A program made the translations under genes and the position numbers. Of a stretch of 64,000 bases of DNA, positions 1 to 64,000 are shown piece after piece (the stretch's first letter is position 1; every line of letters begins with the position of its first letter). This DNA comes from Haladaptatus sp. R4 (GTDB lineage: Archaea; Halobacteriota; Halobacteria; Halobacteriales; Haladaptataceae): NCBI RefSeq assembly GCF_001625445.1, contig NZ_LWHG01000011.1, positions 248,001-312,000 of the forward strand. Reading direction: 5' to 3'. A model generated the notes under the pieces. That model saw only the letters and a list, made by a program, of their open reading frames with translations, ran no database searches and was not told the origin of the DNA.

Positions 1-70
1 GCTCACTCATTGTTCCCCCGACATGGTACGGCGTACGCCCCCCACCCGCAAAGGACTGTCCACCCGTGGG

Positions 71-526
71 TTATCCGCCGCCCCAGAAGTTGTCCCGACT
101 TCCAAGGCGTTCCCGCTCACGTCGACTCTTCCGACGGTCGTCTTTGGCGCTCGGTCTTTCCTCCTCGTCCCCTTCTTCTTCCTCTTCCGGGTCCATCGGC
201 AACCGTTCGATCGGGTCCGCGAGCGCGTGGTTCCCCTTCACGTTCGTGATCTTCACCTTGGCGCGTGCATCGGGGAGGATGCCATCGACGAGAACGATGA
301 AGCCATCCTCCGTTCGACCCACACCCGACCCGCTCTCGTGAATGTCGTCGATTTCCACGACGACTTCCTCGCCCGGTTGCACGGGCGCGGTTTTCAGTTC
401 CCGAATCGGTTGGTTGTAGTGATTGCACCACTCCGCGCCCCCGCGGTCCCCGTAATGGTGGCACCCCATTCCGTTGATTCGCTCTTCGAAACTGGGGCAG
501 TGGTCGGCGAGTGGACAGTCCGGCAT
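71..526 (-). CDS. TRAM-domain protein with N-terminal cysteine cluster
   Basis: A 151-residue protein. Residues about 45-110 form a TRAM domain (a small OB-like RNA-binding fold, with the run from PGEEVVVEIDD to GNHALADP). TRAM domains are known in tRNA/rRNA modifying enzymes and in small archaeal proteins proposed to be RNA chaperones. The N terminus carries C4, C10, C22 and C34, a possible zinc or iron-sulfur site. The tail from about residue 111 is a highly charged Glu/Arg/Lys stretch, likely disordered. The start codon at 526 precedes the first cysteine of the cluster. It is divergent from the acetyltransferase at 820. The target RNA is unknown. Confidence 0.85.
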   Translation of the reverse strand: MPDCPLADHCPSFEERINGMGCHHYGDRGGAEWCNHYNQPIRELKTAPVQPGEEVVVEIDDIHESGSGVGRTEDGFIVLVDGILPDARAKVKITNVKGNHALADPIERLPMDPEEEEEGDEEERPSAKDDRRKSRRERERLGSRDNFWGGG

Positions 527-563
527 GCTTCAGGCTATAGCGGCGCGTGCCTAAACACTTCCG

Positions 564-751
564 CAACCTTTTGCCGCGGTCGGTAGGCCGAAGGCGCGCG
601 ATTTGCGCGCCTTCGGCCAGCCTCCCTGGCAAAAGGTTGATCGAAAGCCTTCTTCCTCCCACCGGAAGACCTCCGGTCTTCCGTGCTCCCACTCGCTTCG
701 CTCGCGGGAACGATGGTCGGTCGTCGGCCCGGAAAATCTTCGATTTTCCGG
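564..751. repeat. Nested and serial perfect palindromes in a divergent intergenic region
   Basis: Between the TRAM gene and the acetyltransferase lie an outer inverted repeat, CAACCTTTTGCC at 564-575 with its complement at 628-639, and an inner perfect 14-bp palindrome, GGCCGAAGGCGCGC at 586-599 with its complement at 605-618 around the loop gattt. Downstream are a 9-bp hairpin at 663-683 (loop tcc) and a 10-bp hairpin, CCGGAAAATC / GATTTTCCGG, at 729-751 (loop ttc). No open frame here looks haloarchaeal. The structures sit upstream of two divergent genes, so they are not simple terminators. Confidence 0.8.
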
Positions 752-819
752 AGAAACACCGGCGACTGGCGGCTCTGTCACCGGTCGATTTAATGTGGGT
801 GTAGCCCAGTGAAGAGCAT

Positions 820-1287
820 GTGAACCCGTCCATTCGAAGCGCAAGGGAGGGTGATGCCCCGCAGTTGGTCGAACTGTATCGCCGGTCGTACGCGGAGAAC
901 GCGAAGATTGGTTTTCCGTCGAGTATCCTCGATTGTGACGAGGGAACCATCGAACAGTGGATTCGGAACCGAACGGTGTTCGTCGCCACTCACGACGAGG
1001 AATTCATCGGCGCTGTCCAACTGATTCCCCGTCCCGAGTGGGAACTTCCCGAAATCGGTCGCCTCGCCGTCAACCCCGACTGGCAGGAGCAGGGAATCGG
1101 CAGGACCCTGCTCGAATCGGCGGAAGAACACGTGAAGTCGGAGGGATGGGGAACGGTTCGTCTTCGAACGCTCTCGGACCACCCCTTCCTCGAAGACTGG
1201 TATCGTCGATGTGGCTACGAACGAGTCGGCGTGCAACGACTCGATAACCGTCCGTACGACGCTCCGATACTGGAGAAGAAACTGTAA
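820..1287 (+). CDS. GNAT-family N-acetyltransferase
   Basis: A 155-residue single-domain GNAT acetyltransferase. The acetyl-CoA pyrophosphate loop is visible as QEQGIG at residues 89-94, following the beta-strand IGRLAVNPDW. The C-terminal part (FLEDWYRRCGYERVG) matches the last helix and strand of the fold. The substrate cannot be told from sequence; the family modifies small amines, peptides or protein N termini. The start is GTG at 820, the only start that gives a complete fold. It is followed by a palindromic intergenic block. Confidence 0.85.
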   Translation: MNPSIRSAREGDAPQLVELYRRSYAENAKIGFPSSILDCDEGTIEQWIRNRTVFVATHDEEFIGAVQLIPRPEWELPEIGRLAVNPDWQEQGIGRTLLESAEEHVKSEGWGTVRLRTLSDHPFLEDWYRRCGYERVGVQRLDNRPYDAPILEKKL

Positions 1288-1306
1288 CACCTTCTGGCGA
1301 AATCAC

Positions 1307-1334
1307 GCCAACGGCGTCCGCTCCACGACCTGCC
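1307..1334 (-). repeat. Duplicated remnant of the 3' end of the radical SAM gene
   Basis: The minus strand encodes QVVERTPLA and a stop, the same last nine residues as the radical SAM gene whose 3' end lies at 1543-1570. About 25 of 28 bases agree, and the differences within the nine codons and stop are synonymous or stop-neutral. The two copies flank a roughly 208-bp palindrome-bearing block. The rest of the gene is not present next to this copy, so it is a remnant or recombination scar. Confidence 0.75.
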
Positions 1335-1397
1335 ACATCCACCTTTTTACTTCGTCGGGTCAGCAAAGCTGACCACTCCTCGCAAAAATCTGCGCCT

Positions 1398-1522
1398 GGA
1401 GAGCTTTGCTCTCCCGAGCCATCCGTTCGCTCCTTCGTCGCTCACGGAGAGACCAAAAACTCCCCGCTCGCTCACGACTCACTGCGTTCGCCGTTCGTCT
1501 TGCGAGGCGCTTTGCGCCTCGC
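1398..1522. repeat. Stem-loop block between duplicated gene ends
   Basis: It contains GGAGAGC-ttt-GCTCTCC at 1398-1414 and GCGAGGCGC-ttt-GCGCCTCGC at 1502-1522, with short self-complementary runs of the CTCGCTTCGCTCG type between them. Loops are three bases, as in the other palindromic blocks at 564-751 and 4862-5080. It lies 3' of two convergent genes, so a terminator role is possible, but the number of stems exceeds what termination needs. Confidence 0.65.
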
Positions 1523-1538
1523 GTCGCTCGCGGGAAAC

Positions 1539-2534
1539 TCAGGCCAACGGCGTCCGTTCCACGACTTGACCATCGTACGTCGGATACTGCTCCACGATTT
1601 CGCCCTTCTCCACGTCGCCTTCCTCTATCATCTCTTCGAGCAACCACCACGCGACTTCGATGTGCTCGGATTTGACGGTGTAGAACTCCTCGGGGACGCC
1701 GAGTGCTGCGAACTCTCCTTCGTCCGCCCACGTCTTTCCGTAAATCAGGGTACCGTCGTCGGTCACGTCGTCGAACTCGCGGCGAATCTGACGGGCCATT
1801 CGCTTGAGGCGGTTGCGGTGCTGAGCGGCGTCCTTGAACACCGAAGTGCAAAAGTACGTCCGCGGGTGGTCACCCATCACGTCGAGGATTTTCTCCTTGG
1901 AGCCATCGACGGCGGACATGTGGCCCTCCTGCAGTTCGAACCCTTCGGCCTGCATTCTGCGGTAGTTGCCTTGGGACATCTCGAACTCGTTGACGTTGCA
2001 GAACTCCGCCGCGCCCTCGTCGAGGAAGTCGAGGAACTCCTCCTCGGCGCGGATTCCCGGAATCTCGAACGCGGGGGTGAGTCCCTCCTCACGGGCGATG
2101 TAGAGGATGTCCTCCCATTCCGTTCCGTGCAGTTCTCCCCACTGTTCGTACGGCGGGTGGAATCGAATCTCGTCCAATCCGGCCTCCGACAGTCGACGCA
2201 TGTTTTCCCGCCCGCCCGTGATTCCGGTGTAGAGGTGCGTGTGGTGGTCCTCGCCGAACTCGTCCTTCAACAGCGAGAGGTACCGACAGGTCTTGTTCAT
2301 CGCCTCCTGTGGTTCGCCACCAGTGATGGACGTGCCGAGCGCGTTCATGCGCTTTGCCTCCGTAATCACGTCCTCGTCGTCCTCGACGAGTCGCTCGTTG
2401 GCGTACACGTCGGTGACGTTCTTCCGGTTTTCACCGAGGGGGCAGTAAAAACAGTCGCGCTGGTCGCAGTAGCCGTAGACGAAGAGAACCATCTTGCCAC
2501 CTTTGGCACACTGTTCACAGCCCTTGGAAATCAT
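1539..2534 (-). CDS. Radical SAM protein, COG2108-like (pyruvate-formate-lyase-activase related)
   Basis: A 331-residue radical SAM protein. The cluster-binding cysteines are C23, C28 and C31 (GYCDQRDCFYCPLGE), giving CX4CX2C rather than the usual CX3CX2C. An extra pair, C6 and C9, lies at the N terminus. SITGGEP is the SAM-binding GGE motif and follows at the expected place. It resembles the archaeal group annotated as related to pyruvate formate-lyase activating enzymes, whose reaction is unknown. Its last codons are duplicated at 1307-1334. Confidence 0.85.
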   Translation of the reverse strand: MISKGCEQCAKGGKMVLFVYGYCDQRDCFYCPLGENRKNVTDVYANERLVEDDEDVITEAKRMNALGTSITGGEPQEAMNKTCRYLSLLKDEFGEDHHTHLYTGITGGRENMRRLSEAGLDEIRFHPPYEQWGELHGTEWEDILYIAREEGLTPAFEIPGIRAEEEFLDFLDEGAAEFCNVNEFEMSQGNYRRMQAEGFELQEGHMSAVDGSKEKILDVMGDHPRTYFCTSVFKDAAQHRNRLKRMARQIRREFDDVTDDGTLIYGKTWADEGEFAALGVPEEFYTVKSEHIEVAWWLLEEMIEEGDVEKGEIVEQYPTYDGQVVERTPLA

Positions 2535-2588
2535 TCGTTGTACCGTTTTGCCCGTCGAGCCTCAAAAAGCGTGCGAATTACGCTACTC

Positions 2589-3476
2589 TCAGCCACAGAC
2601 AGTCATGAGCAGGCTGTTCACCATCGACATCACCGCGTTTTCGTTCTCCTCGAAGACGTGCTGACCGTGTGCGCTCCCATCGACCATTTGGTAGCGTTTC
2701 GGATTCGACGCGGCCTTCTGCATCTTCTTCGTCGTCTGTACGTACCGCTGGTCGTCGCCCTTGGCCACGACGAACAGCTTCCAGCCCTGCATTTCGCCCG
2801 CGGAATCCACGCCGCTCCCGGGAGCGAGTGCGAGCGTCCCGGCGACCGGCACCGACTTCGCCCGTGCGTTCGCCCGAACGACCGCATCCGCACCGGCACC
2901 GGCACCGACGAGGACGACGTTTTTCACGCCGACCCGTTTGCGGAGGTACTGACTTGCGGCGAGGACGTACCCCGGTGCCGTGCTGGTGTCGTCCAAGTTC
3001 AGACCGATGAGCAGGCACGTGTAGCCCCTGTTCGCCAGTTCCTTCGCCTCCGGGAGCCAGTCCTTCCTGTCGAAGCCGGTGTCGTGTGCGAACACGATGC
3101 CACAGTTACCATCGCCCACCAACGTCCCGTGAACCGTCGCTCCGCTTTGGGTGGTGAACTGAACGTCGCCACCGCCCTTCGGTGGCGCCGTTCCGGTCGT
3201 CGTTTCCTCGCCCGTTTCCTGAGTGGTGGTTTCCGACGTCGTTTCCTCGTCCGTCGCGGAGTTCGTACTCGTCTCCGTTCCGGATCCTGTCTCCGTCGTT
3301 CCCGTTCCCGTTCCCGTTCCAGTTCCTGGCTTCGTCGTTTCGGTCGTTCGCTTACCGTCGGTCGTTCCGGTGCTCTTCGTTTCCTTTTCACCGCCGGACG
3401 AACAGCCAGCGAGTGTCGCCGTCGCTGCGACTCCGACCGCTCGGAGGAGACGGCGCCGTGTCGGCGTTTCGCTCAT
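2589..3476 (-). CDS. Twin-arginine lipoprotein with alpha/beta-hydrolase fold, catalytic serine absent
   Basis: A 295-residue exported lipoprotein. RRR at 7-9 followed by a hydrophobic stretch and LAGC with lipid-accepting C25 make a Tat lipobox. Residues 26-100 are a Thr/Gly/Glu linker with a (GT)n run near 51-60. From about 103 the sequence follows a dienelactone-hydrolase-like fold (IVFAHDTGFDRKDW, then GYTCLLIGLNLDD). The nucleophile elbow, normally GxSxG, reads GAGAG at 191-195, so the catalytic Ser is replaced by Ala. It may bind rather than hydrolyse a ligand. It is divergent from the DUF373 gene. Confidence 0.8.
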   Translation of the reverse strand: MSETPTRRRLLRAVGVAATATLAGCSSGGEKETKSTGTTDGKRTTETTKPGTGTGTGTGTTETGSGTETSTNSATDEETTSETTTQETGEETTTGTAPPKGGGDVQFTTQSGATVHGTLVGDGNCGIVFAHDTGFDRKDWLPEAKELANRGYTCLLIGLNLDDTSTAPGYVLAASQYLRKRVGVKNVVLVGAGAGADAVVRANARAKSVPVAGTLALAPGSGVDSAGEMQGWKLFVVAKGDDQRYVQTTKKMQKAASNPKRYQMVDGSAHGQHVFEENENAVMSMVNSLLMTVCG

Positions 3477-3675
3477 TGGTCGAACACTCCTTCCGGGGGG
3501 GTTAATTATACGCGAGCTAATGTCGGTCGCCCAACGAGCGAACTACCGTTTACACCGTTTTCGGACGCTCTCGAACTGTTTCTGTCACTTCGATTTCCGT
3601 CGATTTTGAGACTTCGATCGTCGTTTTCTCGCCGTTCCCGAAAACAGTTAACCGTCGGACGCGTACGCACCGCCA

Positions 3676-4775
3676 ATGCTGCTGGTGTTGTGTGTGGATC
3701 TCGACGACGACCTCGGCCGAAAGACTGGCTTCGATACGCCGGTCGTCGGTCGGGACGAAGTCGAGGCCGCCGCCGTCGCGCTCGCCACCGCAGACCCCGA
3801 GGACAGCGACGTGAACGTCATGTTCGAGGGCGTCCACCTCTACGACCGAATCCAATCCGACGAGAGCGTCGAAGTCGCAATCGTCACCGGCAACGAGGGG
3901 AGCGACATCAGCGCCAACCGGAAAGTCGGCGAGGAAGTGGACACCGTGTTGGCGAGCATCAACACCAGCGAGGAGATCACGACCGTCATCGTCACCGACG
4001 GGGCACAGGACGAGAGCGTCATCCCGGTCATCCGTTCGCGTATTCCCGTGGACGCGTCCGCCGCGTCGTCGTCCGACAGGCACAGGATTTGGAGTCGATG
4101 TACTACACCATCAAGCAGGTGCTGGACGACCCCGAAACCCGCGGGACGATCCTCGTCCCGCTTGGCATCCTGATGCTCATCTACCCCCTCGCGCTCGCGG
4201 CCGACCGACTCGGCATGCCCGGCGGGGCCGTGTTCGGCGGGACGTCCGCCCTCCTCGGACTCTACATCCTCTTCCGTGGTCTGGGCCTCGAACGGTTGGT
4301 CGACCGCTTCGCCGAGAAAACCCGGGCGAGCCTCTACTCCGGTCGCGTGACGCTCATCACCTACGTCGTCGCCGCCGCGCTGCTCGTCATCGGTGGCGTC
4401 AGCGGCGTCAACACCCTCGATTCCATTCAACACCAGAACGGCGGTCACAGCCTAGGCGCGCTTCGCGTCCTCGCGGCGCTCATCTACGGCGCAGTCGTCT
4501 GGTTCTCGGCCGCCGGAATCACCTCCAGCCTCGGCCAGATCACCGACGAATACCTCGCCGACGATTTCAAGTGGCGCTACCTCAACGCGCCGTTCTACGT
4601 CCTCGCGATCGGCGGCGTCCTCTACGCCGTCAGCGCGTACTTCCTCAGCCGCGCCTCGCTCGAATTCCTCGCCGGGATGCTCACCGCCGGAACCCTGCTC
4701 GGCCTGACGAGCACCCTCATCTTCGCCATCGCCGAATCGCGCTATTCGAGGTCAGGACGGGCGCGAGCGAGTTAG
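3676..4775 (+). pseudogene. DUF373 membrane protein, interrupted by one frame break
   Basis: The N-terminal part (MLLVLCVDLDDDLG) is read from 3676. At about 4053-4056 the frame changes and continues as VRRVVVRQAQDLESMYYTIKQVL, then a multi-helix membrane region to 4775. Adding one base restores a single 366-residue frame. DUF373 is a conserved archaeal family: a cytoplasmic N-terminal domain followed by about five or six membrane segments; function unknown. The sequence around the break (gtggacgcgtcc) suggests loss of one G. It may be a sequence error rather than a dead gene. Confidence 0.8.
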
Positions 4776-5253
4776 GATTTCGGTTTCTGCAACCGCGTCC
4801 AGACTGTTTCTACGATTTCGCCCATCCAAGTGGCGCGCGCTGCCGCGGTGGCGAGGTCAGCGAGGTTTCGAAAAACCTCTGGGTGAACGGTGTAATTGCC
4901 GAGCAACGCTCGGCAGTCAGCCGGACGAAGTCCGGCGAAATTGCCAAGCGTTGCTTGGCGGTCAACCGGACGGAGTCCGGTGAAACCGCGAACCAGCGGT
5001 CCAGCCGAATCGTCGCGGAAAATACGTGCGAGGTCTTCGCGAGCGGTAGCGAGCGAACGGCTCATCAGAGCGAAGCTCTGACGGTGGATGAGTGAGCGAC
5101 CGGAGGGAGCGAAGGAATCGGCTGGGGAGGCGTGTGGCCTGTTGCGGTGTGGTTTCATTGCCCCCGCTATTTGTAGTCACAGTAAAATCAGCACTCTCTC
5201 GTAACGACTGGCCGTTTAAAACCACTAAAGCGCGAAAACCCAACTACCGATCT
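4776..5253. repeat. Stem-loop array with a 45-bp tandem repeat between convergent genes
   Basis: Two 45-bp units, 4894-4938 and 4939-4983, each hold two hairpins: GCCGAGC/GCTCGGC then CCGGAC/GTCCGG in unit 1, and GCCAAGC/GCTTGGC then CCGGAC/GTCCGG in unit 2. The first stem differs by a paired G-C to A-T change, so pairing is kept. Other stems are GAGGTTT-cgaa-AAACCTC (4862-4879) and CAGAGC-gaa-GCTCTG (5066-5080). A 128-codon minus-strand frame (4772-5158) crosses the array and would encode a 15-residue repeat. It is not acidic like its neighbours and I do not call it as a gene. Confidence 0.75.
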
Positions 5254-8200
5254 CTACATGAAGTCCGCGATTCCGGACTGTTTGTTCTTGTCGTTCTCGA
5301 ACACGCTCTCCAGCGAGCGCTCCAGGATCCGCAACCGTTGTTTGGTGTACTCGCGGCAGTCGTACTCCTCGGCGACCTGAATCGCGGTGTCCATGTACTT
5401 GTTCACCGAGCCTTGGTGCACCGTCAGGTTCACCCGGCCGCCGCACTCCCGGCAGTCGCCGGAGAGGGGCATTCGCCGATACTTCACGCCGCAGTCGAGA
5501 CACCGGGTTTCCTGCCGCGAGAACGCACGAAGGTTCCCGATGAGGTCCGGCAGGAAGTGCCCCTCGATGACCCGCTCGGCCACGTCCGTCTCATCGACTG
5601 CACGCGTCTTCCGGGCCAGTTCCAACTGGGCATTCATCTTGTCCATCATCGACCCGAGCGTCTTGTACGCCGAGAGGTCCGGCCCGAGCGCGATGTTCGA
5701 GGTGTCGTGCGTGTGCCGGAAGCCGGTGTACTCGCGGTCGGTGCCCAGATACTCCTCCGCGATGGTGATGTCCACGTCCTCCGGGTCCGCCATCTCCAGC
5801 GTCGCCTCGTAGAACTCGCGGGGATACCGGTCCACGATGTCCATGTTGTGCGCCTCGTCGTCGATCTCCGAGGGGTCGATGCGCGAGGACATCACCAGCG
5901 GCGCGTCCATCTGCCCCCCGCGCTTGTCCGGCAGGAACTCCTTCGAGAAGTTGAGCAGGCCGTCCATCAGGAGCATTACGCAGTCCTCGTCGCCGTCGCA
6001 CTGCTTCGTCGCAATTCCGTTTGCGACGAGATTATGCGTATCCCGGACGGTGACGCAGTAGGTGTTCGAAACCTCCGACTGGACGATTTCGACTCGCGTT
6101 ACTTCGTCACGTTCGAAGGAACCCCCGTCCGCCACTGCTCCTGTATTTGCCCTTCCTGCCGAGAAACCGGAATTCACACCGCCGAGGAATCCAGGAACTG
6201 AAGTACCGACCTCCAACTCTCGTGCTTCGATTTCTTCGAGATCGTTCCCGTTCCACTGAACCATCGAATGGTCGGGAGTCACCGTAATTTCCCGTCCGCT
6301 TCGAGTTTCGATTTCGACTAGATGGTTCGGTGCTGGATGTTTCGAAACCGCTTCGATGGGCTTCCGAACGACGTTCCCATCCTCGTCTATCGACGGCACC
6401 AACACCTCACAATCCAGTTCTTGGACGAGAGTGCCGAAATCATCCGTTCGCGGCTCTTCCAACCGCTTCTCGACCAACTGTCGAATTTCGTCGTATCGCC
6501 ACTCCTCGTCCTCATCTCGATACCAGACCTTGGTTTTCGGATGGAAGCAGTTGCGCCGCTTCGCCGCGTGGAAGTACGGATGTGCGTACCCCACCGCCGC
6601 GCTGGTGAAGCCGATGACGCGGCCGACGACGGCGGCGGAGGTGTGGGGTGCCATCCCGAAGACGAGTTCGCCGACCAAGTCTTCCCGTTCGTCCATCTCG
6701 TAGAACGGTTCGAGTCCGTAGTAGTCTTCGAGGAGTTGGTCCACGAACTCGGCGGTCTTGAGCAGGTGGACGGCCGCGCCGTCCGAGAGGACGATGTCCT
6801 GTACACGCAACTCGACCAGTTGGTCGTCGTGTTGGAGCGGTTCGCCGTGGATGTCCTCCTCGTAGCCGAGCGCGCGGAGTTGGTCGGCTTCCACGTCCAG
6901 TTCGGACGGCCTGACGGACGTGACCGGCAGGTCGGTCATGTCGTAGCGAATCGTTCCGTCCTTGAACGCGCTCACGTCGTGTTTCGCCCGGAGAACGCCT
7001 TTCTCGATGGGTTCGGGCGTTTTGTGCGCCGAGGTGAGTCCCTTGACGCCTTTGAGCGTATCGAAGACGTTCGAGCGCTCGCCGACCGATTCGAGCGCGT
7101 TTCGGAACTCGTCGTTCATCTCGATGGGTTGCCATTCGACGCTGGTCGCCTCGACTTCACACCGCGGGCACTCTGCCCGACCCGCTTGGTCGGGTTCGAC
7201 CCTCGTTTCACAGTCGGGACATCTGTACACCGGATACGTGTTGCCGCCACACTCCGGGCACTGGCATTTGAACGTCTCCTCGCCGCAGTCCTCACACTCG
7301 CGTTGTCCGATTTGGACTTCGATTCGTCCGCGCTTCCCGGACATCCCTTCCGTGTGGGTCGCGGCTTTCGCCACGTCGCGCTGGTCGCCGCCAGCCTCGC
7401 CGAGCGGGAAGAGCGTGTGGACCGCGGGACTCATCTCGCGTTTTTCGGACTTCTCGGGGCGGCCCATTCGGTTCCCGATGCGAGTGGGTGCGCGCTCACG
7501 GACCTCGAACGGGGCGACTTCGCTGACCGCTTGGATGGCGTTGTCCCCCGGTTCGTCCTCGCCCCACTTGCGAGCGTCCTGTGTTAGTGTATCCCACGCA
7601 CGCGTAAGGTCATCAATATCGATCCCCAGCGACCGAACGAACGGTTTCCACACCGGTATCTCGATATCCTCGCCCTGTCTGTGCTGAACGAGGAGGTGTT
7701 CGAGCGCCGTTCGAACCGTTTCGGTGTTCGAAACGACGAGGGTTCCGTCCCGTATTCCTCCCGCTTCGACGGCCTCCGCCAGTGCCTCGAACTCGGCGAC
7801 CGAGATGTCGTGCCAGAGATGGGTGTACTTCGGGTGGAGCGGCGCGTCGTATTCGGTCGCCCAGTCGAGCGCTTCCTCGGGAGATGGGTCTTCGAGGTCG
7901 ATACGTGGGTTATCACGCATCGCCTGCACGTTCGCACCGGCGTGTTCGAAATCCTGTACCCACCACTCGAAGACGTAGGACGCGGGGGGGAGCGGGTGGT
8001 TGTTCTCGACGAACTCGCCGTAGTTGACCAGATACTCCCCGAGATCGATGATCTCCACGACGCCGTTACGAACTTCGAGGGCTTCGTCGGTGTCGTCGAT
8101 TCGGCGCACGTCACCGTTCGCCAACTTGACTGTCGGTCCTTCGATGGTATCGACGGGGATGACGCCGCCCGCCTTCCCGGGGCGTTCGGTCTTTATCTGC

Positions 8201-9338
8201 GTTCCCGTCGCGAGGAAGTCGTCCACGAGGTGCATCGTCGCGGGTTGCACACCCGCCGTCGCGAACCCGTGGTTCCGCGCCCGACCGTATCGAAGGCGGA
8301 AACCACCGGGGCGGCAGGGGTGTGTAAAGACGGGCCGTCCGGCGATGAGGTCGCGGAGAAACTTCGTGGCTTCATCGACGCGCGGTGGACCGTGCAACTC
8401 CTGCGGTTCCTCATCTCCCCCTTCTTCCTCGGCTTTTTCGTCGTCCGTTTCGTCTTCTCCCTCCACGCTCTCGTCCGTCTCCTCTTTCCCGTCGTCCTTT
8501 CCGATGGTGCCGTCGATGAGGTCCTGCAACCACGGCCAGTCGATCTCGTCCAGATTTCGGGTGTAGCGCTGTATCTTCGGCGCTTTGAGCGCGATACCTT
8601 CCGCCATGACGAGACACATTCCGCCACGGGCGCTGTTGGTATCGACGCGGTCCAAGTCGCGGAATCCGGATACCTCCTCGTCCCCTGTCGCCTCCCCGTC
8701 CAGCATGACGGGCATGTGTTTGGCGATGAACTTCGACTCCTTGTCCTTCGGCGAGTACTGCAATCCCGTCTCCGAGTCGTAGAGGTTGATCTCCTCGGCG
8801 TAGCGTTCGATCTCGTCGTCGCGGGCCTGATACTCACCCACCCCGAGGAGTGCCCGCGTGTAATCCGCAACGAGAACCGACAGCGCCTGTGCGGTCCCAC
8901 CTGCCGAGCGAATCGGCCCGGCGTAGTAGACGTTGACGAACTCCGTGCCGTCGTCGTTGTCGAGGAGTTCCACTCGGTCGATTCCCTCGATAGGTGCGGC
9001 GACGACACCTTCGGTCAACAGCGCGACGGCAGTCCGAACCGCACCCTCGATCTTTCCGGCACGGGTTTCGTAATCACCGACGTTCCCGTCCGCGAAGTCC
9101 TTTGCCAGTTCCAGGGCGCCTCCTCGCGGGACATCTGGCCTTCGAGTTCGCGTACGCGTTCGGCGACGTTCTCGATGCCGAGGATGTTCTCCACACGGTC
9201 GGCCATGTCCTTTGCGACTGGAATCTCGACCTCCGGTTGCGGGTCGCCGCTGTGCTCCTTGGCCGCCTCCGCCACGTCGAACGCCTCGTCGAGGCGCGAT
9301 TCCAGCCGTTCGAAGTACTGTCGGTCTTCGTCCCGCAT
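5254..9338 (-). pseudogene. polC: DNA polymerase II (PolD) large subunit with intein; one frame break near the 5' end
   Basis: The large catalytic subunit DP2 of the archaeal replicative polymerase PolD. The frame starts at 9338 (MRDEDRQYFERLESRLDEAF), breaks at about 9114-9120, and continues to 5254. One added base gives a single 1361-residue product, 1178 without the intein. Zinc-binding sites are visible (CEDCGEETFKCQCPECGG, CPDC, CPRC, and near the C terminus CLDCGVKYRR with CRECGG). The acidic Glu/Asp insert near residues 300-335 is typical of haloarchaea. Since PolD is expected to be essential, the break is most likely a sequence error. Only two bases separate it from the PPC protein upstream. 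Confidence 0.92.
6001..6549 (-). other. Mini-intein (183 residues) inside polC, C-terminal Gln
   Basis: The intein begins with Cys after HAAKRRN and ends ...GIATKQ before the extein CDGDEDC. Splicing blocks: block A CFHPKTKVW; block B REITVTPDHSMVQ with the TxxH motif; block F NTYCVTVRDTHNLVANG; block G ends Lys-Gln, followed by +1 Cys. The usual C-terminal His-Asn is replaced by Lys-Gln. A C-terminal Gln is known for PolII inteins inserted at this polymerase site (Pyrococcus abyssi). There is no room for a LAGLIDADG homing endonuclease and none is seen, so it can splice but probably cannot home. Confidence 0.93.
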
Positions 9339-9339
9339 G

Positions 9340-9759
9340 CTACAGCCAGAGGTCCAAATCGGTCGGTTGGTCGCGTTCCCGAACGAGCGGTTCCTCGAAC
9401 GTTCGCATGTACAGTTCCCCGGCGAACACCGTCGCGGAATCGAGGTGTCCGGCAAGCGTCTGTCCCGAACGCCGCGAAAGGACGGCGTGCGTGTGTGCGA
9501 ACCGCTCGCCGTCGAGTAGCGAGATGTTGCCGACACAGGATGCGACTTCGAGCGGTTCGTCGAACTGTACCTCCCGGTACTCCTTCTCGTCTTGGTCGTA
9601 GTACCAGATGTCCGCGTCCTGCACCGCGCCCATCGCGATGAACCACGCAGCGTCGACGTCCTCGTCGTCGGCAAGCGATTCTATTTCGGCGCGCCAGTCC
9701 GCACCGTGCCCGAGCCGGGCGACGAACTCCTGTTCACTGGCAACCTCCCGATAGTCCAT
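9340..9759 (-). CDS. PPC/DUF296 domain DNA-binding protein
   Basis: A 139-residue single PPC (plant and prokaryote conserved, DUF296) domain, running MDYREVASEQEFVARLGHGADW through ISLLDGERFAHTHAVLSR to GHLDSATVFAGELYMRTF. The conserved GxL..A.VF.GELY core is clear. The family forms trimers; eukaryotic members are fused to AT-hooks and bind DNA, while bacterial and archaeal roles are unclear. I chose the start at 9759 (MDYREV) over the in-frame ATG at 9786. It lies directly upstream of polC on the same strand and is probably co-transcribed with it. Confidence 0.85.
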   Translation of the reverse strand: MDYREVASEQEFVARLGHGADWRAEIESLADDEDVDAAWFIAMGAVQDADIWYYDQDEKEYREVQFDEPLEVASCVGNISLLDGERFAHTHAVLSRRSGQTLAGHLDSATVFAGELYMRTFEEPLVRERDQPTDLDLWL

Positions 9760-9955
9760 GTCTGCATGAAACCGCGTGGGGAACAAAAAAGGTTCAGTCT
9801 CGTCCCCTCACCCTACGGGTCGTCGGTACGGTTAGCTTTCCGACGTACGGTTCCATTTCCTGTCGAATTCCTACCACTTTCTGCAGCTGTTCAGTAGGAA
9901 CGAAAAGGGGAATCGCGGAAAGAGGGCTGTTTGAGGGTCGAAACTGTTGGGGGAA

Positions 9956-10129
9956 CTACTGCCAATCGGGGAGGGATGCAGTGTCCGTTACTCGCATGCA
10001 AATCCATGCATCCTCGCGGGATACATCTGCGATGACGAGTCGCTCCGCCTCTCCGTCATCGTCCACCGAGGCCATAACCTCGGAGTCGTTTGCAACCGAC
10101 ACCGACACTGCTGCCGTATCCGGCGTCAT
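9956..10129 (-). CDS. Small haloarchaeal protein, DUF7556-like
   Basis: A 57-residue frame reading from MTPDTAAVSVS through DSEVMASVDDDGEAERLVIAD to SREDAWICM and ending SLPDWQ. The pattern EVMAS(V/I)DD, RL(V/I)IAD, DDAW and a final (D/E)W(Q/R) matches a small haloarchaeal family that I recall as DUF7556; the number is from memory. It is acidic, as expected for this organism. The function is unknown. It is the first gene of the minus-strand run that continues into the PPC protein and polC, with a 196-base gap. Confidence 0.7.
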   Translation of the reverse strand: MTPDTAAVSVSVANDSEVMASVDDDGEAERLVIADVSREDAWICMRVTDTASLPDWQ

Positions 10130-10448
10130 ACTTTGAGAGTGTGTACCAAGGAATATAAGCGCACCGAAACGCTGATACGCAATACTATTTCTGATACGAA
10201 TTTCCGAAAGAATGACTGGTCTATCTGGGTGTAGTGTTTGTAACGAAAATAATAGTACGTTACTCGGCCGATTTCACCGCTGCCTTTCATTTCTCAATGA
10301 TCTCTTCTATGACAAAAATGGCGAAAAAATCCGGGTTGAATATAATCCCGAATCTGGCGAACTGTGCAATAAACCCGCCGTTTACCGCCGTAATGGTGGC
10401 AATCTCAAACGGTAAGTTTATCCACTATGATACACAAGCCGTTGATGG
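10130..10448. other. AT-rich intergenic region upstream of the peptide transporter
   Basis: About 320 bases, visibly richer in A and T than the surrounding genes. Short frames on the plus strand are neither acidic nor recognisable and I do not call them. The region must carry the promoter of the small minus-strand gene and that of the transporter operon; the latter has a TATA-like element at 10417-10422. Confidence 0.6.
10417..10422 (+). promoter_or_regulatory. TATA-like element of the peptide transporter operon
   Basis: TTTATC lies 27-32 bases upstream of the ATG at 10449. That is the spacing expected for a haloarchaeal TATA box with transcription starting at or next to the start codon (leaderless mRNA). 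No BRE was examined in detail. Confidence 0.45.
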
Positions 10449-12325
10449 ATGACAGATACTGACAACCTAACCCGTCGGCGATTCCTACAGGCAACCGGTG
10501 GTGCGGCATCCGCTGCCGCACTTGCTGGCTGTACTGGTGGCGGTGACGGTAACGGTGACGGCGACAACACGAGCAACAACGGCGGCGGTGACGGCACCAG
10601 CAACGGTGGAGGAAACAACGGGAACGGTAACACGCTCCAGTTGCTCAACTCCACGATGACCACGCTCGACCCGGTCAAGGCGACTGATACGGCGTCCGGG
10701 ACGGTCATTCAGCAGGTCTTCGACGGCCTGACGAACTATCCGAACGGCGAGATTGCGGTCGAAAATCTGATCGCTGACTCGCACGAGGTCTCCGACGACC
10801 AGAAGACCTACACGTTCAAACTCAAGAAGGGCGTGAAGTTCCACAACGGCAAAGAAGTCACAGCGAAGGACTTCAAATACTCCTGGCGTCGCCTCGCCGA
10901 ATCGAAGAACTCCCGTCGTCAGTACTTCGTGCTCGACTCCATCGGCATCAAGCACGAGGAGACGACGAAGACCTACAAGGACGACGACGGCAAACACGAG
11001 CTGACCGTCGCAAAGGCGGACTCCCTCGCGATCGAGCGCCGGACGACTACACGCTCGAAATCACGCTCGAAAAGCCGTTCCACGCCACGCTCGAAATGCT
11101 CGCTTACACGTCCTTCGCAGCGATTCCGGAAGGCATGATCGGCGACATCGACGGCTACGATGGCAAGGTGAAACAGACGAAGTTTGCGACGAAGAAACCC
11201 GTCGGTGCCGGTCCGTTCGAGTTCGACCACTGGCAGACGGACGTCGAAGCCGCAGTCTCCAAGTTTGATGACTACTACGGCGACAAAGCGAAAGTCGACG
11301 GTATCCACTGGAATATCACATCCGACCCGGACACGAGTTACACCTACGGTATCGTCAACAAGAACGCCGACATGGGGTACGGCAGCGGTATCATCCCGAC
11401 ATCGAAATACGATCCGGAAAAGGTCAAAAACACGAAAGAAGACGACCTCGGTCGAACTGTCGGGAAGTACGGTCCCGTCGAAGGCAGCACGATGGACTAC
11501 CTCGGCGTCTCCACGATCAACACCTACTACATGGGCTTCAACACGGAGAACGTCCCGAAGCCTGTCCGACAGGCGATCGCCTACGTCACTAATCAGGAGA
11601 AAATGGTCGAGGAGATCTTCAAAGGCCGCGGAAAGGCCGCGTATCACTTCACGCCGCCGATGATCTACCCCGGTGGTGCGAAGGCCTACACGAAGCACGC
11701 GAAGAGCAAGTACCCGTACGGCTACAACGAGCGCAATATCGAAAAGGCGAAGCAGATCATGAAGGACGCTGGCTACAGCCAGAGCAATAAGTTCAGCTTC
11801 ACCTTCACCGTTTACCAGAGTTCCAGCACGTGGCCCGCGCTGGGTAAGCGTCTCCGCGACTTGCTCCAAACGGCGCACATCAACATGGAGATCAAGAAGA
11901 CGCCGTTCAGTACGCTACTCCAGCAGGGTCGCCAGGGCAAGCTCGAAGGCTACTCGCTCGGGTGGGTCATGGACTGGCCAGCCCCGGACAACTTCCTCGG
12001 ACTGCTCTACCCGCCACTGACGGACACGTCCCAGGATTCGCCACAGTCCTATACCAACTGGTCGGGTACCCCTGCCGCGAAGAAAGCGACCAACGCGTGG
12101 GAGACGGTGCAGGACAACACCGGTCCGACGAAGAAAGAAGGGAAGACTCGCGACGAAGCGTACATCAAGATGGAGGAAGCCAACTGGGAGGACGTCACCT
12201 TCCTGCCGATGTACCACGGTCTGTCCGAGCGCTTCTCCTACGAGTGGGTCGACGCGCCAAAGTTCGGCGGTGCTGGCTACAGCCGTCAGATGTACAACAA
12301 CGTCGAACTCAGCAGCCGGAAATAA
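10449..12325 (+). pseudogene. Peptide ABC transporter substrate-binding lipoprotein, one frame break
   Basis: Family 5 extracellular solute-binding protein (DppA/OppA type). The N terminus RRRFLQATGG...LAGC is a Tat lipobox, followed by a Gly/Asn/Asp linker. The sequence LDPVKATDTASGTVIQQVFDGL starts the binding domain. At about 11034-11040 the frame shifts: gagcgccggac should read E-A-P-D-D-Y-T with one extra G. It then continues TLEITLEKPFHATLEMLAY to 12325. One added base gives 625 residues. It heads the dpp-type operon and would capture peptides outside the membrane. The break is probably a sequence error. Confidence 0.88.
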
Positions 12326-12350
12326 ATAACAAACTTCGGCGTTTATTTTT
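12321..12350 (+). terminator. Possible attenuating stem-loop after the substrate-binding gene
   Basis: AAAC-ttcggc-GTTT followed by ATTTTT, starting at the stop codon. It could end part of the transcripts, giving more binding protein than permease, which is common for such operons. The stem is short and the outer pairs are imperfect. Confidence 0.4.
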
Positions 12351-12525
12351 CTCCCAAACGTCCAGATAGCTGCGGCACTACTAGTGATTTTCCGTGAAAT
12401 ACTATCGCAAGACATAATGAGTGGAACGCGAAATACGTATCCGTATCAGCCATGAACGCGGTTACCATTGGGTGCAACCTACCGCACGACAAGATAACGT
12501 TTGACTGGGAGGTGGACTGGACAAA

Positions 12526-13548
12526 ATGAGTCGATGGCACTACTTCGCTCGCCGTCTACTACTGTCCATCCCTATTCTCATCTTCGGAACGACGATCACG
12601 TTCGTCGTCCTCCGAATGGGACCGGTCGACCCCGTGGGGGCGATTCTCGGTCCGACGGGAGATCCGCAAGCGTACAACAAGATATCGAATCAACTCGGCC
12701 TTAACAAGCCGTTATGGGAACAGTACGTCGACTACATGACCAACATGGTAACGTTCCATTTGGGTCGTTCGTGGGTTCTCCATCCGGATCAAACCGCCTA
12801 CGACCTCATCGTATCGTATGCCCCCCGAACCCTCTGGTTGGGTTTCTGGTCGGTTCTCATCGCCGTCTTCGTGGGAATCCCCCTCGGATTCTACGCCGGA
12901 CTCAACCCGAACTCGGGAAGCGACTACTTCGCTTCGTTCGGTGGTATCGTATGGCGTGCGATGCCGAACTTCTGGCTCGCGCTGATCCTGATGGCAGTCC
13001 TTTCCCATTCACAAGACGTGCTGTTCGGGTTCAACTGGCAGAACTGGCTCGTTCATACGACCGTTACCGGTGTTCCGTTCCACGACTATCACGAGTTGAC
13101 CAATCCGCATAACCTGCTAGCCGCCATCAAGAAGATCGCACCGGCAGCCATCGTTCTCGGTTCCGCATCGATGGGGAACGAGATGCGTATTGGGCGAACG
13201 GCAGTGCTGGAGACGGCGAACTCCAACTTCATCGAAACGGCGCGTGCGAAAGGCGTTCCGCCGCGCTCGCTCGTCTGGAAGCACATCTTCCGGAACGCCC
13301 TCATCCCGCTCGTTCCCATCATCACGGGCGAGGCGTTCCTGCTCATCGGTGGTTCAGTCATCGTCGAAACCGTGTTCAACATCAGCGGTATCGGCCGCCT
13401 GTTCTTCCAAGCAGTCATTCAGGGCGACTTACCACTCGTCGGTTCGATGATGTTCATCTTCATCCTCATCGTCGTACTGATAAACATCCTACAGGACTTC
13501 CTGTACACAATAATCGACCCCCGTGTCGGTTACGACGGAGGTGCATAA
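12526..13548 (+). CDS. Peptide ABC transporter permease, DppB type
   Basis: A 340-residue inner-membrane permease of the DppB/OppB family. The N terminus YFARRLLLSIPILIFGTTITFVVLRMGP is the usual first helix, and the cytoplasmic EAA-type loop ETARAKGVPPRSLVWKHIFRNALIPL contacts the ATPases. About six helices are seen. It is 200 bases downstream of the binding protein and is followed after one base by the second permease. Confidence 0.92.
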   Translation: MSRWHYFARRLLLSIPILIFGTTITFVVLRMGPVDPVGAILGPTGDPQAYNKISNQLGLNKPLWEQYVDYMTNMVTFHLGRSWVLHPDQTAYDLIVSYAPRTLWLGFWSVLIAVFVGIPLGFYAGLNPNSGSDYFASFGGIVWRAMPNFWLALILMAVLSHSQDVLFGFNWQNWLVHTTVTGVPFHDYHELTNPHNLLAAIKKIAPAAIVLGSASMGNEMRIGRTAVLETANSNFIETARAKGVPPRSLVWKHIFRNALIPLVPIITGEAFLLIGGSVIVETVFNISGIGRLFFQAVIQGDLPLVGSMMFIFILIVVLINILQDFLYTIIDPRVGYDGGA

Positions 13549-13549
13549 C

Positions 13550-15016
13550 ATGAGTACCAATTCCGCTATTCGAGAGGAAAAATCCCTCCGCGAACGTATC
13601 GCAGACAACCCACGACCGGCGGCCCTCTGGCTCGCCGGATTCCTCGTGCTCCTCGCACTCGAATTCGGTGCGCTGTGGGGCATGATAATGGCAGTTCCGT
13701 GGGGAACGTTTGTCGATAAACTGGCGTTCCTCAAACCCATCGCCGCACCGTTTGCGACCTTCGGTGACGCACTGTCGGACTTGCCGACGCTGCTATCGAG
13801 GAGCATCTTCGACAACACCGGCTGGCAATCGCCGTCCGGTGGGTGGAAAGGGACGTTCCTCGGATTGTCCCCGGCAGTCGTCTGGGCCATCCGCGTCGTC
13901 CTCGTCTATGCCTACACGCTCGCATTCCTGTACTGGCTCTGGCGCGGCTATCTCACGTTCCGAGAGCACTATCGATACGCCGACTGGACGCCCCGTGACG
14001 ACATGGTCAACCGGTTCCGCAACCACACGTGGGGACTGTTCGGGTTCGTCGTCGTCTTCATGTTCGTCGTGATGGCGATTTTCGCGCCCGCACTCGGGCC
14101 GACGACCCTCGAACGTAATATCCAGGATCCGTACTCCCACCAGATTAAATACCTCGACAAGGATTCCAATCAGGTCAAGGAAGCTCTCATCGGTGACGCC
14201 AACTCGGACTCCCAATCGGAAGGTTCAAGCGGAAACGTCGGTCCGATGACCTACGACGACTACGGTCGATATCATCCGTTCGGCACGTTACCGACCGGTA
14301 AGGACTTATTTACCTTCATGATGCACGGCGCTCGCGTCTCGCTGTTCATCGGCCTCACGTCCATCATCGTGAGCGGTCTCATCGCGACGGCGTTCGCGCT
14401 CCTGACGGCGTACTACAAGGGTGCAGTCGATCTCTTGGTCGTCGTCGTCGGTGACTCTGTGATGTCGATTCCGCGCCTGCTACTCCTCATCCTGCTCTCG
14501 TACGTGTTAAAGAGTACGTGGCTCGGGAAGATTTACAACGGCGGTCTGTTGTTCGCACTGCTGTTCGCCGCAACTGGTTGGCCGTTCCTCTGGCGTGCAG
14601 TGCGCGGCCCCGCGATGCAGGTATCCGAACAGGAGTGGATCGACGCCGCAAAGAGCTTCGGGCAGAGCCCGGTTACGACCATGAAGAAGCACATGGCTCC
14701 GTACATCCTCGGCTATCTGCTCGTCTACTCCTCGATGACGCTCGGCGGTATCATCATCTCCGTCGCAGCGCTGTCATTCCTCGGTCTCGGTATCAACGCA
14801 CCGACGCCGGAATGGGGTCGTGCAATAAGCGTCGGGCAGACCTACACGACGACCGCCTCGTGGCACATCTCGCTCATTCCGGGCGTACTCATCGTGCTCA
14901 TCGTCACCGCGTTCAACGCGCTCGGTGACGGTATCCGAGACGCGGTCGACCCACAGAGCGAAACGGGTGACGACGGCGGTGCTGAAGTCGCCGCGACAGG
15001 AGGGAGTGGTGCATAA
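13550..15016 (+). CDS. Peptide ABC transporter permease, DppC type, with long N-terminal extension
   Basis: A 488-residue permease; DppC proteins are usually near 300. The canonical part starts near residue 160 (GLFGFVVVFMFVVMAIFAP) and contains GARVSLFIGLTSIIVSG and the ATPase-contact loop EWIDAAKSFGQSPVTTMKKHMAPYI. The extra N-terminal region adds two or three helices (near residues 23-48 and 105-135). The start at 13550 (MSTNSAIREEK) is preferred to an in-frame ATG at 13523, which would overlap dppB. The stop overlaps the ATG of the next gene (TAATG). Confidence 0.92.
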   Translation: MSTNSAIREEKSLRERIADNPRPAALWLAGFLVLLALEFGALWGMIMAVPWGTFVDKLAFLKPIAAPFATFGDALSDLPTLLSRSIFDNTGWQSPSGGWKGTFLGLSPAVVWAIRVVLVYAYTLAFLYWLWRGYLTFREHYRYADWTPRDDMVNRFRNHTWGLFGFVVVFMFVVMAIFAPALGPTTLERNIQDPYSHQIKYLDKDSNQVKEALIGDANSDSQSEGSSGNVGPMTYDDYGRYHPFGTLPTGKDLFTFMMHGARVSLFIGLTSIIVSGLIATAFALLTAYYKGAVDLLVVVVGDSVMSIPRLLLLILLSYVLKSTWLGKIYNGGLLFALLFAATGWPFLWRAVRGPAMQVSEQEWIDAAKSFGQSPVTTMKKHMAPYILGYLLVYSSMTLGGIIISVAALSFLGLGINAPTPEWGRAISVGQTYTTTASWHISLIPGVLIVLIVTAFNALGDGIRDAVDPQSETGDDGGAEVAATGGSGA

Positions 15017-16092
15017 TGGCGTCGAGCCAACAACCCACGTCCATCGCCGACAGGGAGCCGATTCTGTCGGTCGAAAACCTTCAGACGGCCTTCTTCACCG
15101 ACAAAGAGGTCATCCGTGCCTGTGACGGCGTTTCGTTCGACATCAGACCCGGAGAGACGGTCGGTATCGTCGGCGAATCCGGGTCCGGAAAGAGCGTCAC
15201 TGCACGCTCCATCATGGGCCTCATCAAATCGCCCGGACGCATCCTCGACGGTAGCATCCGTTTCAAGGACGAGGAACTGACGGATAAATCCGAAAAGGAG
15301 TACCGACAGATCCGCGGCGGTGACATCGCGATGGTGTTCCAGGACCCACTGACGAGCCTGAACCCCGTCTACAGCGTCGGGAACCAGATCAAGGAGGCAC
15401 TCCGTCTCCATCAAGATATGACCGGAACCGCGGCGACAAAGGAGGCTATCAATCTCCTCGAAGCGGTCGGTATCCCCGACGCCGGTCGCCGCATCAAGGA
15501 GTACCCACACGAGTTCTCCGGCGGCATGCGTCAGCGGGCGGTCATCGCCATGGCGCTCGCGTGTGACCCCGAACTGCTCATCTGTGACGAGCCGACGACG
15601 GCGCTCGACGTGACGATTCAGGCCCAGATCCTCGAACTGCTGGATGAACTCCAGGAGGAACGCGACCTCGCGATCATGTTCATCACGCACGACATGGGCG
15701 TCATCGCGGAAATCGCCGACCGCGTGAACGTCATGTACGCGGGCGAAATCATCGAAAGTGCGCCCGTCGTGGAACTGTTCGAGAATCCACGACACCCGTA
15801 CACCCGTGGTCTGCTGCGAAGCATTCCGGGCAACGCCCCCGAGTCGGACCGCCTCGTCACCATTGAGGGTGACGTTCCGACGCCGAACGAACCCGCCACG
15901 TACTGTCGATTCGCGCCTCGATGTCCCGAGGCGTTCGACTCGTGCGATTCGGTTCACCCGGTCCCGGTCGAGGTCAACGAAAACGCGGACAGGCACACTG
16001 CGGCGTGTCTCCTGTATCCCGAAGACGTGTCACAATCAGAAGCCATCGACGTGCATCGCAATATGGCAACCGAAAGTGAGGACAAACTATGA
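15016..16092 (+). CDS. Peptide ABC transporter ATP-binding protein, DppD type
   Basis: A 358-residue ATPase. Walker A is GESGSGKS at 53-60, the signature [10 protein letters not shown] lies near 170, and Walker [13 protein letters not shown] follows. The C-terminal oligopeptide-transport motif with cysteines ([15 protein letters not shown]) is present. It pairs with the downstream DppF-type ATPase to energise peptide import. It starts in a TAATG overlap with the permease and ends in an ATGA overlap with the next gene. Confidence 0.93.
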
Positions 16093-17420
16093 GCGAAGTA
16101 CAGAAGAGCAAATCCCCGTCGGTCGAGACAGGCGAAACGCTCGTGGAAATCAACGAGCTGAAAACCTACTACGGCGAGGGTGGTCTCATCGACTCGACCC
16201 CCGTCAAAGCTGTTGACGGTGTCTCCGTCGATATTCAACGCGGCGAAACGCTCGGGTTGGTCGGCGAATCCGGCTGTGGAAAATCGACGCTCGGCCGGAC
16301 GCTCATCCAACTGGAGGAAGCGACGTCCGGCGAAGTGCTGTTCGACGGCACCGACATCACCCAACTGTCGGGCAAAGATCTCAAAAACTGGCGACGAAAC
16401 AGCCAGATGGTCTTTCAGGACCCCGAATCCAGCCTCAACGACCGGATGACGGTCGGCGAAATCATCCGCGAACCGCTCGACGTTCACGACTGGAAGACGC
16501 CGCGGGAGCGTCGTGAACACGTCCGTGAACTACTGGACGTCGTCGGACTCCAACCCGAACACTACTACCGTTACCCGCACCAGTTCTCGGGTGGCCAGCG
16601 CCAGCGTGTCGGTATCGCCCGCGCGCTCGCGCTCGAACCGGAGTTCATCGTGCTGGACGAACCGGTCTCGGCGCTGGACGTCTCCGTGCAGGCCCAGATT
16701 CTCAACCTGCTCGAAGACCTGCAGAACGAGTTCGGCCTGACGTACCTGTTCATCGCCCACGACCTCTCCGTGGTTCGGCACATCTGTGACCGTGTCGCCG
16801 TGATGTATCTGGGTCACATAATGGAACTCGGTCCGACGGAGGAACTGTTCGAGAACCCGAAAAACCCGTACACGATTTCGCTCCTCTCGGCGATTCCGGA
16901 CCCGGACCCGACGGCCCGCGGTGAGCGAGTCACGCTTCGCGGGACTCCACCGAGTCCACGTGACCCACCGAAAGGCTGTCCGTTCAGTACACGCTGTCCG
17001 ATGAAGATTCGACCGGAGGAGTTCCAAGACATGGACGACGACCTCTGGGTCAACATCGAAATCTTCCGCGAAGTCGTTCGCGAACGTTCCCGCGCCGAAC
17101 GTTCGATGACCGATCAGGTGAAGGAGATGCTCGGCATGGATACTCGGTTCTCCGACATCAGTGAGATCCAACAGGAGTTGTTCACCGATGTGGAAGTGCC
17201 GCAGAAAGTCCAACAGCACATCGACGAAGCGTCGGGCTACATCGAGAACAACGACGAAGAGCAAGCGCGCGAGTATCTTCGTGACGTGTTCGGAAGCGTC
17301 TGTGACTCGGACTCGCCCAGCGACAACGTCGTGAGCGACTCCGGTCGCTTCAGCCACTGTCACCGTCACCTCGAATCGTACGAGGAGCCGGACGAATTCA
17401 CGCCCTACACGATGCGGTAA
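16089..17420 (+). CDS. Peptide ABC transporter ATP-binding protein, DppF type, with inserted C-terminal segment
   Basis: A 443-residue ATPase, about 100 residues longer than usual. GESGCGKS (Walker A), [16 protein letters not shown] (signature) and [13 protein letters not shown] (Walker B) are intact. The C-terminal cysteine motif is split: GCPFSTRCP is followed by roughly 100 charged residues before SVCDSDSP and SHCHRH. It overlaps the preceding gene by ATGA and the following one by TAATG, so translation is likely coupled. Confidence 0.92.
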
Positions 17421-17869
17421 TGGTCGAACCAGACCAGTCCCCTCGGCGGTTTCGACAGGCGATAGACGCGCTCGTCTACGCTATCGTGGTGACTGGGTTG
17501 GTCTTCTTTATCGGCGCTGTCATCTGTTTCGCGCTCGGTAGCGATCTCGTCGGCGTGAAGTACTTCCTGTTTCTCGTCGGTATCTTGTTGTTCGGATACG
17601 GTACGTTCGCGCTCTATCCCTCCCGTCGGTGGAAGGTAGACCGGTCGGAGGGACGCGTCGACGTCGATCGGAACACGGAGACCGGTGAGGCCATCGGTGC
17701 GCGTGAGGAGACCCGATTTCAGTCGGCGGTACAGCGGGTCCCGCCGCTCCCGCAGTACTCCATCCCGCCCGAGGAACGCCTCTCACCCGGTGCGAAGTTG
17801 TTCATCGCCAGCCTTTTCGTTCTCCTCGCGTCGTTTCTCATGGAAGCCGTCTTCGGCGTTGGCGTGTAA
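17420..17869 (+). CDS. Small membrane protein coupled to the peptide transporter (DUF7555-like)
   Basis: A 149-residue protein with two helices near 19-43 and 48-66 (IVVTGLVFFIGAVICFALG; YFLFLVGILLFGYGTFAL), a soluble middle section, and a last helix near 127-147 (KLFIASLFVLLASFLMEAVFG). It looks like a haloarchaeal family I recall as DUF7555; the number is from memory. Its ATG overlaps the stop of the DppF gene, so it is the last gene of the operon. The function is unknown. Confidence 0.8.
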   Translation: MVEPDQSPRRFRQAIDALVYAIVVTGLVFFIGAVICFALGSDLVGVKYFLFLVGILLFGYGTFALYPSRRWKVDRSEGRVDVDRNTETGEAIGAREETRFQSAVQRVPPLPQYSIPPEERLSPGAKLFIASLFVLLASFLMEAVFGVGV

Positions 17870-17906
17870 CAACAGTTTTTACCGTTTCGGAACCTGACAT
17901 GGCTGT

Positions 17907-18476
17907 ATGCCAGAGACCGGTGACGAAGGCGGAAACTATGCCGAGCGTATCGCGGCCAACGCCGATGCGGAGAAGGACGCGTGGGGGATGACGCTCGAAG
18001 ACATGAACGCGATGGCGGACGAACTCGAATCCGACGGGTGGAACGTCGTCAAAGTGGCTGCAACTCATACGGCCCCGGAAAACAAGGACGCCGGCGACAC
18101 CGACCGGTTCGGGTTCGTCTACGTCATCCCGGACAACCACGCCGACGACCTCCGCGAGGCGGTCGAAGCGGGGACGTTCCCACAATATCGGGTCTTCCGA
18201 AAGGAGGTCAGTTCGCGTGTGTTCATGCTCACGCAGTTCCTCGACCCCGACACCGAAACGGTGATCCTTCTCGCCGGAACCTACGAGATGATGCACGCGC
18301 CAGGCTTGGTGAAAAACGCCATGAACGAGGACGAGATGTTCAGCTACGTCCAGACGTTGGACGGTACCGTCCACGGGACGTTCCGTCACGACGATTACAC
18401 CAAGTTCTTCCCGAACCCGGAGAAGTACGAGAACTACGTCGTCGAGTCGCCGGTCGGCGATCACCACGAAGAATAG
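17907..18476 (+). CDS. Haloarchaeal protein of unknown function (DUF7529-like)
   Basis: A 189-residue soluble, acidic protein beginning MPETGDEGGNYAERIAANAD. It shows a mixed alpha/beta pattern with FGFVYVIPDNHADDLREAV, RVFMLTQFLDPDTETVILLAGTYEM and a C-terminal DGTVHGTFRHDDYTKFF. There is no signal peptide or membrane segment. It resembles a haloarchaea-restricted family that I associate from memory with DUF7529; no function is assigned. It stands alone between the peptide operon and the CBS protein. Confidence 0.75.
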   Translation: MPETGDEGGNYAERIAANADAEKDAWGMTLEDMNAMADELESDGWNVVKVAATHTAPENKDAGDTDRFGFVYVIPDNHADDLREAVEAGTFPQYRVFRKEVSSRVFMLTQFLDPDTETVILLAGTYEMMHAPGLVKNAMNEDEMFSYVQTLDGTVHGTFRHDDYTKFFPNPEKYENYVVESPVGDHHEE

Positions 18477-18582
18477 CTCCCGCCTTTTTTCCGATGTCGA
18501 AGTCCCGGTTTCGGAGTCTCAGTCCGATTTCACCCCTCACGCTTCGTAGGGTACAAGAAGGGTGAAACCGTATCCGGCGCGT

Positions 18583-19431
18583 ATGAACGTTGCCGAAGCG
18601 ATGACACCCAGGTCTGATGTGGTCACTGTCGAGCTTCCGGGCACGCGCGACGACGTGCTCGATTACTTGCAGGAACTGTCGTTTTCCTCCGTCCCTGTCG
18701 TTAAACAGACGGATGACGGCGAACAGTACCGTGGCCTCATATCGCGCGATGACCTCATCGAAAACCCCGACGAAGACCAACTCGCCATCCTGATGCGGGA
18801 TGTCGCGACGACGACGCAGGACGCGTCCATCGAGGACGTTGCCGTCCTGATGTTGGAGGAACAAACCCGACGTGTCCCGGTCGTGGACGGTGAACTCGAA
18901 GGAATCGTCACCGTCACTGACGTCGTCCGAGCCATCGCCGAGAGCGAAGCGAACGGCGATACGGAAGTCGGCGAACTGGCGAGCCTCGACGTGAACACCT
19001 GCTACGTCGAGACGCCGCTGACGGTCGCCGAACGCGAAATCTACTACGCGAACGTGCCGTACGCGGTCACGCTCAACGAAGAGGGTGATATGGACGGAAT
19101 CCTCACCGAAGTCGACATCATCGAAGTCGTGCGCGTGGTCGAAGGCGAGGACGACACCGGCGGCAGTATCGCGAACGAGGACGACGCGTGGATGTGGGAA
19201 GGAATCAAATCGGTCGGAAACAGTTACATCCCGACGCGAAACGTCCAAATCCCGTCCGCACCCGTCAGCGAGTTCATGACGGAGGACGTGGTGACGGTCT
19301 CGAAGCACAAGAAAGCGCGCGAGGTCGCCCAGACGATGCTCACGAACGATATCGAACAGGTCCCGCTCGTCAGCGGCGACCAACTCGTCGGCATCGTCCG
19401 AGACGTGAACTTGCTGGAGGCGCTAAAATGA
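18583..19431 (+). CDS. Protein with four CBS domains
   Basis: A 282-residue protein made of two CBS pairs: MNVAEAMTPRSDVVTVELPGTRDDVLDYL with FSSVPVVKQ, then EEQTRRVPVVDGELEGIVTVTDVV, a degenerate third repeat, and VSEFMTEDVVTVSKHKKAREVAQTM with EQVPLVSGDQLVGIVRDVNLLEAL. CBS pairs bind adenine nucleotides or SAM and act as energy or ligand sensors. The start at 18583 (MNVAEAM) is preferred to 18562. Its stop overlaps the ATG of glyS by four bases, a sign of coupling that recurs in haloarchaea. Confidence 0.88.
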   Translation: MNVAEAMTPRSDVVTVELPGTRDDVLDYLQELSFSSVPVVKQTDDGEQYRGLISRDDLIENPDEDQLAILMRDVATTTQDASIEDVAVLMLEEQTRRVPVVDGELEGIVTVTDVVRAIAESEANGDTEVGELASLDVNTCYVETPLTVAEREIYYANVPYAVTLNEEGDMDGILTEVDIIEVVRVVEGEDDTGGSIANEDDAWMWEGIKSVGNSYIPTRNVQIPSAPVSEFMTEDVVTVSKHKKAREVAQTMLTNDIEQVPLVSGDQLVGIVRDVNLLEALK

Positions 19432-21155
19432 CGGATCTGGTAGAACTCGCCAAACGACGTGGGTTCTTCTTCCAGTCGTCGGAAGCCTACGGCGGTGTCT
19501 CGGGATTCTACGTCTACGGTCCGCAGGGCGCGGCACTCAAACGAAACATCGAGGACTCGTGGCGTGACCGCTTTCAGGTACAGGAGGGCCACCGCGAAAT
19601 CGAAGCGCCGACCATCATGCCCGAACCCGTCTTCGAGGCGTCGGGCCATCTCGACGGCTTCGACGACATGCTGGTCGAGTGCCCGGAATGTGGCGAGAGC
19701 CACCGCGCCGACCACCTCATCGAGGACAACACGGACATCGAGGACGCGGAAGCCCTGCCGCTCGAAGAGGTCGGCGAACTCATCGCCGACAACGACCTCC
19801 ACTGTCCGACCTGTGATACCCCGCTCGCAGGCGAACCGGTCGAGGATTTCAACCTCATGTTCGAGACGGACATCGGCCCCGGTTCGGGCCAACCCGGCTA
19901 CCTGCGTCCGGAGACGGCACAGGGCATCTTCGTGGAATTTCCGCGGCTCAAGGAGTACGCCCGCAATAGCCTCCCGTTCGGTATCACCCAGGTCGGGAAG
20001 GCGTACCGGAACGAAATCAGCCCCCGGAAATCCATCATTCGCGTCCGTGAGTTCACGCAAGCCGAACTCGAACACTTCATCGACCCCGAAACCGACGAAC
20101 CGCCGCTCCATCTGGTCGAGGACATCGAGGTGATGCTGTACTCCGCCGTCGAGCAGAACGCCGACGAAGGCGAGTACATCTACACGACCATCGGCGAGGC
20201 GGTCGAAGAGGGTATCATCGCCAGCGACTGGATCGCCTACTACCTCGGCGTCGGCCAGGAGTGGTACGAGCGAATCGGCGTGGACATGGACCGCTTCCGG
20301 TTCCGCCAACACCTCGAAGGCGAGCGGGCTCACTATTCGAGCGACTGTTGGGACGCCGAAGCGGAAATCGACGGCGACTGGGTGGAGATAACCGGTTACT
20401 CCTACCGGAGCGACTACGACCTCTCGAAACACGACACCTACTCCGACGAGGACTTCACCCTCTTCCGGCAGTACGACGAGCCGAAAGTGGTCGAACGTGC
20501 GACCGTCGACCCCGACATGAGCTATCTCGGTCCCGAATTCGGCGGGGCGGCCGCCGACATCTCCGAGGCGCTCCAGACGCTCGCGGAACGCGACCGCACC
20601 GCGTTCGACGGCGACGCGGTAACCGTCGAAGCCGACGGCGACTCCTACACGGTTCCGGTCGAGAAAACCGGGTTCAGCGTCGACGAAGTCAAGGAATCCG
20701 GCGAGCACATCACGCCGCACGTCGTCGAACCGTCCATCGGTATCGGTCGCGTGCTCTACACCGTCCTCGACCACGCGTACGAGACGGACGAAATCGAAGG
20801 CGAGACGCGAACGCGGTTGGCACTCGAACCCGAACTCGCGCCGACGACGGTCGGCGTCTTCCCGCTCATGGACAAGGACGGTATGGGCGAGCAGGCTCGG
20901 GAAATCGCGGCCGAACTCAGAACGCACGGCTTCGACGCCACCTACGACGATTCGGGTAACATCGGCCGTCGGTATCGCCGACAGGACGAAGTCGGCACGC
21001 CGTTCTGCGTGACGGTCGATTACGAAGGGTTGGAAGACGGCACCGTGACCCTCCGTGAACGGGATTCGACCGACCAGGTCCGCGTTGCCGTCTCCGACCT
21101 TCCGGATTTCCTCTCCGAACTCCGGAGCGGTGACCGCGCCTTCTCGGACCTCTAA
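19428..21155 (+). CDS. glyS: Glycyl-tRNA synthetase (archaeal dimeric type)
   Basis: A 575-residue class II synthetase that charges tRNA-Gly. It begins MTDLVELAKRRGFFFQSSEAYGGVSGFYVYGPQGAALKRN, the archaeal/eukaryotic GlyRS signature. YLRPETAQGIFVEF and YRNEISPRKSIIRVREFTQAE are the class II active-site motifs 1-2, and VEPSIGIGRVLYTVLDHAY is motif 3. An inserted zinc-like site (CPECGES and CPTCDTP) lies near 77-125. The C-terminal anticodon-binding domain begins near LAPTTVGVFPLMDKDG. It overlaps the CBS gene by four bases. Confidence 0.96.
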   Translation: MTDLVELAKRRGFFFQSSEAYGGVSGFYVYGPQGAALKRNIEDSWRDRFQVQEGHREIEAPTIMPEPVFEASGHLDGFDDMLVECPECGESHRADHLIEDNTDIEDAEALPLEEVGELIADNDLHCPTCDTPLAGEPVEDFNLMFETDIGPGSGQPGYLRPETAQGIFVEFPRLKEYARNSLPFGITQVGKAYRNEISPRKSIIRVREFTQAELEHFIDPETDEPPLHLVEDIEVMLYSAVEQNADEGEYIYTTIGEAVEEGIIASDWIAYYLGVGQEWYERIGVDMDRFRFRQHLEGERAHYSSDCWDAEAEIDGDWVEITGYSYRSDYDLSKHDTYSDEDFTLFRQYDEPKVVERATVDPDMSYLGPEFGGAAADISEALQTLAERDRTAFDGDAVTVEADGDSYTVPVEKTGFSVDEVKESGEHITPHVVEPSIGIGRVLYTVLDHAYETDEIEGETRTRLALEPELAPTTVGVFPLMDKDGMGEQAREIAAELRTHGFDATYDDSGNIGRRYRRQDEVGTPFCVTVDYEGLEDGTVTLRERDSTDQVRVAVSDLPDFLSELRSGDRAFSDL

Positions 21156-21157
21156 CC

Positions 21158-21733
21158 GTGTCGGGCGAAGTCAAGCGCAGACTGGTACACGTCAGCGGAA
21201 CCGGACTCCCGGCGCTGTACCTGTTGGGCCTGCTGAAGTGGCAGCAACTGCGCTGGCTTCTCCTCGTCGGTTCGGCTGTCGCGCTCGTCCTCGAAATCCT
21301 TCGCCTGTTCGTCGGTCTCGACTGGCGGATTTACGACGAGCTCACGCGTTCGTACGAACAGGACAACCTCGCGGGGTACGCGCTGTACTTCTTCGGAATG
21401 ACGGCGACTGCGTGGGTGTTCGAACCGCGAATCGCCATCCCGGCGATGCTCATGCTGACCATCGCCGACCCCATCAGTGGTCTCATCGGATCCGGGGAAC
21501 TGGGAATCAAAGCGGCTCACACCCTTCTCGTCACGTTTGCCGTCTGTCTCCTCATCGCGTCCGTCCTCGGACTGCCGTTCCCCGCCGCAGTTCTCGGCGC
21601 AATCGCGGCGACCCTCGCGGACGGCATGAAACCCGTCATCGCGGGCTACGTCATCGACGACAACCTCACGATTCCTCTCGGTGCCGCCGTGGCGATGTTC
21701 GTCGCGCTTCGGTATCTGCCGATGCTGTTCTGA
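21158..21733 (+). CDS. Dolichol kinase-like membrane protein
   Basis: A 191-residue membrane protein with six or more helices, in the CTP-dependent polyprenol/dolichol kinase family (SEC59/DGK1/VTE5). It starts with GEVKRRLVHVSGTGLPALYLLG; the RR..H..G motif is shared by the family. MLTIADPISGLIG and LADGMKPVIAGYVIDDNLTIPLGAAVAM match the family's conserved DP/D..E-like positions. It could phosphorylate dolichol for N-glycosylation. The start is GTG at 21158, two bases after glyS. Confidence 0.8.
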   Translation: MSGEVKRRLVHVSGTGLPALYLLGLLKWQQLRWLLLVGSAVALVLEILRLFVGLDWRIYDELTRSYEQDNLAGYALYFFGMTATAWVFEPRIAIPAMLMLTIADPISGLIGSGELGIKAAHTLLVTFAVCLLIASVLGLPFPAAVLGAIAATLADGMKPVIAGYVIDDNLTIPLGAAVAMFVALRYLPMLF

Positions 21734-21845
21734 TCCTCTCACCTCTCAGGTCGTCGTGGTTCCGTCTTCCCGTATAAACCTTTGCCGACCACTTTCACCT
21801 CGCTACACGAACCCTTTAACCGAATGACGACCAAACTCACGACGA

Positions 21846-24251
21846 ATGGCGACCACGGACACGGAACAGAACTACGTGGAACACCCCTATCTCGCTCCCT
21901 CGTTCATCGAGCGGCGACTCTACCAGATTCAACTCGCCGGAACCGCACGCAACGATCACACGCTCGTCTGTCTCCCGACTGGGTTGGGAAAGACGACCGT
22001 TAGCTTACTCGTCACGGCGGAGCGGTTCAACGAGGTGGGTGGCAAGTCCCTCTTCCTCGCGCCGACGAAACCGCTGGTGAATCAGCACGCGGATTTCTAT
22101 CGGCAAGCCCTCTCGATACCCGACGAGGACATCGTCGTGTTCACCGGCGAGGTCCGCCCGGACGAGCGTTCGAAGCTGTGGAAGTCGGCGAAAGTCATCA
22201 TCGCCACGCCACAGGTCGTGGAAAACGACATCGTCGGCGGGCGAATCGACCTCGGCCCGGTGACCCACATCACCTTCGACGAGTGTCATCGCGCGACCGG
22301 TGACTACGCGTACAACTACATCGCCGAACGGTACCATTCGGACGCACACGACCCGCTCGTTACCGGGATGAGCGCGTCGCCGGGCGGCGACAAGGAGTCG
22401 ATCATGGAGGTGTGTGAAAACCTCGGCCTGCACGAAGTCGAGGTGATGACCGAGGACGACAGCGACGTTTCGACGTACACCCACGACACGGACGTGGAGT
22501 GGGTCCGCGTACAACTCCCCGACAACATCATCGAAATCCGGGATGCGCTGAACGAGGTCATCAAGGACCGGTTGGAACGCCTGAAAACCCTCGGCGTCAT
22601 CAACACCACGCGACCTGACGTGTCCCAGAAGGACCTGAACAAGGTTCGCGGCGAGTTGCAGAAACTCATCAATAACGACCAGTCGGAGGGGTACAAGGGT
22701 ATGTCCGCCCACGCGGAGGTGATGAAACTCCGCCGTGCGGTCGAACTCGCGGAGACCCAGAGCGTCGAATCCCTCCGTCGGTATTTCGAACGCCAACGCA
22801 ACGCCGCCCGCTCGTCGGGTGCGTCGAAGGCGAGCCAACGGTTCGTCTCCGACCCCAAGGTACAGGAGGCGATGCGGAAGGCGACCCAATACGACGACCG
22901 ACACCCCAAGTTCCGCAAGGCACACACCTACCTCGCCCAGACGCTCGTGGACGGCGGCCAGCGAATCATCGTCTTCACCGAATCGCGCGATACGGCCGAG
23001 ACGCTGACGGAATTCTTCAACGAAAACTTCGACGCCCGACGGTTCGTCGGACAGGGAGACAAGGACGGGAGCGACGGAATGACCCAGAAGGAACAGCAGG
23101 AGGCGCTCGACAACTTTCGGGCCGGCGAGTTCGAAGTGCTCGTCTCGACATCCGTTGCGGAGGAAGGCCTGGACGTGCCGGAAGTGGATTTGGTGCTGTT
23201 TTACGAACCCGTTCCGACCGCGGTGCGATCTATTCAGCGCAAAGGACGGACAGGTCGGCAGGCACAGGGCCAGGTTGTCGTCCTGCTCGCCGAGGACACC
23301 CGCGACGAGGCGTACTTCTGGATCTCCAAGCGTCGGGAGGACGAAATGGAAGCCGAGTTGCGGAAACTCAAGGGCGTCGCCAAGGAAGTCGAGGAGGAAC
23401 TGGACGACTCACAGCAGACGCTCGGGTCGTTCGGCGGCGACGGGAACGGGGCGAACGAAGTGAGCCACGGACTACAGGAGTTCGATACGAAGTCGGCGGA
23501 CGACACGGGTGAGAAAAACGCCGACAGTGACGCTAGCGCGGACGACGAAACCGCCCCCGACGGCGTCGTGGCGACGGCGCGCAAACGCGACAACTCCGAC
23601 AACGTCGAAATCGTCGCCGACCAGCGTGAACTCGACGCGAACATCGCCCGCGACCTCTCCGCGCGGGACGGCGTGGACGTTCGCCTCGAAACGCTCGCCG
23701 TCGGCGACTACGTTCTGAGCGACCGGGTCGCAGTCGAGCGCAAATCGGTGAGCGACTTCCTCGATACGCTCGTCGGAAGCGACCGATCGATGTTCGAGCA
23801 AGTCGGGGACATGAACCGCCACTACGCCCGCCCCGTCGTCATCATCGAAGGCGAGGATCTCTACGAACAGCGTAACGTCCACCCGAACGCGGTTCGCGGT
23901 GCAATCGCTTCGCTTGCAGTCGATTTCGGCGCGAGCGTCCTCCGAACGGAAGACGAGAAGGACACGACGGATTTGCTCGAAGTCATCGCCACGCGGGAAC
24001 AGGAGGTCGCACAGCGTGAGGTTTCGGTGCACGGTGACAAACACTCGAAGACGCGTTCCGAACAACAGGAGTACGTCGTCGCCTCCATCGCGGACATCGG
24101 TCCAGTCACTGCTCGTGCTTTATTGGAAGCGTTCGGGTCCGTACAAGCGGTCATGACCGCTTCGAAAGACGAGCTTATGGAGACACAGGGCGTCGGCGAG
24201 ATAACCGCCGACCGAATCCGCGAGGTCGTGGCCGAGGCGTACGACCCGTAA
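21846..24251 (+). CDS. hef: Hef helicase/nuclease
   Basis: An 801-residue archaeal Hef: a superfamily 2 helicase fused to an XPF/ERCC4 nuclease. LPTGLGKT (about 43-50) is Walker A, DECH (145-148) motif II, and the C-terminal helicase lobe includes VSTSVAEEGLDVPEVDLVLFYEPVP and QRKGRTGRQ. The nuclease core is VERKSVSDF near 629-637. A helix-hairpin-helix pair ends the protein (DIGPVTARALLEAFGSV, ETQGVGEITADRI). Hef processes stalled replication forks and is functionally linked to resolvases in haloarchaea. Confidence 0.95.
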   Translation: MATTDTEQNYVEHPYLAPSFIERRLYQIQLAGTARNDHTLVCLPTGLGKTTVSLLVTAERFNEVGGKSLFLAPTKPLVNQHADFYRQALSIPDEDIVVFTGEVRPDERSKLWKSAKVIIATPQVVENDIVGGRIDLGPVTHITFDECHRATGDYAYNYIAERYHSDAHDPLVTGMSASPGGDKESIMEVCENLGLHEVEVMTEDDSDVSTYTHDTDVEWVRVQLPDNIIEIRDALNEVIKDRLERLKTLGVINTTRPDVSQKDLNKVRGELQKLINNDQSEGYKGMSAHAEVMKLRRAVELAETQSVESLRRYFERQRNAARSSGASKASQRFVSDPKVQEAMRKATQYDDRHPKFRKAHTYLAQTLVDGGQRIIVFTESRDTAETLTEFFNENFDARRFVGQGDKDGSDGMTQKEQQEALDNFRAGEFEVLVSTSVAEEGLDVPEVDLVLFYEPVPTAVRSIQRKGRTGRQAQGQVVVLLAEDTRDEAYFWISKRREDEMEAELRKLKGVAKEVEEELDDSQQTLGSFGGDGNGANEVSHGLQEFDTKSADDTGEKNADSDASADDETAPDGVVATARKRDNSDNVEIVADQRELDANIARDLSARDGVDVRLETLAVGDYVLSDRVAVERKSVSDFLDTLVGSDRSMFEQVGDMNRHYARPVVIIEGEDLYEQRNVHPNAVRGAIASLAVDFGASVLRTEDEKDTTDLLEVIATREQEVAQREVSVHGDKHSKTRSEQQEYVVASIADIGPVTARALLEAFGSVQAVMTASKDELMETQGVGEITADRIREVVAEAYDP

Positions 24252-24426
24252 CCGGTGGTTACTGCCCGACAGCAGTGGTGTTTACCGACCACATCCGTAC
24301 AGTCGGTCAGCACAGCCTAAATCCGGTCATTTCCCGCTCGTATGGGACGAATGAACGTGGGTAAACGTCGTGAACAGTCACTACGCTTTAATCCGTCACC
24401 CTCATTTACCCGATAGAGAGTAAACT

Positions 24427-24690
24427 ATGTTACCCCGTCCCATGAGGGAGTATGACGAGGAGGAGTGGGAGGTCGAAAAGCGGTACGGAAAACCGCAACA
24501 CGAGGTTAGCCGCTCGACGAGCGAGCAGGAACTGTACGGCGACCCACAGCACGCCGTAGCGGACGAGCACTCGCACGGCAACTCGGATTTCGACCTCGAC
24601 CTCGGATACGCCTTGGACGTCACGCGACTCGACTTCGTGCAGGAAGTCAGTAGCACGGAGCACCAACTCCTGTTCGCTGTTGAACGATAG
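24427..24690 (+). CDS. Small acidic hypothetical protein
   Basis: An 87-residue protein (MLPRPMREYDEEEWEVEKRYG...), rich in Glu, Asp and His, with no membrane segment. The acidic composition and a TTTAAT-like element about 40 bases upstream support a real gene. ATG at 24427 and an in-frame ATG at 24442 are both possible starts. I do not recognise the family. Confidence 0.65.
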   Translation: MLPRPMREYDEEEWEVEKRYGKPQHEVSRSTSEQELYGDPQHAVADEHSHGNSDFDLDLGYALDVTRLDFVQEVSSTEHQLLFAVER

Positions 24691-24728
24691 TCGCGAGAAT
24701 CGTTCGCCTCGACGCTTTTTGATTCGAC

Positions 24729-25388
24729 TTATCGATTCGCCCGGTCGAGCGCAGCGAGCGCTTCCGCCGCTTCTCGCGTTGCGGCCAGCAGTTCACGCGA
24801 ATAGCCCACATCGTTCGTGCTTTCGGCCTCCCTCGTGAGGGTCGTCAGTTTTCGAACCAGTGCGTTCCGTGCCTCGGTGAGGTCACCCGCTTCACCTGTC
24901 GTCTGCGTTCGTCCTGATGTTCGTGGCTCGGGTTGCCGTGGCCGTTCGTCCGCCTCGTTTCCGCTCGTTTGACTCGGCGGCGCACGTCGCGCTCGATGCG
25001 TCGGCGGTTGCTGAGACGGTGGGCGCTGTGGGGTCGGATGCGGCGGTTGATTCTCCGGTTGACTCCGCTGTTGTGGCTGGTCCGGTTCCGCCGGTTCGGT
25101 CTCGATTTCGCTCACGTTCTGATTCGTGGCCTCAACGGCCGATTCATCCGCGGTCGCTTCCTCGTTTTCCCCCGCCGATTCGGACGCTTCCTGCTGGCAC
25201 GTCGAACAGAACTCGTTTCCGTCGTAGCGAAAAATGGGGTCACCGCAGGTGTCGCAGTGCTTTCCCGTCATCGTCGCACCTTGCAACAGCAGTTCGCTCA
25301 TCCGCTGGGTCGACTTTCGCTCCTTCCTATCGTCTTCGTACTGCTGGCGGAGTTTCTCTCGCTCCGCTTCCTTATCGAAGTCACTCAT
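24729..25388 (-). CDS. Sjogren's syndrome/scleroderma autoantigen 1-type zinc protein
   Basis: A 219-residue protein. The N terminus has the SSSCA1 (p27) domain: MSELLLQGATMTGKHCDTCGDPIFRYDGNEFCSTC with zinc ligands C45, C48, C61 and C64. A Pro/Gln/Thr-rich low-complexity linker spans about 70-150, and a short helical C-terminal domain follows (RNALVRKLTTLTREAE). Function in archaea is unknown. The start at 25388 (MSDFDKEAERE) is preferred. It is divergent from the Cas4-like gene with about 80 bases between them. Confidence 0.85.
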   Translation of the reverse strand: MSDFDKEAEREKLRQQYEDDRKERKSTQRMSELLLQGATMTGKHCDTCGDPIFRYDGNEFCSTCQQEASESAGENEEATADESAVEATNQNVSEIETEPAEPDQPQQRSQPENQPPHPTPQRPPSQQPPTHRARRAPPSQTSGNEADERPRQPEPRTSGRTQTTGEAGDLTEARNALVRKLTTLTREAESTNDVGYSRELLAATREAAEALAALDRANR

Positions 25389-25467
25389 GAGCGAACCAAG
25401 ACCCTCCAAACTCTTGCCCCTTTCCCTCACCCCGAGGTTTATATACGAAACCGGGGCCAGAACCGCC

Positions 25468-26127
25468 GTGTCGAAGATTCCATTCAGCGACCTCGAAGCC
25501 GCTACGTACTGCCCGCGAAAACTCTACTATCGACGGACGGACGACATCACCGTCCCGGACACCGTCACCGAACGACGCGAACTCGCGTATCAGTACGACC
25601 GATTGATCGATGCGCCCACCTCCGAACTCGCGGACCTCCCGTTAGAAGTCTCACCCGACCGATTCCGGGAGAATCTCGAACGCGCAACACACCTTGAAGA
25701 CTGGGAAACCCTCGCCGACCCATCGGAACGCGACCGACTCGTCGAGGGAAAGGATTGTCGCGGAATCGTTCACAAAGTCCTCGACGGCGACCCGCCAGTT
25801 CCGTCGATGATCTTTACCGGAACGCCACCCGAAACGGGTATCTGGGAGCCACAGAGCGTCCGAGTCATCGCCGCAGCGAAGGCGCTCTCGTGGGAGTACG
25901 AACGGATGATCGAACGCGCGTTCGTGGAGTATCCGGCACACGGTATCGTGCGTAAAATCGCCCTCTCGACGCGCCGGAAGGCGGCGTATCGGCGCGTTCT
26001 TCGCACCGCCCGCGCCATCGACGGCCCACCGCCACGACTGACGAACACGTCGAAATGCGACGCCTGTGAGTATCGAACCGAATGCGGGGTGAAAACCAGA
26101 ACGCTTCGCTCACTCCTCGGCGGCTAG
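25468..26127 (+). CDS. Stand-alone Cas4-like (PD-(D/E)XK, Fe-S) nuclease
   Basis: A 219-residue protein read from GTG at 25468. The iron-sulfur cysteines have the Cas4 arrangement: one N-terminal (TYCPRKLYYRR, C15) and three C-terminal (C197, C200, C206 in CDACEYRTEC). The middle contains GIVHKVLDG and a RecB-like region. No cas genes or repeats occur in the window, so this is a solo Cas4 relative, perhaps in repair. Its 3' end overlaps the convergent Sua5 gene by 18 bases. Confidence 0.82.
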   Translation: MSKIPFSDLEAATYCPRKLYYRRTDDITVPDTVTERRELAYQYDRLIDAPTSELADLPLEVSPDRFRENLERATHLEDWETLADPSERDRLVEGKDCRGIVHKVLDGDPPVPSMIFTGTPPETGIWEPQSVRVIAAAKALSWEYERMIERAFVEYPAHGIVRKIALSTRRKAAYRRVLRTARAIDGPPPRLTNTSKCDACEYRTECGVKTRTLRSLLGG

Positions 26128-26721
26128 CCACGCTTCGATCGCGTCGGCGTTTTCGCCGCGGCGGAGGATCTCCCCCCGTTCGATGTTCACCACGGTGCTT
26201 CCGGTCCCGCCGGTTTCACCGCCGTCGATGACGACTGCGGCGGCATCCCGAATCTCGTCGTCGAGTTCGTCGAGCAGCGTGACGCTTCCCCGGCCGCTCA
26301 CGTTGGCACTCGTGCTGGTGATGGGTGAGACTCGCCGGAGCAGTTCCAGCGCGAGCGGTTGGTCCGGAATCCGAATCCCGACGTGGGAGCGCCCGCCCGT
26401 GAGGAGGTCCGGAACGACGTCCCGCTTCTCACAGAGCACGGTCACCGGTCCGGGAAGGAATTCGTCCATGAACGCCGTTTCGCGTGTCGTCGGGCGGACG
26501 TACTCCCGTGCGGTCTCCACGTTCGGAACCGCGAGCGAAATCGGTTTCTCGCGCGCTCGTCGCTTCGCGTCGAACACACGCTCGATGGCTGTGGAGTCCA
26601 CCGCGTCGGCAGCGAGGCCGTACACCGTTTCGGTGGGATAGACCACGAGTTCCCCATTTCGGATGGCACGCGCCGCCCTGTCGAGTTCGTCTTCGTGCGT
26701 GTCGTCTCGTTCGTCGTTCAT
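26110..26721 (-). CDS. L-threonylcarbamoyladenylate synthase (Sua5/YciO/YrdC)
   Basis: A 203-residue Sua5-family enzyme making threonylcarbamoyl-AMP from Thr, bicarbonate and ATP, the first step of the t6A37 tRNA modification. It shows GELVVYPTETVYGLAADAVD, KRRAREKPISLAV, FLPGPVTVL and PITSTSANVSGRGS, the nucleotide and threonine binding motifs. It has only the YrdC domain, without the Sua5 C-terminal domain. The start at 26721 (MNDERDD) is chosen over 26742. Confidence 0.92.
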   Translation of the reverse strand: MNDERDDTHEDELDRAARAIRNGELVVYPTETVYGLAADAVDSTAIERVFDAKRRAREKPISLAVPNVETAREYVRPTTRETAFMDEFLPGPVTVLCEKRDVVPDLLTGGRSHVGIRIPDQPLALELLRRVSPITSTSANVSGRGSVTLLDELDDEIRDAAAVVIDGGETGGTGSTVVNIERGEILRRGENADAIEAWLAAEE

Positions 26722-26772
26722 ACCTGACGTTGTGGGTTCCACGAAAAAAGCGTAGCGTCGTCCGTTCTCGAT

Positions 26773-27282
26773 TCAGCCTTCGATGGCACTTTCGACTTCG
26801 TCGTAGTCCGGGAAGTCGGGCCACTCGGTCGCGACCCACGCGTACTCCACGGTGCGGTCCTCGTCCAAGAGGAACATCGCCGGTCGCGGTTCGCTGATGC
26901 CTTCCATCCCGTCCAGGTCGTTCACGATGCCGTAGTCTTCCGCGACGTCGTTCGCGGGGTCGCTGAACAGGCTATACTCGATTTCGCGCTCCTCGATGAG
27001 GGTCTTGTGCTCGTACGGCGACGAGATCGACAGGCCGACGATTTGCACGTCGTACGTGTCGTCCCACGCGCGGTCACGCAGTTCGTTCCACACGTAGGTC
27101 GCCGGGAACGCGCCGTCCATGCTGTGGAAGACGAGCAGGGTCCGTCCGTCGGCCGTGATATCCGACAGGGAGGCGTTCTCCCAGAACTCCGTGTTGACCA
27201 GCGGGCGAGTGAAATCGGGGACCGTCTCGCCGATTTCCGGGTGGTCCGCTTCACCGAGTTCGACCACGTCGAAGTCAGGCAT
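26773..27282 (-). CDS. Peroxiredoxin-fold protein without any cysteine
   Basis: A 169-residue AhpC/TSA-like thioredoxin fold (GETVPDFTRPLVN, then RTLLVFHSMDGAFPATYVWNELRD, VQIVGLSISSPYEHKTL, EPRPAMFLLDEDRTVEYAWVA). The peroxidatic cysteine expected after the first strand is absent, and the protein has no Cys at all, so it cannot be a classical peroxidase. Its ATG overlaps the stop of the CPYC protein upstream by one base (TAATG). The role is unknown; binding or chaperone functions are possible. Confidence 0.85.
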   Translation of the reverse strand: MPDFDVVELGEADHPEIGETVPDFTRPLVNTEFWENASLSDITADGRTLLVFHSMDGAFPATYVWNELRDRAWDDTYDVQIVGLSISSPYEHKTLIEEREIEYSLFSDPANDVAEDYGIVNDLDGMEGISEPRPAMFLLDEDRTVEYAWVATEWPDFPDYDEVESAIEG

Positions 27283-27551
27283 TATTCGGCCCCTCCGTAG
27301 GTATTTTCGAGGTACTGGACGATGTTCGCGCTCTCGCTCATCGTTACGCCCGTGTTCCCGTCCACGATGGCCGGGACGGTTCGTTTGCCGCTGATGCGTT
27401 TGACGACGTTTCGATCCGAGTGCATGGGTTCGATGAATCGCGACTGGTACGGGAGGTCGTACTCCTGTAGTTTTCGAACCACGCGCTCGCAGTACGGACA
27501 CGCCTGCAGTCGGTACAGCGTGATGGCCGGATTTGTCGCCTCGGTGCTCAT
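27282..27551 (-). CDS. Glutaredoxin / GST N-terminal domain protein
   Basis: An 89-residue thioredoxin-fold protein. The redox site CPYC is at C18 and C21 (LYRLQACPYCERVV), the cis-Pro loop is KRTVPAIVDG, and the C-terminal TMSESANIVQYLENTYG is the GST-N type thiol-binding end. It may reduce disulfides using a low-molecular-weight thiol. It is translationally coupled to the cysteine-free peroxiredoxin-like gene downstream. Confidence 0.9.
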   Translation of the reverse strand: MSTEATNPAITLYRLQACPYCERVVRKLQEYDLPYQSRFIEPMHSDRNVVKRISGKRTVPAIVDGNTGVTMSESANIVQYLENTYGGAE

Positions 27552-27655
27552 ACACCCTGATTGGGCCGAAACACGTGTAAGGTCTTCGTTCTCGGCAGTT
27601 TCGCTCGATATTTAGCAGGGAAAAGGATAAAGAGTTAATCCCGCTGACGGTCAAG

Positions 27656-29056
27656 ATGGGTTATCAAATGGGACTCTCTCCGACACTCATCGCCCTCTCA
27701 CAGACTGCGCCACTGAATAGTATGCTGGACGTTCAGCCCAACGGACCGATCGTCCGGTGGGGCGGGATCGTCCTCATTTTCGTGCTTCTCTTACTGTCTG
27801 CGTTCTTCTCCTCCTCGGAAATTGCTATGTTTTCGCTCGCGAAGCATCGCATCGACGCGCTCGTCGAAGACGGCGTTCCGGGGGCGAAAATAGTCAAATC
27901 GCTGAAAAGCGACCCCCACCGACTGCTCGTGACGATTCTCGTCGGTAACAATATCGTCAACATCGCGATGTCGTCCATCGCGACGGTCATCGTCGGCTAC
28001 TACTTCGACCCCGGTGTGGCCGTCCTCGTCTCCACGTTCGGCATTACGACGCTCGTCCTGTTGTTCGGAGAGATCGCGCCGAAATCGTACGCGGTCGAGA
28101 ACACGGAGTCATGGTCGCTCAGAATCGCCCGACCGCTCAAGTACTCCGAGACGCTTCTCATGCCGCTCGTCATCCTCTTCGACCATCTCACGCGAGCGAT
28201 AAACAGCGTCACGGGCGGCCAATCGGCCATCGAGACGTCGTACGTGACCCGCGACGAGATTCAGAACATGATTCAGACCGGCGAGCGCGAGGGTGTCATC
28301 GAGGAGGACGAACGCGAGATGCTTCAACGGATCTTCCGGTTCAACAACACCATCGCCAAGGAGGTGATGACGCCCCGCCTCGACATGACCGCCGTTCCCC
28401 AGGATTCGAGCGTTGACGAGGCCATCGAGACGCTCGTCCAGTCGGGTCACGAGCGCGTTCCGGTGTACGAGGGGAGTCTTGACAACGTCATCGGCATCGT
28501 CACCGTTCGTGACCTCGTTCGAGAGAAGAACTACGGCGAAACGACGCCGGACGGACTGAAACTCAGCAACCTGATTCAGCCGACCCTCCACGTCCCCGAG
28601 AGCAAGAACGTGGACGAACTGCTGACGGAGATGCGCGAAAACCGGATGCAGATGGTCATCGTCATCGACGAGTTCGGAACGACGGAGGGACTGGTCACCA
28701 TGGAGGACATGGTCGAAGAAATCGTCGGCGAAATCCTCGACGGCGAGGAAGAAGAACCGATAGAGCGCATCGACGAGGACACCGTCATCGTCCGCGGCGA
28801 GGTCAACATCGACGAAGTGAACGAGGCGATGGAAATCGAACTGCCGGAGGGAGAGGAGTTCGAGACCATCGCCGGATTCATCTTCAACCGGGCGGGCAGA
28901 CTCGTGGAGGAAGGAGAGGACATCGACTACGACGGGGTTCGCCTCCACGTCGAACAGGTCGAAAACACCCGTATCATGAAAGCCCGCATCTCGCGCTTGG
29001 ATGACGATACAATCGACGAAACCATCGAGGAAGGCGTCGAATCCGGCGCGGAATAG
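27656..29056 (+). CDS. CNNM/CorC-type membrane protein (hemolysin family)
   Basis: A 466-residue protein with a DUF21/CNNM membrane domain of three or four helices (GIVLIFVLLLLSAFFSSSEIAMFSLAKHRI; LLVTILVGNNIVNIAMSSIATVIVGYY), then a CBS pair (VMTPRLDMTAVPQDSSVDEAIETL; LIQPTLHVPESKNVDELL with QMVIVIDEFGTTEGLVTMEDMVEEIVGEI), and a CorC_HlyC C-terminal domain. Relatives transport or regulate Mg2+/Na+. ATG 27656 is used; in-frame ATGs at 27668 and 27722 are alternatives. Confidence 0.9.
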   Translation: MGYQMGLSPTLIALSQTAPLNSMLDVQPNGPIVRWGGIVLIFVLLLLSAFFSSSEIAMFSLAKHRIDALVEDGVPGAKIVKSLKSDPHRLLVTILVGNNIVNIAMSSIATVIVGYYFDPGVAVLVSTFGITTLVLLFGEIAPKSYAVENTESWSLRIARPLKYSETLLMPLVILFDHLTRAINSVTGGQSAIETSYVTRDEIQNMIQTGEREGVIEEDEREMLQRIFRFNNTIAKEVMTPRLDMTAVPQDSSVDEAIETLVQSGHERVPVYEGSLDNVIGIVTVRDLVREKNYGETTPDGLKLSNLIQPTLHVPESKNVDELLTEMRENRMQMVIVIDEFGTTEGLVTMEDMVEEIVGEILDGEEEEPIERIDEDTVIVRGEVNIDEVNEAMEIELPEGEEFETIAGFIFNRAGRLVEEGEDIDYDGVRLHVEQVENTRIMKARISRLDDDTIDETIEEGVESGAE

Positions 29057-29123
29057 CGGTCGCTGATGGCCGTTTACTGATCGCCCGAAAAATGGATGTC
29101 GCCCGTCCGAACAACGGGGCGAT

Positions 29124-29550
29124 TTATTCGACCGGCGTTACTTCTTCCTCTTCTCGCACATGCTCTTCCCGCAACTGCTCTTCCTGTGCGTGGTCGAACT
29201 GGCCTTCACCGAGCGCGATGAGGAACGTCCCCATGAGGTCGAGCGGCAACGTGAAGAACGTCACCAACCCCAGCACGCCTGCGGTCATGCTACCGTACCA
29301 GTTGTGACCGCGATAGGGCCGACGCGCCACCCGCGAACTCGATGACCGAGAACACGAGGACGACCCCACCGGCAGTCGCAGCACCAAGCCCACTCAACCC
29401 GAGGAGCGAAATACCCGCACTCGTGATGAGGAGTCCAAGTCCAACGATTGCGCCGATAACCCCCGCTAACATCAGCAGGAAGCCACCTGCTTTGTACGTT
29501 CGTGGCGTATACGTTGTTTCTCTCTCAACTACTCGGTCTGTTGTTGCCAT
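29124..29550 (-). pseudogene. Small membrane protein, one frame break
   Basis: From 29550 the frame reads MATTDRVVERETTYTPRTYK then two helices (GGFLLMLAGVIGAIVGLGLLI; GLGAATAGGVVLVFSVIEFAGG). The following segment in another frame, RPYRGHNWYGSMTAGVLGLVTF with FTLPLDLMGTFLIALGEGQFD, looks like its natural continuation. Removing one base near 29330-29332 (a GGG on the coding strand) gives one 141-residue frame. Alternatively there are two short coupled genes, the second starting at the ATG near 29288. Function unknown. Confidence 0.65.
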
Positions 29551-29729
29551 ACTATTTCCCCCGGGTAGACGGAGGGGAGTTTCGCATTTAGCGCCGTCGT
29601 CCGTTTAAGAAATTGGATTCCTTTCCGACTCGCTCTGTCCCCCATTACTTCCATCTGACACAGTACGATTTCGTAAACGAACGTCGTACTTTTGCTGACC
29701 AAGCGTCTACAGGAGAAGGTGGTGAATCG

Positions 29730-29948
29730 ATGGTGAATATTCCGCATCTCCGATTTCTGGACGACGACGAACAGGAAGAGCAAGCACATCCACTCGGTAT
29801 ACGAACCCTCCGAAAATCGGGCGGTTCGATAGTCGTCACGATTCCGCCGGACGTAATGGAACTCGTCAATATGAGCGTGGACGACGACGTCGTCATACAC
29901 GCGGCTTCCGACTCGATTACACTGACGAAGCTTCCAGAACAGGAGTAG
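29730..29948 (+). CDS. AbrB/SpoVT-type DNA-binding protein
   Basis: A 72-residue swapped-hairpin AbrB-like domain: MVNIPHLRFLDDDEQEEQAHPLGIRTLRKSGGSIVVTIPPDVMELVNMSVDDDVVIHAA. The RKSGGSIVVTIPPDVM core is diagnostic. Such proteins act as dimeric regulators or antitoxins; no toxin gene is adjacent, so a stand-alone regulator or PhoU-like accessory is more likely. I chose ATG 29730 rather than 29613 because the extra N terminus is not acidic or conserved-looking. Confidence 0.8.
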   Translation: MVNIPHLRFLDDDEQEEQAHPLGIRTLRKSGGSIVVTIPPDVMELVNMSVDDDVVIHAASDSITLTKLPEQE

Positions 29949-30031
29949 CGATTTTGTCGGGGTGGTAATCGACCGTTGAACTGGAACGCGAAATGGCAAC
30001 TGTTAATAGTCGGGCGTCGCCATTCAATGCA

Positions 30032-30136
30032 ATGAATCTAATTCATATGATGTTGGCGTGCTGGATCGTGCTCTCGCTCGTCGGCGCGACGTTTTTGTAC
30101 TGGCACAACTCCACGGAACAGCTCACACAGTGGTAA
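30032..30136 (+). CDS. 34-residue single-helix membrane protein
   Basis: The frame reads MNLIHMMLACWIVLSLVGATFLYW then HNSTEQLTQW and a stop. One helix spans residues about 5-24, with a short polar tail. It lies between the AbrB-like gene and the convergent Cmi4-like gene. Codon third positions are GC-rich in the second half, as in neighbouring genes. It is unsupported by homology that I can recall. Confidence 0.5.
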   Translation: MNLIHMMLACWIVLSLVGATFLYWHNSTEQLTQW

Positions 30137-30178
30137 CTCTCGGTTCGTGAAGCGTACCGAACAACCACTGCAATCGAG

Positions 30179-30775
30179 TTAAAACGAAACGTTCGTTTCC
30201 ATGCCGTCGGTCGCGTCGTCCAAACCGTCCTGCTGGATGTCTCCTGTCATTCTATCCGATATCTCTCGATCCTGTAGGATGTTCTCGAACTCGTTTGTAT
30301 ACTGTTGGTTCATCGCTCTTGCCTCGTCTTTGGCTTCGAGGACGCGTTGATAGTGTCGCACGGTTGCCTCGCTGACGTCGAGTTCCGCCGCGCAATCAGC
30401 CGTCGAAACGCCGTCGTTGACGAGCATTCGGAGGCGCTCGATCTCGAACGGAGCCTCGGTATCCGAGAGCGTGAACAGATGGAGATCGATTCGGGAACGG
30501 GCCACCGACTCTTCTCGCTCGCCGAGCTCGGCGGCGATTTCGTCGTCGTCTTCACCCGCGTAGAATCGCCGAACGACCGCCGTCAACTGCTCGTCGTCGA
30601 GCGTCGTGTCGAACTCGTATCGGTCCCTCATTTCCGTCACGACGGCGAGCAGCTGCTCTTGGATTTTCTCCTCCGTGCTGAGTGAGCCGTGCGTCTCTTC
30701 CTGCCGCTCCGTGACTGTCGCCTCGTCCGTCATATTCAGGAACATGTCACGGAGTTCCTCGGTCTTCTTATCCAT
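30179..30775 (-). CDS. Cmi4-like (conditioned medium-induced) HTH protein
   Basis: A 198-residue soluble acidic protein beginning MDKKTEELRDMFLNMTDEATVTERQEE. It matches the haloarchaeal family annotated as conditioned medium-induced protein 4. A helix-turn-helix is visible at about 125-150 (VSTADCAAELDVSEATVRHYQRVLEAKDEAR), and an earlier repeat DDEIAAELGEREESVARSR resembles a second HTH. It is probably a transcription regulator linked to high cell density; that link is only from the family name. A TATA element (minus-strand TTTTTATAC, 30799-30807) lies 24-32 bases upstream. Confidence 0.78.
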   Translation of the reverse strand: MDKKTEELRDMFLNMTDEATVTERQEETHGSLSTEEKIQEQLLAVVTEMRDRYEFDTTLDDEQLTAVVRRFYAGEDDDEIAAELGEREESVARSRIDLHLFTLSDTEAPFEIERLRMLVNDGVSTADCAAELDVSEATVRHYQRVLEAKDEARAMNQQYTNEFENILQDREISDRMTGDIQQDGLDDATDGMETNVSF

Positions 30776-30856
30776 AGCGCGTAGCTGATGCTTGGATCGT
30801 ATAAAAACCTGTTGGGCAGTGTGTGATATTTCTCCCTGCCGTCTGAAACAAGCGCT

Positions 30857-30886
30857 CGTCAACCGAAGTTCTAATACTGGTTGACG
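30857..30886 (+). promoter_or_regulatory. BirA-type operator overlapping the bioY promoter
   Basis: CGTCAACC (30857-30864) and its exact complement GGTTGACG (30879-30886) are separated by 14 bases. The half-site ending AACC and the 14-base spacing follow the BirA biotin-repressor pattern (AACC-N14/16-GGTT) known in bacteria and reported for some archaea. A TATA-like tctaatact lies in the spacer, about 24-32 bases before the bioY ATG, so bound repressor would block the basal factors. Confidence 0.75.
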
Positions 30887-30900
30887 GGAGATGGTCTTCC

Positions 30901-31485
30901 ATGTCAACCGAAACCGAGTCCGTCGAACTCGTCGGCGAACAGACCGTCGGGAACATCGCCCGTACCGCGATGTTCGCCGCTATCATCGGTGCGTTCGCGT
31001 ACGTTTCGTTTCCGAACCCACTGGCACCAAACATTCCCATCACCCTGCAAGTGCTCGGCGTTTTCCTCGCCGGAATCTTTCTCGGCCCACTTTGGGGGTC
31101 CGCATCGCTCGTCCTTTACCTCGTCGCGGGTGTCGTCGGTGCGCCCGTCTTCGCCAATGGCTCCGCCGGATTGGCCGAACTCCAGGGTTTGACCGGTGGC
31201 TACCTCATCTCGTACCCTTTCGCTGCCTTCGCCATCGGCGCAATCGTTCATAACGGGTTGACGCTCCGCGACCCCAAGTCCGCGAGCATCGTTCGCCTTG
31301 TCGGCGGGATGGTCGTCGGAACTGCCATCATCTACGCTTTCGGGACCATCGGGTTCTCCTACTACGGCAACTACGGACTCGCCGATGCGTTCATGCTTTC
31401 GGCGGTCGCGTTCATCCCCTTCGAAGCGTTCAAAATCGCCGCCGCGGTCGGCATCGTCCGGAGCGACCGCGTCACGGCCGAATGA
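30901..31485 (+). CDS. bioY: Biotin transporter substrate-binding subunit BioY
   Basis: A 194-residue membrane protein, the biotin-specific S component of an ECF transporter. Helices run from RTAMFAAIIGAFAYVSFPNPLAPNIPITLQVLGVFLAGIF; the conserved BioY motif PITLQ and GSASLVLYLVAGVVGAPVFANGSAGLAEL plus TGGYLISYPFAAF are present. It is followed by the ATPase and T component, so the set is a complete biotin importer. It lies directly behind a BirA-type operator. Confidence 0.95.
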   Translation: MSTETESVELVGEQTVGNIARTAMFAAIIGAFAYVSFPNPLAPNIPITLQVLGVFLAGIFLGPLWGSASLVLYLVAGVVGAPVFANGSAGLAELQGLTGGYLISYPFAAFAIGAIVHNGLTLRDPKSASIVRLVGGMVVGTAIIYAFGTIGFSYYGNYGLADAFMLSAVAFIPFEAFKIAAAVGIVRSDRVTAE

Positions 31486-31503
31486 AACTCGAACAACGGC
31501 GCA

Positions 31504-32235
31504 ATGATAACCACGCAAAATCTCGTCCATCGGTTCGGGGATGCGACGGCACTCGACGGTATCTCGCTCACGATTCCCGACGGGGAGTTCGTCGTGATAT
31601 CCGGCCCGAACGGGAGCGGCAAGACGACGCTCGTCCGGCATTTCAACGGCCTCCTCACGTCCGACGACGGGGACGTACTGGTGGACGACACGCCGGTCGA
31701 GGACGACCTCGTGGCCGCCCGAACCCGCGTCGGCATGGTGTTCCAGCATCCGCGGGACACCTTCGTCTCCGCGACCGTCGGCGCGGACGTGGCGTTCGGT
31801 CCGGAGAATTTGGGTTGCTCCCACGAGGAAATCGACCGCCGAGTCGATGAGTCCCTGTCCGCGGTCGGGATGGCCGACCGCCGGGACGCGCGTATCGACA
31901 CGCTCTCCGGCGGGGAGTGCCAGCGCGTCGCCATCGCTGGCGCGCTGGCGATGGAACCCGACCACCTCGTGCTGGACGAACCGTTCACGGGACTGGACGG
32001 TCCCGCACGCGAGTCGGTCGTCTCCCACCTCGCTACCCTCTCGGAACGCGGCACCGGAATCATCGTCGTCACCCACGACCTGCGTGACGTCTGGTCGCTC
32101 GCCGACCGGGCAATCGCGCTTCGGGACGGAGAAATCGCGGTCGATGGCCCGCCCGAAAAAATCGCGGACGACCTCTCCCGTCTCGGGATCAACACGCCAC
32201 ACGCTGCAGACACACCACACGCGGAAACACCATGA
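31504..32235 (+). CDS. ECF transporter ATPase (EcfA/BioM)
   Basis: A 243-residue ATPase: Walker A GPNGSGKT at about 37-44, Q-loop VFQHPRDTF, signature LSGGECQRVAIAGALAM, Walker B LVLDEPFTGLD. It powers biotin uptake with BioY and the T component; as only one A subunit gene is present it probably acts as a homodimer. It starts 18 bases after bioY and overlaps the next gene by four bases. Confidence 0.93.
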   Translation: MITTQNLVHRFGDATALDGISLTIPDGEFVVISGPNGSGKTTLVRHFNGLLTSDDGDVLVDDTPVEDDLVAARTRVGMVFQHPRDTFVSATVGADVAFGPENLGCSHEEIDRRVDESLSAVGMADRRDARIDTLSGGECQRVAIAGALAMEPDHLVLDEPFTGLDGPARESVVSHLATLSERGTGIIVVTHDLRDVWSLADRAIALRDGEIAVDGPPEKIADDLSRLGINTPHAADTPHAETP

Positions 32236-32939
32236 CGCTGGCATTCCGCTCGAACGGAGCGTTCGCCGAGGGAGTCGATGCCCGCGTGAAACTCCTGTTC
32301 CAGACGATATTCGCCCTCGCGGCGCTCGCGCACACGACGCCGCTCGGACTTGCAATCCTGACAGGCGTCGTCGCAGTCGTTCTCCTCGGAAGTTCCACGT
32401 CGCCGCTGTGGGTCCTCCGCGAGTTTCGGTACGTGTTTCCGTTCCTCCTCGGCGGGCCAGCGTTCGCGGCGCTCACGCTCGGCCCGCCGTGGGTCGTTCC
32501 GGCGGACGCCGTCGCGCCCGCATTGGCGAGTTATCGCGTCGTGCTCGTCCTCTGTGTGAGCGCGGCCTTCGTCCGAACCACGCCCGTCCGGGAATCGCGC
32601 GCGGCGGTCCAGTGGTTACTCCCCGGTCGCGTCGGCCAGTTTTTGGGAATGGGAGTCGCTTTCGTCTTCCGGTTTCTCCCCGTTCTGCAGTCCGACCTGC
32701 GCGCCATTCGGGATGCGATGGCCGCTCGCCTCGGCACCGAACGCTCGCTCGTCGAGCGGATGGAACTCGTCGGGTCGGCGGGACTGGCGCGGGCGTTCGA
32801 CCGTGCCGACACGTTTTCGCTCGCGCTCCGCGCTCGCTGTTTCGCGTGGAACCCGACGCTTCCCCGTCTGGCGATTTCGCGGCGCGACCTACCGGTCTTC
32901 CTGATGACAATATCGCTTCTCGCGTGGACGTTCGTATAA
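32232..32939 (+). CDS. ECF transporter transmembrane component (EcfT/BioN)
   Basis: A 235-residue membrane protein with the CbiQ/EcfT layout: several helices (LLFQTIFALAALAHTTPLGLAILTGVVAVVLLG...) and the coupling region with LGTERSLVERMELVGSAGLARAFDRADTFSLALRAR, including the short Ala-Arg type motifs that contact the ATPase. It starts in an ATGA overlap with the ATPase gene. It is the last gene of the biotin operon. Confidence 0.92.
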   Translation: MTLAFRSNGAFAEGVDARVKLLFQTIFALAALAHTTPLGLAILTGVVAVVLLGSSTSPLWVLREFRYVFPFLLGGPAFAALTLGPPWVVPADAVAPALASYRVVLVLCVSAAFVRTTPVRESRAAVQWLLPGRVGQFLGMGVAFVFRFLPVLQSDLRAIRDAMAARLGTERSLVERMELVGSAGLARAFDRADTFSLALRARCFAWNPTLPRLAISRRDLPVFLMTISLLAWTFV

Positions 32940-32996
32940 ACTCACAACACGTTTTCCATTCTCGCATGACGGCGTGGAGACGGTTGGGTGGCAAGA

Positions 32997-33002
32997 TTTA
33001 AG
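32997..33002 (+). promoter_or_regulatory. TATA-like element of the Hdr-like gene
   Basis: TTTAAG sits 25-30 bases before the ATG at 33027, which fits a leaderless haloarchaeal promoter. Confidence 0.45.
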
Positions 33003-33026
33003 CAAGTAGTCTCCTCCTGATAAAAC

Positions 33027-35153
33027 ATGGAAATCTTCGCGCTTTCGGAGGCAGGTCCGACGCGCCCAACGTTCTGGCGAATCGGTCCCATGGGCGAGGC
33101 GGTGTTTTACTTCCTCGCTATCGTGACCGTCGTCTACTTCCTCTACGGCGTCTACAACCGTTTCGCGCGGTACACGGACGGCGAAGAGGACTGGTTCGAC
33201 CGGTTGGACGACCTCCCGGGACGGGTGACCCGTGCGGCGAAAACCGTCATCACGAACGAGAAGCAGTTCAACCGCGACCTGTACGGCGGACTGATGCACT
33301 CGTTCATCCTGTGGGGCTTTCTGACCCTGTTCATCGGGACGACTATCCTCGCCATCGACATGGACGGCTACCGAAAATTCACCCACTACTTCCTCGGCGG
33401 CGAGAAATCCTTCTTCGTCGGTAGCTTCTATCTGGCCTACTCGCTCGTAATGGACGCCATGGGGCTGCTGTTCGTCGTCGGTATCTCGATGGCGCTCTAC
33501 CGGCGCTACTGGGTCCACAAGGAACGCCTCTGGGGCAAACACACGGGGCGAGAGGACGACCTGTTCATCTGGACGCTGTTCCTGCTCGGCGTCGGCGGCT
33601 ACCTGACCGAAGGCGTCCGTATCCTCGGAACCAGTGCCACCAGAAACGTGGACTTCGAGACGGTGAGTTTCGTCGGTTGGTTCGTCAAGGACGTGCTCTC
33701 GGCGGCGGGTGTCACCCCGCAGGCGGCCACGACGTGGTATCCGGTCGCGTGGTGGTCCCACGCGCTCATCGCGCTCGTGTTCATCGCCGCGATTCCCTAC
33801 GCCAAACCGTTCCACATGCTGTCGTCGTTCGCCAACGTCGTCACGCGCGACGAGAAGGCGGGCAAGCGACTCCCGGGCGTTCCCTCCGACGCCAGCCCGG
33901 ACGAAATCGGTGCGAGTTCCATCGACGACTTCTCGTGGAAACAGATCCTCGACCAGGACGCCTGTACGAAGTGTGGCCGCTGTTCGTCGGTCTGTCCCGC
34001 CAAGGCATCCGGCCGCCCGCTCGATCCGCGCGACGTGATTCTCGATTTGAAGCAGTACCGTGAGAACCTCGACGCCGGTCTGACCGACGAAAAGCCCATC
34101 ATCGCCGACGGGGGTACGAGCGTCATCGACAGCAGCACGATGGAGTCCTGTATGGCCTGCATGGCTTGCATGGACGCCTGCCCGGTCGAAATCGAACATC
34201 TCAACTCTTTCACGGAGATGAACCGTCGCCTGACCGAGTCCGGTCAGATGGACGCCAACGTGCAGGACGCGATGATGAACGTCTTCCAGAACGGCAACGC
34301 GTTCGGCGACCCCGAGCGCCGCCGTCCCGAGTGGACCGAGGAACTCGACTTCGAGATTCCCGACGCCCGCGACGAGGACGTGGAGTTCCTCTGGTACGTC
34401 GGCGACTACCCGTCCTACGACGAGCGCAACCGCCGCGTCGCCCGCTCGCTCGCCACCATCTTCCACGAGACCGGCATCTCCTACGGTATCCTCTACGAGG
34501 ACGAACAGAACGATGGCAACGACGTGCGTCGCGTCGGCGAGGAGGGCCTGTATGAAATGCTGGTCGAGGACAACGTCGCCGCGTTCGAGGAGTGCGAGTT
34601 CGACAAAATCGTCTGTACCGATCCGCACAGCTACAACACGTTCAAAAACGAGTATCCGGAGATGGCTGACGACTTCGACGCGCCGGTCTACCACTACACG
34701 CAGGTCGTCGAGGAACTGTTCCGCTCGGACCGACTGGGACTCGCCGGAAACGAACTCGACTACACGGTCACCTACCACGACCCGTGTCACCTCGGACGCT
34801 ACAACGACGAGTACGAGGCACCGCGCGAAATCGTCAAAGGCACCGGTTGTACGCTGGACGAGATGCCGCGCAACCGCTCCAACTCGTTCTGCTGCGGCGG
34901 CGGCGGTGGCGGACTCTGGATGGATTTGGAGGAGACCTCCAAACCGAGCGAGGAGCGCATCCGCGAAGCGCTCGAAGACACCGACGCCGGAGCGGGTGTC
35001 GAGAAGTTCGTCGTCGCCTGCCCGATGTGCATGACGATGTACGAGGACGGGAGAAAAACGGGCGGCTACGAGGACGACATCGAAATCATCGACGTGGCCG
35101 AACTCGTCGTGGAAGCGCTCGGCGCTGAAGAGAAGATTCAGGTCTCGGCCTGA
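33027..35153 (+). CDS. Membrane-bound Hdr-like iron-sulfur oxidoreductase
   Basis: A 708-residue protein fusing a membrane cytochrome-b-like part (about five helices in residues 15-265; histidines in GLMHSFILWG and WWSHALIA may bind heme) to a heterodisulfide-reductase D-type part. Two ferredoxin motifs are CTKCGRCSSVCPAK and CMACMACMDACPVEIEH. A CCG-type domain follows (HDPCHLGRYN, FCCGGGGGGLWM, VACPMCMTMY). Such proteins likely pass electrons from a soluble donor, often ETF, to quinone. Neither the electron donor nor acceptor is encoded nearby. Confidence 0.88.
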   Translation: MEIFALSEAGPTRPTFWRIGPMGEAVFYFLAIVTVVYFLYGVYNRFARYTDGEEDWFDRLDDLPGRVTRAAKTVITNEKQFNRDLYGGLMHSFILWGFLTLFIGTTILAIDMDGYRKFTHYFLGGEKSFFVGSFYLAYSLVMDAMGLLFVVGISMALYRRYWVHKERLWGKHTGREDDLFIWTLFLLGVGGYLTEGVRILGTSATRNVDFETVSFVGWFVKDVLSAAGVTPQAATTWYPVAWWSHALIALVFIAAIPYAKPFHMLSSFANVVTRDEKAGKRLPGVPSDASPDEIGASSIDDFSWKQILDQDACTKCGRCSSVCPAKASGRPLDPRDVILDLKQYRENLDAGLTDEKPIIADGGTSVIDSSTMESCMACMACMDACPVEIEHLNSFTEMNRRLTESGQMDANVQDAMMNVFQNGNAFGDPERRRPEWTEELDFEIPDARDEDVEFLWYVGDYPSYDERNRRVARSLATIFHETGISYGILYEDEQNDGNDVRRVGEEGLYEMLVEDNVAAFEECEFDKIVCTDPHSYNTFKNEYPEMADDFDAPVYHYTQVVEELFRSDRLGLAGNELDYTVTYHDPCHLGRYNDEYEAPREIVKGTGCTLDEMPRNRSNSFCCGGGGGGLWMDLEETSKPSEERIREALEDTDAGAGVEKFVVACPMCMTMYEDGRKTGGYEDDIEIIDVAELVVEALGAEEKIQVSA

Positions 35154-35178
35154 ACTCGTCGATTTTGGTTTCTGGTTT

Positions 35179-35436
35179 TTACTCGGGCGAGCGACGCCGC
35201 CAGTTCGAGCGATGGAGACCCCCACCGACCAGCAGCGCGACGGCGAGTGCTGTCGCTGCCGCGAGCAGTCCCGTCGGATTCGAGACGAACAGCGGTTCGA
35301 GTACCGCACCCGCAGAGAGACCGATCAACGCACAAACAACTGTTCGAATCCCGTTTATGTCTATGTCATGATAATACTGGGGTGAAGAAAATCGCTTTCG
35401 AACGTTCCGCACTCCGACCGTAACCAGGTTACTCAT
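35179..35436 (-). CDS. Small membrane protein of unknown function
   Basis: An 85-residue frame (MSNLVTVGVRNVRKRFSSPQYYHDIDI...) with two hydrophobic segments near 35-51 and 57-75 (VVCALIGLSAGAVLEPLFV; LLAAATALAVALLVGGGLH) and a basic C terminus. ATG 35436 is chosen over 35463. I do not recognise the family. It is convergent with the Hdr-like gene. Confidence 0.6.
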   Translation of the reverse strand: MSNLVTVGVRNVRKRFSSPQYYHDIDINGIRTVVCALIGLSAGAVLEPLFVSNPTGLLAAATALAVALLVGGGLHRSNWRRRSPE

Positions 35437-35498
35437 CTTCCCTCCGAAAATGGTTGGAATCATAATAATTATGCGGAACGAGGCCCACCGAACGGACG

Positions 35499-35765
35499 AT
35501 GAACTCCCTCCTCTTCGACCTCGCAGCGTTTAGTTTCATCACGCAACTTGTCGCACTCTACATCCAGTACCGCCAAGAAAAACCCCGAATCGTCCTCGTC
35601 ACGTGGTCCGGTTACACGCTTTTCTGGGCATACCTCGCTGTGACGCAGTTCTTCGAACTTCGTTTCGCTACCATCGGACTCAGGGTTCTACTGGTGGCTA
35701 TCCTCGCTCTCACCGCCGTTACCGTTCATCGCCAGTGGTGGAACGACCGAACGCAGTCCGCCTGA
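35499..35765 (+). CDS. Small membrane protein of unknown function
   Basis: An 88-residue protein with three predicted helices (LLFDLAAFSFITQLVALYI; IVLVTWSGYTLFWAYLAV; LRVLLVAILALTAVTVH) connected by short polar loops. It is divergent from the small gene at 35179-35436 with about 60 AT-rich bases between. No family is recognised. Confidence 0.65.
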   Translation: MNSLLFDLAAFSFITQLVALYIQYRQEKPRIVLVTWSGYTLFWAYLAVTQFFELRFATIGLRVLLVAILALTAVTVHRQWWNDRTQSA

Positions 35766-35797
35766 TTCCTTCCTCTTCGAACTCACTCCCTTTTTTC

Positions 35798-36565
35798 CTA
35801 CTCCTCCCGCGCTCCTCCGACCGCACGGGCGATGAGACCGGCCTGTGCGCCCGCTACGAAGCCAGCATCGATGTTTACGGTGGAGAGGACGGTACAGGAC
35901 TGCAACATCCCCGAGAGCGCCGCCTCGCCGCCGCTAGCGTGGCCGTAGCCGTTCGAAACGGGGAGTCCGATGACGGGCGTGTTTACGAGTCCGGCGACGA
36001 CCGTTGGGAGGGCACCCTCGCGGCCAGCGGCGACGACGAGCGCGTCCACCGCGCGGAGGGTGTCCACCTCGTCCAGCATCCGGGCGATGGACGCCACGCC
36101 GACGTCGTGCAGTTCCTCGACGGTCGCACCCATCTCCGCCGCGATGACGGCCGCTTCCCCGGCGGGAATCGCGTCGCTCGTACCGGCACTGACAATGCCG
36201 ACCGTCGCGTCGATGTTCGGCAACTCGAACTCCGGCCCGTGCGCGACGAGCAGGTTCGCCCGCTCGTGAATCGTTACGATAGCTTCGGGATGGTTGGCGT
36301 CGAGGCGGCGGCGGACGGCATCGACGTGCTCCTCGTCCGCTCGCGTGACGAGTGCTCTGCCCGCCGTTTCGACGGCCGTCGCGGCGAGTTCGGCCACTTC
36401 GTTCGGCGTCTTTCCATCGCAGAGAACCGCCTCCGGTACGCCACGACGCGTCTCGCGGGCGGCATCGAACCTCCCGGCACCGTTCGTCGCGTATCCGGTC
36501 AACTTCGCTTCCGCTTCGGCGACGCTGACTTCTCCGTCCGCGACCGATTCGAGTAGTTCGCGCAT
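35798..36565 (-). CDS. larB: Nickel pincer cofactor biosynthesis protein LarB
   Basis: A 255-residue LarB. The C-terminal two thirds are a PurE/AIR-carboxylase-like domain (TVGIVSAGTSDAIPAGEAAVIAAEMGATVEELHDVGVASIARML; VVAAGREGALPTVVAGLVNTPVIGLPVSNGYGHASGGEAALSGMLQSC). LarB carboxylates nicotinic acid adenine dinucleotide in making the nickel-pincer cofactor of lactate racemase. larA, larC and larE are not in this window. Confidence 0.92.
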   Translation of the reverse strand: MRELLESVADGEVSVAEAEAKLTGYATNGAGRFDAARETRRGVPEAVLCDGKTPNEVAELAATAVETAGRALVTRADEEHVDAVRRRLDANHPEAIVTIHERANLLVAHGPEFELPNIDATVGIVSAGTSDAIPAGEAAVIAAEMGATVEELHDVGVASIARMLDEVDTLRAVDALVVAAGREGALPTVVAGLVNTPVIGLPVSNGYGHASGGEAALSGMLQSCTVLSTVNIDAGFVAGAQAGLIARAVGGAREE

Positions 36566-36703
36566 ATTCGGGCCTTTGTGGCCCTCCTACTCCGTTCTAT
36601 CGTCTCCGGCTACTCGATACTACTTCACTTAAAGCTTTTGGCTATCTCGACAGAGTAGGTCACATTCTTCGACTCGTGGCTGTTCACCGCATAATTTGGG
36701 AAG

Positions 36704-36712
36704 CTTTATTAA
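36704..36712 (+). promoter_or_regulatory. TATA box of the histone-fold gene
   Basis: CTTTATTAA lies 26-34 bases before the ATG at 36738, in a locally AT-rich stretch. The spacing fits a leaderless or nearly leaderless strong promoter. Confidence 0.55.
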
Positions 36713-36737
36713 CTGGGCTACGGAACGTGAATCCTGT

Positions 36738-36905
36738 ATGGCAGACCTTATTGTCAAAGCGGCTGTGAAGGAAGCGCTCGACGACAAAAACGTTGCCTCG
36801 GACTTCTACGACGCACTCGACGAGGAAGTCGCAGGACTTCTCGAGGACGCCGCACGACGTGCTGAGGAGAACGACCGAAAGACGGTCCAGCCCCGCGACC
36901 TGTAA
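36738..36905 (+). CDS. Small histone-fold protein (DUF1931-like)
   Basis: A 55-residue protein starting MADLIVKAAVKEALDDKNVASDFYDALDEEV and ending DRKTVQPRDL. The helix pattern and the terminal RKTVxPRDL motif (the last helix of a histone fold) match the archaeal DUF1931/histone-like family. Whether it binds DNA is uncertain because it is strongly acidic. The start at 36738 follows a good TATA box; the in-frame ATG at 36696 would precede it. Confidence 0.82.
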   Translation: MADLIVKAAVKEALDDKNVASDFYDALDEEVAGLLEDAARRAEENDRKTVQPRDL

Positions 36906-37000
36906 ATCGGAAACATCCTTTCATTCATTTTTTGACCGCCGACCAGCGACGGCGTTCCTCGAAATGGCGACTTCGATGCTGCAATCGACGAACTTCGACG

Positions 37001-37687
37001 CTAGGATCGCCGTACTTCGACGCCATCGTCCGTTCCGACGTGTATCTCGTCGGCCATCCCGACGAACAGTCCGTGTTCGACCACGCCCGGAATCGCCGAG
37101 AGTTCACACGCGAGTTCGGCCGGTGAGTCGATGGCTCCGAACTCGCAGTCGAGGACGAGGTTCCCGTTGTCCGTCACGACCGGTCCGTCCTTGTGCGCCG
37201 CTTCGCGCAGACTCGGCTCGCCACCCAGGCGGCGAACCTCGTCGCCGACGGTCGTCCGCGCGGCGGGGAGCACTTCGAGCGGGACGGGATGGGTTAATCG
37301 CTCGCCAGCCTTGCTCGGATCCGCGACGACGAGGAATCGCTCCGCCGTACCGTCCACGATTTTCTCCCGAGCGTGTGCTCCGCCGCCGCCCTTGATCAGG
37401 TCGTCCCCGGCGAACTGGTCGGCACCGTCGATGGCGACGTCGACGGTTTCGACCGAATCGAGATCGGTGAGTGGAATCCCTTCCTCCTGTGCGAGTTGCC
37501 GCGATTGGAACGACGTCGGGATTCCTCGTATGTCGAGTCCGGCATCCACCATCCGTCCGAGTGCCCGAATCGCGTGGGCGGCCGTACTGCCCGTCCCCAG
37601 TCCGACTACCATTCCATCCTCGACTGCTTCCGCCGCGCTCTCGCCCGCGTTCCGCTTTGCTTCGTCGCTTCCACCCGTCGTTTTCAT
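37001..37687 (-). CDS. rpiA: Ribose-5-phosphate isomerase A
   Basis: A 228-residue RpiA that interconverts ribose 5-phosphate and ribulose 5-phosphate. Motifs: VGLGTGSTAAHAIRALG, IDGADQF, LIKGGGGAHAREKIVD with the catalytic Glu/Lys region, and LVVADPSKAGERL. The start is at 37687 (MKTTGGSDEAKRNAGESAA). The gene stands alone, with the histone-fold gene on the other strand downstream. Confidence 0.95.
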   Translation of the reverse strand: MKTTGGSDEAKRNAGESAAEAVEDGMVVGLGTGSTAAHAIRALGRMVDAGLDIRGIPTSFQSRQLAQEEGIPLTDLDSVETVDVAIDGADQFAGDDLIKGGGGAHAREKIVDGTAERFLVVADPSKAGERLTHPVPLEVLPAARTTVGDEVRRLGGEPSLREAAHKDGPVVTDNGNLVLDCEFGAIDSPAELACELSAIPGVVEHGLFVGMADEIHVGTDDGVEVRRS

Positions 37688-37987
37688 ATTCGTGGAAATC
37701 GGTGCACGGCGGAAAAAGGTTGCTAGCCCGAAGGGGAGACGTTTCCCCCGATAAATAAACTGGATTTTCGAAGGGTCAGCTACAGGTTCGTATCTCACGT
37801 ACGACTATCCGGATGTGGTTCCCCACATTCGGAAGGAGGGAACTCGGTTCCTCTTGTGTTGCGCCCGAGTCGCTCTTCGAACGGGAACGCGCCCGGTTGT
37901 ACCGACATCTGTCGTCACTCGGATCGAAACGTCGCCCGACCGCGTTCCCGTGACTCATTGCTCCGCGTCGTTCATACCCTGCTTGCG
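37688..37987. other. Intergenic region without a supported gene
   Basis: About 300 bases upstream of rpiA. It must contain the rpiA promoter. Open frames on both strands are basic and Arg/Ser rich, unlike haloarchaeal proteins, and I call none. No repeats or clear stem-loops were noticed. Confidence 0.5.
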
Positions 37988-38143
37988 TCAGTCTTCGAAC
38001 GGTAGAACGCCGGGTTCCTCGACGACGACCCACCAGTGGAAGTCCGCTTTGGGATGTCGGCGCTCCACGTGTTCACGTAGCGTCTCTCCCTGCTCGAAGT
38101 CACGCCCGCAGAGGTTACAGCGGTGATGTCGCTTTCGCGCCAT
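37988..38143 (-). CDS. Small C2H2 zinc-finger protein
   Basis: A 51-residue protein: MARKRHHRCNLCGRDFEQGETLREHVERRHPK then DFHWWVVVEEPGVLPFED. The finger is C-x2-C-x12-H-x4-H, close to the classic C2H2 pattern with a hydrophobic core Phe and Leu. Single-finger proteins of this size are common in haloarchaea and may bind nucleic acid. The start at 38143 (MARKRHH) is chosen from several in-frame options because it directly precedes the finger. Confidence 0.78.
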   Translation of the reverse strand: MARKRHHRCNLCGRDFEQGETLREHVERRHPKADFHWWVVVEEPGVLPFED

Positions 38144-38299
38144 GAAACGAGAACGCCGTTGAAACGCTAAAACTCGTCGCCCACTCGTGTACTGTCCCCC
38201 TGTTTCCATCGTCTCTCCGCCCGACTCGTCGCGTCATAGATTCCGTCAGCTATCGCCGTCCCCCATAGCACTATTGTTCCCGCTCGCGTACGCTCCCGC

Positions 38300-38569
38300 A
38301 TGCCACGCGAAGAACTGGTACACGCAGCAGAGGAACTGAAACACGCCAGTGCCGACGCCTCCGGCGAGGTCAAAGAACGCCTCGAATCACAGGCCGACAC
38401 GCTTCAGTCGCTCGCTCAGGCCGACAAGGGTCCGGACCACGGCCGACTCGCCCGAATCATGCACGCCCTCTCGGAACTCAAGGAGGACGCGGACGGGGAC
38501 ATAGCCGAGCGTATCCAGAGCGCGTACGACCACGTCGAAGCATATCGCGGGACCGTCAGCGGCGTTTGA
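38300..38569 (+). CDS. Small helical acidic protein (DUF7553-like)
   Basis: An 89-residue, almost entirely helical protein: MPREELVHAAEELKHASADASGEVKERLESQADTLQSLA and DHGRLARIMHALSELKEDADGDIAERIQSAYDHVEAYRGT. It resembles a haloarchaeal family I recall as DUF7553 (number from memory). No function is known. It is convergent with the rubrerythrin-like gene, 18 bases apart. Confidence 0.75.
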   Translation: MPREELVHAAEELKHASADASGEVKERLESQADTLQSLAQADKGPDHGRLARIMHALSELKEDADGDIAERIQSAYDHVEAYRGTVSGV

Positions 38570-38587
38570 AAAGATCTATTTTCCCAC

Positions 38588-39212
38588 TCAGCAGACCGGC
38601 TTCGGATTCACGCCCATCGACTCCAGCGACTCGGTGTACTCGTCGTAGGCCGCGGTAATCGCACCTTTTGCAGCCTCTTTCGCTGTTTCCCACTCCTCGT
38701 CCGAATCACAGTGTTCGTCTAACAGCGCGAGCGTGTCGTCCAACTGCTCGTCGAGGTCACCGTTCAAATCGCGGAACAACTGGGCCGTCTTCGGGTCGGC
38801 CTTTCCGGTAAAGAAGCCGGTCAGCTGTTTTTTCGATTTCTCGCTCGCCAGCGTGCGCCCGACGAATCCGCCGAGGCGCTCGGTAGTGCCGTCCAATCCA
38901 CGGAGGTACTCGTGCAACGCGGGCGTCTCGTCCGGTTCGTGGTCGTCTACCTTTCCGGAAACGCGCTCGTAGTGGCCGTTCTCGACCTCCGCGATGCCAG
39001 CGAACAGTTCGCTCGCGTCCTCGTCTCCCTCGTCGTCGGCCCATCCGTCGAACGTTTGAGCGGCGGCGTACTCGGCGTCGGCGGCGGCGTCGAACACTTC
39101 GTCAGCGAATCTCCCCGCCGGTCGCGGCGTAGAGCGACTTCGACGATCCCAGGCGGGAGAGGGCGGTTTCGTTTTCCTTTCGCACGGCGTCGAGGAATTC
39201 CTCGGAATTCAT
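38588..39212 (-). pseudogene. Rubrerythrin-like protein, one frame break
   Basis: From ATG 39212 the frame reads MNSEEFLDAVRKENETALSRLGSSKSLYAATGGEI, then hits a stop; in another frame it continues DEVFDAAADAEYAAAQTFDGWADDE to 38588. Removing one base near 39105-39112 (gagattcgct read as gagatcgct) gives one 207-residue frame. Haloarchaeal rubrerythrin-family proteins share the SRLGSSK-LYA-T-GE start and the EYAAA-TF segment. The C-terminal part is helical with a final GVNPKPVC. The break may be a sequence error. Confidence 0.7.
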
Positions 39213-39263
39213 ACGCCACGGTACGAAGGCGCGCGGCTTGTAATCACCGACCCCGGAAACCGG

Positions 39264-39479
39264 TTAGTCCATATCGTCCAACGAGACGAACACGTCCGCG
39301 TCGGCGGTTATCCAACTCGCCATCCGTTCGAGGCGGGTCGCCTCTTTCGGATAAATCGTACATCTGTCCGGTTGTCCGTCGTACTCCACAACGACGGATG
39401 CGAGTTCGAACGACCGTTCGTCGGCGGCGTTCCGTTTCGATTCGGACCGTGTATCGACAGTATGGAAATGTCCTGTCAT
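39264..39479 (-). CDS. Small haloarchaeal protein (DUF7511-like)
   Basis: A 71-residue protein; the conserved core is FELASVVVEYDGQPDRCTIYP followed by ERMASWITADADVFVSLDDMD. The pattern of a VVEYDG-PDRCTIYP strand pair, then a helix and a final FV-L, matches a haloarchaeal family I recall as DUF7511. Function unknown. ATG 39479 is the nearest start. Confidence 0.75.
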   Translation of the reverse strand: MTGHFHTVDTRSESKRNAADERSFELASVVVEYDGQPDRCTIYPKEATRLERMASWITADADVFVSLDDMD

Positions 39480-39654
39480 TTTGTCCTCGGGGGGCGTCCC
39501 GGCGACGCCGTACTATTGAGATTCGGCCCGTTCTCAATAACCCCTGCTAGTTGCTCTCAATAGCGCTCGGGAGCGATGGGGAGTTATCGACCGCCTGAGA
39601 CGTGACTGTCGGGCGTGGGTCGTCCGAAGAAAACGTGCGTCGTTGGTCGCTGAC

Positions 39655-40515
39655 TCAGTTGCCGGTCTCGATGGGCGCATCCACGAGGTTGCCCCACTCC
39701 GTCCACGACCCGTCGTAGTTGACGACGTTGTCGTAGCCGAGCAGTTCCGAGAGTGCGAACCACGCGATGGACGAGCGCTCGCCGATACGGCAGTAGGCGA
39801 CGACCTCTTGGTCGTTCGTGACGCCTTCGCTCTCGTATAGGTCACTGAGTTCGTCGGCGGATTTGAACGTCCCGTCGTCGTTCACGGTGGCCGCCCACGA
39901 GATGTTCGATGCGCCGGGGACGTGGCCGCCGCGCTGGGCCGTCTCCTGCAGTCCTGGAGGCGCGAGGATTTCGCCGCTGTACTCCTCGGGCGAGCGAACG
40001 TCCACGAGCGGAACGCCGCGGTCGATGGCCTTCTCCACGTCGTCGCGGTAGGCGCGGATGCCTTCGAACGGGCCACGGGCGTCGTACTCGACTTCCGGGA
40101 ACGACGGGACCTCGTCCGTCGTCGGGTAGTCGTTTTCGAGCCAGTAGTCGCGTCCGCCGTCGAGGAGTTTCACGTTCTCGTGGCCGTAGTACTTGAACTG
40201 CCAGTAGGTGTAGGCCGCGAACCAGTTGGAGTTGTCCCCGTAGAGGACGACGGTGGTGTCGTCGTCGATGCCGTGACTGCCGAGGAGGTCCTCGAAATCG
40301 TCCTTTTCGAGGATGTCACGCGTGGTCTGGTCCTGGAGCTGTGTCTCCCAGTTGAAGCCGACTGCGCCCGGCGCGTGGGCGTCGTCGTAGGCTTCCGTGT
40401 CAACGTCGACCTCTACGAGTCGGTAATCGGTATCGTCGCTCTGGAACTCGTCGAGGTGGTCTTCCACCCAGTCCGCGCTGACGAGTACGTCCTTGGCGTA
40501 GTCACTGTTGCTCAT
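39655..40515 (-). CDS. Two-domain rhodanese (thiosulfate sulfurtransferase)
   Basis: A 286-residue tandem rhodanese. The N-terminal domain is non-catalytic (VLYGDNSNWFAAYTYWQFK, Asp where the Cys would be). The C-terminal domain has the active-site loop EVVAYCRIGERSSIAW, C-x4-R-S, typical of thiosulfate sulfurtransferases. It would move sulfane sulfur from thiosulfate to cyanide or a cellular thiol. It is divergent from a second rhodanese at 40758, with 242 bases between. Confidence 0.92.
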   Translation of the reverse strand: MSNSDYAKDVLVSADWVEDHLDEFQSDDTDYRLVEVDVDTEAYDDAHAPGAVGFNWETQLQDQTTRDILEKDDFEDLLGSHGIDDDTTVVLYGDNSNWFAAYTYWQFKYYGHENVKLLDGGRDYWLENDYPTTDEVPSFPEVEYDARGPFEGIRAYRDDVEKAIDRGVPLVDVRSPEEYSGEILAPPGLQETAQRGGHVPGASNISWAATVNDDGTFKSADELSDLYESEGVTNDQEVVAYCRIGERSSIAWFALSELLGYDNVVNYDGSWTEWGNLVDAPIETGN

Positions 40516-40757
40516 GCACGTTCCCCTTTCTACGCTCGGGTTATATTCTTGTTACTGCCGGAAGGTTCCGCCTTCTGTCGAGCTTCCCGGCAAGAATCCC
40601 CGGTATCTCGCGGGGGAATCCCCGTTTTGCCGCTATCCGTGGCTCATCGCGCATGAACGACACCTGACAACCGGCAAAATATTCCGGCACCTCCAGTCGA
40701 ATGCCGGTTTCGACGGAACCCGGAGGGCTAAGACGCTGGCGTCGGTATCGAGGGATA

Positions 40758-41537
40758 ATGAACGAGAACGTCGTCGTCTCCGCCGATTGGCTCGCCGAGC
40801 GACTGGACGATATCCACATCGTGGACGTCCGCGACGCGTGGGAATACGAGGGAATCGGTCACCTGCCCGGTGCGGTGAACATCCCGTTCGACGAATTCCG
40901 CTCGGCCGATGCGGACGATGCGGGGATGCTCCCCGGTGTCGAGACGTGGTCCGAACTCCTCGGCAACGTCGGTATCAGCGAGGACGATACCGTCGTCGCG
41001 TACGACGACATGCACGGCGTGTTCGCGGCGCGGTTCCTCGTCACCGCCGAACTGTACGGCCACGAAGCGCTCCACCTCCTCGACGGCGATTTTAGCGCGT
41101 GGCAACGCGACCACGAAACGACGAACAACGTTCCCTCCCCTACTCCCGTTTCCTACGACGTACGGGAACCGGAATCCTCTCCGCTCGTCGCTCGTGAGGA
41201 GGTCGAAGCCGCAATCGACGACCCGGATGCCGTTCTCGTCGATACACGCGACCCGGACGAGTTCGCCGAGGGCCATCTCCCGAGCGCCATCAACGTCGAT
41301 TGGCTCGACCTCGTTGACGACGAATCCCGCGGCCTGAAATCACCGGACGAACTCCGTTCGATTCTCGAATCCAACGGCGTCACCCCCGACAAGCGGGTGA
41401 TCCTCTACTGCAACACCGCCCGTCGAATCAGCCACACCTACGTCGTCCTCTCCTCGCTCGGCTACGACGACCTCGGCTTTTACGAGGGCAGTCTCACCGA
41501 GTGGATGGAGGCCGATGGGGAACTCGAACGGGACTGA
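40758..41537 (+). CDS. Two-domain rhodanese
   Basis: A 259-residue tandem rhodanese. The first domain has VVAYDDMHGVFAARFLVTAELYG without the catalytic Cys. The second has DKRVILYCNTARRISHTYVVLSSLGY, an active-site loop CNTARRIS of 3-mercaptopyruvate/thiosulfate transferase type. The loop differs from its divergent neighbour (CRIGERS), so the two probably use different donors or acceptors. The start at 40758 (MNENVVVSADWLAERL) matches the domain start. Confidence 0.92.
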   Translation: MNENVVVSADWLAERLDDIHIVDVRDAWEYEGIGHLPGAVNIPFDEFRSADADDAGMLPGVETWSELLGNVGISEDDTVVAYDDMHGVFAARFLVTAELYGHEALHLLDGDFSAWQRDHETTNNVPSPTPVSYDVREPESSPLVAREEVEAAIDDPDAVLVDTRDPDEFAEGHLPSAINVDWLDLVDDESRGLKSPDELRSILESNGVTPDKRVILYCNTARRISHTYVVLSSLGYDDLGFYEGSLTEWMEADGELERD

Positions 41538-41785
41538 TTCTTTCTATTTATCCTATATCTGATGGCTGACGAAGAGCGAAATGCGTGTCAGTTTCCATCC
41601 CAGTAACGCCCGTTGCCGTCGTTGTAACGCCCAATACGGCTCGGTATCGGTGACGCCCGTATAGTGAGGGGTGCTTGCTCGTGAGAACCTAACCGGGATA
41701 GTTTTCCATTGGCACCCGAAACGGTCGCTCCCATTTATCTTCGGCTCCGGCCTATAGCCTGTCACCCCGGGAGGGGGGAAAAGGG

Positions 41786-42238
41786 ATGACTGAGAGAGAA
41801 CAACAAGACGCAGAAAACGTCGAATCGGAAGAACGTCGCTCGTTCATGAAGAAAGGCGCGCTCGCGACAGGCGCGCTCGCGTTGGGGTTAGGCAGTGCCG
41901 GGAGCGCCTCGGCACAGGGCCGAAACGTGTTGGTGTACACCTACGACTACCACCCGAACGTGCAGTTCCGCGTCGTCAACGCGCTGGAGAAATCGACGAC
42001 CGTTCGACTGCTCGAAAAACCGGGTGGCGGCAACGTCTCCGAGATCAGCCAGCCGGACAACTACAACGGCTACGTCATCCGCTACCTGCTTGGCAGCGGT
42101 GGCGGCGGCCAAGGACAGATCACCACGTTCATGTTCGCAGAAGGTGTCTCGCTGAGCCAAGGCGACACCCGACAGTTCAGTGGTGACGCGTCCGTCTTCA
42201 GCAGCACGCTCAACCTGCTTAGCACCAACCTGCGGTGA
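41786..42238 (+). CDS. Exported (Tat) protein of unknown function, paralogue 1
   Basis: A 150-residue protein with a Tat-like signal (RRSFMKKGALATGALALGLGSAGSASAQG), cleavage probably after ASA. The mature part reads NVLVYTYDYHPNVQFRVVNAL, SEISQPDNYNGYVIRYLLG and DASVFSSTLNLLSTNLR. It has no cysteines and no lipobox. The next gene encodes a clear relative without a signal peptide. I do not recognise the family; it looks like a small beta-rich domain. Confidence 0.75.
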   Translation: MTEREQQDAENVESEERRSFMKKGALATGALALGLGSAGSASAQGRNVLVYTYDYHPNVQFRVVNALEKSTTVRLLEKPGGGNVSEISQPDNYNGYVIRYLLGSGGGGQGQITTFMFAEGVSLSQGDTRQFSGDASVFSSTLNLLSTNLR

Positions 42239-42368
42239 GACGAACCGATTCGAGTCGTATCGGGGGGTAACAAAGCGGTTCAGTACCCATTTTTCGGTGA
42301 CGTAATTCACGGGAAGAGCCGTAGCGGTACCGACATCACGGGCGGATTTCAGTACACTGGACGAATAC

Positions 42369-42758
42369 ATGGACAACGAACACGAAGCGGAGATGCCGCG
42401 GTGGAACGCCCGAGTTGACGATTCGGTTCGACCTTCACGACGAACCAAACCGCTGGGAGACGTATTGGTGTTCACCCGGGACTTTTTCCCGCACGTCCCG
42501 TTTCGAATCGTCGCTCAGCTTCCGGCACTCATCACGGTGACGATCCTCGATGAACCACCGGACGGGGCTCAGGTGATCTCACAACCCGACGAGTACAACG
42601 GCTACGTCATCACCTACGATTTCCATCGGACACCCATCTTCGTCTTTCTGTTTTCCCGACGCTATCTGCCGACGAGCGATCGATACCGATTCGGCGACGA
42701 TGCGACCTACTTCAGCAGCAACTTGGATCTGCTCGAAGTGTCCGTGGGGGTCGATTGA
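42369..42758 (+). CDS. Non-exported paralogue of the preceding gene
   Basis: A 129-residue protein. After a charged N terminus of about 35 residues it reads DVLVFTRDFFPHVPFRIVAQLP, VISQPDEYNGYVITYDF and DDATYFSSNLDLLEVSVGVD, matching the paralogue upstream segment by segment. It lacks the signal peptide, so its product should stay inside the cell. The 130-base gap between the two suggests a possible separate promoter. Function unknown. Confidence 0.72.
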   Translation: MDNEHEAEMPRWNARVDDSVRPSRRTKPLGDVLVFTRDFFPHVPFRIVAQLPALITVTILDEPPDGAQVISQPDEYNGYVITYDFHRTPIFVFLFSRRYLPTSDRYRFGDDATYFSSNLDLLEVSVGVD

Positions 42759-43012
42759 GGACCGTTTCATTCGCGTCCGTCCGTGCGGACGATCATTCCT
42801 TCTTACCTGTTCGTCCAAATTATCTCTATCAAAGCGCTAGAATACATAATACTCCTTGCAGACGTCTGCTCTGCATTCAGGAATATTGATTTTTGCTATG
42901 TGTATGTCCATTATCCTTATTATGTGGGCGTTTGTCCGAAATTAGCAGATGAAATCGAATGTCGTGCGATACTCCGATGTACAGGTAGACGATTTCAGGG
43001 TGATCGACGAAT

Positions 43013-44779
43013 ATGGTTCATAAAAAGGAAGAATGGAAAGGTGAGTTGTACGGCGACGCGGTAAGGGACAAAATTCTCGAATTCGCCAAGAACGGTTGGC
43101 AGTCGATTCCGGAAGACGAGCGTGATGCGTGGTTCTCGCGGTTCAAATTCTGGGGCCTGTTTCACCAGCGAACCGGGCAAGAAAGCTACTTCATGATGCG
43201 TCTGACCAACTGCGGCGGCATCCTCGAACCAGGGCAACTGCGCGCCATCGGGGAAGTCGCACGTGAGTATGCGACCGGTCCAGCCGAGAACCCCGAGTTC
43301 GGGAACGGGTTCGTGGATTTCACGACGCGCCAATCGATTCAGCTCCACTGGATAAAGTTGGAGCACATCCCCGAAATCTGGAATAAGCTAGAAGCCGTCG
43401 GCGTCTCGTCTCGCTCCTCCGGTGGGGATACGATGCGAAACATCTCCGGATGTCCCGTCGCGGGTAAAGACGAACACGAGTACGTCGAGACCCGGGAGTT
43501 GCTCGACCGAATCCAGTCACAGTTGCGCGACGATGACGTGCTATGTAACATGCCGCGGAAGTTCAACATCTCCGTGACGGGTTGTCGGGAGGGTTGTGCA
43601 CAGGATTCCATCAACGATGTCGCTTTGGAACCCGCACGAAAGCTCATCGACGGGACGCGAGTGAAGGGATTCAACATGCGCGCTGGCGGCGGTCTCGGTG
43701 GACGCGAACCCCGCCGTGCACGGTCGCTCGACGTCTTCGTCACGCCGGATAACGCCTACGAAATCATCCGTGCGTTCGTCGAACTGTATCACGAGGAGGG
43801 CAACCGACAGAACCGACGCAAAAATCGTGGCCGCTTCTTCGTCGACGACTGGGGAACCGACGACATCCGCGAGGAACTCACCGAGCGGGTCGACTTTCCG
43901 CTCCACCACGCTGGAACGGACCTACGTGACCAGTACACGTACAACGCCGGAAAGCAGGACAAACGAGGAAAACACGATCACGTCGGCGTCCACGAACAAG
44001 CCGACGGTGACTACTACGTCGGCCTCAACGTCCCGGTCGGACGCGTCACCGCCGACGAGGCCCTCGACCTCGCCGACCTCGCCGACGAGTACGGGAGCGG
44101 CGAAATCAGACTCACTCGACGACAGAACCCGATCATCGTGGACGTAGACGGCGCACGACTCGACGACCTGCTCGCCGAACCCCTGCTGCAAACGCATACG
44201 CCCGAACCCACGCCGTTCACTCGCGGGGCGATGGCGTGTACAGGAACGGAGTTCTGCTCGCTCGCGCTCACCGAGACGAAGGCACGGACGGCCGAGATGC
44301 TTCGATGGCTCCGGACGAACGTCGAGCTTCCCGACGACGTTTCACAGCTGAAGATCCACTTTTCGGGCTGTACCGCGGATTGCGGGCAAGCCATGACAGC
44401 GGATATCGGCTTGCAGGGGATGCGCGCTCGAAAGGACGGAGAAATGGTCGAGGCGATGGATGTCGGCGTCGGCGGCGGAATCGGCGACGAACCGTCGTTC
44501 ATCGAGTGGGTCCACCAGCGTGTCCCGGCCGACGAGGTGCCCGGACTCATCGCGAACCTCGTCGAAGCGTTCGTCGCACTCCGGGAGGAAGAACAGACCT
44601 TCCGCGAGTGGGTCGATGCGACCGGCCACGAGACCATCATCGAACTCGCCGAACCCGAAGAGACGAGCTACGAGGACCCCTGTCTTCACGACGCAAAGCA
44701 GGCCTGGTACCCGTTCTCGAACGGCGAAAGTCCGGCTCCGACCGCACCGGACGGCACACCGATCTCCAGTAATGACTGA
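43013..44779 (+). CDS. nirA: Assimilatory ferredoxin-nitrite reductase
   Basis: A 588-residue siroheme/4Fe-4S enzyme of the nitrite/sulfite reductase family, reducing nitrite to ammonium with six electrons from ferredoxin. The two half-repeats are visible, and the cofactor cysteines are CTGTEFC (C-x5-C) and CTADC (C-x3-C, in HFSGCTADCGQAMTADIG). Genes for nitrate reductase, a nitrate transporter and siroheme methyltransferase follow in the same direction, so nitrite rather than sulfite is the likely substrate. In Haloferax mediterranei the equivalent enzyme is called NasD. Confidence 0.92.
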   Translation: MVHKKEEWKGELYGDAVRDKILEFAKNGWQSIPEDERDAWFSRFKFWGLFHQRTGQESYFMMRLTNCGGILEPGQLRAIGEVAREYATGPAENPEFGNGFVDFTTRQSIQLHWIKLEHIPEIWNKLEAVGVSSRSSGGDTMRNISGCPVAGKDEHEYVETRELLDRIQSQLRDDDVLCNMPRKFNISVTGCREGCAQDSINDVALEPARKLIDGTRVKGFNMRAGGGLGGREPRRARSLDVFVTPDNAYEIIRAFVELYHEEGNRQNRRKNRGRFFVDDWGTDDIREELTERVDFPLHHAGTDLRDQYTYNAGKQDKRGKHDHVGVHEQADGDYYVGLNVPVGRVTADEALDLADLADEYGSGEIRLTRRQNPIIVDVDGARLDDLLAEPLLQTHTPEPTPFTRGAMACTGTEFCSLALTETKARTAEMLRWLRTNVELPDDVSQLKIHFSGCTADCGQAMTADIGLQGMRARKDGEMVEAMDVGVGGGIGDEPSFIEWVHQRVPADEVPGLIANLVEAFVALREEEQTFREWVDATGHETIIELAEPEETSYEDPCLHDAKQAWYPFSNGESPAPTAPDGTPISSND

Positions 44780-44842
44780 GCGTAGTCACCGCTTTCGACC
44801 CGCCGTTCGGTCGAACTCGAATTTCAACGAGGTAACGCTCAC

Positions 44843-46924
44843 ATGAGAAACACTGTCCCGACGACGTGTATGCGGTGTGCGGTCGGCTGTGGTCACGTCA
44901 ACCAAAGCGTCGACGTTGGCTATGGCATCGACATCGTTCGCGGTGACGTTGCCCATCCGGTTAATCAGGGACTCGCCTGTCAACGCGGTATCCGCGAGAG
45001 CAAGGAGCCAGAGGGCAGGTGGCTGACGCGCCCGCTGATTCGGGAGGGTGACGAACTCCTCCCCACGACGTGGGACGTCGCCCTCGGTCGCGTGGTGGAA
45101 CGATTCGCATCCACCATCGGACGCGACCGGGACGGCCTCGCCGTTCTCGGGAGCGGACAACAGACCAACGAAGCCGCGTACGCCCTCGGAAAGTTGGCCC
45201 GCGGCGGGTTCGGCACCCGGTACTACGACGCCAACACGACCCTCTGTATGGCCAGTGCGGTGACGGCCTACTACGACGCCTTCGGGAGCGACGCGCCGCC
45301 ATGCACCTACGACGACATCCCGGACGCCCGCAGTCACGTCGTCTGGGGAGCGAACCCCGCCGTCGCCCACCCGGTCATGTTCCGCTGGATTCAGGAAAGT
45401 GCCAACGACGACGACAGCAGGCTGATCGTCGTCGATCCGGTCGAATCCGAGACGGGAACCGTCGCGGACACACACGTTTCACCCGACCCCGGCGGGGACC
45501 TCGCCCTCGCGCGCGCCGTGTTGGCCCGCCTGGTCGAACGGGACGCGATAGACGACGCGTTCATCGACGCCGCGACTACCGGTTTCGACGCACTCCGCGC
45601 CAACCTCCCGACGGCAGAGGAGGGGGCGGCGACCGCTGGCGTCGCCCTCGATGTCGTAGACCAACTTGCCGACGCGTTCGCGGACTCGACGCTTCTCTAC
45701 TGGGGGATGGGCGTCAATCAGAGCACGCAGGGAACCGCGACGGCGGGTGCCCTGATAGACCTCTGTTTGGCGACCGGTAATCTCGGCCCCGGAACGGGAC
45801 CGTTCTCGCTGACCGGGCAAGCGAACTCCATGGGGACACGCGTCTGTTCGTCCAAGGGAACGTGGCCCGGCCACAGGTCGTTCGACGACCCCGACGAACG
45901 GGCCGTCGTCGCCGACACGTGGGATATCTCCCCGGAGCGACTCCCGGACGACGCCGGACCCGGTCCAGTCGGAATCGTCGAAGCCATCGACGACGGGCCG
46001 GTCGAAACGGTTTGGACCGTTGCGACGAACCCCGTCGCCGGGTTGCCCGATGCGGGGACCGTCCGCGAGCGACTAGACGAGGCGTTCCTCGTCGTGCAGG
46101 ATGCCTTCCGAACCGAGACCGTCGAACTGGCCGACGTCGTCCTCCCCGCCGCAACCTGGGGCGAGACGGACGGAACGACCACGAACATGGAGCGACGCGT
46201 CTCCCGCGTTCGGTCCGTAACGGGGACGCCGACGGGTGTCCGCACCGACCTCGACATCATCATCGCCATCGCCGAAGGCGTCGTCCCCGGGCTGATGGGT
46301 CGCTCGAACCCGAGGGACGTGTTCGAGGAACTGACCACGCTCACGGAGGGCACGTCGGCGGACCTCTCGGGAATCAGCTACCCCCGTCTCGAAGAGGAGA
46401 AGGCCGTCCGTTGGCCCGCGCCCGACCCGACATCGAGTGGTGGTTACCGCTATTACGACGACGGGGACTGGTCGTTCCCAACCGCGACCGGTCGCGCCCG
46501 ATTCTCGGCCGCCACCCATCGAGGCCTCCCGGAACCGGCCAACGAGGAATTCCCGCTCACGTTGACGACGGCACGGACCGCTGACGGGTACAACACCGGC
46601 GTCCGCTCTCGACCGCCGGAAGCGGACGCCCCGCCGCTCGTGCGTGTGCATCCGGACACGCTCGACTCCCTCGATATACACGGAGAAACCGCGGTCGTCA
46701 CCTCCCGACGAGCCGAAATTCCCGTCCGAACCGATCCGGATTCGGCGGTTCCACGGGGTGTCGTTTGGCTCCCGATTCACCATCCGCGGACGAACGAACT
46801 GACGCTTCCCGCCACCGACCCTCGATCCGACGAACCGAACTACAAACAGTGTGCGGTACGGCTTGCACCGCGACCGGACGAGCGTACCGCGGCGAACCGA
46901 GCGGAGGTGACGGGAGGTGACTAA
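44843..46924 (+). CDS. nasA: Assimilatory nitrate reductase (molybdopterin oxidoreductase)
   Basis: A 693-residue Mo-bisMGD enzyme. The 4Fe-4S cysteines are C9, C12, C16 and C46 (TTCMRCAVGC...GLACQRG). YYDANTTLCMASAVTAYYDAFG contains the Cys expected to bind molybdenum, as in NasA/NapA. GMGVNQSTQGTATAGALIDLCLATGNLG and the C-terminal MGD-binding domain (YNTGVRSRPPEAD, VWLPIHHP) are present. It has no Tat signal, so it is cytoplasmic and assimilatory. It overlaps the transporter gene by eight bases. Confidence 0.93.
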   Translation: MRNTVPTTCMRCAVGCGHVNQSVDVGYGIDIVRGDVAHPVNQGLACQRGIRESKEPEGRWLTRPLIREGDELLPTTWDVALGRVVERFASTIGRDRDGLAVLGSGQQTNEAAYALGKLARGGFGTRYYDANTTLCMASAVTAYYDAFGSDAPPCTYDDIPDARSHVVWGANPAVAHPVMFRWIQESANDDDSRLIVVDPVESETGTVADTHVSPDPGGDLALARAVLARLVERDAIDDAFIDAATTGFDALRANLPTAEEGAATAGVALDVVDQLADAFADSTLLYWGMGVNQSTQGTATAGALIDLCLATGNLGPGTGPFSLTGQANSMGTRVCSSKGTWPGHRSFDDPDERAVVADTWDISPERLPDDAGPGPVGIVEAIDDGPVETVWTVATNPVAGLPDAGTVRERLDEAFLVVQDAFRTETVELADVVLPAATWGETDGTTTNMERRVSRVRSVTGTPTGVRTDLDIIIAIAEGVVPGLMGRSNPRDVFEELTTLTEGTSADLSGISYPRLEEEKAVRWPAPDPTSSGGYRYYDDGDWSFPTATGRARFSAATHRGLPEPANEEFPLTLTTARTADGYNTGVRSRPPEADAPPLVRVHPDTLDSLDIHGETAVVTSRRAEIPVRTDPDSAVPRGVVWLPIHHPRTNELTLPATDPRSDEPNYKQCAVRLAPRPDERTAANRAEVTGGD

Positions 46925-48254
46925 CAAGGTCGAGCAGTTGATAATCGCCACCGTCGGGTTCTTCTGGGCGTTTCTGATGTGGTTCTCCACTGCCGCGTTC
47001 AGTACGAGTATCGGGACGTTCTACGGTCTCACGACCGGTCAACTCGCCCTGCTCGCGAGTTCGGCCATCTGGCTCGCGCCGCCCGGACGCGTCATCGCGG
47101 GTTGGTTGGCGGACCGCCTCGGCGCGCACAACACGTTCGCGATGATTCTCGCGTACTCCGGTGTGGTGAGTATCGCGTCCTCGTTCGCCGCGAGCTATCA
47201 AGTGCTGTTCGTGGAGCGTCTCGTCGTCGCCTCGGCGGGAATCAGCTTCGTCGTTGGCATCCAGCACGTCGCACAGTGGTTCGACGAGCACGAAATCGGG
47301 ACGGCAGAGGGACTGTACGCCGGAACCGGAAACGTCGGTGCTGGTGTCGGCGCGCTGGTACTCCCACGACTCTACGGCATCCACTTCGGCGATGCCTTCC
47401 TCCACCTCGGAATCGGTGCGCTCGTCATCGCGGCCGTCTACAAGTGGCGCGGCCAACCCGCGAAGGACCGTGCGACCGCCGAAGCCGCACGACAGAACAC
47501 GTCCTTCAGCGACACGATGTACGTCTGGACGCGGTACGCCGCGATTGGACTCATGCTGGCCTACGCGATGTCGTTCGGCTTGGAAATCTCGATGAACTCG
47601 TGGTTGCCGACCTACTACGCGGATGGCTTTGCGGCGTCCATTCGGAACTTGGGATTCACCGATACGTCGTCCATTCAGGTCGCCGCGGGAACGTTCGCCG
47701 CCGTTCAGTCGTTCAACGCGTCGTTGTGGCGACCGTTCTCGGGCTACATGTCCGACCTCTGGCAGCGAAAGGGATGGACGCCGTATCCGATTCTCGCCAC
47801 CGACAAGCCGTACTCGCCGCGCATTCACTGGCTGTTGACCGCCCTCATACTCATCACGGTTTTGATGATCGTGCTCACCGTCGTGGGTCTCCTCGGCGTC
47901 CTTCCGCTGTCGGTGGTCGTTCTAGCCTTCTCCGGAATCGCGGTGAGCTTCGGTACCGGCGGTGTGTTCGCCATCGTGCCCCTCGTTTTCCCGGACCGTC
48001 CGGGGACGGCATCGGGGTTCATCGGAGGCATCTCCACGACCGGTGGTATCGTCTACCCGCTCATGTTCGGCCTCATGCCGAACGTTCACATGGGATACGC
48101 TTTCGTCGGCGTCGTGTTCTTCGTTCCCATCATACTGTTTTTCCTGTGGGCGATGCGCTCACAGTCGGGAATCGGTGACCACGGTATCGGCTCCCGAGAA
48201 CGGTGGCTCGGCGACGGACCGGCACCGAATGCGTCTACGGGAGGTGATGACTGA
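46917..48254 (+). CDS. NarK-type nitrate/nitrite MFS transporter
   Basis: A 445-residue MFS protein with about 12 helices. The N-terminal helix GFFWAFLMWFSTAAFSTSIGTFYGLTTGQLALLASSAIWLAPPGRVIAGWLADRLG includes the loop 2-3 motif of the MFS. YAGTGNVGAGVGALVLPRL and GTASGFIGGISTTGGIVYPLMFG are the glycine-rich nitrate signature repeats. The start is a GTG at 46917 inside the end of nasA. It imports nitrate for the operon; the Haloferax counterpart is nasB. Confidence 0.9.
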   Translation: MTNKVEQLIIATVGFFWAFLMWFSTAAFSTSIGTFYGLTTGQLALLASSAIWLAPPGRVIAGWLADRLGAHNTFAMILAYSGVVSIASSFAASYQVLFVERLVVASAGISFVVGIQHVAQWFDEHEIGTAEGLYAGTGNVGAGVGALVLPRLYGIHFGDAFLHLGIGALVIAAVYKWRGQPAKDRATAEAARQNTSFSDTMYVWTRYAAIGLMLAYAMSFGLEISMNSWLPTYYADGFAASIRNLGFTDTSSIQVAAGTFAAVQSFNASLWRPFSGYMSDLWQRKGWTPYPILATDKPYSPRIHWLLTALILITVLMIVLTVVGLLGVLPLSVVVLAFSGIAVSFGTGGVFAIVPLVFPDRPGTASGFIGGISTTGGIVYPLMFGLMPNVHMGYAFVGVVFFVPIILFFLWAMRSQSGIGDHGIGSRERWLGDGPAPNASTGGDD

Positions 48255-48382
48255 TGACGGAATACGACTCGTGGTACAAGTGGGGAAAAGCAACGCTGTA
48301 CGTCGAGATGCTGATCGCAGTGCTCGTGACGGTCTTCTCGCTGTACATGGCCTTTAACGGCATGGCGGGATGGTTGGTCTAA
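48254..48382 (+). CDS. 42-residue membrane peptide in the nitrate operon
   Basis: The frame reads MTEYDSWYKWGKATLYVEML then IAVLVTVFSLYMAFNGMAGW and LV, with one helix at about 16-36. Its ATG overlaps the stop of the transporter gene by one base (TGATG), so it is translationally coupled. It may be an accessory subunit of the NarK-type transporter or of an electron-transfer step. No family is recalled. Confidence 0.75.
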   Translation: MTEYDSWYKWGKATLYVEMLIAVLVTVFSLYMAFNGMAGWLV

Positions 48383-48421
48383 AATGACTGTCAACAGAAC
48401 ACCATCGGTGGGTTCCGAACC

Positions 48422-49267
48422 ATGAGCACGACCACGGGTACCGTTTATCTCGTCGGCGCTGGACCGGGCGATCCGGAACTCCTCACGGTCAAGGCCCGGC
48501 GGTTGCTCGACGAAGCGGACGTTATCCTTCACGATTCGCTCGTCGGCGACGAGGTCGTCGAATCGCTCCCCGACCATGCGACCGTCGTTCACACGGGAAA
48601 ACGCGCCGACGGCGAACGAACGTCGCAGGCGGAAATCAACGACACAATGGTCCGGGAGAGTCGTACCGGAAACGATGTCGTTCGATTGAAAGGCGGTGAT
48701 CCGACCGTCTTCGGGCGCGGCGGTGAGGAGGCGGAATATCTCGCACGCCACGGGATACGGTTCGAAATCGTTCCCGGCGTGACGAGCGCTATCGCCGCCG
48801 GTGAAGTTGCCGGTATCCCAGCTACCCATCGCAACTGTTCGTCCACTCTTACCGTCGTTACCGGACACGAGGACCCCACCAAGGACGACACCTCCCTCGA
48901 CTGGGAGGCGCTCGCCGCGAATATCGAGGCGGGCGGAACGCTCGTGATTCTGATGGGGGTCGGCCGTCTCTCCGACAATGTCGCCGCGCTCAGTTCGCAC
49001 GAACTCGACACCGGGACACCTGTCGCGATGGTGGAGCGCGCGACTCTGCCCGACGAACGAGTCGTTACTGGGACGTTGGACACGGTCGTCGAACGCGCGA
49101 GAACTGCCGACGTGAGGCCTCCGGCGGTCACTATCGTTGGCGACGTGGTCCGCGTCCGCGAAACCGTCGAACACTGTTTGGCCAGTTCCTCCGGGTCGTT
49201 TCTTGCATCGTGGACATCATCGCCGTTAGCGGTCGATGAAATCGAAAGCGCGAACCGCGGCGAATAG
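48422..49267 (+). CDS. cobA: Uroporphyrinogen-III C-methyltransferase (SUMT)
   Basis: A 281-residue tetrapyrrole methylase. Motifs: VYLVGAGPGDPELLTVKARRLLDEADVILHDSLV, VRLKGGDPTVFGRGGEEAEYLARHGI and VVPGVTSAIAAGEVAGIPATHR (with I in place of the first V), plus TGHED. It makes precorrin-2 from uroporphyrinogen III with two SAM, the first step to siroheme, the cofactor of the nitrite reductase in this operon. A 13-codon frame (48384-48425) ends in an ATGA overlap with its start. Confidence 0.93.
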   Translation: MSTTTGTVYLVGAGPGDPELLTVKARRLLDEADVILHDSLVGDEVVESLPDHATVVHTGKRADGERTSQAEINDTMVRESRTGNDVVRLKGGDPTVFGRGGEEAEYLARHGIRFEIVPGVTSAIAAGEVAGIPATHRNCSSTLTVVTGHEDPTKDDTSLDWEALAANIEAGGTLVILMGVGRLSDNVAALSSHELDTGTPVAMVERATLPDERVVTGTLDTVVERARTADVRPPAVTIVGDVVRVRETVEHCLASSSGSFLASWTSSPLAVDEIESANRGE

Positions 49268-49348
49268 TTCAACTGGTTCGAAACTACCATCAGCAAGCGA
49301 ACGAGGAATCGTTCGTCTCGTCCGTCGGTTGTCGACTCGTCTATTTGA

Positions 49349-49375
49349 TATAGCGTTATGGGATTCATTATAGCG
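49349..49375. promoter_or_regulatory. Direct repeat TATAGCG upstream of the thiamine-type transporter
   Basis: TATAGCG occurs at 49349-49355 and 49369-49375, 20 bases apart, which puts both on the same face of the helix. They lie about 80-100 bases before the start at 49453. A bound regulator is possible; the regulator is unknown. Confidence 0.3.
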
Positions 49376-49452
49376 CTCACGACTCTCGAACTGACGTTCG
49401 TTCGCTCGTTGTATCACGTCCGTTAAGTACCACCGACTGTAACAACCGAGTA

Positions 49453-50581
49453 ATGAAACGACGAACCTATCTCACGGCGACTGGGACGGCATTTGCCGGT
49501 CTGGCTGGCTGTCTCGGGAATTCCGACGACTCCGGCAGTTCCGGGGATTCCGGTTCCACGAGTTCGACCGGCGGTAAGTCCGCGAAGACGACGTCACAGA
49601 CCCAACTCAGCGGCACGCTGAACGTCGCAACGTACAGCGCGCTCGTGGACGCGCCGAGTACATCGCCCGGCGCGTGGCTGAAAAAGGAGTTCGAAAAGAA
49701 GTATCCCAAGGCGACGCTCAAGTGGCAAACTCCGGACAGCGAGGTCAACTACTACATCCAGCGAAAGGCACAGCACGTCGATATCGACGCGGACGTGTAC
49801 GTCGGTCTCAACGTGGACCAACTCATCACCATCGACCAGAAACTGGGCGGGACAAAGTTGTTCACCCCCGTCACCGACTCGCTCTCGAACTACGGTCACG
49901 TCAAAAAGGGCCTGAACTTCGACCCGAAAGGACGGGCGTCCCGTACGATACCGGCTACGTCAGCCTCGTCTACGACGAGACGAAAGTCGAGAATCCCGGT
50001 TCGTTCGAGGCGCTGACGAAGCCGAAATTCAAGGGTACGCTGCTGACCGAGAACGCCCAACAGGCCGCGACGGGGCGGGCGTTCCTGCTCTGGACGATCC
50101 ACGAGATGGGCGAGAAGAAGTATCTCGACTACTGGAGTCGGCTCTCGAACAACGACACCCAAATCCTCGGGTCGTGGGACGCGGCCTACACCGCCTACTC
50201 GAACGGCGAACGCCCCATCGTCGTCTCTTACTCCACTGACCAGGTGTACGCCCATCGTGAAGGCGAGAACATGAAGAAACACCAGATCGGCTTCCTGAAC
50301 GGACAGGGCTACGCCAACCCCGAGGGGATGGCGAAGTTCGCCGACACGGACTCCCCGAAACTGGCCGACGCGTTCCTCGACTTCATGCTCTCCAAGAAAG
50401 CCCAGTCGAAGGTTGCAACCCTCAACGTCGCGTTCCCATCGACCGACTGGCCGACCTCGGCAAGGAGTTCGACAAGTACGCCAAGGAACCCGACGAACCG
50501 GTCACCTACTCCTACGATCAACTCAAGGGCAACCTCGAAGGATGGGTTGATGAGTGGGCGCGCCAGATTGCGAGCAAGTAG
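49453..50581 (+). pseudogene. Thiamine-type ABC transporter substrate-binding lipoprotein, two frame breaks
   Basis: A ThiB-like binding protein. The N terminus KRRTYLTATGTAFAGLAGCLG is a Tat lipobox. The domain contains TLNVATYSALVDAPSTSPGAWLKKEF and, after a break near 49935-49940, VPYDTGYVSLVYDETKVENPGSFEALTK and RPIVVSYSTDQVYAH, typical of ThiB. A second break near 50434-50438 precedes LADLGKEFDKYAKEPDE. Two added bases give one 376-residue frame ending at 50581. The permease starts at the next base. Sequence errors are the likely cause. Confidence 0.85.
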
Positions 50582-52255
50582 ATGGATACCGGGCGCTGGC
50601 TCGAACGACACGCACTCGCCCTTCTCGGGATCGCGACCAGCGCCCTGCTCGTCGTTCTGTTCTACTATCCCGTCGCCATCGTTTTCGCCGACGCGGGCGG
50701 CATTTCTGCGTTTCTCGACGTACTGACCGACCACTTCTACGTCTTCGACATCTTCGGGTTCACGGCGTATCAGGCGCTCCTTTCCACGATTGCGAGCGTC
50801 GCCGTCGGCCTCCCGGGTGCGTACATCCTCTCGCGTTACGAGTTCCCGGGTCGGCGGACGATTCGCTCGTTGACCATCCTCCCGTTCGTCATGCCGTCCA
50901 TCCTCGTCGCCATCGGCTTCGTGGCGATGTTCGGTCAGAACGGGTTGTTCAACGATATCGTCGGCGTCGTGGGTCTCGGACCGTACTCCCTCCTGTACAA
51001 TCTACCCGCAATCGTCGCCGCACACGCCTTCTACAACGCGCCGCTCGTCGCCCGCGTGACGAACGCGGCGTGGGAGAGCGTCGATGCCCGCGAAGTCGAA
51101 ACCGCCCGGAGCCTCGGCGCTGGCCGCTTCCGCGCGTTTCGTGACGTGCTCATCCCACAGCTCCTTCCGGCGATTCTCACTGGAGCGCTTCTCACGTTCA
51201 TCTTCACGTTCATGTCGTTCCCCATCGTCCTCGCGCTGGGCGGGTTCCAGTACCAGACTGTGGAAGTCTGGGTGTACACGCTCGTCCAGCGTCTCGACTA
51301 CTCGCAGGCCGCCGTCCTCGCCATCCTCGAAACCTCTCTCTCGCTCGCACTGACCTACGCCTACCTTCGCTACGAGGCTCGGCAAGCCGCCGCCTCGCGC
51401 GCCAGCAGGCCGCTCGCCCGAAAACATCTCCTCTCGGGCGATACCGGTTTCGTCGAAACGCTCGAACGGACCGGCGTCGCGCTGTATCTCGTCGTCGTCC
51501 TCGTGCTGTTTCTCGGGCCGCTCGTCAGCACGGTTCTGGAAAGCGTCACCGGCCCGTCTGGTTTCACCCTGCGCTACTACCAGTTCCTCGTGACGCGGCA
51601 AGTGTCCGGCGCGTCCTTCCAGACGAAACCCGGCGTCGCCGTCCGTAACTCGCTCACGTTTGGTATCGGAACCCTGTTTATCGCGCTCCCGATGGGCGTC
51701 GTCATCTCCGTCCTGACGCGGGCGCGAAAGAGCCGAATCGTGGAAGCGGTGGCGATGGCCCCGCTCGCGGTGAGCGGCGTGATGGTCGGGTTGGGTATGC
51801 TCCGAGGTCTCGTCTTCGGGATTCCCATCGCCGGAACTCGAATTCAGGTGAGCGGCGCGATGGCCATCGTCGCGGCCCACGCCGTCGCCGCGTACCCGTT
51901 CGTCACGCGAAACGTCTCGCCCATGCTCGCCGGAATCGACCAGCGAACCGTCGAATCCGCCCGCTCGCTCGGCGCGACCCGCGTCCGGACGCTCATCGAC
52001 GTCGAACTCCCGCTCGTGGCGGTCGGATTGGCCGCCGGGGCGGCGTTCGCCTTCGCCATCAGCATCGGCGAGTTCGACTCGACAGTTATTCTTGCCACGG
52101 GCAGTAGCAGTTACACGATGCCCGTCGCAGTGCAGCGCTTCCTCGGAAAGCAAACCCTCGGTCCAGCGACGGCGATGGGGACCATCCTCCTCCTCGTCAC
52201 CGCCGTCAGTTTCGTCATCATCGACCGCCTCGGCGGGAGGTGGGAGAGTGGTTGA
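50582..52255 (+). CDS. Thiamine-type ABC transporter permease (fused double domain)
   Basis: A 557-residue permease with two binding-protein-dependent transport domains in one chain, as in ThiP. Each half has an EAA loop: WESVDAREVETARSLGAGRFRAFRDVLIPQLLP and IDQRTVESARSLGATRVRTLIDVELPL. About 12 helices are seen. It begins immediately after the binding protein stop and overlaps the ATPase gene by eight bases. Confidence 0.9.
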   Translation: MDTGRWLERHALALLGIATSALLVVLFYYPVAIVFADAGGISAFLDVLTDHFYVFDIFGFTAYQALLSTIASVAVGLPGAYILSRYEFPGRRTIRSLTILPFVMPSILVAIGFVAMFGQNGLFNDIVGVVGLGPYSLLYNLPAIVAAHAFYNAPLVARVTNAAWESVDAREVETARSLGAGRFRAFRDVLIPQLLPAILTGALLTFIFTFMSFPIVLALGGFQYQTVEVWVYTLVQRLDYSQAAVLAILETSLSLALTYAYLRYEARQAAASRASRPLARKHLLSGDTGFVETLERTGVALYLVVVLVLFLGPLVSTVLESVTGPSGFTLRYYQFLVTRQVSGASFQTKPGVAVRNSLTFGIGTLFIALPMGVVISVLTRARKSRIVEAVAMAPLAVSGVMVGLGMLRGLVFGIPIAGTRIQVSGAMAIVAAHAVAAYPFVTRNVSPMLAGIDQRTVESARSLGATRVRTLIDVELPLVAVGLAAGAAFAFAISIGEFDSTVILATGSSSYTMPVAVQRFLGKQTLGPATAMGTILLLVTAVSFVIIDRLGGRWESG

Positions 52256-53303
52256 AGTCTCCCTCTCCGCCGTTCGAAAGGAGTACGACGGTGTCACGGC
52301 CCTGAACGACGTGTCGTTTCAGGTCGCGGACGGCGAGTTCTTCACCCTCGTCGGCCCATCCGGATGCGGGAAGACGACGACGCTTCGAACCATCGCCGGG
52401 TTCGAGGACCTCACCGCCGGTGCGGTCCGATTCGGCGACCGCGAGATGGACGGCGTCCCGCCCGAGGACCGCGACATCGGTCTCGTCTTCCAGAACTACG
52501 CGCTGTTTCCACACATGAGCGTCGCGGAGAACGTCGGTTACGGCCTCCGTTTCCGCGACCCGCCGGGGGCGCGGACTCGCGACGAGCGAGTGTTCGAACT
52601 GCTCGAACTCGTCGGACTGGAGGGTTTCGAGGACCGCGACCCGGACGAATTATCGGGCGGTCAGCAACAGCGCGTCGCACTCGCCCGTGCACTCGCGCCC
52701 GGACCCGAGTTGCTCCTGCTTGACGAACCGATGAGCGCACTGGACGCCCGTCTGCGCGACGACCTGCGAACCCAAGTGTCGCGCATTCAGTCCGACCTCG
52801 GAATCACGACCATCTACGTCACTCACGATCAGGAGGAAGCGCTCGCCATCAGCGACCGCGTGGCCGTCATGAACGACGGGCGAATCGAGCAGACCGGCCG
52901 CCCGCAGGACGTGTACCGCAGACCCGAATCCCGCTTCGTCGCGGAGTTCGTCGGCGAGAACAACGTCTTCGACGGGGAGACCGTCTCACGAGACCCGAAC
53001 GGTTCGCGTGTCGTCGTGCGCGACCACGAGTTCCTCCTTCCCGGTTCGACGGCCGACGCCGTGACGTTCTGTGTCCGTCCCGAAGCGTTGCGGTTGGGCG
53101 GCGGCGAAAATTCGTTCACGGCGGCCGTCGAGGACGTCGAGTTCCTCGGCGAGGCGTTCCGCGTCCACCTCGACTGGATGGGGGAAACCGTTACACTCCG
53201 CGTTCCCGAGGCTCCCGAGGGCGAGCAGGTTCGCGTCGGGTTCGACCCGGCCGACGCACACGTCATTGACGGCGCATCCGCCGAACTGGTCGAACAACGT
53301 TGA
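52248..53303 (+). CDS. ABC transporter ATP-binding protein (ThiQ/PotA-like)
   Basis: A 351-residue ATPase. Walker A GPSGCGKT, signature LSGGQQQRVALARALA, Walker B LLLLDEPMSALDARLRD, then a C-terminal TOBE-like domain (VAEFVGENNVFDGETVSRD, VTFCVRPEALRLGGGE). The TOBE domain is more usual in PotA/FbpC-type ATPases than in enteric ThiQ. The start is GTG at 52248 overlapping the permease. Together with the two genes before it, it forms a complete importer; thiamine is inferred from the binding protein. Confidence 0.9.
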   Translation: MVEVSLSAVRKEYDGVTALNDVSFQVADGEFFTLVGPSGCGKTTTLRTIAGFEDLTAGAVRFGDREMDGVPPEDRDIGLVFQNYALFPHMSVAENVGYGLRFRDPPGARTRDERVFELLELVGLEGFEDRDPDELSGGQQQRVALARALAPGPELLLLDEPMSALDARLRDDLRTQVSRIQSDLGITTIYVTHDQEEALAISDRVAVMNDGRIEQTGRPQDVYRRPESRFVAEFVGENNVFDGETVSRDPNGSRVVVRDHEFLLPGSTADAVTFCVRPEALRLGGGENSFTAAVEDVEFLGEAFRVHLDWMGETVTLRVPEAPEGEQVRVGFDPADAHVIDGASAELVEQR

Positions 53304-53368
53304 CGAACTCTCATCCGTCGAAGACGATCGAAAAAAGTCGATTCCGTTATCCCATTCTGAAACGACGG

Positions 53369-54076
53369 TTAGTACCTCGTCGTCTCGGTGCCGTTCGTTC
53401 CGGTCGTGTACGTGTTGTACGTCCCGGTGGTACGGGTGTTATACGTTCCCGTCGTCCCGGTGGTGTAGCTTCCTCGGTTCGTCGTGTAGGTTCCGTTATT
53501 CGTGTTCGTATTCGTCCCGGACGTTCCAGTCGTGAACGTGCCGCCACCGCCGAACTGTCCCGACCGATTGATCCGTCCTCGCATACTGTCCGGGTGGAAC
53601 CGACACCGATACCGCCGGATTCTGTCTGTCGGCTTGAACGTCAGCACACGTGTCTCTCCCGCTTTCGACGACCGGCCGGTTCGATAGAGCACCTGTCCGT
53701 TATCGCCGTTTTTCTGCCCGAGTATCTGGAACTCGTGTTCCTTCCCGTCGAGGTTTATCCAAATGATCCTGTACCGCTCGGTCGGAACGAGTCCGAGCGT
53801 CGGATTTCGAGCCCCTTCGATCTCTTTCGGTGCCAACCCGAGCCAGTGGCCGACGCGCGCTCCGAGGATGATGGTCCGTTGATTTCCACTACCTCCGCCA
53901 CCGCCCCCGTTCGTCGTACCGGTCTGATTCGACGTTTCGACCGTGCTCGTTTGGTACGTCGTCCCGTCGCTGCTGGTATCCTGTGCCATCGCCATCCGTC
54001 CGAGCGCACCCACTCCGGTCAGTGCACCCGCCGCTTTCAGTAGCGTTCGACGCTGTGATTTCGGTGTCCCCGTCAT
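53369..54076 (-). CDS. Exported cupredoxin-like protein with Thr/Gly/Tyr/Asn repeat tail
   Basis: A 235-residue protein. The N terminus QRRTLLKAAGALTGVGALGRMAMAQ is a Tat signal. The middle, RYRIIWINLDGKEHEFQIL and RYRCRFHPDSMRG, looks like a type I copper fold with ligands His (KEHEF), Cys, His and Met in C-x2-H-x3-M. The last 60 residues are a low-complexity tail built from units like TGTYNT, TTGTTG and NRGSYTT, probably extended and glycosylated. It may be a halocyanin-like electron carrier or a surface protein. The start at 54076 fits the signal peptide. Confidence 0.72.
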   Translation of the reverse strand: MTGTPKSQRRTLLKAAGALTGVGALGRMAMAQDTSSDGTTYQTSTVETSNQTGTTNGGGGGGSGNQRTIILGARVGHWLGLAPKEIEGARNPTLGLVPTERYRIIWINLDGKEHEFQILGQKNGDNGQVLYRTGRSSKAGETRVLTFKPTDRIRRYRCRFHPDSMRGRINRSGQFGGGGTFTTGTSGTNTNTNNGTYTTNRGSYTTGTTGTYNTRTTGTYNTYTTGTNGTETTRY

Positions 54077-54313
54077 ATATTCCTCCGAACGTGGAACACC
54101 TCCGGAAACCAAAAAGCGCCCAGACCGTTCGGTCCGATAACTCGAAATTATACGGCCGAAACGGCGGTTATTTGCCGTTTCTCGCCGGGAAATTTTCGAC
54201 TGGCCGTCATCCTACGGCGAACGGAATCGTCCGAGAGGTCGAACACGGCCATCGATTCGACGATAGGCGAACGGTGACGGTCCACGATTCGACAGGTGCT
54301 GTGGAACCGTATT

Positions 54314-56647
54314 TCAGTCGTCGTCCCAGAACCGTTCCAACCCGAACGAGAGCATGTCCGGGCTGACCGGTTGAAACTCCTCCCGTTCGACGGGCGGGAA
54401 GAACTCCCTGACGCTGTTCCACGATTCGCGGGCGTATCGCCCGTCGACCAGCACTCGAATTCCCCGTTCGTCGGAGCCACGAATGACTCGTCCCAGCGCC
54501 TGCCGTGCTTTTCTGACGGCCGGAACGGTCAGCGCGTAGGTGAACCCGTCACCGAACTGTCGTTCGTAGGCGGTTCGAACCGCTTTCGTCCGCGGACTGG
54601 CGGTGTTGATGATGGGTACACCGCAGACGACGGCGGCCCGGAGTCGGTCACCACGGTAATCGACGCCCTCGGTCAGCGTGCCGCGTAGGCTCGTAACCAG
54701 TACTTTCGCCTCGCCGCCGAAGAACTCGTCTTTCAGATTCTCGGTCGCCTCGTCCGCGCTGCTCTCGTCCAGCAACACCGGCTTGTCCACCGTGTTCCGC
54801 AAGTGTTCGGCAGCCCACGTCGCCTCCGCGTAGTTCGGCATGCCGACGAGGACGTTGCCCGGCGAACGCGCCACGTCCCGAATCGCGTCGGCGTACACCT
54901 GCCGCGTCCCCGTCTCGTCGCCCGGCGCGCCGCGGTTGTCGTAGGTGAACTTCGGTGCGTCCACCGCGAAACTCTCACGGTTCGATTCGGGGAAGTTCAA
55001 GCCGTAGGTCCGTTCTACGATCGGTCTGCCGTCCTTCTCCAGATGACCGAGTCCGGACACTTCCTCGAAAATCTCGATCGGTTCGAGCGTCGCGCTCATC
55101 AGGATACCGCCGCCGAACTTCCCGAGTTCCTCACCGATGGCGTCGCTCGGGACGCAGTTCTGCATGGCGAGTTGGGCGTTGTACGCCCGTCGCCACGAAT
55201 CGTTGGGCTCGCGGTCGTTCCACGTCCGTTCGAGGACGATCTCGCGGAAGTACTTCTCGTGGTCGTTGCGGTACCACTCACCCAGCGCACGCCCGGCGGG
55301 CAACGCGGCGCGTTCCCTGTCCTCGTCCTCGGCTTCATCGAGAATGCGGGCGACGACCGCCCCGACGGCCTCCGCACGCGCCCACGTCCCGCCGTTGTAG
55401 CCTCGATTTTCCGCCCACTCCGAAATCTCGTCCTGTCCCGGAACGGTCGGGTCACGCAGCGGAATCTCTTCATCGGGGAGGTCGGTGATGTTCGCCCGCC
55501 ATCCCTTGTGTTCGCGCTCCAGGTGTTTCCGCACGCGCCGGTCGATCTCCTCGCGCAGTTCGCCGATGAACTCGCGGGTCTCCTCCAGTTCGAACAGCGT
55601 GACGCTCGCGTCTTCGAGTTCCGCCCGGACGAGGTCGGCGTCGGCGGTCATGTGTCCGGAATCATCGTCGTCGAACTTGACGGGTTGAATGACTCGTGTG
55701 AGTTCTGATTCGGCGTCACGGAGCGTCGAATCGCCGACCGACTGGCTCACGAGGTCGCGGACGCGCGGTTCCAGCATGTGCGCTTCGTCGCAGACGAGGA
55801 ACGTCGAGTCGTCGATGAGTGCGCCCGTGAACGTCGCCGCCGTCACCGGGTCGAAGGCGTGGTAGTAGTTTCCGACGACGACCTCGACGTGGCCCAACAG
55901 CGCGCCCATCATCGAGTGCGGGCAGGTGCCCCACTGCACCGAGTTGGCCACCAAATCGTCGGGTTCGATGAGGCCCATGCTCTCGAAGTCGAACGGAACT
56001 GCCTCGATGGGGTCGCCATCTTCGGGCATATCCTCCAAGAACTGCGCGTAGAACGGGCAGTACTCCACGTCGTTGTACTCCGGCATCCGCGGCGGGTACG
56101 GCGTCGGTTCCCCCGCCGTTTCGAGGTAGGACGCGGCGGCCCCTCCCTTGCCACTGTCGGCCAGTCCCGTCTGCTGTGTTCTGGCTTGCGAGGCGAGATT
56201 TTGGGCCGTGACGGAACCTCCTTCGCCGGTCAGGTCTCGGGTGCGCTCCCGGAGGCCCTCACAGCGGTCGTACACCGACTGGCTGTCGATGTCGCCCGCA
56301 TTTTCGCGGCTGTACGGGCACACGTCGGCCTTCCCGACGAGGGTCAGCGCCGATATAGGGTTCCAGTCGTCGGGCAGGTTCGCGTTGATGGTCTTCAGGT
56401 CGGTTTCGAACTGGCGGAGTTGTTGTTTCACGCTCGTCAGCACGAACACGCGCTCGTACTGGCTGTCCGGGTCGCGGACGAGATCGAGTCCGGCCGTCAG
56501 CGCCAGCATGGTCTTGCCAGTCCCGCAGGCACCTTCGATGACGGTAAAGCCGTCGTCGCGGGCGGTTTCGATGGCCGTCTCGATACCGTCCCGTTGCTCG
56601 TCGTATGGCTCGTCGTGTCCGAATATCGTCCGCCAGTCCGACATCAT
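54314..56647 (-). CDS. XPD/Rad3-type ATP-dependent DNA helicase
   Basis: A 777-residue superfamily 2 helicase. IEGACGTGKTMLALTAGLD is motif I near 38-50, FLVCDEAHMLEPRVRDL is motif II, and LVTSLRGTLTEGVDYRGDRLRAAVVCGVPI with RKARQALGRVIRGSDERGIRVLVDGRY are the C-terminal motifs V and VI. Cysteines in the arch region (DVCPYSRE, DRCEGLRER, YCPFYAQF, GTCPHSMM) fit the 4Fe-4S cluster of XPD. It would unwind DNA 5' to 3' in repair or transcription. Confidence 0.92.
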   Translation of the reverse strand: MMSDWRTIFGHDEPYDEQRDGIETAIETARDDGFTVIEGACGTGKTMLALTAGLDLVRDPDSQYERVFVLTSVKQQLRQFETDLKTINANLPDDWNPISALTLVGKADVCPYSRENAGDIDSQSVYDRCEGLRERTRDLTGEGGSVTAQNLASQARTQQTGLADSGKGGAAASYLETAGEPTPYPPRMPEYNDVEYCPFYAQFLEDMPEDGDPIEAVPFDFESMGLIEPDDLVANSVQWGTCPHSMMGALLGHVEVVVGNYYHAFDPVTAATFTGALIDDSTFLVCDEAHMLEPRVRDLVSQSVGDSTLRDAESELTRVIQPVKFDDDDSGHMTADADLVRAELEDASVTLFELEETREFIGELREEIDRRVRKHLEREHKGWRANITDLPDEEIPLRDPTVPGQDEISEWAENRGYNGGTWARAEAVGAVVARILDEAEDEDRERAALPAGRALGEWYRNDHEKYFREIVLERTWNDREPNDSWRRAYNAQLAMQNCVPSDAIGEELGKFGGGILMSATLEPIEIFEEVSGLGHLEKDGRPIVERTYGLNFPESNRESFAVDAPKFTYDNRGAPGDETGTRQVYADAIRDVARSPGNVLVGMPNYAEATWAAEHLRNTVDKPVLLDESSADEATENLKDEFFGGEAKVLVTSLRGTLTEGVDYRGDRLRAAVVCGVPIINTASPRTKAVRTAYERQFGDGFTYALTVPAVRKARQALGRVIRGSDERGIRVLVDGRYARESWNSVREFFPPVEREEFQPVSPDMLSFGLERFWDDD

Positions 56648-56703
56648 TCTGTCTCTGTTTCCCCCCTGCTTAGGGCTGTTGTCCTGAGTTGCTCCCGTCT
56701 CGG

Positions 56704-56711
56704 TATTTAAA
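56704..56711 (-). promoter_or_regulatory. TATA box upstream of the XPD-type helicase
   Basis: TATTTAAA (minus strand TTTAAATA) lies 57-64 bases before the start at 56647, implying a short untranslated leader of about 30 bases. Confidence 0.5.
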
Positions 56712-56840
56712 CCTCAGCACGGGGCGGAAGTGATGCTGCGAAACGGAGTTGGTAGAATGCGATGAGTCGTACTTGGTTGTTCTACGATCCCAGCGACTGG
56801 GAAGCGGACCTCAAATGCTTTCTCCCCTCTTATCACCGAC

Positions 56841-57236
56841 TCAGTAGCTTCCCCCACCAAGCTCGGTGGTCGCAGTCCAGCGGTACACTGGCTCACGAAT
56901 CTGTTCGCGGGCGGATTCGGGGAGGTGCCGGAACATCGCCACCGCGTAGCGCGACGGGTCGTCGAGTCGGGCGAGGGTTTCCTCCATGGCCGCGCCACAC
57001 GAGTACACCCGCTCGTCGGTGAGCAGGTGGGCGCACGACTCGAAGTCGGGTGGGGGGCGGGCGCGCTGGTCGGGCGTGAGGTCGGCGAAGCCGACGAGTT
57101 CGAACTCGCCGTGCGCGTCGGCGTACTCGGCGACCCACGTGCAGAAGCCACAATCGTCGTCGTAGACGAGTCGAGGCGGTGACGGAGGGACCGATGTCGA
57201 CGATGGCCGCGATGCCGACGAGAATCGTTCTCCCAT
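56841..57236 (-). CDS. DCC-type thiol-disulfide oxidoreductase (DUF393)
   Basis: A 131-residue thioredoxin-fold protein. RLVYDDDCGFCTWVAEYAD has the DxDC-x-x-C signature of the DCC (DUF393) family, with CGFC as the redox pair. AHLLTDERVYSCGAAMEETLARL and a terminal VYRW are usual for the family. The first 20 residues are Ser/Pro-rich and may not be translated. No partner is adjacent. Confidence 0.85.
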   Translation of the reverse strand: MGERFSSASRPSSTSVPPSPPRLVYDDDCGFCTWVAEYADAHGEFELVGFADLTPDQRARPPPDFESCAHLLTDERVYSCGAAMEETLARLDDPSRYAVAMFRHLPESAREQIREPVYRWTATTELGGGSY

Positions 57237-57418
57237 ATCCGTCCATTCGAGGGTCGCTCGGATACGATTTCTGGCGACAAGATACGGGCTACAATACCGC
57301 TCCGTTTAGGAGTCATGTGTCAGCAATCCACACGCTATCGTTCCGAACGCTTACCTGATTTATCAGTAAACGAACTCCTACCCGAGTCTTTATTTAGGAG
57401 GTGGTATATAAATTACCC

Positions 57419-58351
57419 ATGCGCCGTAGAAGATTTCTGACGGCGTCCGGAGCGACACTCGGCTGGGGGGCCTTGGCGGGGTGTACGGGTTCCGGACCGA
57501 ACAGCGGCGGGAATGGGGATAGCTCGAAGAACAAATCGAAGGGCGGGTCGGGTAACGCTACCGAATCGACTTCGGACGGCACCGACGACGGGAGCGCCGA
57601 CAGTGGTGGAATCACCACTGCCAACGGCTTCCAACTCGTGTCCGCGAAGGTACCGAAGAAGGTCACGATGGGGAAGCAGTTTACGCTCAAACTCACCATC
57701 AAAAACGTCGGTGACAGTTCGAAGGCGTTCGAATCCGCGGTGTCGGTCGAAGGCAACGCGCCGGGGTCCCAGCAAATGGGACACATCCAAACCGACAAAA
57801 TCGCGCCGGGGAAGACGACGACGTGGTCCACCAAACTCACGTATCCGTACGTGGCGACGGTCAACTACCACATCGCGGAACTGAAGAAGACGTTCTCCAT
57901 CGATATCGTCGGCGAAACGCTCTCCTTCGGCGAGTCGTTCCTCAGTCCGAACGAGATCGCCGTGACGGTGCAGGATGTCACCCTCACCGACCACTATCGC
58001 TACAAACCGGACAGCGGCGGGTCGGAGGATGTGGAGGCCAGCGACGGCAGCCAGTGGGCCTTCGTGACGGTGAAAGCCGAAAACAAGTTCCGAATGAAAC
58101 AGACGCTTCCGATGGGCAATCAGTTCGTCCTCCATACAGGAGGGAAGAAGATCAAACCGACGGACCACATCGCCAAGGAAGACGGGAAGTACAAGGTGAA
58201 CAAGTTTGGCGACCGAACCGTCGCCTCCGGCGAGAGTCTCGCCGGGTGGCTCGCCTACGAACTCCCTGCGGACGTCTCGGAGCAGGACATAACCATCGAG
58301 TGGCACGGTAACGACGACGAAGGCTCGTGGTGGACACGCTGGAACCAGTAG
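57419..58351 (+). CDS. Tat lipoprotein with DUF4352-like domain
   Basis: A 310-residue exported lipoprotein. MRRRRFLTASGATLGWGALAGC is a Tat lipobox, followed by a Gly/Ser/Asp linker to about residue 65. Two beta-sandwich segments follow: FTLKLTIKNVGDSSKAFESAVSVEG and ISLPNEIAV-like FLSPNEIAVTVQDVTLTDHYRYK with QWAFVTVKAENKF, the latter resembling DUF4352. A TATA element CTTTATTTAG lies at 57388-57397, 22-31 bases before the start. The role is unknown, probably a surface binding protein. Confidence 0.8.
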   Translation: MRRRRFLTASGATLGWGALAGCTGSGPNSGGNGDSSKNKSKGGSGNATESTSDGTDDGSADSGGITTANGFQLVSAKVPKKVTMGKQFTLKLTIKNVGDSSKAFESAVSVEGNAPGSQQMGHIQTDKIAPGKTTTWSTKLTYPYVATVNYHIAELKKTFSIDIVGETLSFGESFLSPNEIAVTVQDVTLTDHYRYKPDSGGSEDVEASDGSQWAFVTVKAENKFRMKQTLPMGNQFVLHTGGKKIKPTDHIAKEDGKYKVNKFGDRTVASGESLAGWLAYELPADVSEQDITIEWHGNDDEGSWWTRWNQ

Positions 58352-58352
58352 G

Positions 58353-59144
58353 CTAGTTCCACGCGGCCGCGTCCGGGTCGATAACTCTTTTTTGACGGTC
58401 GATTGCCGCGATAGCGTCCATGTCCTCGACGTCGAGTTCGAGGACGGAGCGGTTTTGCCGGAGGTGGTCCTCACCGGTCGCCTTCGGAATGGGGACGACG
58501 TTGCCCAGTCCCTGCAACCACGCGATGCTGACTTGGCTCGGCGTCGAATCGTGCTTTTCGGCGATGTCCTGAAGTTCGGGGACATCCCCGACACCGCCCC
58601 GCATGAGCGGCGAGTAGGCGACGAGCGTCATGTCGTGGTCCGATGCGTACGCTCGCAGTTCCTCCTGTTGGAGCAGCGGATGCATCTCGACCTGATTGGC
58701 GACGATGGGGGCATCGAGCAGACCACGGGCCTCGTCCAGCAGTTCGGGCGTGAAGTTACTCACGGCGATGTCGGTGGCGGTTCCATCCTCGCACAACTCG
58801 TCGAACGCCGGGAGCGTGTCCTCCGCGTCGTAGGCCTCCATCGGCCAGTGGACGTACAGTAGATCGACGTACGCCGTCCCGAGTTTGTCGAGGCTTTCGT
58901 CCACGCTCGAAAACACGTCGTCGTACGCGAGGTTGGCCGGGAGAACCTTCGTGGCGAGGAAGATATCCTCACGGGACACGTCCGAACGGGCGATTCCGTC
59001 GCCGACACCCGCCTCGTTCTCGTACATCTGTGCGGTGTCGATGTGTCGGTAACCGACGTCGAGCGCCGTCCGGATCGTCTCGGCGCACTGCTCGGGATCC
59101 TTGTTTTGGGACGTTCCCAACCCAGGCGATGGAATCTCTATCAC
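58353..59144 (-). CDS. Aldo/keto reductase
   Basis: A 263-residue (alpha/beta)8 reductase using NAD(P)H. The catalytic tetrad is visible: D and Y in HIDTAQMYENEAGVG, K in FLATKVLP, and H in VDLLYVHWP. The start is GTG at 59144 (VIEIPSPGLGTSQNKDPEQ), where the family begins; ATG starts further upstream add non-conserved, Arg-rich sequence. The C terminus VPIPKATGEDHLRQNRSVLEL binds the cofactor phosphate. The substrate is unknown. Confidence 0.9.
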   Translation of the reverse strand: MIEIPSPGLGTSQNKDPEQCAETIRTALDVGYRHIDTAQMYENEAGVGDGIARSDVSREDIFLATKVLPANLAYDDVFSSVDESLDKLGTAYVDLLYVHWPMEAYDAEDTLPAFDELCEDGTATDIAVSNFTPELLDEARGLLDAPIVANQVEMHPLLQQEELRAYASDHDMTLVAYSPLMRGGVGDVPELQDIAEKHDSTPSQVSIAWLQGLGNVVPIPKATGEDHLRQNRSVLELDVEDMDAIAAIDRQKRVIDPDAAAWN

Positions 59145-59566
59145 GAACTCGGAGAAGGACGCGAGAGCGAAAAAGGTCCGTATCGCGGAAGCGAGGGTGG
59201 GGTAGGCGTCCCTTCCGTTTCGTCCCGCCCCATTCTCCCTCGTCACCACTTTCGCTCTCGAACAGAACTTTCGACGTCCTCCGCTTCCCCGTTCCACCGG
59301 AAACTGTGGGGTAGCAAAAATCCCGAAAAATCGCATGTCTGACGCCTGTCGTCCGCCGATTACCCCTCCTCGAAAACTGCCCTTTTCGACCGTCGTTTTC
59401 GACCGCGGGGGTGGGGTTTGTGAGTCCGTGACGAACCCCTCCGTTTCCGGTGGAAAAGTTACACCGGGGTTTCCCGTCGGTTGTGTTTCGTTTGCAACCG
59501 GATTTCGATGGATCAAGGCCATCGTTTCCGGTGGAACCCCACCGTAAAACGCTCCGCGCCCTCGAT
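59145..59566. other. Intergenic region with a 14-bp inverted repeat
   Basis: About 420 bases without a supported gene. GTTCCACCGGAAAC at 59291-59304 is the exact complement of GTTTCCGGTGGAAC at 59524-59537, and a third related copy, GTTTCCGGTGGAAA, lies at 59443-59456. The region includes the promoter of the reductase. Open frames are basic and unlikely. Confidence 0.6.
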
Positions 59567-59722
59567 TCATGAACGGTATTTGTACAGACCGAACGAGAAC
59601 ACGAGAAAGAGCGGGATGATCGGCGCGACGACATCTAGCGGGAGCAAAACGAGCAGTACCGCGGAGACGACGACGAATTGGAGGGCGACGAAGACACTGA
59701 AGGCTTCTCGTTGTGTAGCCAT
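59567..59722 (-). CDS. 51-residue membrane protein
   Basis: The frame reads MATQREAFSVFVALQFVVVS then AVLLVLLPLDVVAPIIPLFL and VFSFGLYKYRS. Two helices span about 8-28 and 31-46, with a positive C terminus. ATG at 59722 is preceded on the minus strand by a TATA-like element (ATAAAACG) about 25 bases upstream. It resembles many two-helix haloarchaeal proteins of unknown function. Confidence 0.65.
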   Translation of the reverse strand: MATQREAFSVFVALQFVVVSAVLLVLLPLDVVAPIIPLFLVFSFGLYKYRS

Positions 59723-59787
59723 TCGTCTATCGTCCTTTCTTGTCCCGTTTTATGAATGTATTCCCGAAGAATCAACTACCCGACCGA

Positions 59788-60255
59788 TCAGTAAAATCGA
59801 CCGGTTTCCGCGCCGCAGTCCGAACAGATGGTGACGAGCGCTTCCTTGTCGCCGACCATCTCTATCTCGTTCTGCGTTCGTTCGCCACACTCCGGACAGT
59901 CGCGATACATCTCCACGTTTTCGGTGTCGCGCGGCGCGCCAAGCGCAAGGGCGACGACGCGGTCGTCACCTTCGTTGACGCCACGTTGGAACTCGCCGCG
60001 CGCGAAGCGAATCGCTTCGCCCGCTCCGACGACCACGTCGCCGTCTTCGGTTTCGAACGTCGCGGTGCCGGACTGGATGTAGAAGACTTCCTCCTGGTCG
60101 TCGTGTGCGTGATACCCGAACGCGAAACTGTCTCCCGGTGCGAGTTCGTAGTAGTTGATGGCCATGTCCTCCGTTCCGAGCGCCTTCGAAACCGGCCGTC
60201 GAACGTCCGCCGCGCTCATCTGCCCCGCTACGTCCTCGACGTGGACTTTCTCCAT
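59788..60255 (-). CDS. Cupin-domain protein with C-terminal zinc ribbon
   Basis: A 155-residue protein. A cupin barrel (residues about 35-105) shows FGYHAHDDQEEVFYIQSGTATFETEDGD, with metal ligands His, His and Glu, and the second motif GEFQRGVNEGDDRVVALALG. It is followed by a zinc ribbon, CPECGERTQNEIEMVGDKEALVTICSDCG. The substrate is unknown. The gene stands alone, divergent from the ferredoxin. Confidence 0.85.
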   Translation of the reverse strand: MEKVHVEDVAGQMSAADVRRPVSKALGTEDMAINYYELAPGDSFAFGYHAHDDQEEVFYIQSGTATFETEDGDVVVGAGEAIRFARGEFQRGVNEGDDRVVALALGAPRDTENVEMYRDCPECGERTQNEIEMVGDKEALVTICSDCGAETGRFY

Positions 60256-60402
60256 GCGCGTTTCTTCGTCGGTGATACCGTAAAACCTCCCACCGACTCG
60301 TTGTGGTATTTAAACCCATCGCACGCTCAAATCCCTACTCTCGCTGCTCGGGGCCTCTCCCGCCAGTTTTTAGCCCAACCTAAAAATTGAACGTGGTGCA
60401 AA

Positions 60403-60787
<385 letters not shown>

Positions 60788-60884
60788 AGACGAAAATTCT
60801 TCTTTGTGTTTTCCGCTGTCTATTTATATATCGGCCGTAAATGGCCTGTATGAATCTCCGAAGCCCTCCCCACTTACTCGATAG

Positions 60885-61271
60885 GTGGAAGCCGTGAGTC
60901 CGACGGTGGAGCGAAAATCGGACGACGTTCTCGACCTCGACCTCGACGAATCGGAATCTCCGTTCGAACCGGTCGACGTTCTCGGCACGGAGCACGAGGG
61001 TGATACGCTCACGATCTACACGATGAGCGGCGGTGGCGCGTCCCTCGTCCTCTCCGTGAAGGAAGATGCGCTCTCACACCCCGTTGCGGTCGGCGAATCC
61101 GACTTGACGACCCCGCTTCGAACCGGACTTTCGTATCTCTTCAGGGACGGTATCCGAACCGTCCGCGTCCGTGTGTCGCCCGATTCGGCTACCGATGCGC
61201 TCGCGACGCTCGACTCCGCATCCCTCTATCGCTACGACGAACTGCTGTTCACCGCGAAAATCGAAAACTAG
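60885..61271 (+). CDS. Haloarchaeal hypothetical protein
   Basis: A 128-residue soluble protein starting with GTG (60885, with GTG 60894 as an alternative). It reads DDVLDLDLDESESPFEPVDVLG, then TIYTMSGGGASLVLSVKEDAL and FRDGIRTVRVRVSPDSATDALATLDSASLYRYDELLFTAKIEN. It appears alpha/beta. A TATA-like element (tttatata) lies about 55 bases upstream. I do not recognise the family. It is convergent with the zinc protein, overlapping it by four bases. Confidence 0.7.
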   Translation: MEAVSPTVERKSDDVLDLDLDESESPFEPVDVLGTEHEGDTLTIYTMSGGGASLVLSVKEDALSHPVAVGESDLTTPLRTGLSYLFRDGIRTVRVRVSPDSATDALATLDSASLYRYDELLFTAKIEN

Positions 61272-61438
61272 TCCCTATCGGTCCCGTCGATGTCCAGTTG
61301 GTTCCGCAACTTCTCCATCATCTCCGAATCCGAGAGTGATTCGAACTGCTCCCGGAAGTGGGCATCACAGAGGCCGACCTGGACGCCATCCACTTCGGGT
61401 GCGAACGTCGCTTCTCGGTCACAGTAATGACACCGCAT
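61268..61438 (-). CDS. Small zinc protein (DUF6757-like)
   Basis: A 56-residue protein: MRCHYCDREATFAPEVDGVQVGLCDAHFREQFESL then a helix to the end. C-x2-C with a later C-x2-H (CHYC, CDAH) makes a treble-clef-like zinc site. It matches a small haloarchaeal family that I recall as DUF6757. The start at 61438 leaves the zinc site near the N terminus. Confidence 0.8.
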   Translation of the reverse strand: MRCHYCDREATFAPEVDGVQVGLCDAHFREQFESLSDSEMMEKLRNQLDIDGTDRD

Positions 61439-61490
61439 GGCCGTGATTACGTTCCCCACACAAGTCAACCCACCGTTTGTGAACGACCGC

Positions 61491-62279
61491 TCAAAGCGTG
61501 ACCGCGCTTCTGAAGTGACGGTATTCCGCCTTCGAGAGTCCGGCTTTTCCGAGCACGTCACCGTGGGCGTCGCTTCCGCCAGTCGGCACCAAGTTGTGGT
61601 CGGCAATCGCCCGCTCCAGCGGTCGCGTATCCACCTCGCGTCCGTAGGGATAGTATCGCTCGACGGCATCCAGTTCGCTGGTGAGGGCGAGCGCCGAAGT
61701 GGGGTCGTCGTACCGATACGGGTGGGCCAAACCGACGAGGCCGCTCGCGTCCGAGAGCAGTTCGACGCCGCGCTCGAACGTCGGTACGTCCCGTGCGACG
61801 TAGCACGGTCCGCCAGCGCCGATGAGTTCGTCGAACGCGCCGGAAAAATCGTACTCGGTCTCCGGATGTGCTTCGATGGCGCGAGCGATGTGCGGGCGTC
61901 CGAGCCCTTCGCGCGATTCGAGTCCGAGGTCGATATCGAGTCGGTCTTCGACGGAGTCGATGATGGCCTGTCCGCGTTCCTTGCGGTCGGCTTGCAGGCA
62001 CTCCAGTTCGTCGGCGAGTTCCGGTGTCGGATAGACGCCGTAGCCGAGCAAGTCGAGATGCTGGCCATCGGGTGCGCTCACCCGCAGTTCGATGCCGTGA
62101 ACGACCGTAACACCATCCACGACGCTGACCGGCGTCGGTAGTTCCGGATGCAGTCGGTCGTGGTCCGTGATGGCGACGACGGACACGTCCGCCGACCGCG
62201 CGGCCGCCGGAACGTCGGACAGTTCCATCGATCCGTCGGAGTTAGTGGTGTGGACGTGCAGATCCGCAAAAACGCTCAT
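61491..62279 (-). CDS. PHP-domain phosphoesterase
   Basis: A 262-residue PHP-domain protein. Metal ligands: DLHVHTTNSDGSM (H-x-H), VVAITDHDRL, a later H in VHGIELRV, and GLAHPYRY and GGSDAHGD near the C terminus. The family hydrolyses phosphoesters; small-molecule targets such as phosphorylated nucleosides or 3',5'-pAp are known for bacterial relatives. The gene stands 52 bases after the start of the zinc protein and may share its transcript. Confidence 0.9.
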   Translation of the reverse strand: MSVFADLHVHTTNSDGSMELSDVPAAARSADVSVVAITDHDRLHPELPTPVSVVDGVTVVHGIELRVSAPDGQHLDLLGYGVYPTPELADELECLQADRKERGQAIIDSVEDRLDIDLGLESREGLGRPHIARAIEAHPETEYDFSGAFDELIGAGGPCYVARDVPTFERGVELLSDASGLVGLAHPYRYDDPTSALALTSELDAVERYYPYGREVDTRPLERAIADHNLVPTGGSDAHGDVLGKAGLSKAEYRHFRSAVTL

Positions 62280-62446
62280 GTCCTTCCTCCGGTAGCTCGA
62301 ACGAAGGTGTTTGTGGTTCGACCGGCGATTTTTGCGGGACGGAGCGGCGACGATGCATCGTATCTATACCGATTGTACATCCTTATATTCTCCGTACCCC
62401 CTTGGCGGAAATGTTTATAATGGTCTTTGGTTTAGAACTGTTCGTA

Positions 62447-62731
62447 ATGACGCTCAAGAACGCAAGCCAACTGCTCGATGACCATCAGTATCCGACCGAC
62501 ACGGAACGGTTGATCGCGTCCCACGGCGACTACGTCATCGACCTCCCCAACGGGACTGAAACCCTCGAAGAGGTGTTCAGCCGTACCGGAGATGAAACGT
62601 ACGAGTCGTCACAGCAGGCCCAAGAAGCGATGTACAACGCCATCAGCCACAAGGCCATCGGTCGCCGGTACTACAGCGACCGCGACCCGACGACGATGGG
62701 AACGTCCGGTCCCGACCAAGTCTCGTTCTAG
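62447..62731 (+). CDS. Haloarchaeal DUF5789-family protein
   Basis: A 94-residue acidic protein (MTLKNASQLLDDHQYPTDTERLIASHGDYVIDLPNGTETLEEVF). The motif D-E-T-Y-x-S-x-x-x-A, then Y-N-A-I-x-H-K-A-I-G-R-R-Y-Y-S-D-R-D, is characteristic of this family as I recall it. The function is unknown; the C-terminal basic patch might bind nucleic acid. ATG 62447 is preferred to 62402. It is convergent with the DUF5784 gene, overlapping it by four bases. Confidence 0.82.
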   Translation: MTLKNASQLLDDHQYPTDTERLIASHGDYVIDLPNGTETLEEVFSRTGDETYESSQQAQEAMYNAISHKAIGRRYYSDRDPTTMGTSGPDQVSF

Positions 62732-63738
62732 ACCCAGTCGAGCGCACGGTTCAGCGACAGCGGCACCGACCCTTTTTCGTACGCTTCGATCTGTCCGGAC
62801 GGCCGAGCGCGGAAGACGACCGCGGGTCGATGACGGACGCCCGGTTGCTCGCCGACGACGGCGGCCCACTCGTCGTCCCGGAATCCGGTGCAGTCCACGA
62901 ACAACACCGCGCCGCCACCGTGCTCGCTCAGTTGCCCATTCGTCTTCGTTTCCGCGGTCTCGCGCACCGCCGCGACGGGCGTATCCGCGGCCCGCCGAGT
63001 CGGCGGACGCGGACGGGTCACTTCGACCAGCGTTGACTGGTTGCCGTCGGCGGGGTCGGCACGGAAATCGAGCGAATGGCCGGTCGTCACCTCGATTTCG
63101 GGTTCGACGGCGTACTCGGCGTCGGTCAGTATCTTCGCGACGGTGAACTCGCTCATCGTCGAACTCATGCGGTTCTCGTCGAAGTACTCGCTCGTCCCGA
63201 GTTTCGACGCCATCGTGTATCGGTAATCGTCCAGCGCACCCGTGCTGAGAAATCGCTCGTAAAACGAGAGCGCCTGGTCGCGCGTCGCGTCGGGGAATCC
63301 GGCGGCGTACTTACGGAAAAACGCTCGCGAGGTTTCGCGGCCGTCCTTCGAGAAGAAGACGGGAAGGAAGAACCACGAGAGGTAGTCGTACTCGGCCAGC
63401 CACGGCGATTCGACGGCGAGATCCGCGAGGAGTTCGCGTTGACTCCACCGCGCGATCGGATACGGAATCTCGTCGAAGGTGTACTTGTTCGTGCGCCAGA
63501 GTGCGGGCGGCGTCTCGGTGTTCCCGAGCCAGTAGGCGAGGTCGTCGTTCCAGACGAACAGCGCCACGTCGCCGTTATCCATCTCGAAACGCCGCGCCTC
63601 GAAGCCGTTCGGTTCCACGTAGTGTGGTGTCGTCGAACGCGCCCCGAGGTTCGAGTCGAGGTGCGAATACAACTCCGTCGTTATGCGGTCGTCGTCCCAC
63701 CGCTCCGTAGAGCGGCGAAAGCGGAGCGGGCTTGCCAC
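62728..63738 (-). CDS. Haloarchaeal DUF5784-family protein
   Basis: A 336-residue soluble protein read from GTG at 63738 (VASPLRFRRSTERWDDDRI). It contains EARRFEMDNGDVALFVWNDDLAYWLG, TPPALWRTNKYTFDEIPYPIARW and a C-terminal VLFVDCTGFRDDEWAAVVGE. The C-terminal half, with FRADPADGNQSTLVEVTRP, may be a nuclease-like fold (E-x-x-x near a strand), which is only a guess. The family name is from memory; function unknown. Confidence 0.78.
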   Translation of the reverse strand: MASPLRFRRSTERWDDDRITTELYSHLDSNLGARSTTPHYVEPNGFEARRFEMDNGDVALFVWNDDLAYWLGNTETPPALWRTNKYTFDEIPYPIARWSQRELLADLAVESPWLAEYDYLSWFFLPVFFSKDGRETSRAFFRKYAAGFPDATRDQALSFYERFLSTGALDDYRYTMASKLGTSEYFDENRMSSTMSEFTVAKILTDAEYAVEPEIEVTTGHSLDFRADPADGNQSTLVEVTRPRPPTRRAADTPVAAVRETAETKTNGQLSEHGGGAVLFVDCTGFRDDEWAAVVGEQPGVRHRPAVVFRARPSGQIEAYEKGSVPLSLNRALDWV

Positions 63739-63953
63739 GGGATGACCTAGTAACCGAGAATGTTTACGTGTTATGCACCACACCGGTCGTCACGACTACA
63801 TCTCTCCTCTCAGTTCCGTCGTCTTTTCCATCGGTTCGTCCGCTCCGTTTCTTCGAGTACCTCCTTCCGTCTGACGATAGTCCATCGTGAACGTATGATG
63901 TGATTATCCGTTACATTAATAACTGCCCCTCGCCAAGTATGGGTGTGGTTGTC

Positions 63954-64000
63954 ATGTCAATGGGTGCCTATGACGAAGAAGAACACGAACGCCGTGAGCG
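63954..64000 (+). CDS. DUF5786-family protein, cut by the window end
   Basis: The first 15 residues, MSMGAYDEEEHERRE, match the start of a small acidic haloarchaeal family that I recall as DUF5786 (MSMGAYDE-EHERRE). The rest lies beyond the window. The upstream 200 bases are AT-rich and likely carry its promoter. Confidence 0.7.
   Translation, partial: MSMGAYDEEEHERRE

Follow-up and report, generated by a model that had tools for sequence, protein, structure and literature searches.

The inverted repeat upstream of bioY in Haladaptatus sp. R4 is, in our judgement, highly likely to be a BirA operator, at which this bifunctional enzyme, both biotin ligase and repressor, would repress bioYMN when biotin suffices; our case for this reading comes from comparison of sequences. 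In the window, by which we mean the whole 64-kb stretch of DNA that was analysed, positions 30857-30886 read CGTCAACC GAAGTTCTAATACT GGTTGACG. The two 8-nt arms of this inverted repeat match perfectly across a spacer of 14 nt, and the original prediction had described the element correctly to the base. A gap of 14 nt separates the end of the repeat from the start of bioY, the last repeat base lying 15 positions upstream of the ATG (30901). The pattern GTCAACC-N10..18-GGTTGAC matches once in the window compared with no match in 100 dinucleotide shuffles, and this is also its single match in the whole 4.9 Mb, 34-contig genome, where the reversed pattern has none. When up to three mismatches were allowed, the genome gave 158 matches against 157 for the reversed control; since these counts are equal we attribute the weaker matches to chance, and we claim no second target in this genome.

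Table 1. Positions in the window of the proposed operator, the predicted promoter elements nested in it and the genes on either side
Feature	Position	Strand	Basis
Proposed BirA operator, inverted repeat CGTCAACC-N14-GGTTGACG	30857..30886	.	Sequence and conservation upstream of bioY in haloarchaea
Left half-site GTCAACC	30858..30864	+	Comparison of bioY loci
Right half-site, GTCAACC read on the minus strand	30879..30885	-	Comparison of bioY loci
Predicted BRE, CGAAG (haloarchaeal consensus CGAAA)	30864..30868	+	Column counts over 87 sites; PMC4983044
Predicted TATA element TTCTAATA	30869..30876	+	Columns over 87 sites; PMC4983044; promoter inferred to be leaderless
bioY, biotin-specific S component, 194 aa	30901..31485	+	PF02632, E 2.7e-36
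bioM-like ECF ATPase, 243 aa	31504..32235	+	PF00005
bioN-like EcfT transmembrane protein, 235 aa	32232..32939	+	PF02361
Divergent HTH-like gene, rejected as dedicated regulator	30179..30775	-	Weak sigma-r4/GerE-type HTH matches

The genes downstream of the repeat had been taken for a complete biotin importer, and this was confirmed by the domain assignments of Table 1: bioY, the ECF ATPase and EcfT stand next to one another and, on these matches, make up a complete importer of the BioYMN type. On the other side, the divergent HTH-like gene starts about 80 nt from the repeat; its product is conserved in haloarchaea, is encoded beside bioY in many families and is present also where bioY is missing. 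A 372-aa ORF of a close relative (G008) has a homologue elsewhere in the window, at about 49453-50582, that changes frame, a possible frameshift.

The main evidence comes from conservation. We compared 95 bioY loci from 94 genomes representing 11 haloarchaeal family groups and found the motif GT[A/C]AACC-N14-GGTT[T/G]AC before bioY in nearly every family group sampled. All 14 half-site positions agreed in 58 loci, 13 in 31, 12 in five and 11 in one, so that 89/95 loci score at least 13/14, and the spacing is 14 nt in 93/95; the controls reached at most 12/14 (270 shuffled upstream regions) and 11/14 (297 other windows). In the family to which strain R4 belongs, bioY is present in 28/28 genomes, and at each of the 27 loci that could be used GTCAACC-N14-GGTTGAC stands in the same place, perfectly in 24 and with one mismatch in three. 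The same site was found in named genomes of Halomicrococcus, Halobellus, Haloferax, Halorussus, Halobacterium, Halococcus, Halorubrum and others, where it most often starts 42-43 nt before the bioY ATG. Over 292 haloarchaeal genomes, GTMAACC-N14-GGTTKAC gave about 204 matches in 179 genomes and the reversed pattern five. Weak or displaced sites occur in a few haloarchaea, namely two genomes of group f7 (G153 and G057) and some Halorientalis. The half-sites of group f4 are mostly GTAAACC/GGTTTAC and those of the R4 family GTCAACC in 27/27 loci; the third half-site base is changed in both half-sites together between lineages.

The repeat appears to be wrapped around the core promoter. It had been said to cover the TATA region of bioY, and the TATA-like TTCTAATA does lie inside the 14-nt spacer, about 28 nt before the ATG. 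Among 87 aligned sites the half-sites are the invariant columns, and within the spacer CGAAG recurs on the left side only and TTnAT in the centre; the haloarchaeal consensus is CGAAA for the BRE and TTWT for the TATA element (PMC4983044). The distance of about 28 nt from TATA to ATG fits a leaderless bioY mRNA, and 72% of the protein-coding transcripts of Haloferax volcanii are leaderless (PMC4983044).

Because we traced those motif matches that do not lie at bioY, a second target came to light. In 25 genomes, all assigned to f3 groups, bioB begins with a GTG codon, placed by us from conservation, that overlaps the right half-site at a fixed offset, and the protein encoded is biotin synthase by TIGR00433 (334.8 bits, cut-off 225). 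The proposal that the same site might stand before other biotin genes is thus borne out: it is found at bioY throughout haloarchaea and at bioB in about 25 of the genomes. A TATA-like CTTTATC lies upstream of bioB, about 27 nt before the start. The operator would therefore occupy about -43 to -16 at bioY, where it straddles the TATA element, and about -19 to +9 at bioB, where it covers the start site; since the repeat is placed differently over the core promoter at the two genes, the simplest explanation is a repressor acting sterically. At one bioB locus (L231) a second copy of the repeat lies 123 nt upstream.

The distribution of BirA follows that of the site. An HTH-type BirA was found in 47/47 of the bioY genomes tested outside the R4 family and in 28/28 inside it, and nearly all the relatives searched have birA uninterrupted, as a single open frame. 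Among 15 sampled genomes that lack bioY, 13 also lack BirA and the exact site is present in 0/13 of these; the other two have retained BirA, and in G156, one of this pair, the only site lies at bioB. The orthologue in G008 carries HTH_11, ligase and BPL_C domains in one protein, and its alignment to solved bacterial BirA structures (1bia, 6apw) extends over its length. Across 77 haloarchaeal BirA sequences the recognition helix reads SR[N/A]AVW, and the N residue goes with C-type half-sites: genomes with N have two C half-sites in 29/31 cases and one in the remaining two, and genomes with A have zero, one and two in 22, 12 and 8 cases, respectively. The difference between SRNAVW and SRAAVW is possibly a change of DNA specificity. 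This covariation is a lead and not proof, because on the BirA tree N can be explained by as few as about 3-5 changes and the association is confounded by descent. A second biotin-ligase-like match without an HTH was seen in three genomes (G107:C1:1126219-1126986, G093:C1:609816-610151 and G267:C1:1700808-1701155).

The mechanism that we propose is modelled on bacterial BirA proteins. When biotin is sufficient BirA would make biotinyl-5'-AMP and, after biotinylation of its carrier-protein substrate is complete, BirA:biotinyl-AMP would dimerise, each winged HTH reading one half-site. The bound dimer, sitting over BRE/TATA, would block TBP/TFB and so turn the bioYMN importer off; when biotin is scarce the operator would be free. 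We consider occlusion of TBP/TFB likely because the spacer holds the predicted BRE and TATA elements. At bioB of other haloarchaea the operator, being downstream of TATA and over the transcription start and start codon, would instead block polymerase. The use of biotinyl-5'-AMP as co-repressor and dimerisation on DNA are known from the bacterial proteins, in part through PMC4016012; for the haloarchaeal site we infer that BirA binds the DNA, that the same co-repressor acts, that the transcript is leaderless and that the importer is repressed. The model of biotin repression by an HTH-containing biotin ligase, with which the original prediction ended, gains support as a prediction from the presence of an HTH-type birA gene together with sites before biotin genes, and biotin uptake in haloarchaea is very probably off when biotin is plentiful.

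Strain R4 itself presents a complication. The search for an HTH-type birA, which had been suggested as a check, succeeded in that the genome contains one BirA homologue with an HTH (HTH_11 at 2.2e-11 plus part of the ligase domain), its sole HTH-BPL gene, on the minus strand of contig C28 at 295068-296112; the qualification is that the reading frame is interrupted in the assembly, so that the BirA of strain R4 may be non-functional. The interruption, a 106-nt tandem repeat with one unit of 50 nt and one of 56 nt, follows WPNDVLV and leaves three frames (188, 19 and 141 codons) that meet in GTGA, the next GTG start over the previous stop, with the HTH and half of the ligase domain in one frame and BPL_C in another. 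Neither unit length is in frame, so a single sequencing error does not by itself explain the break. Within the genome the insert matches only itself, so it is no dispersed repeat. In relatives the same loop of the BirA ligase part holds inserts that keep the frame and differ in length, indicating that expansion there recurs, and one relative (G006) has a similar duplication of the DVLVSE type.

One reading of this is that the operator is ancestral and that in strain R4 birA is now inactive and bioYMN constitutive, a possibility that is compatible with a BirA operator and that we regard as real, if rather doubtful. Consistent with it, the tandem repeat breaks the birA frame twice; the longer biotin carboxylase/biotin carrier gene (C28, about 215000-217000), which likely encodes the BirA substrate, is broken by two clean frameshifts, in the same direction and about 145 nt from each other; the open frame around the second biotin carboxylase match (C30:63001-63270) is only 108 aa long; and of the comparable frames in the window only about 1/62 is interrupted, which indicates that indels are not frequent everywhere. 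However, the operator and the importer are intact, the carboxylase pieces flanking the frameshifts are 92-96% identical to the nearest relatives, pointing to either very recent damage or draft errors, and the assembly is a draft in 34 contigs with estimated completeness of 95.85 and contamination of 4.64. Errors in the draft, a recent loss of biotin use or an enzyme split in two may lie behind the breaks in birA and the carboxylase gene. In the last case, termination-reinitiation at the overlaps would give a piece with the HTH and N-terminal ligase part and a piece with the C-terminal ligase part, and these would reassemble and repress bioY; we consider this improbable. In any event, the state of birA in this strain bears on strain R4 and not on the identity of the operator.

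We also considered that the operator might belong to the divergent HTH-like protein acting as a local regulator of bioY, as its gene adjoins bioY in 27/27 loci of the R4 family and 44/55 named loci and its product gives the weak HTH matches listed in Table 1. This is very improbable and was rejected: the gene is absent within 1.5 kb in 28/28 bioY loci of groups f4 and f11, where the site nevertheless scores 13-14/14; one genome (G306) has bioY, the site and BirA and no detected homologue of the divergent gene; all 13 genomes without bioY, BirA and the site do have a homologue; and the BirA-type site stands before bioB as well. That the repeat is a chance palindrome or merely part of the core promoter is a reading to which we give almost no weight, for while the BRE and TATA elements inside it must account for part of the conservation, the half-sites flank these elements as the most invariant columns, change symmetrically between families, recur at bioB in another position relative to TATA and exceed all controls, and the comparative data refute this reading.

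With respect to known systems, the title of the 2002 paper by Rodionov and colleagues reportedly announces a BirA signal conserved in Eubacteria and Archaea. An archaeal BirA signal having been proposed in that year, the BirA-type element discussed here is of an already known type, as far as the citing papers through which the 2002 work is available to us convey it, and that work may contain some haloarchaeal sites. The BirA consensus attributed to Rodionov, Mironov and Gelfand (2002) is, as quoted in PMC545781, TTGTAAACC-[N14/15]-GGTTTACAA, and the sites of the delta-proteobacteria Geobacter and Desulfuromonas are given there as GTcAACC-[N14]-GGTTgAC. Set beside this consensus and its variants, GTCAACC-N14-GGTTGAC agrees with the BirA half-site and spacing, as the original prediction had claimed. 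Bacterial and haloarchaeal operators share the half-site core GT[A/C]AACC, the 14-nt spacer, bioY and bioB as targets and the family of the regulator. They differ in that the haloarchaeal half-site has C and G in place of the bacterial outer TT/AA, and in that the haloarchaeal spacer holds an archaeal BRE/TATA where the bacterial operator is associated with bacterial promoter elements. The arrangement at bioY of Firmicutes (Lactococcus lactis, PMC4861984; Streptococcus suis, PMC4877710) resembles ours in that an importer gene stands under a BirA palindrome at its promoter, but there the promoter is of the -35/-10 type with a ribosome binding site, and gel shifts were done on it, whereas the haloarchaeal site is a predicted one. 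BioR (GntR family) and BioQ also repress biotin genes; these are separate dedicated factors, and the haloarchaeal motif is of the BirA type.

In the literature available to us we found no binding or expression data for haloarchaeal BirA, and in the same, partly accessible literature neither a haloarchaea-wide survey nor a haloarchaeal bioB target nor the nesting of BRE/TATA in the operator. Our survey extends the BirA signal to bioY in eleven family groups of haloarchaea, some of which have it at bioB as well, and makes its architecture precise as an operator wrapped around an archaeal BRE/TATA. Cultivable hosts such as Haloferax, Halorussus, Halobellus and Halobacterium would allow a repressor of bacterial type to be studied directly at a eukaryote-like promoter, and the operator could serve as a biotin-controlled promoter in haloarchaeal genetics.
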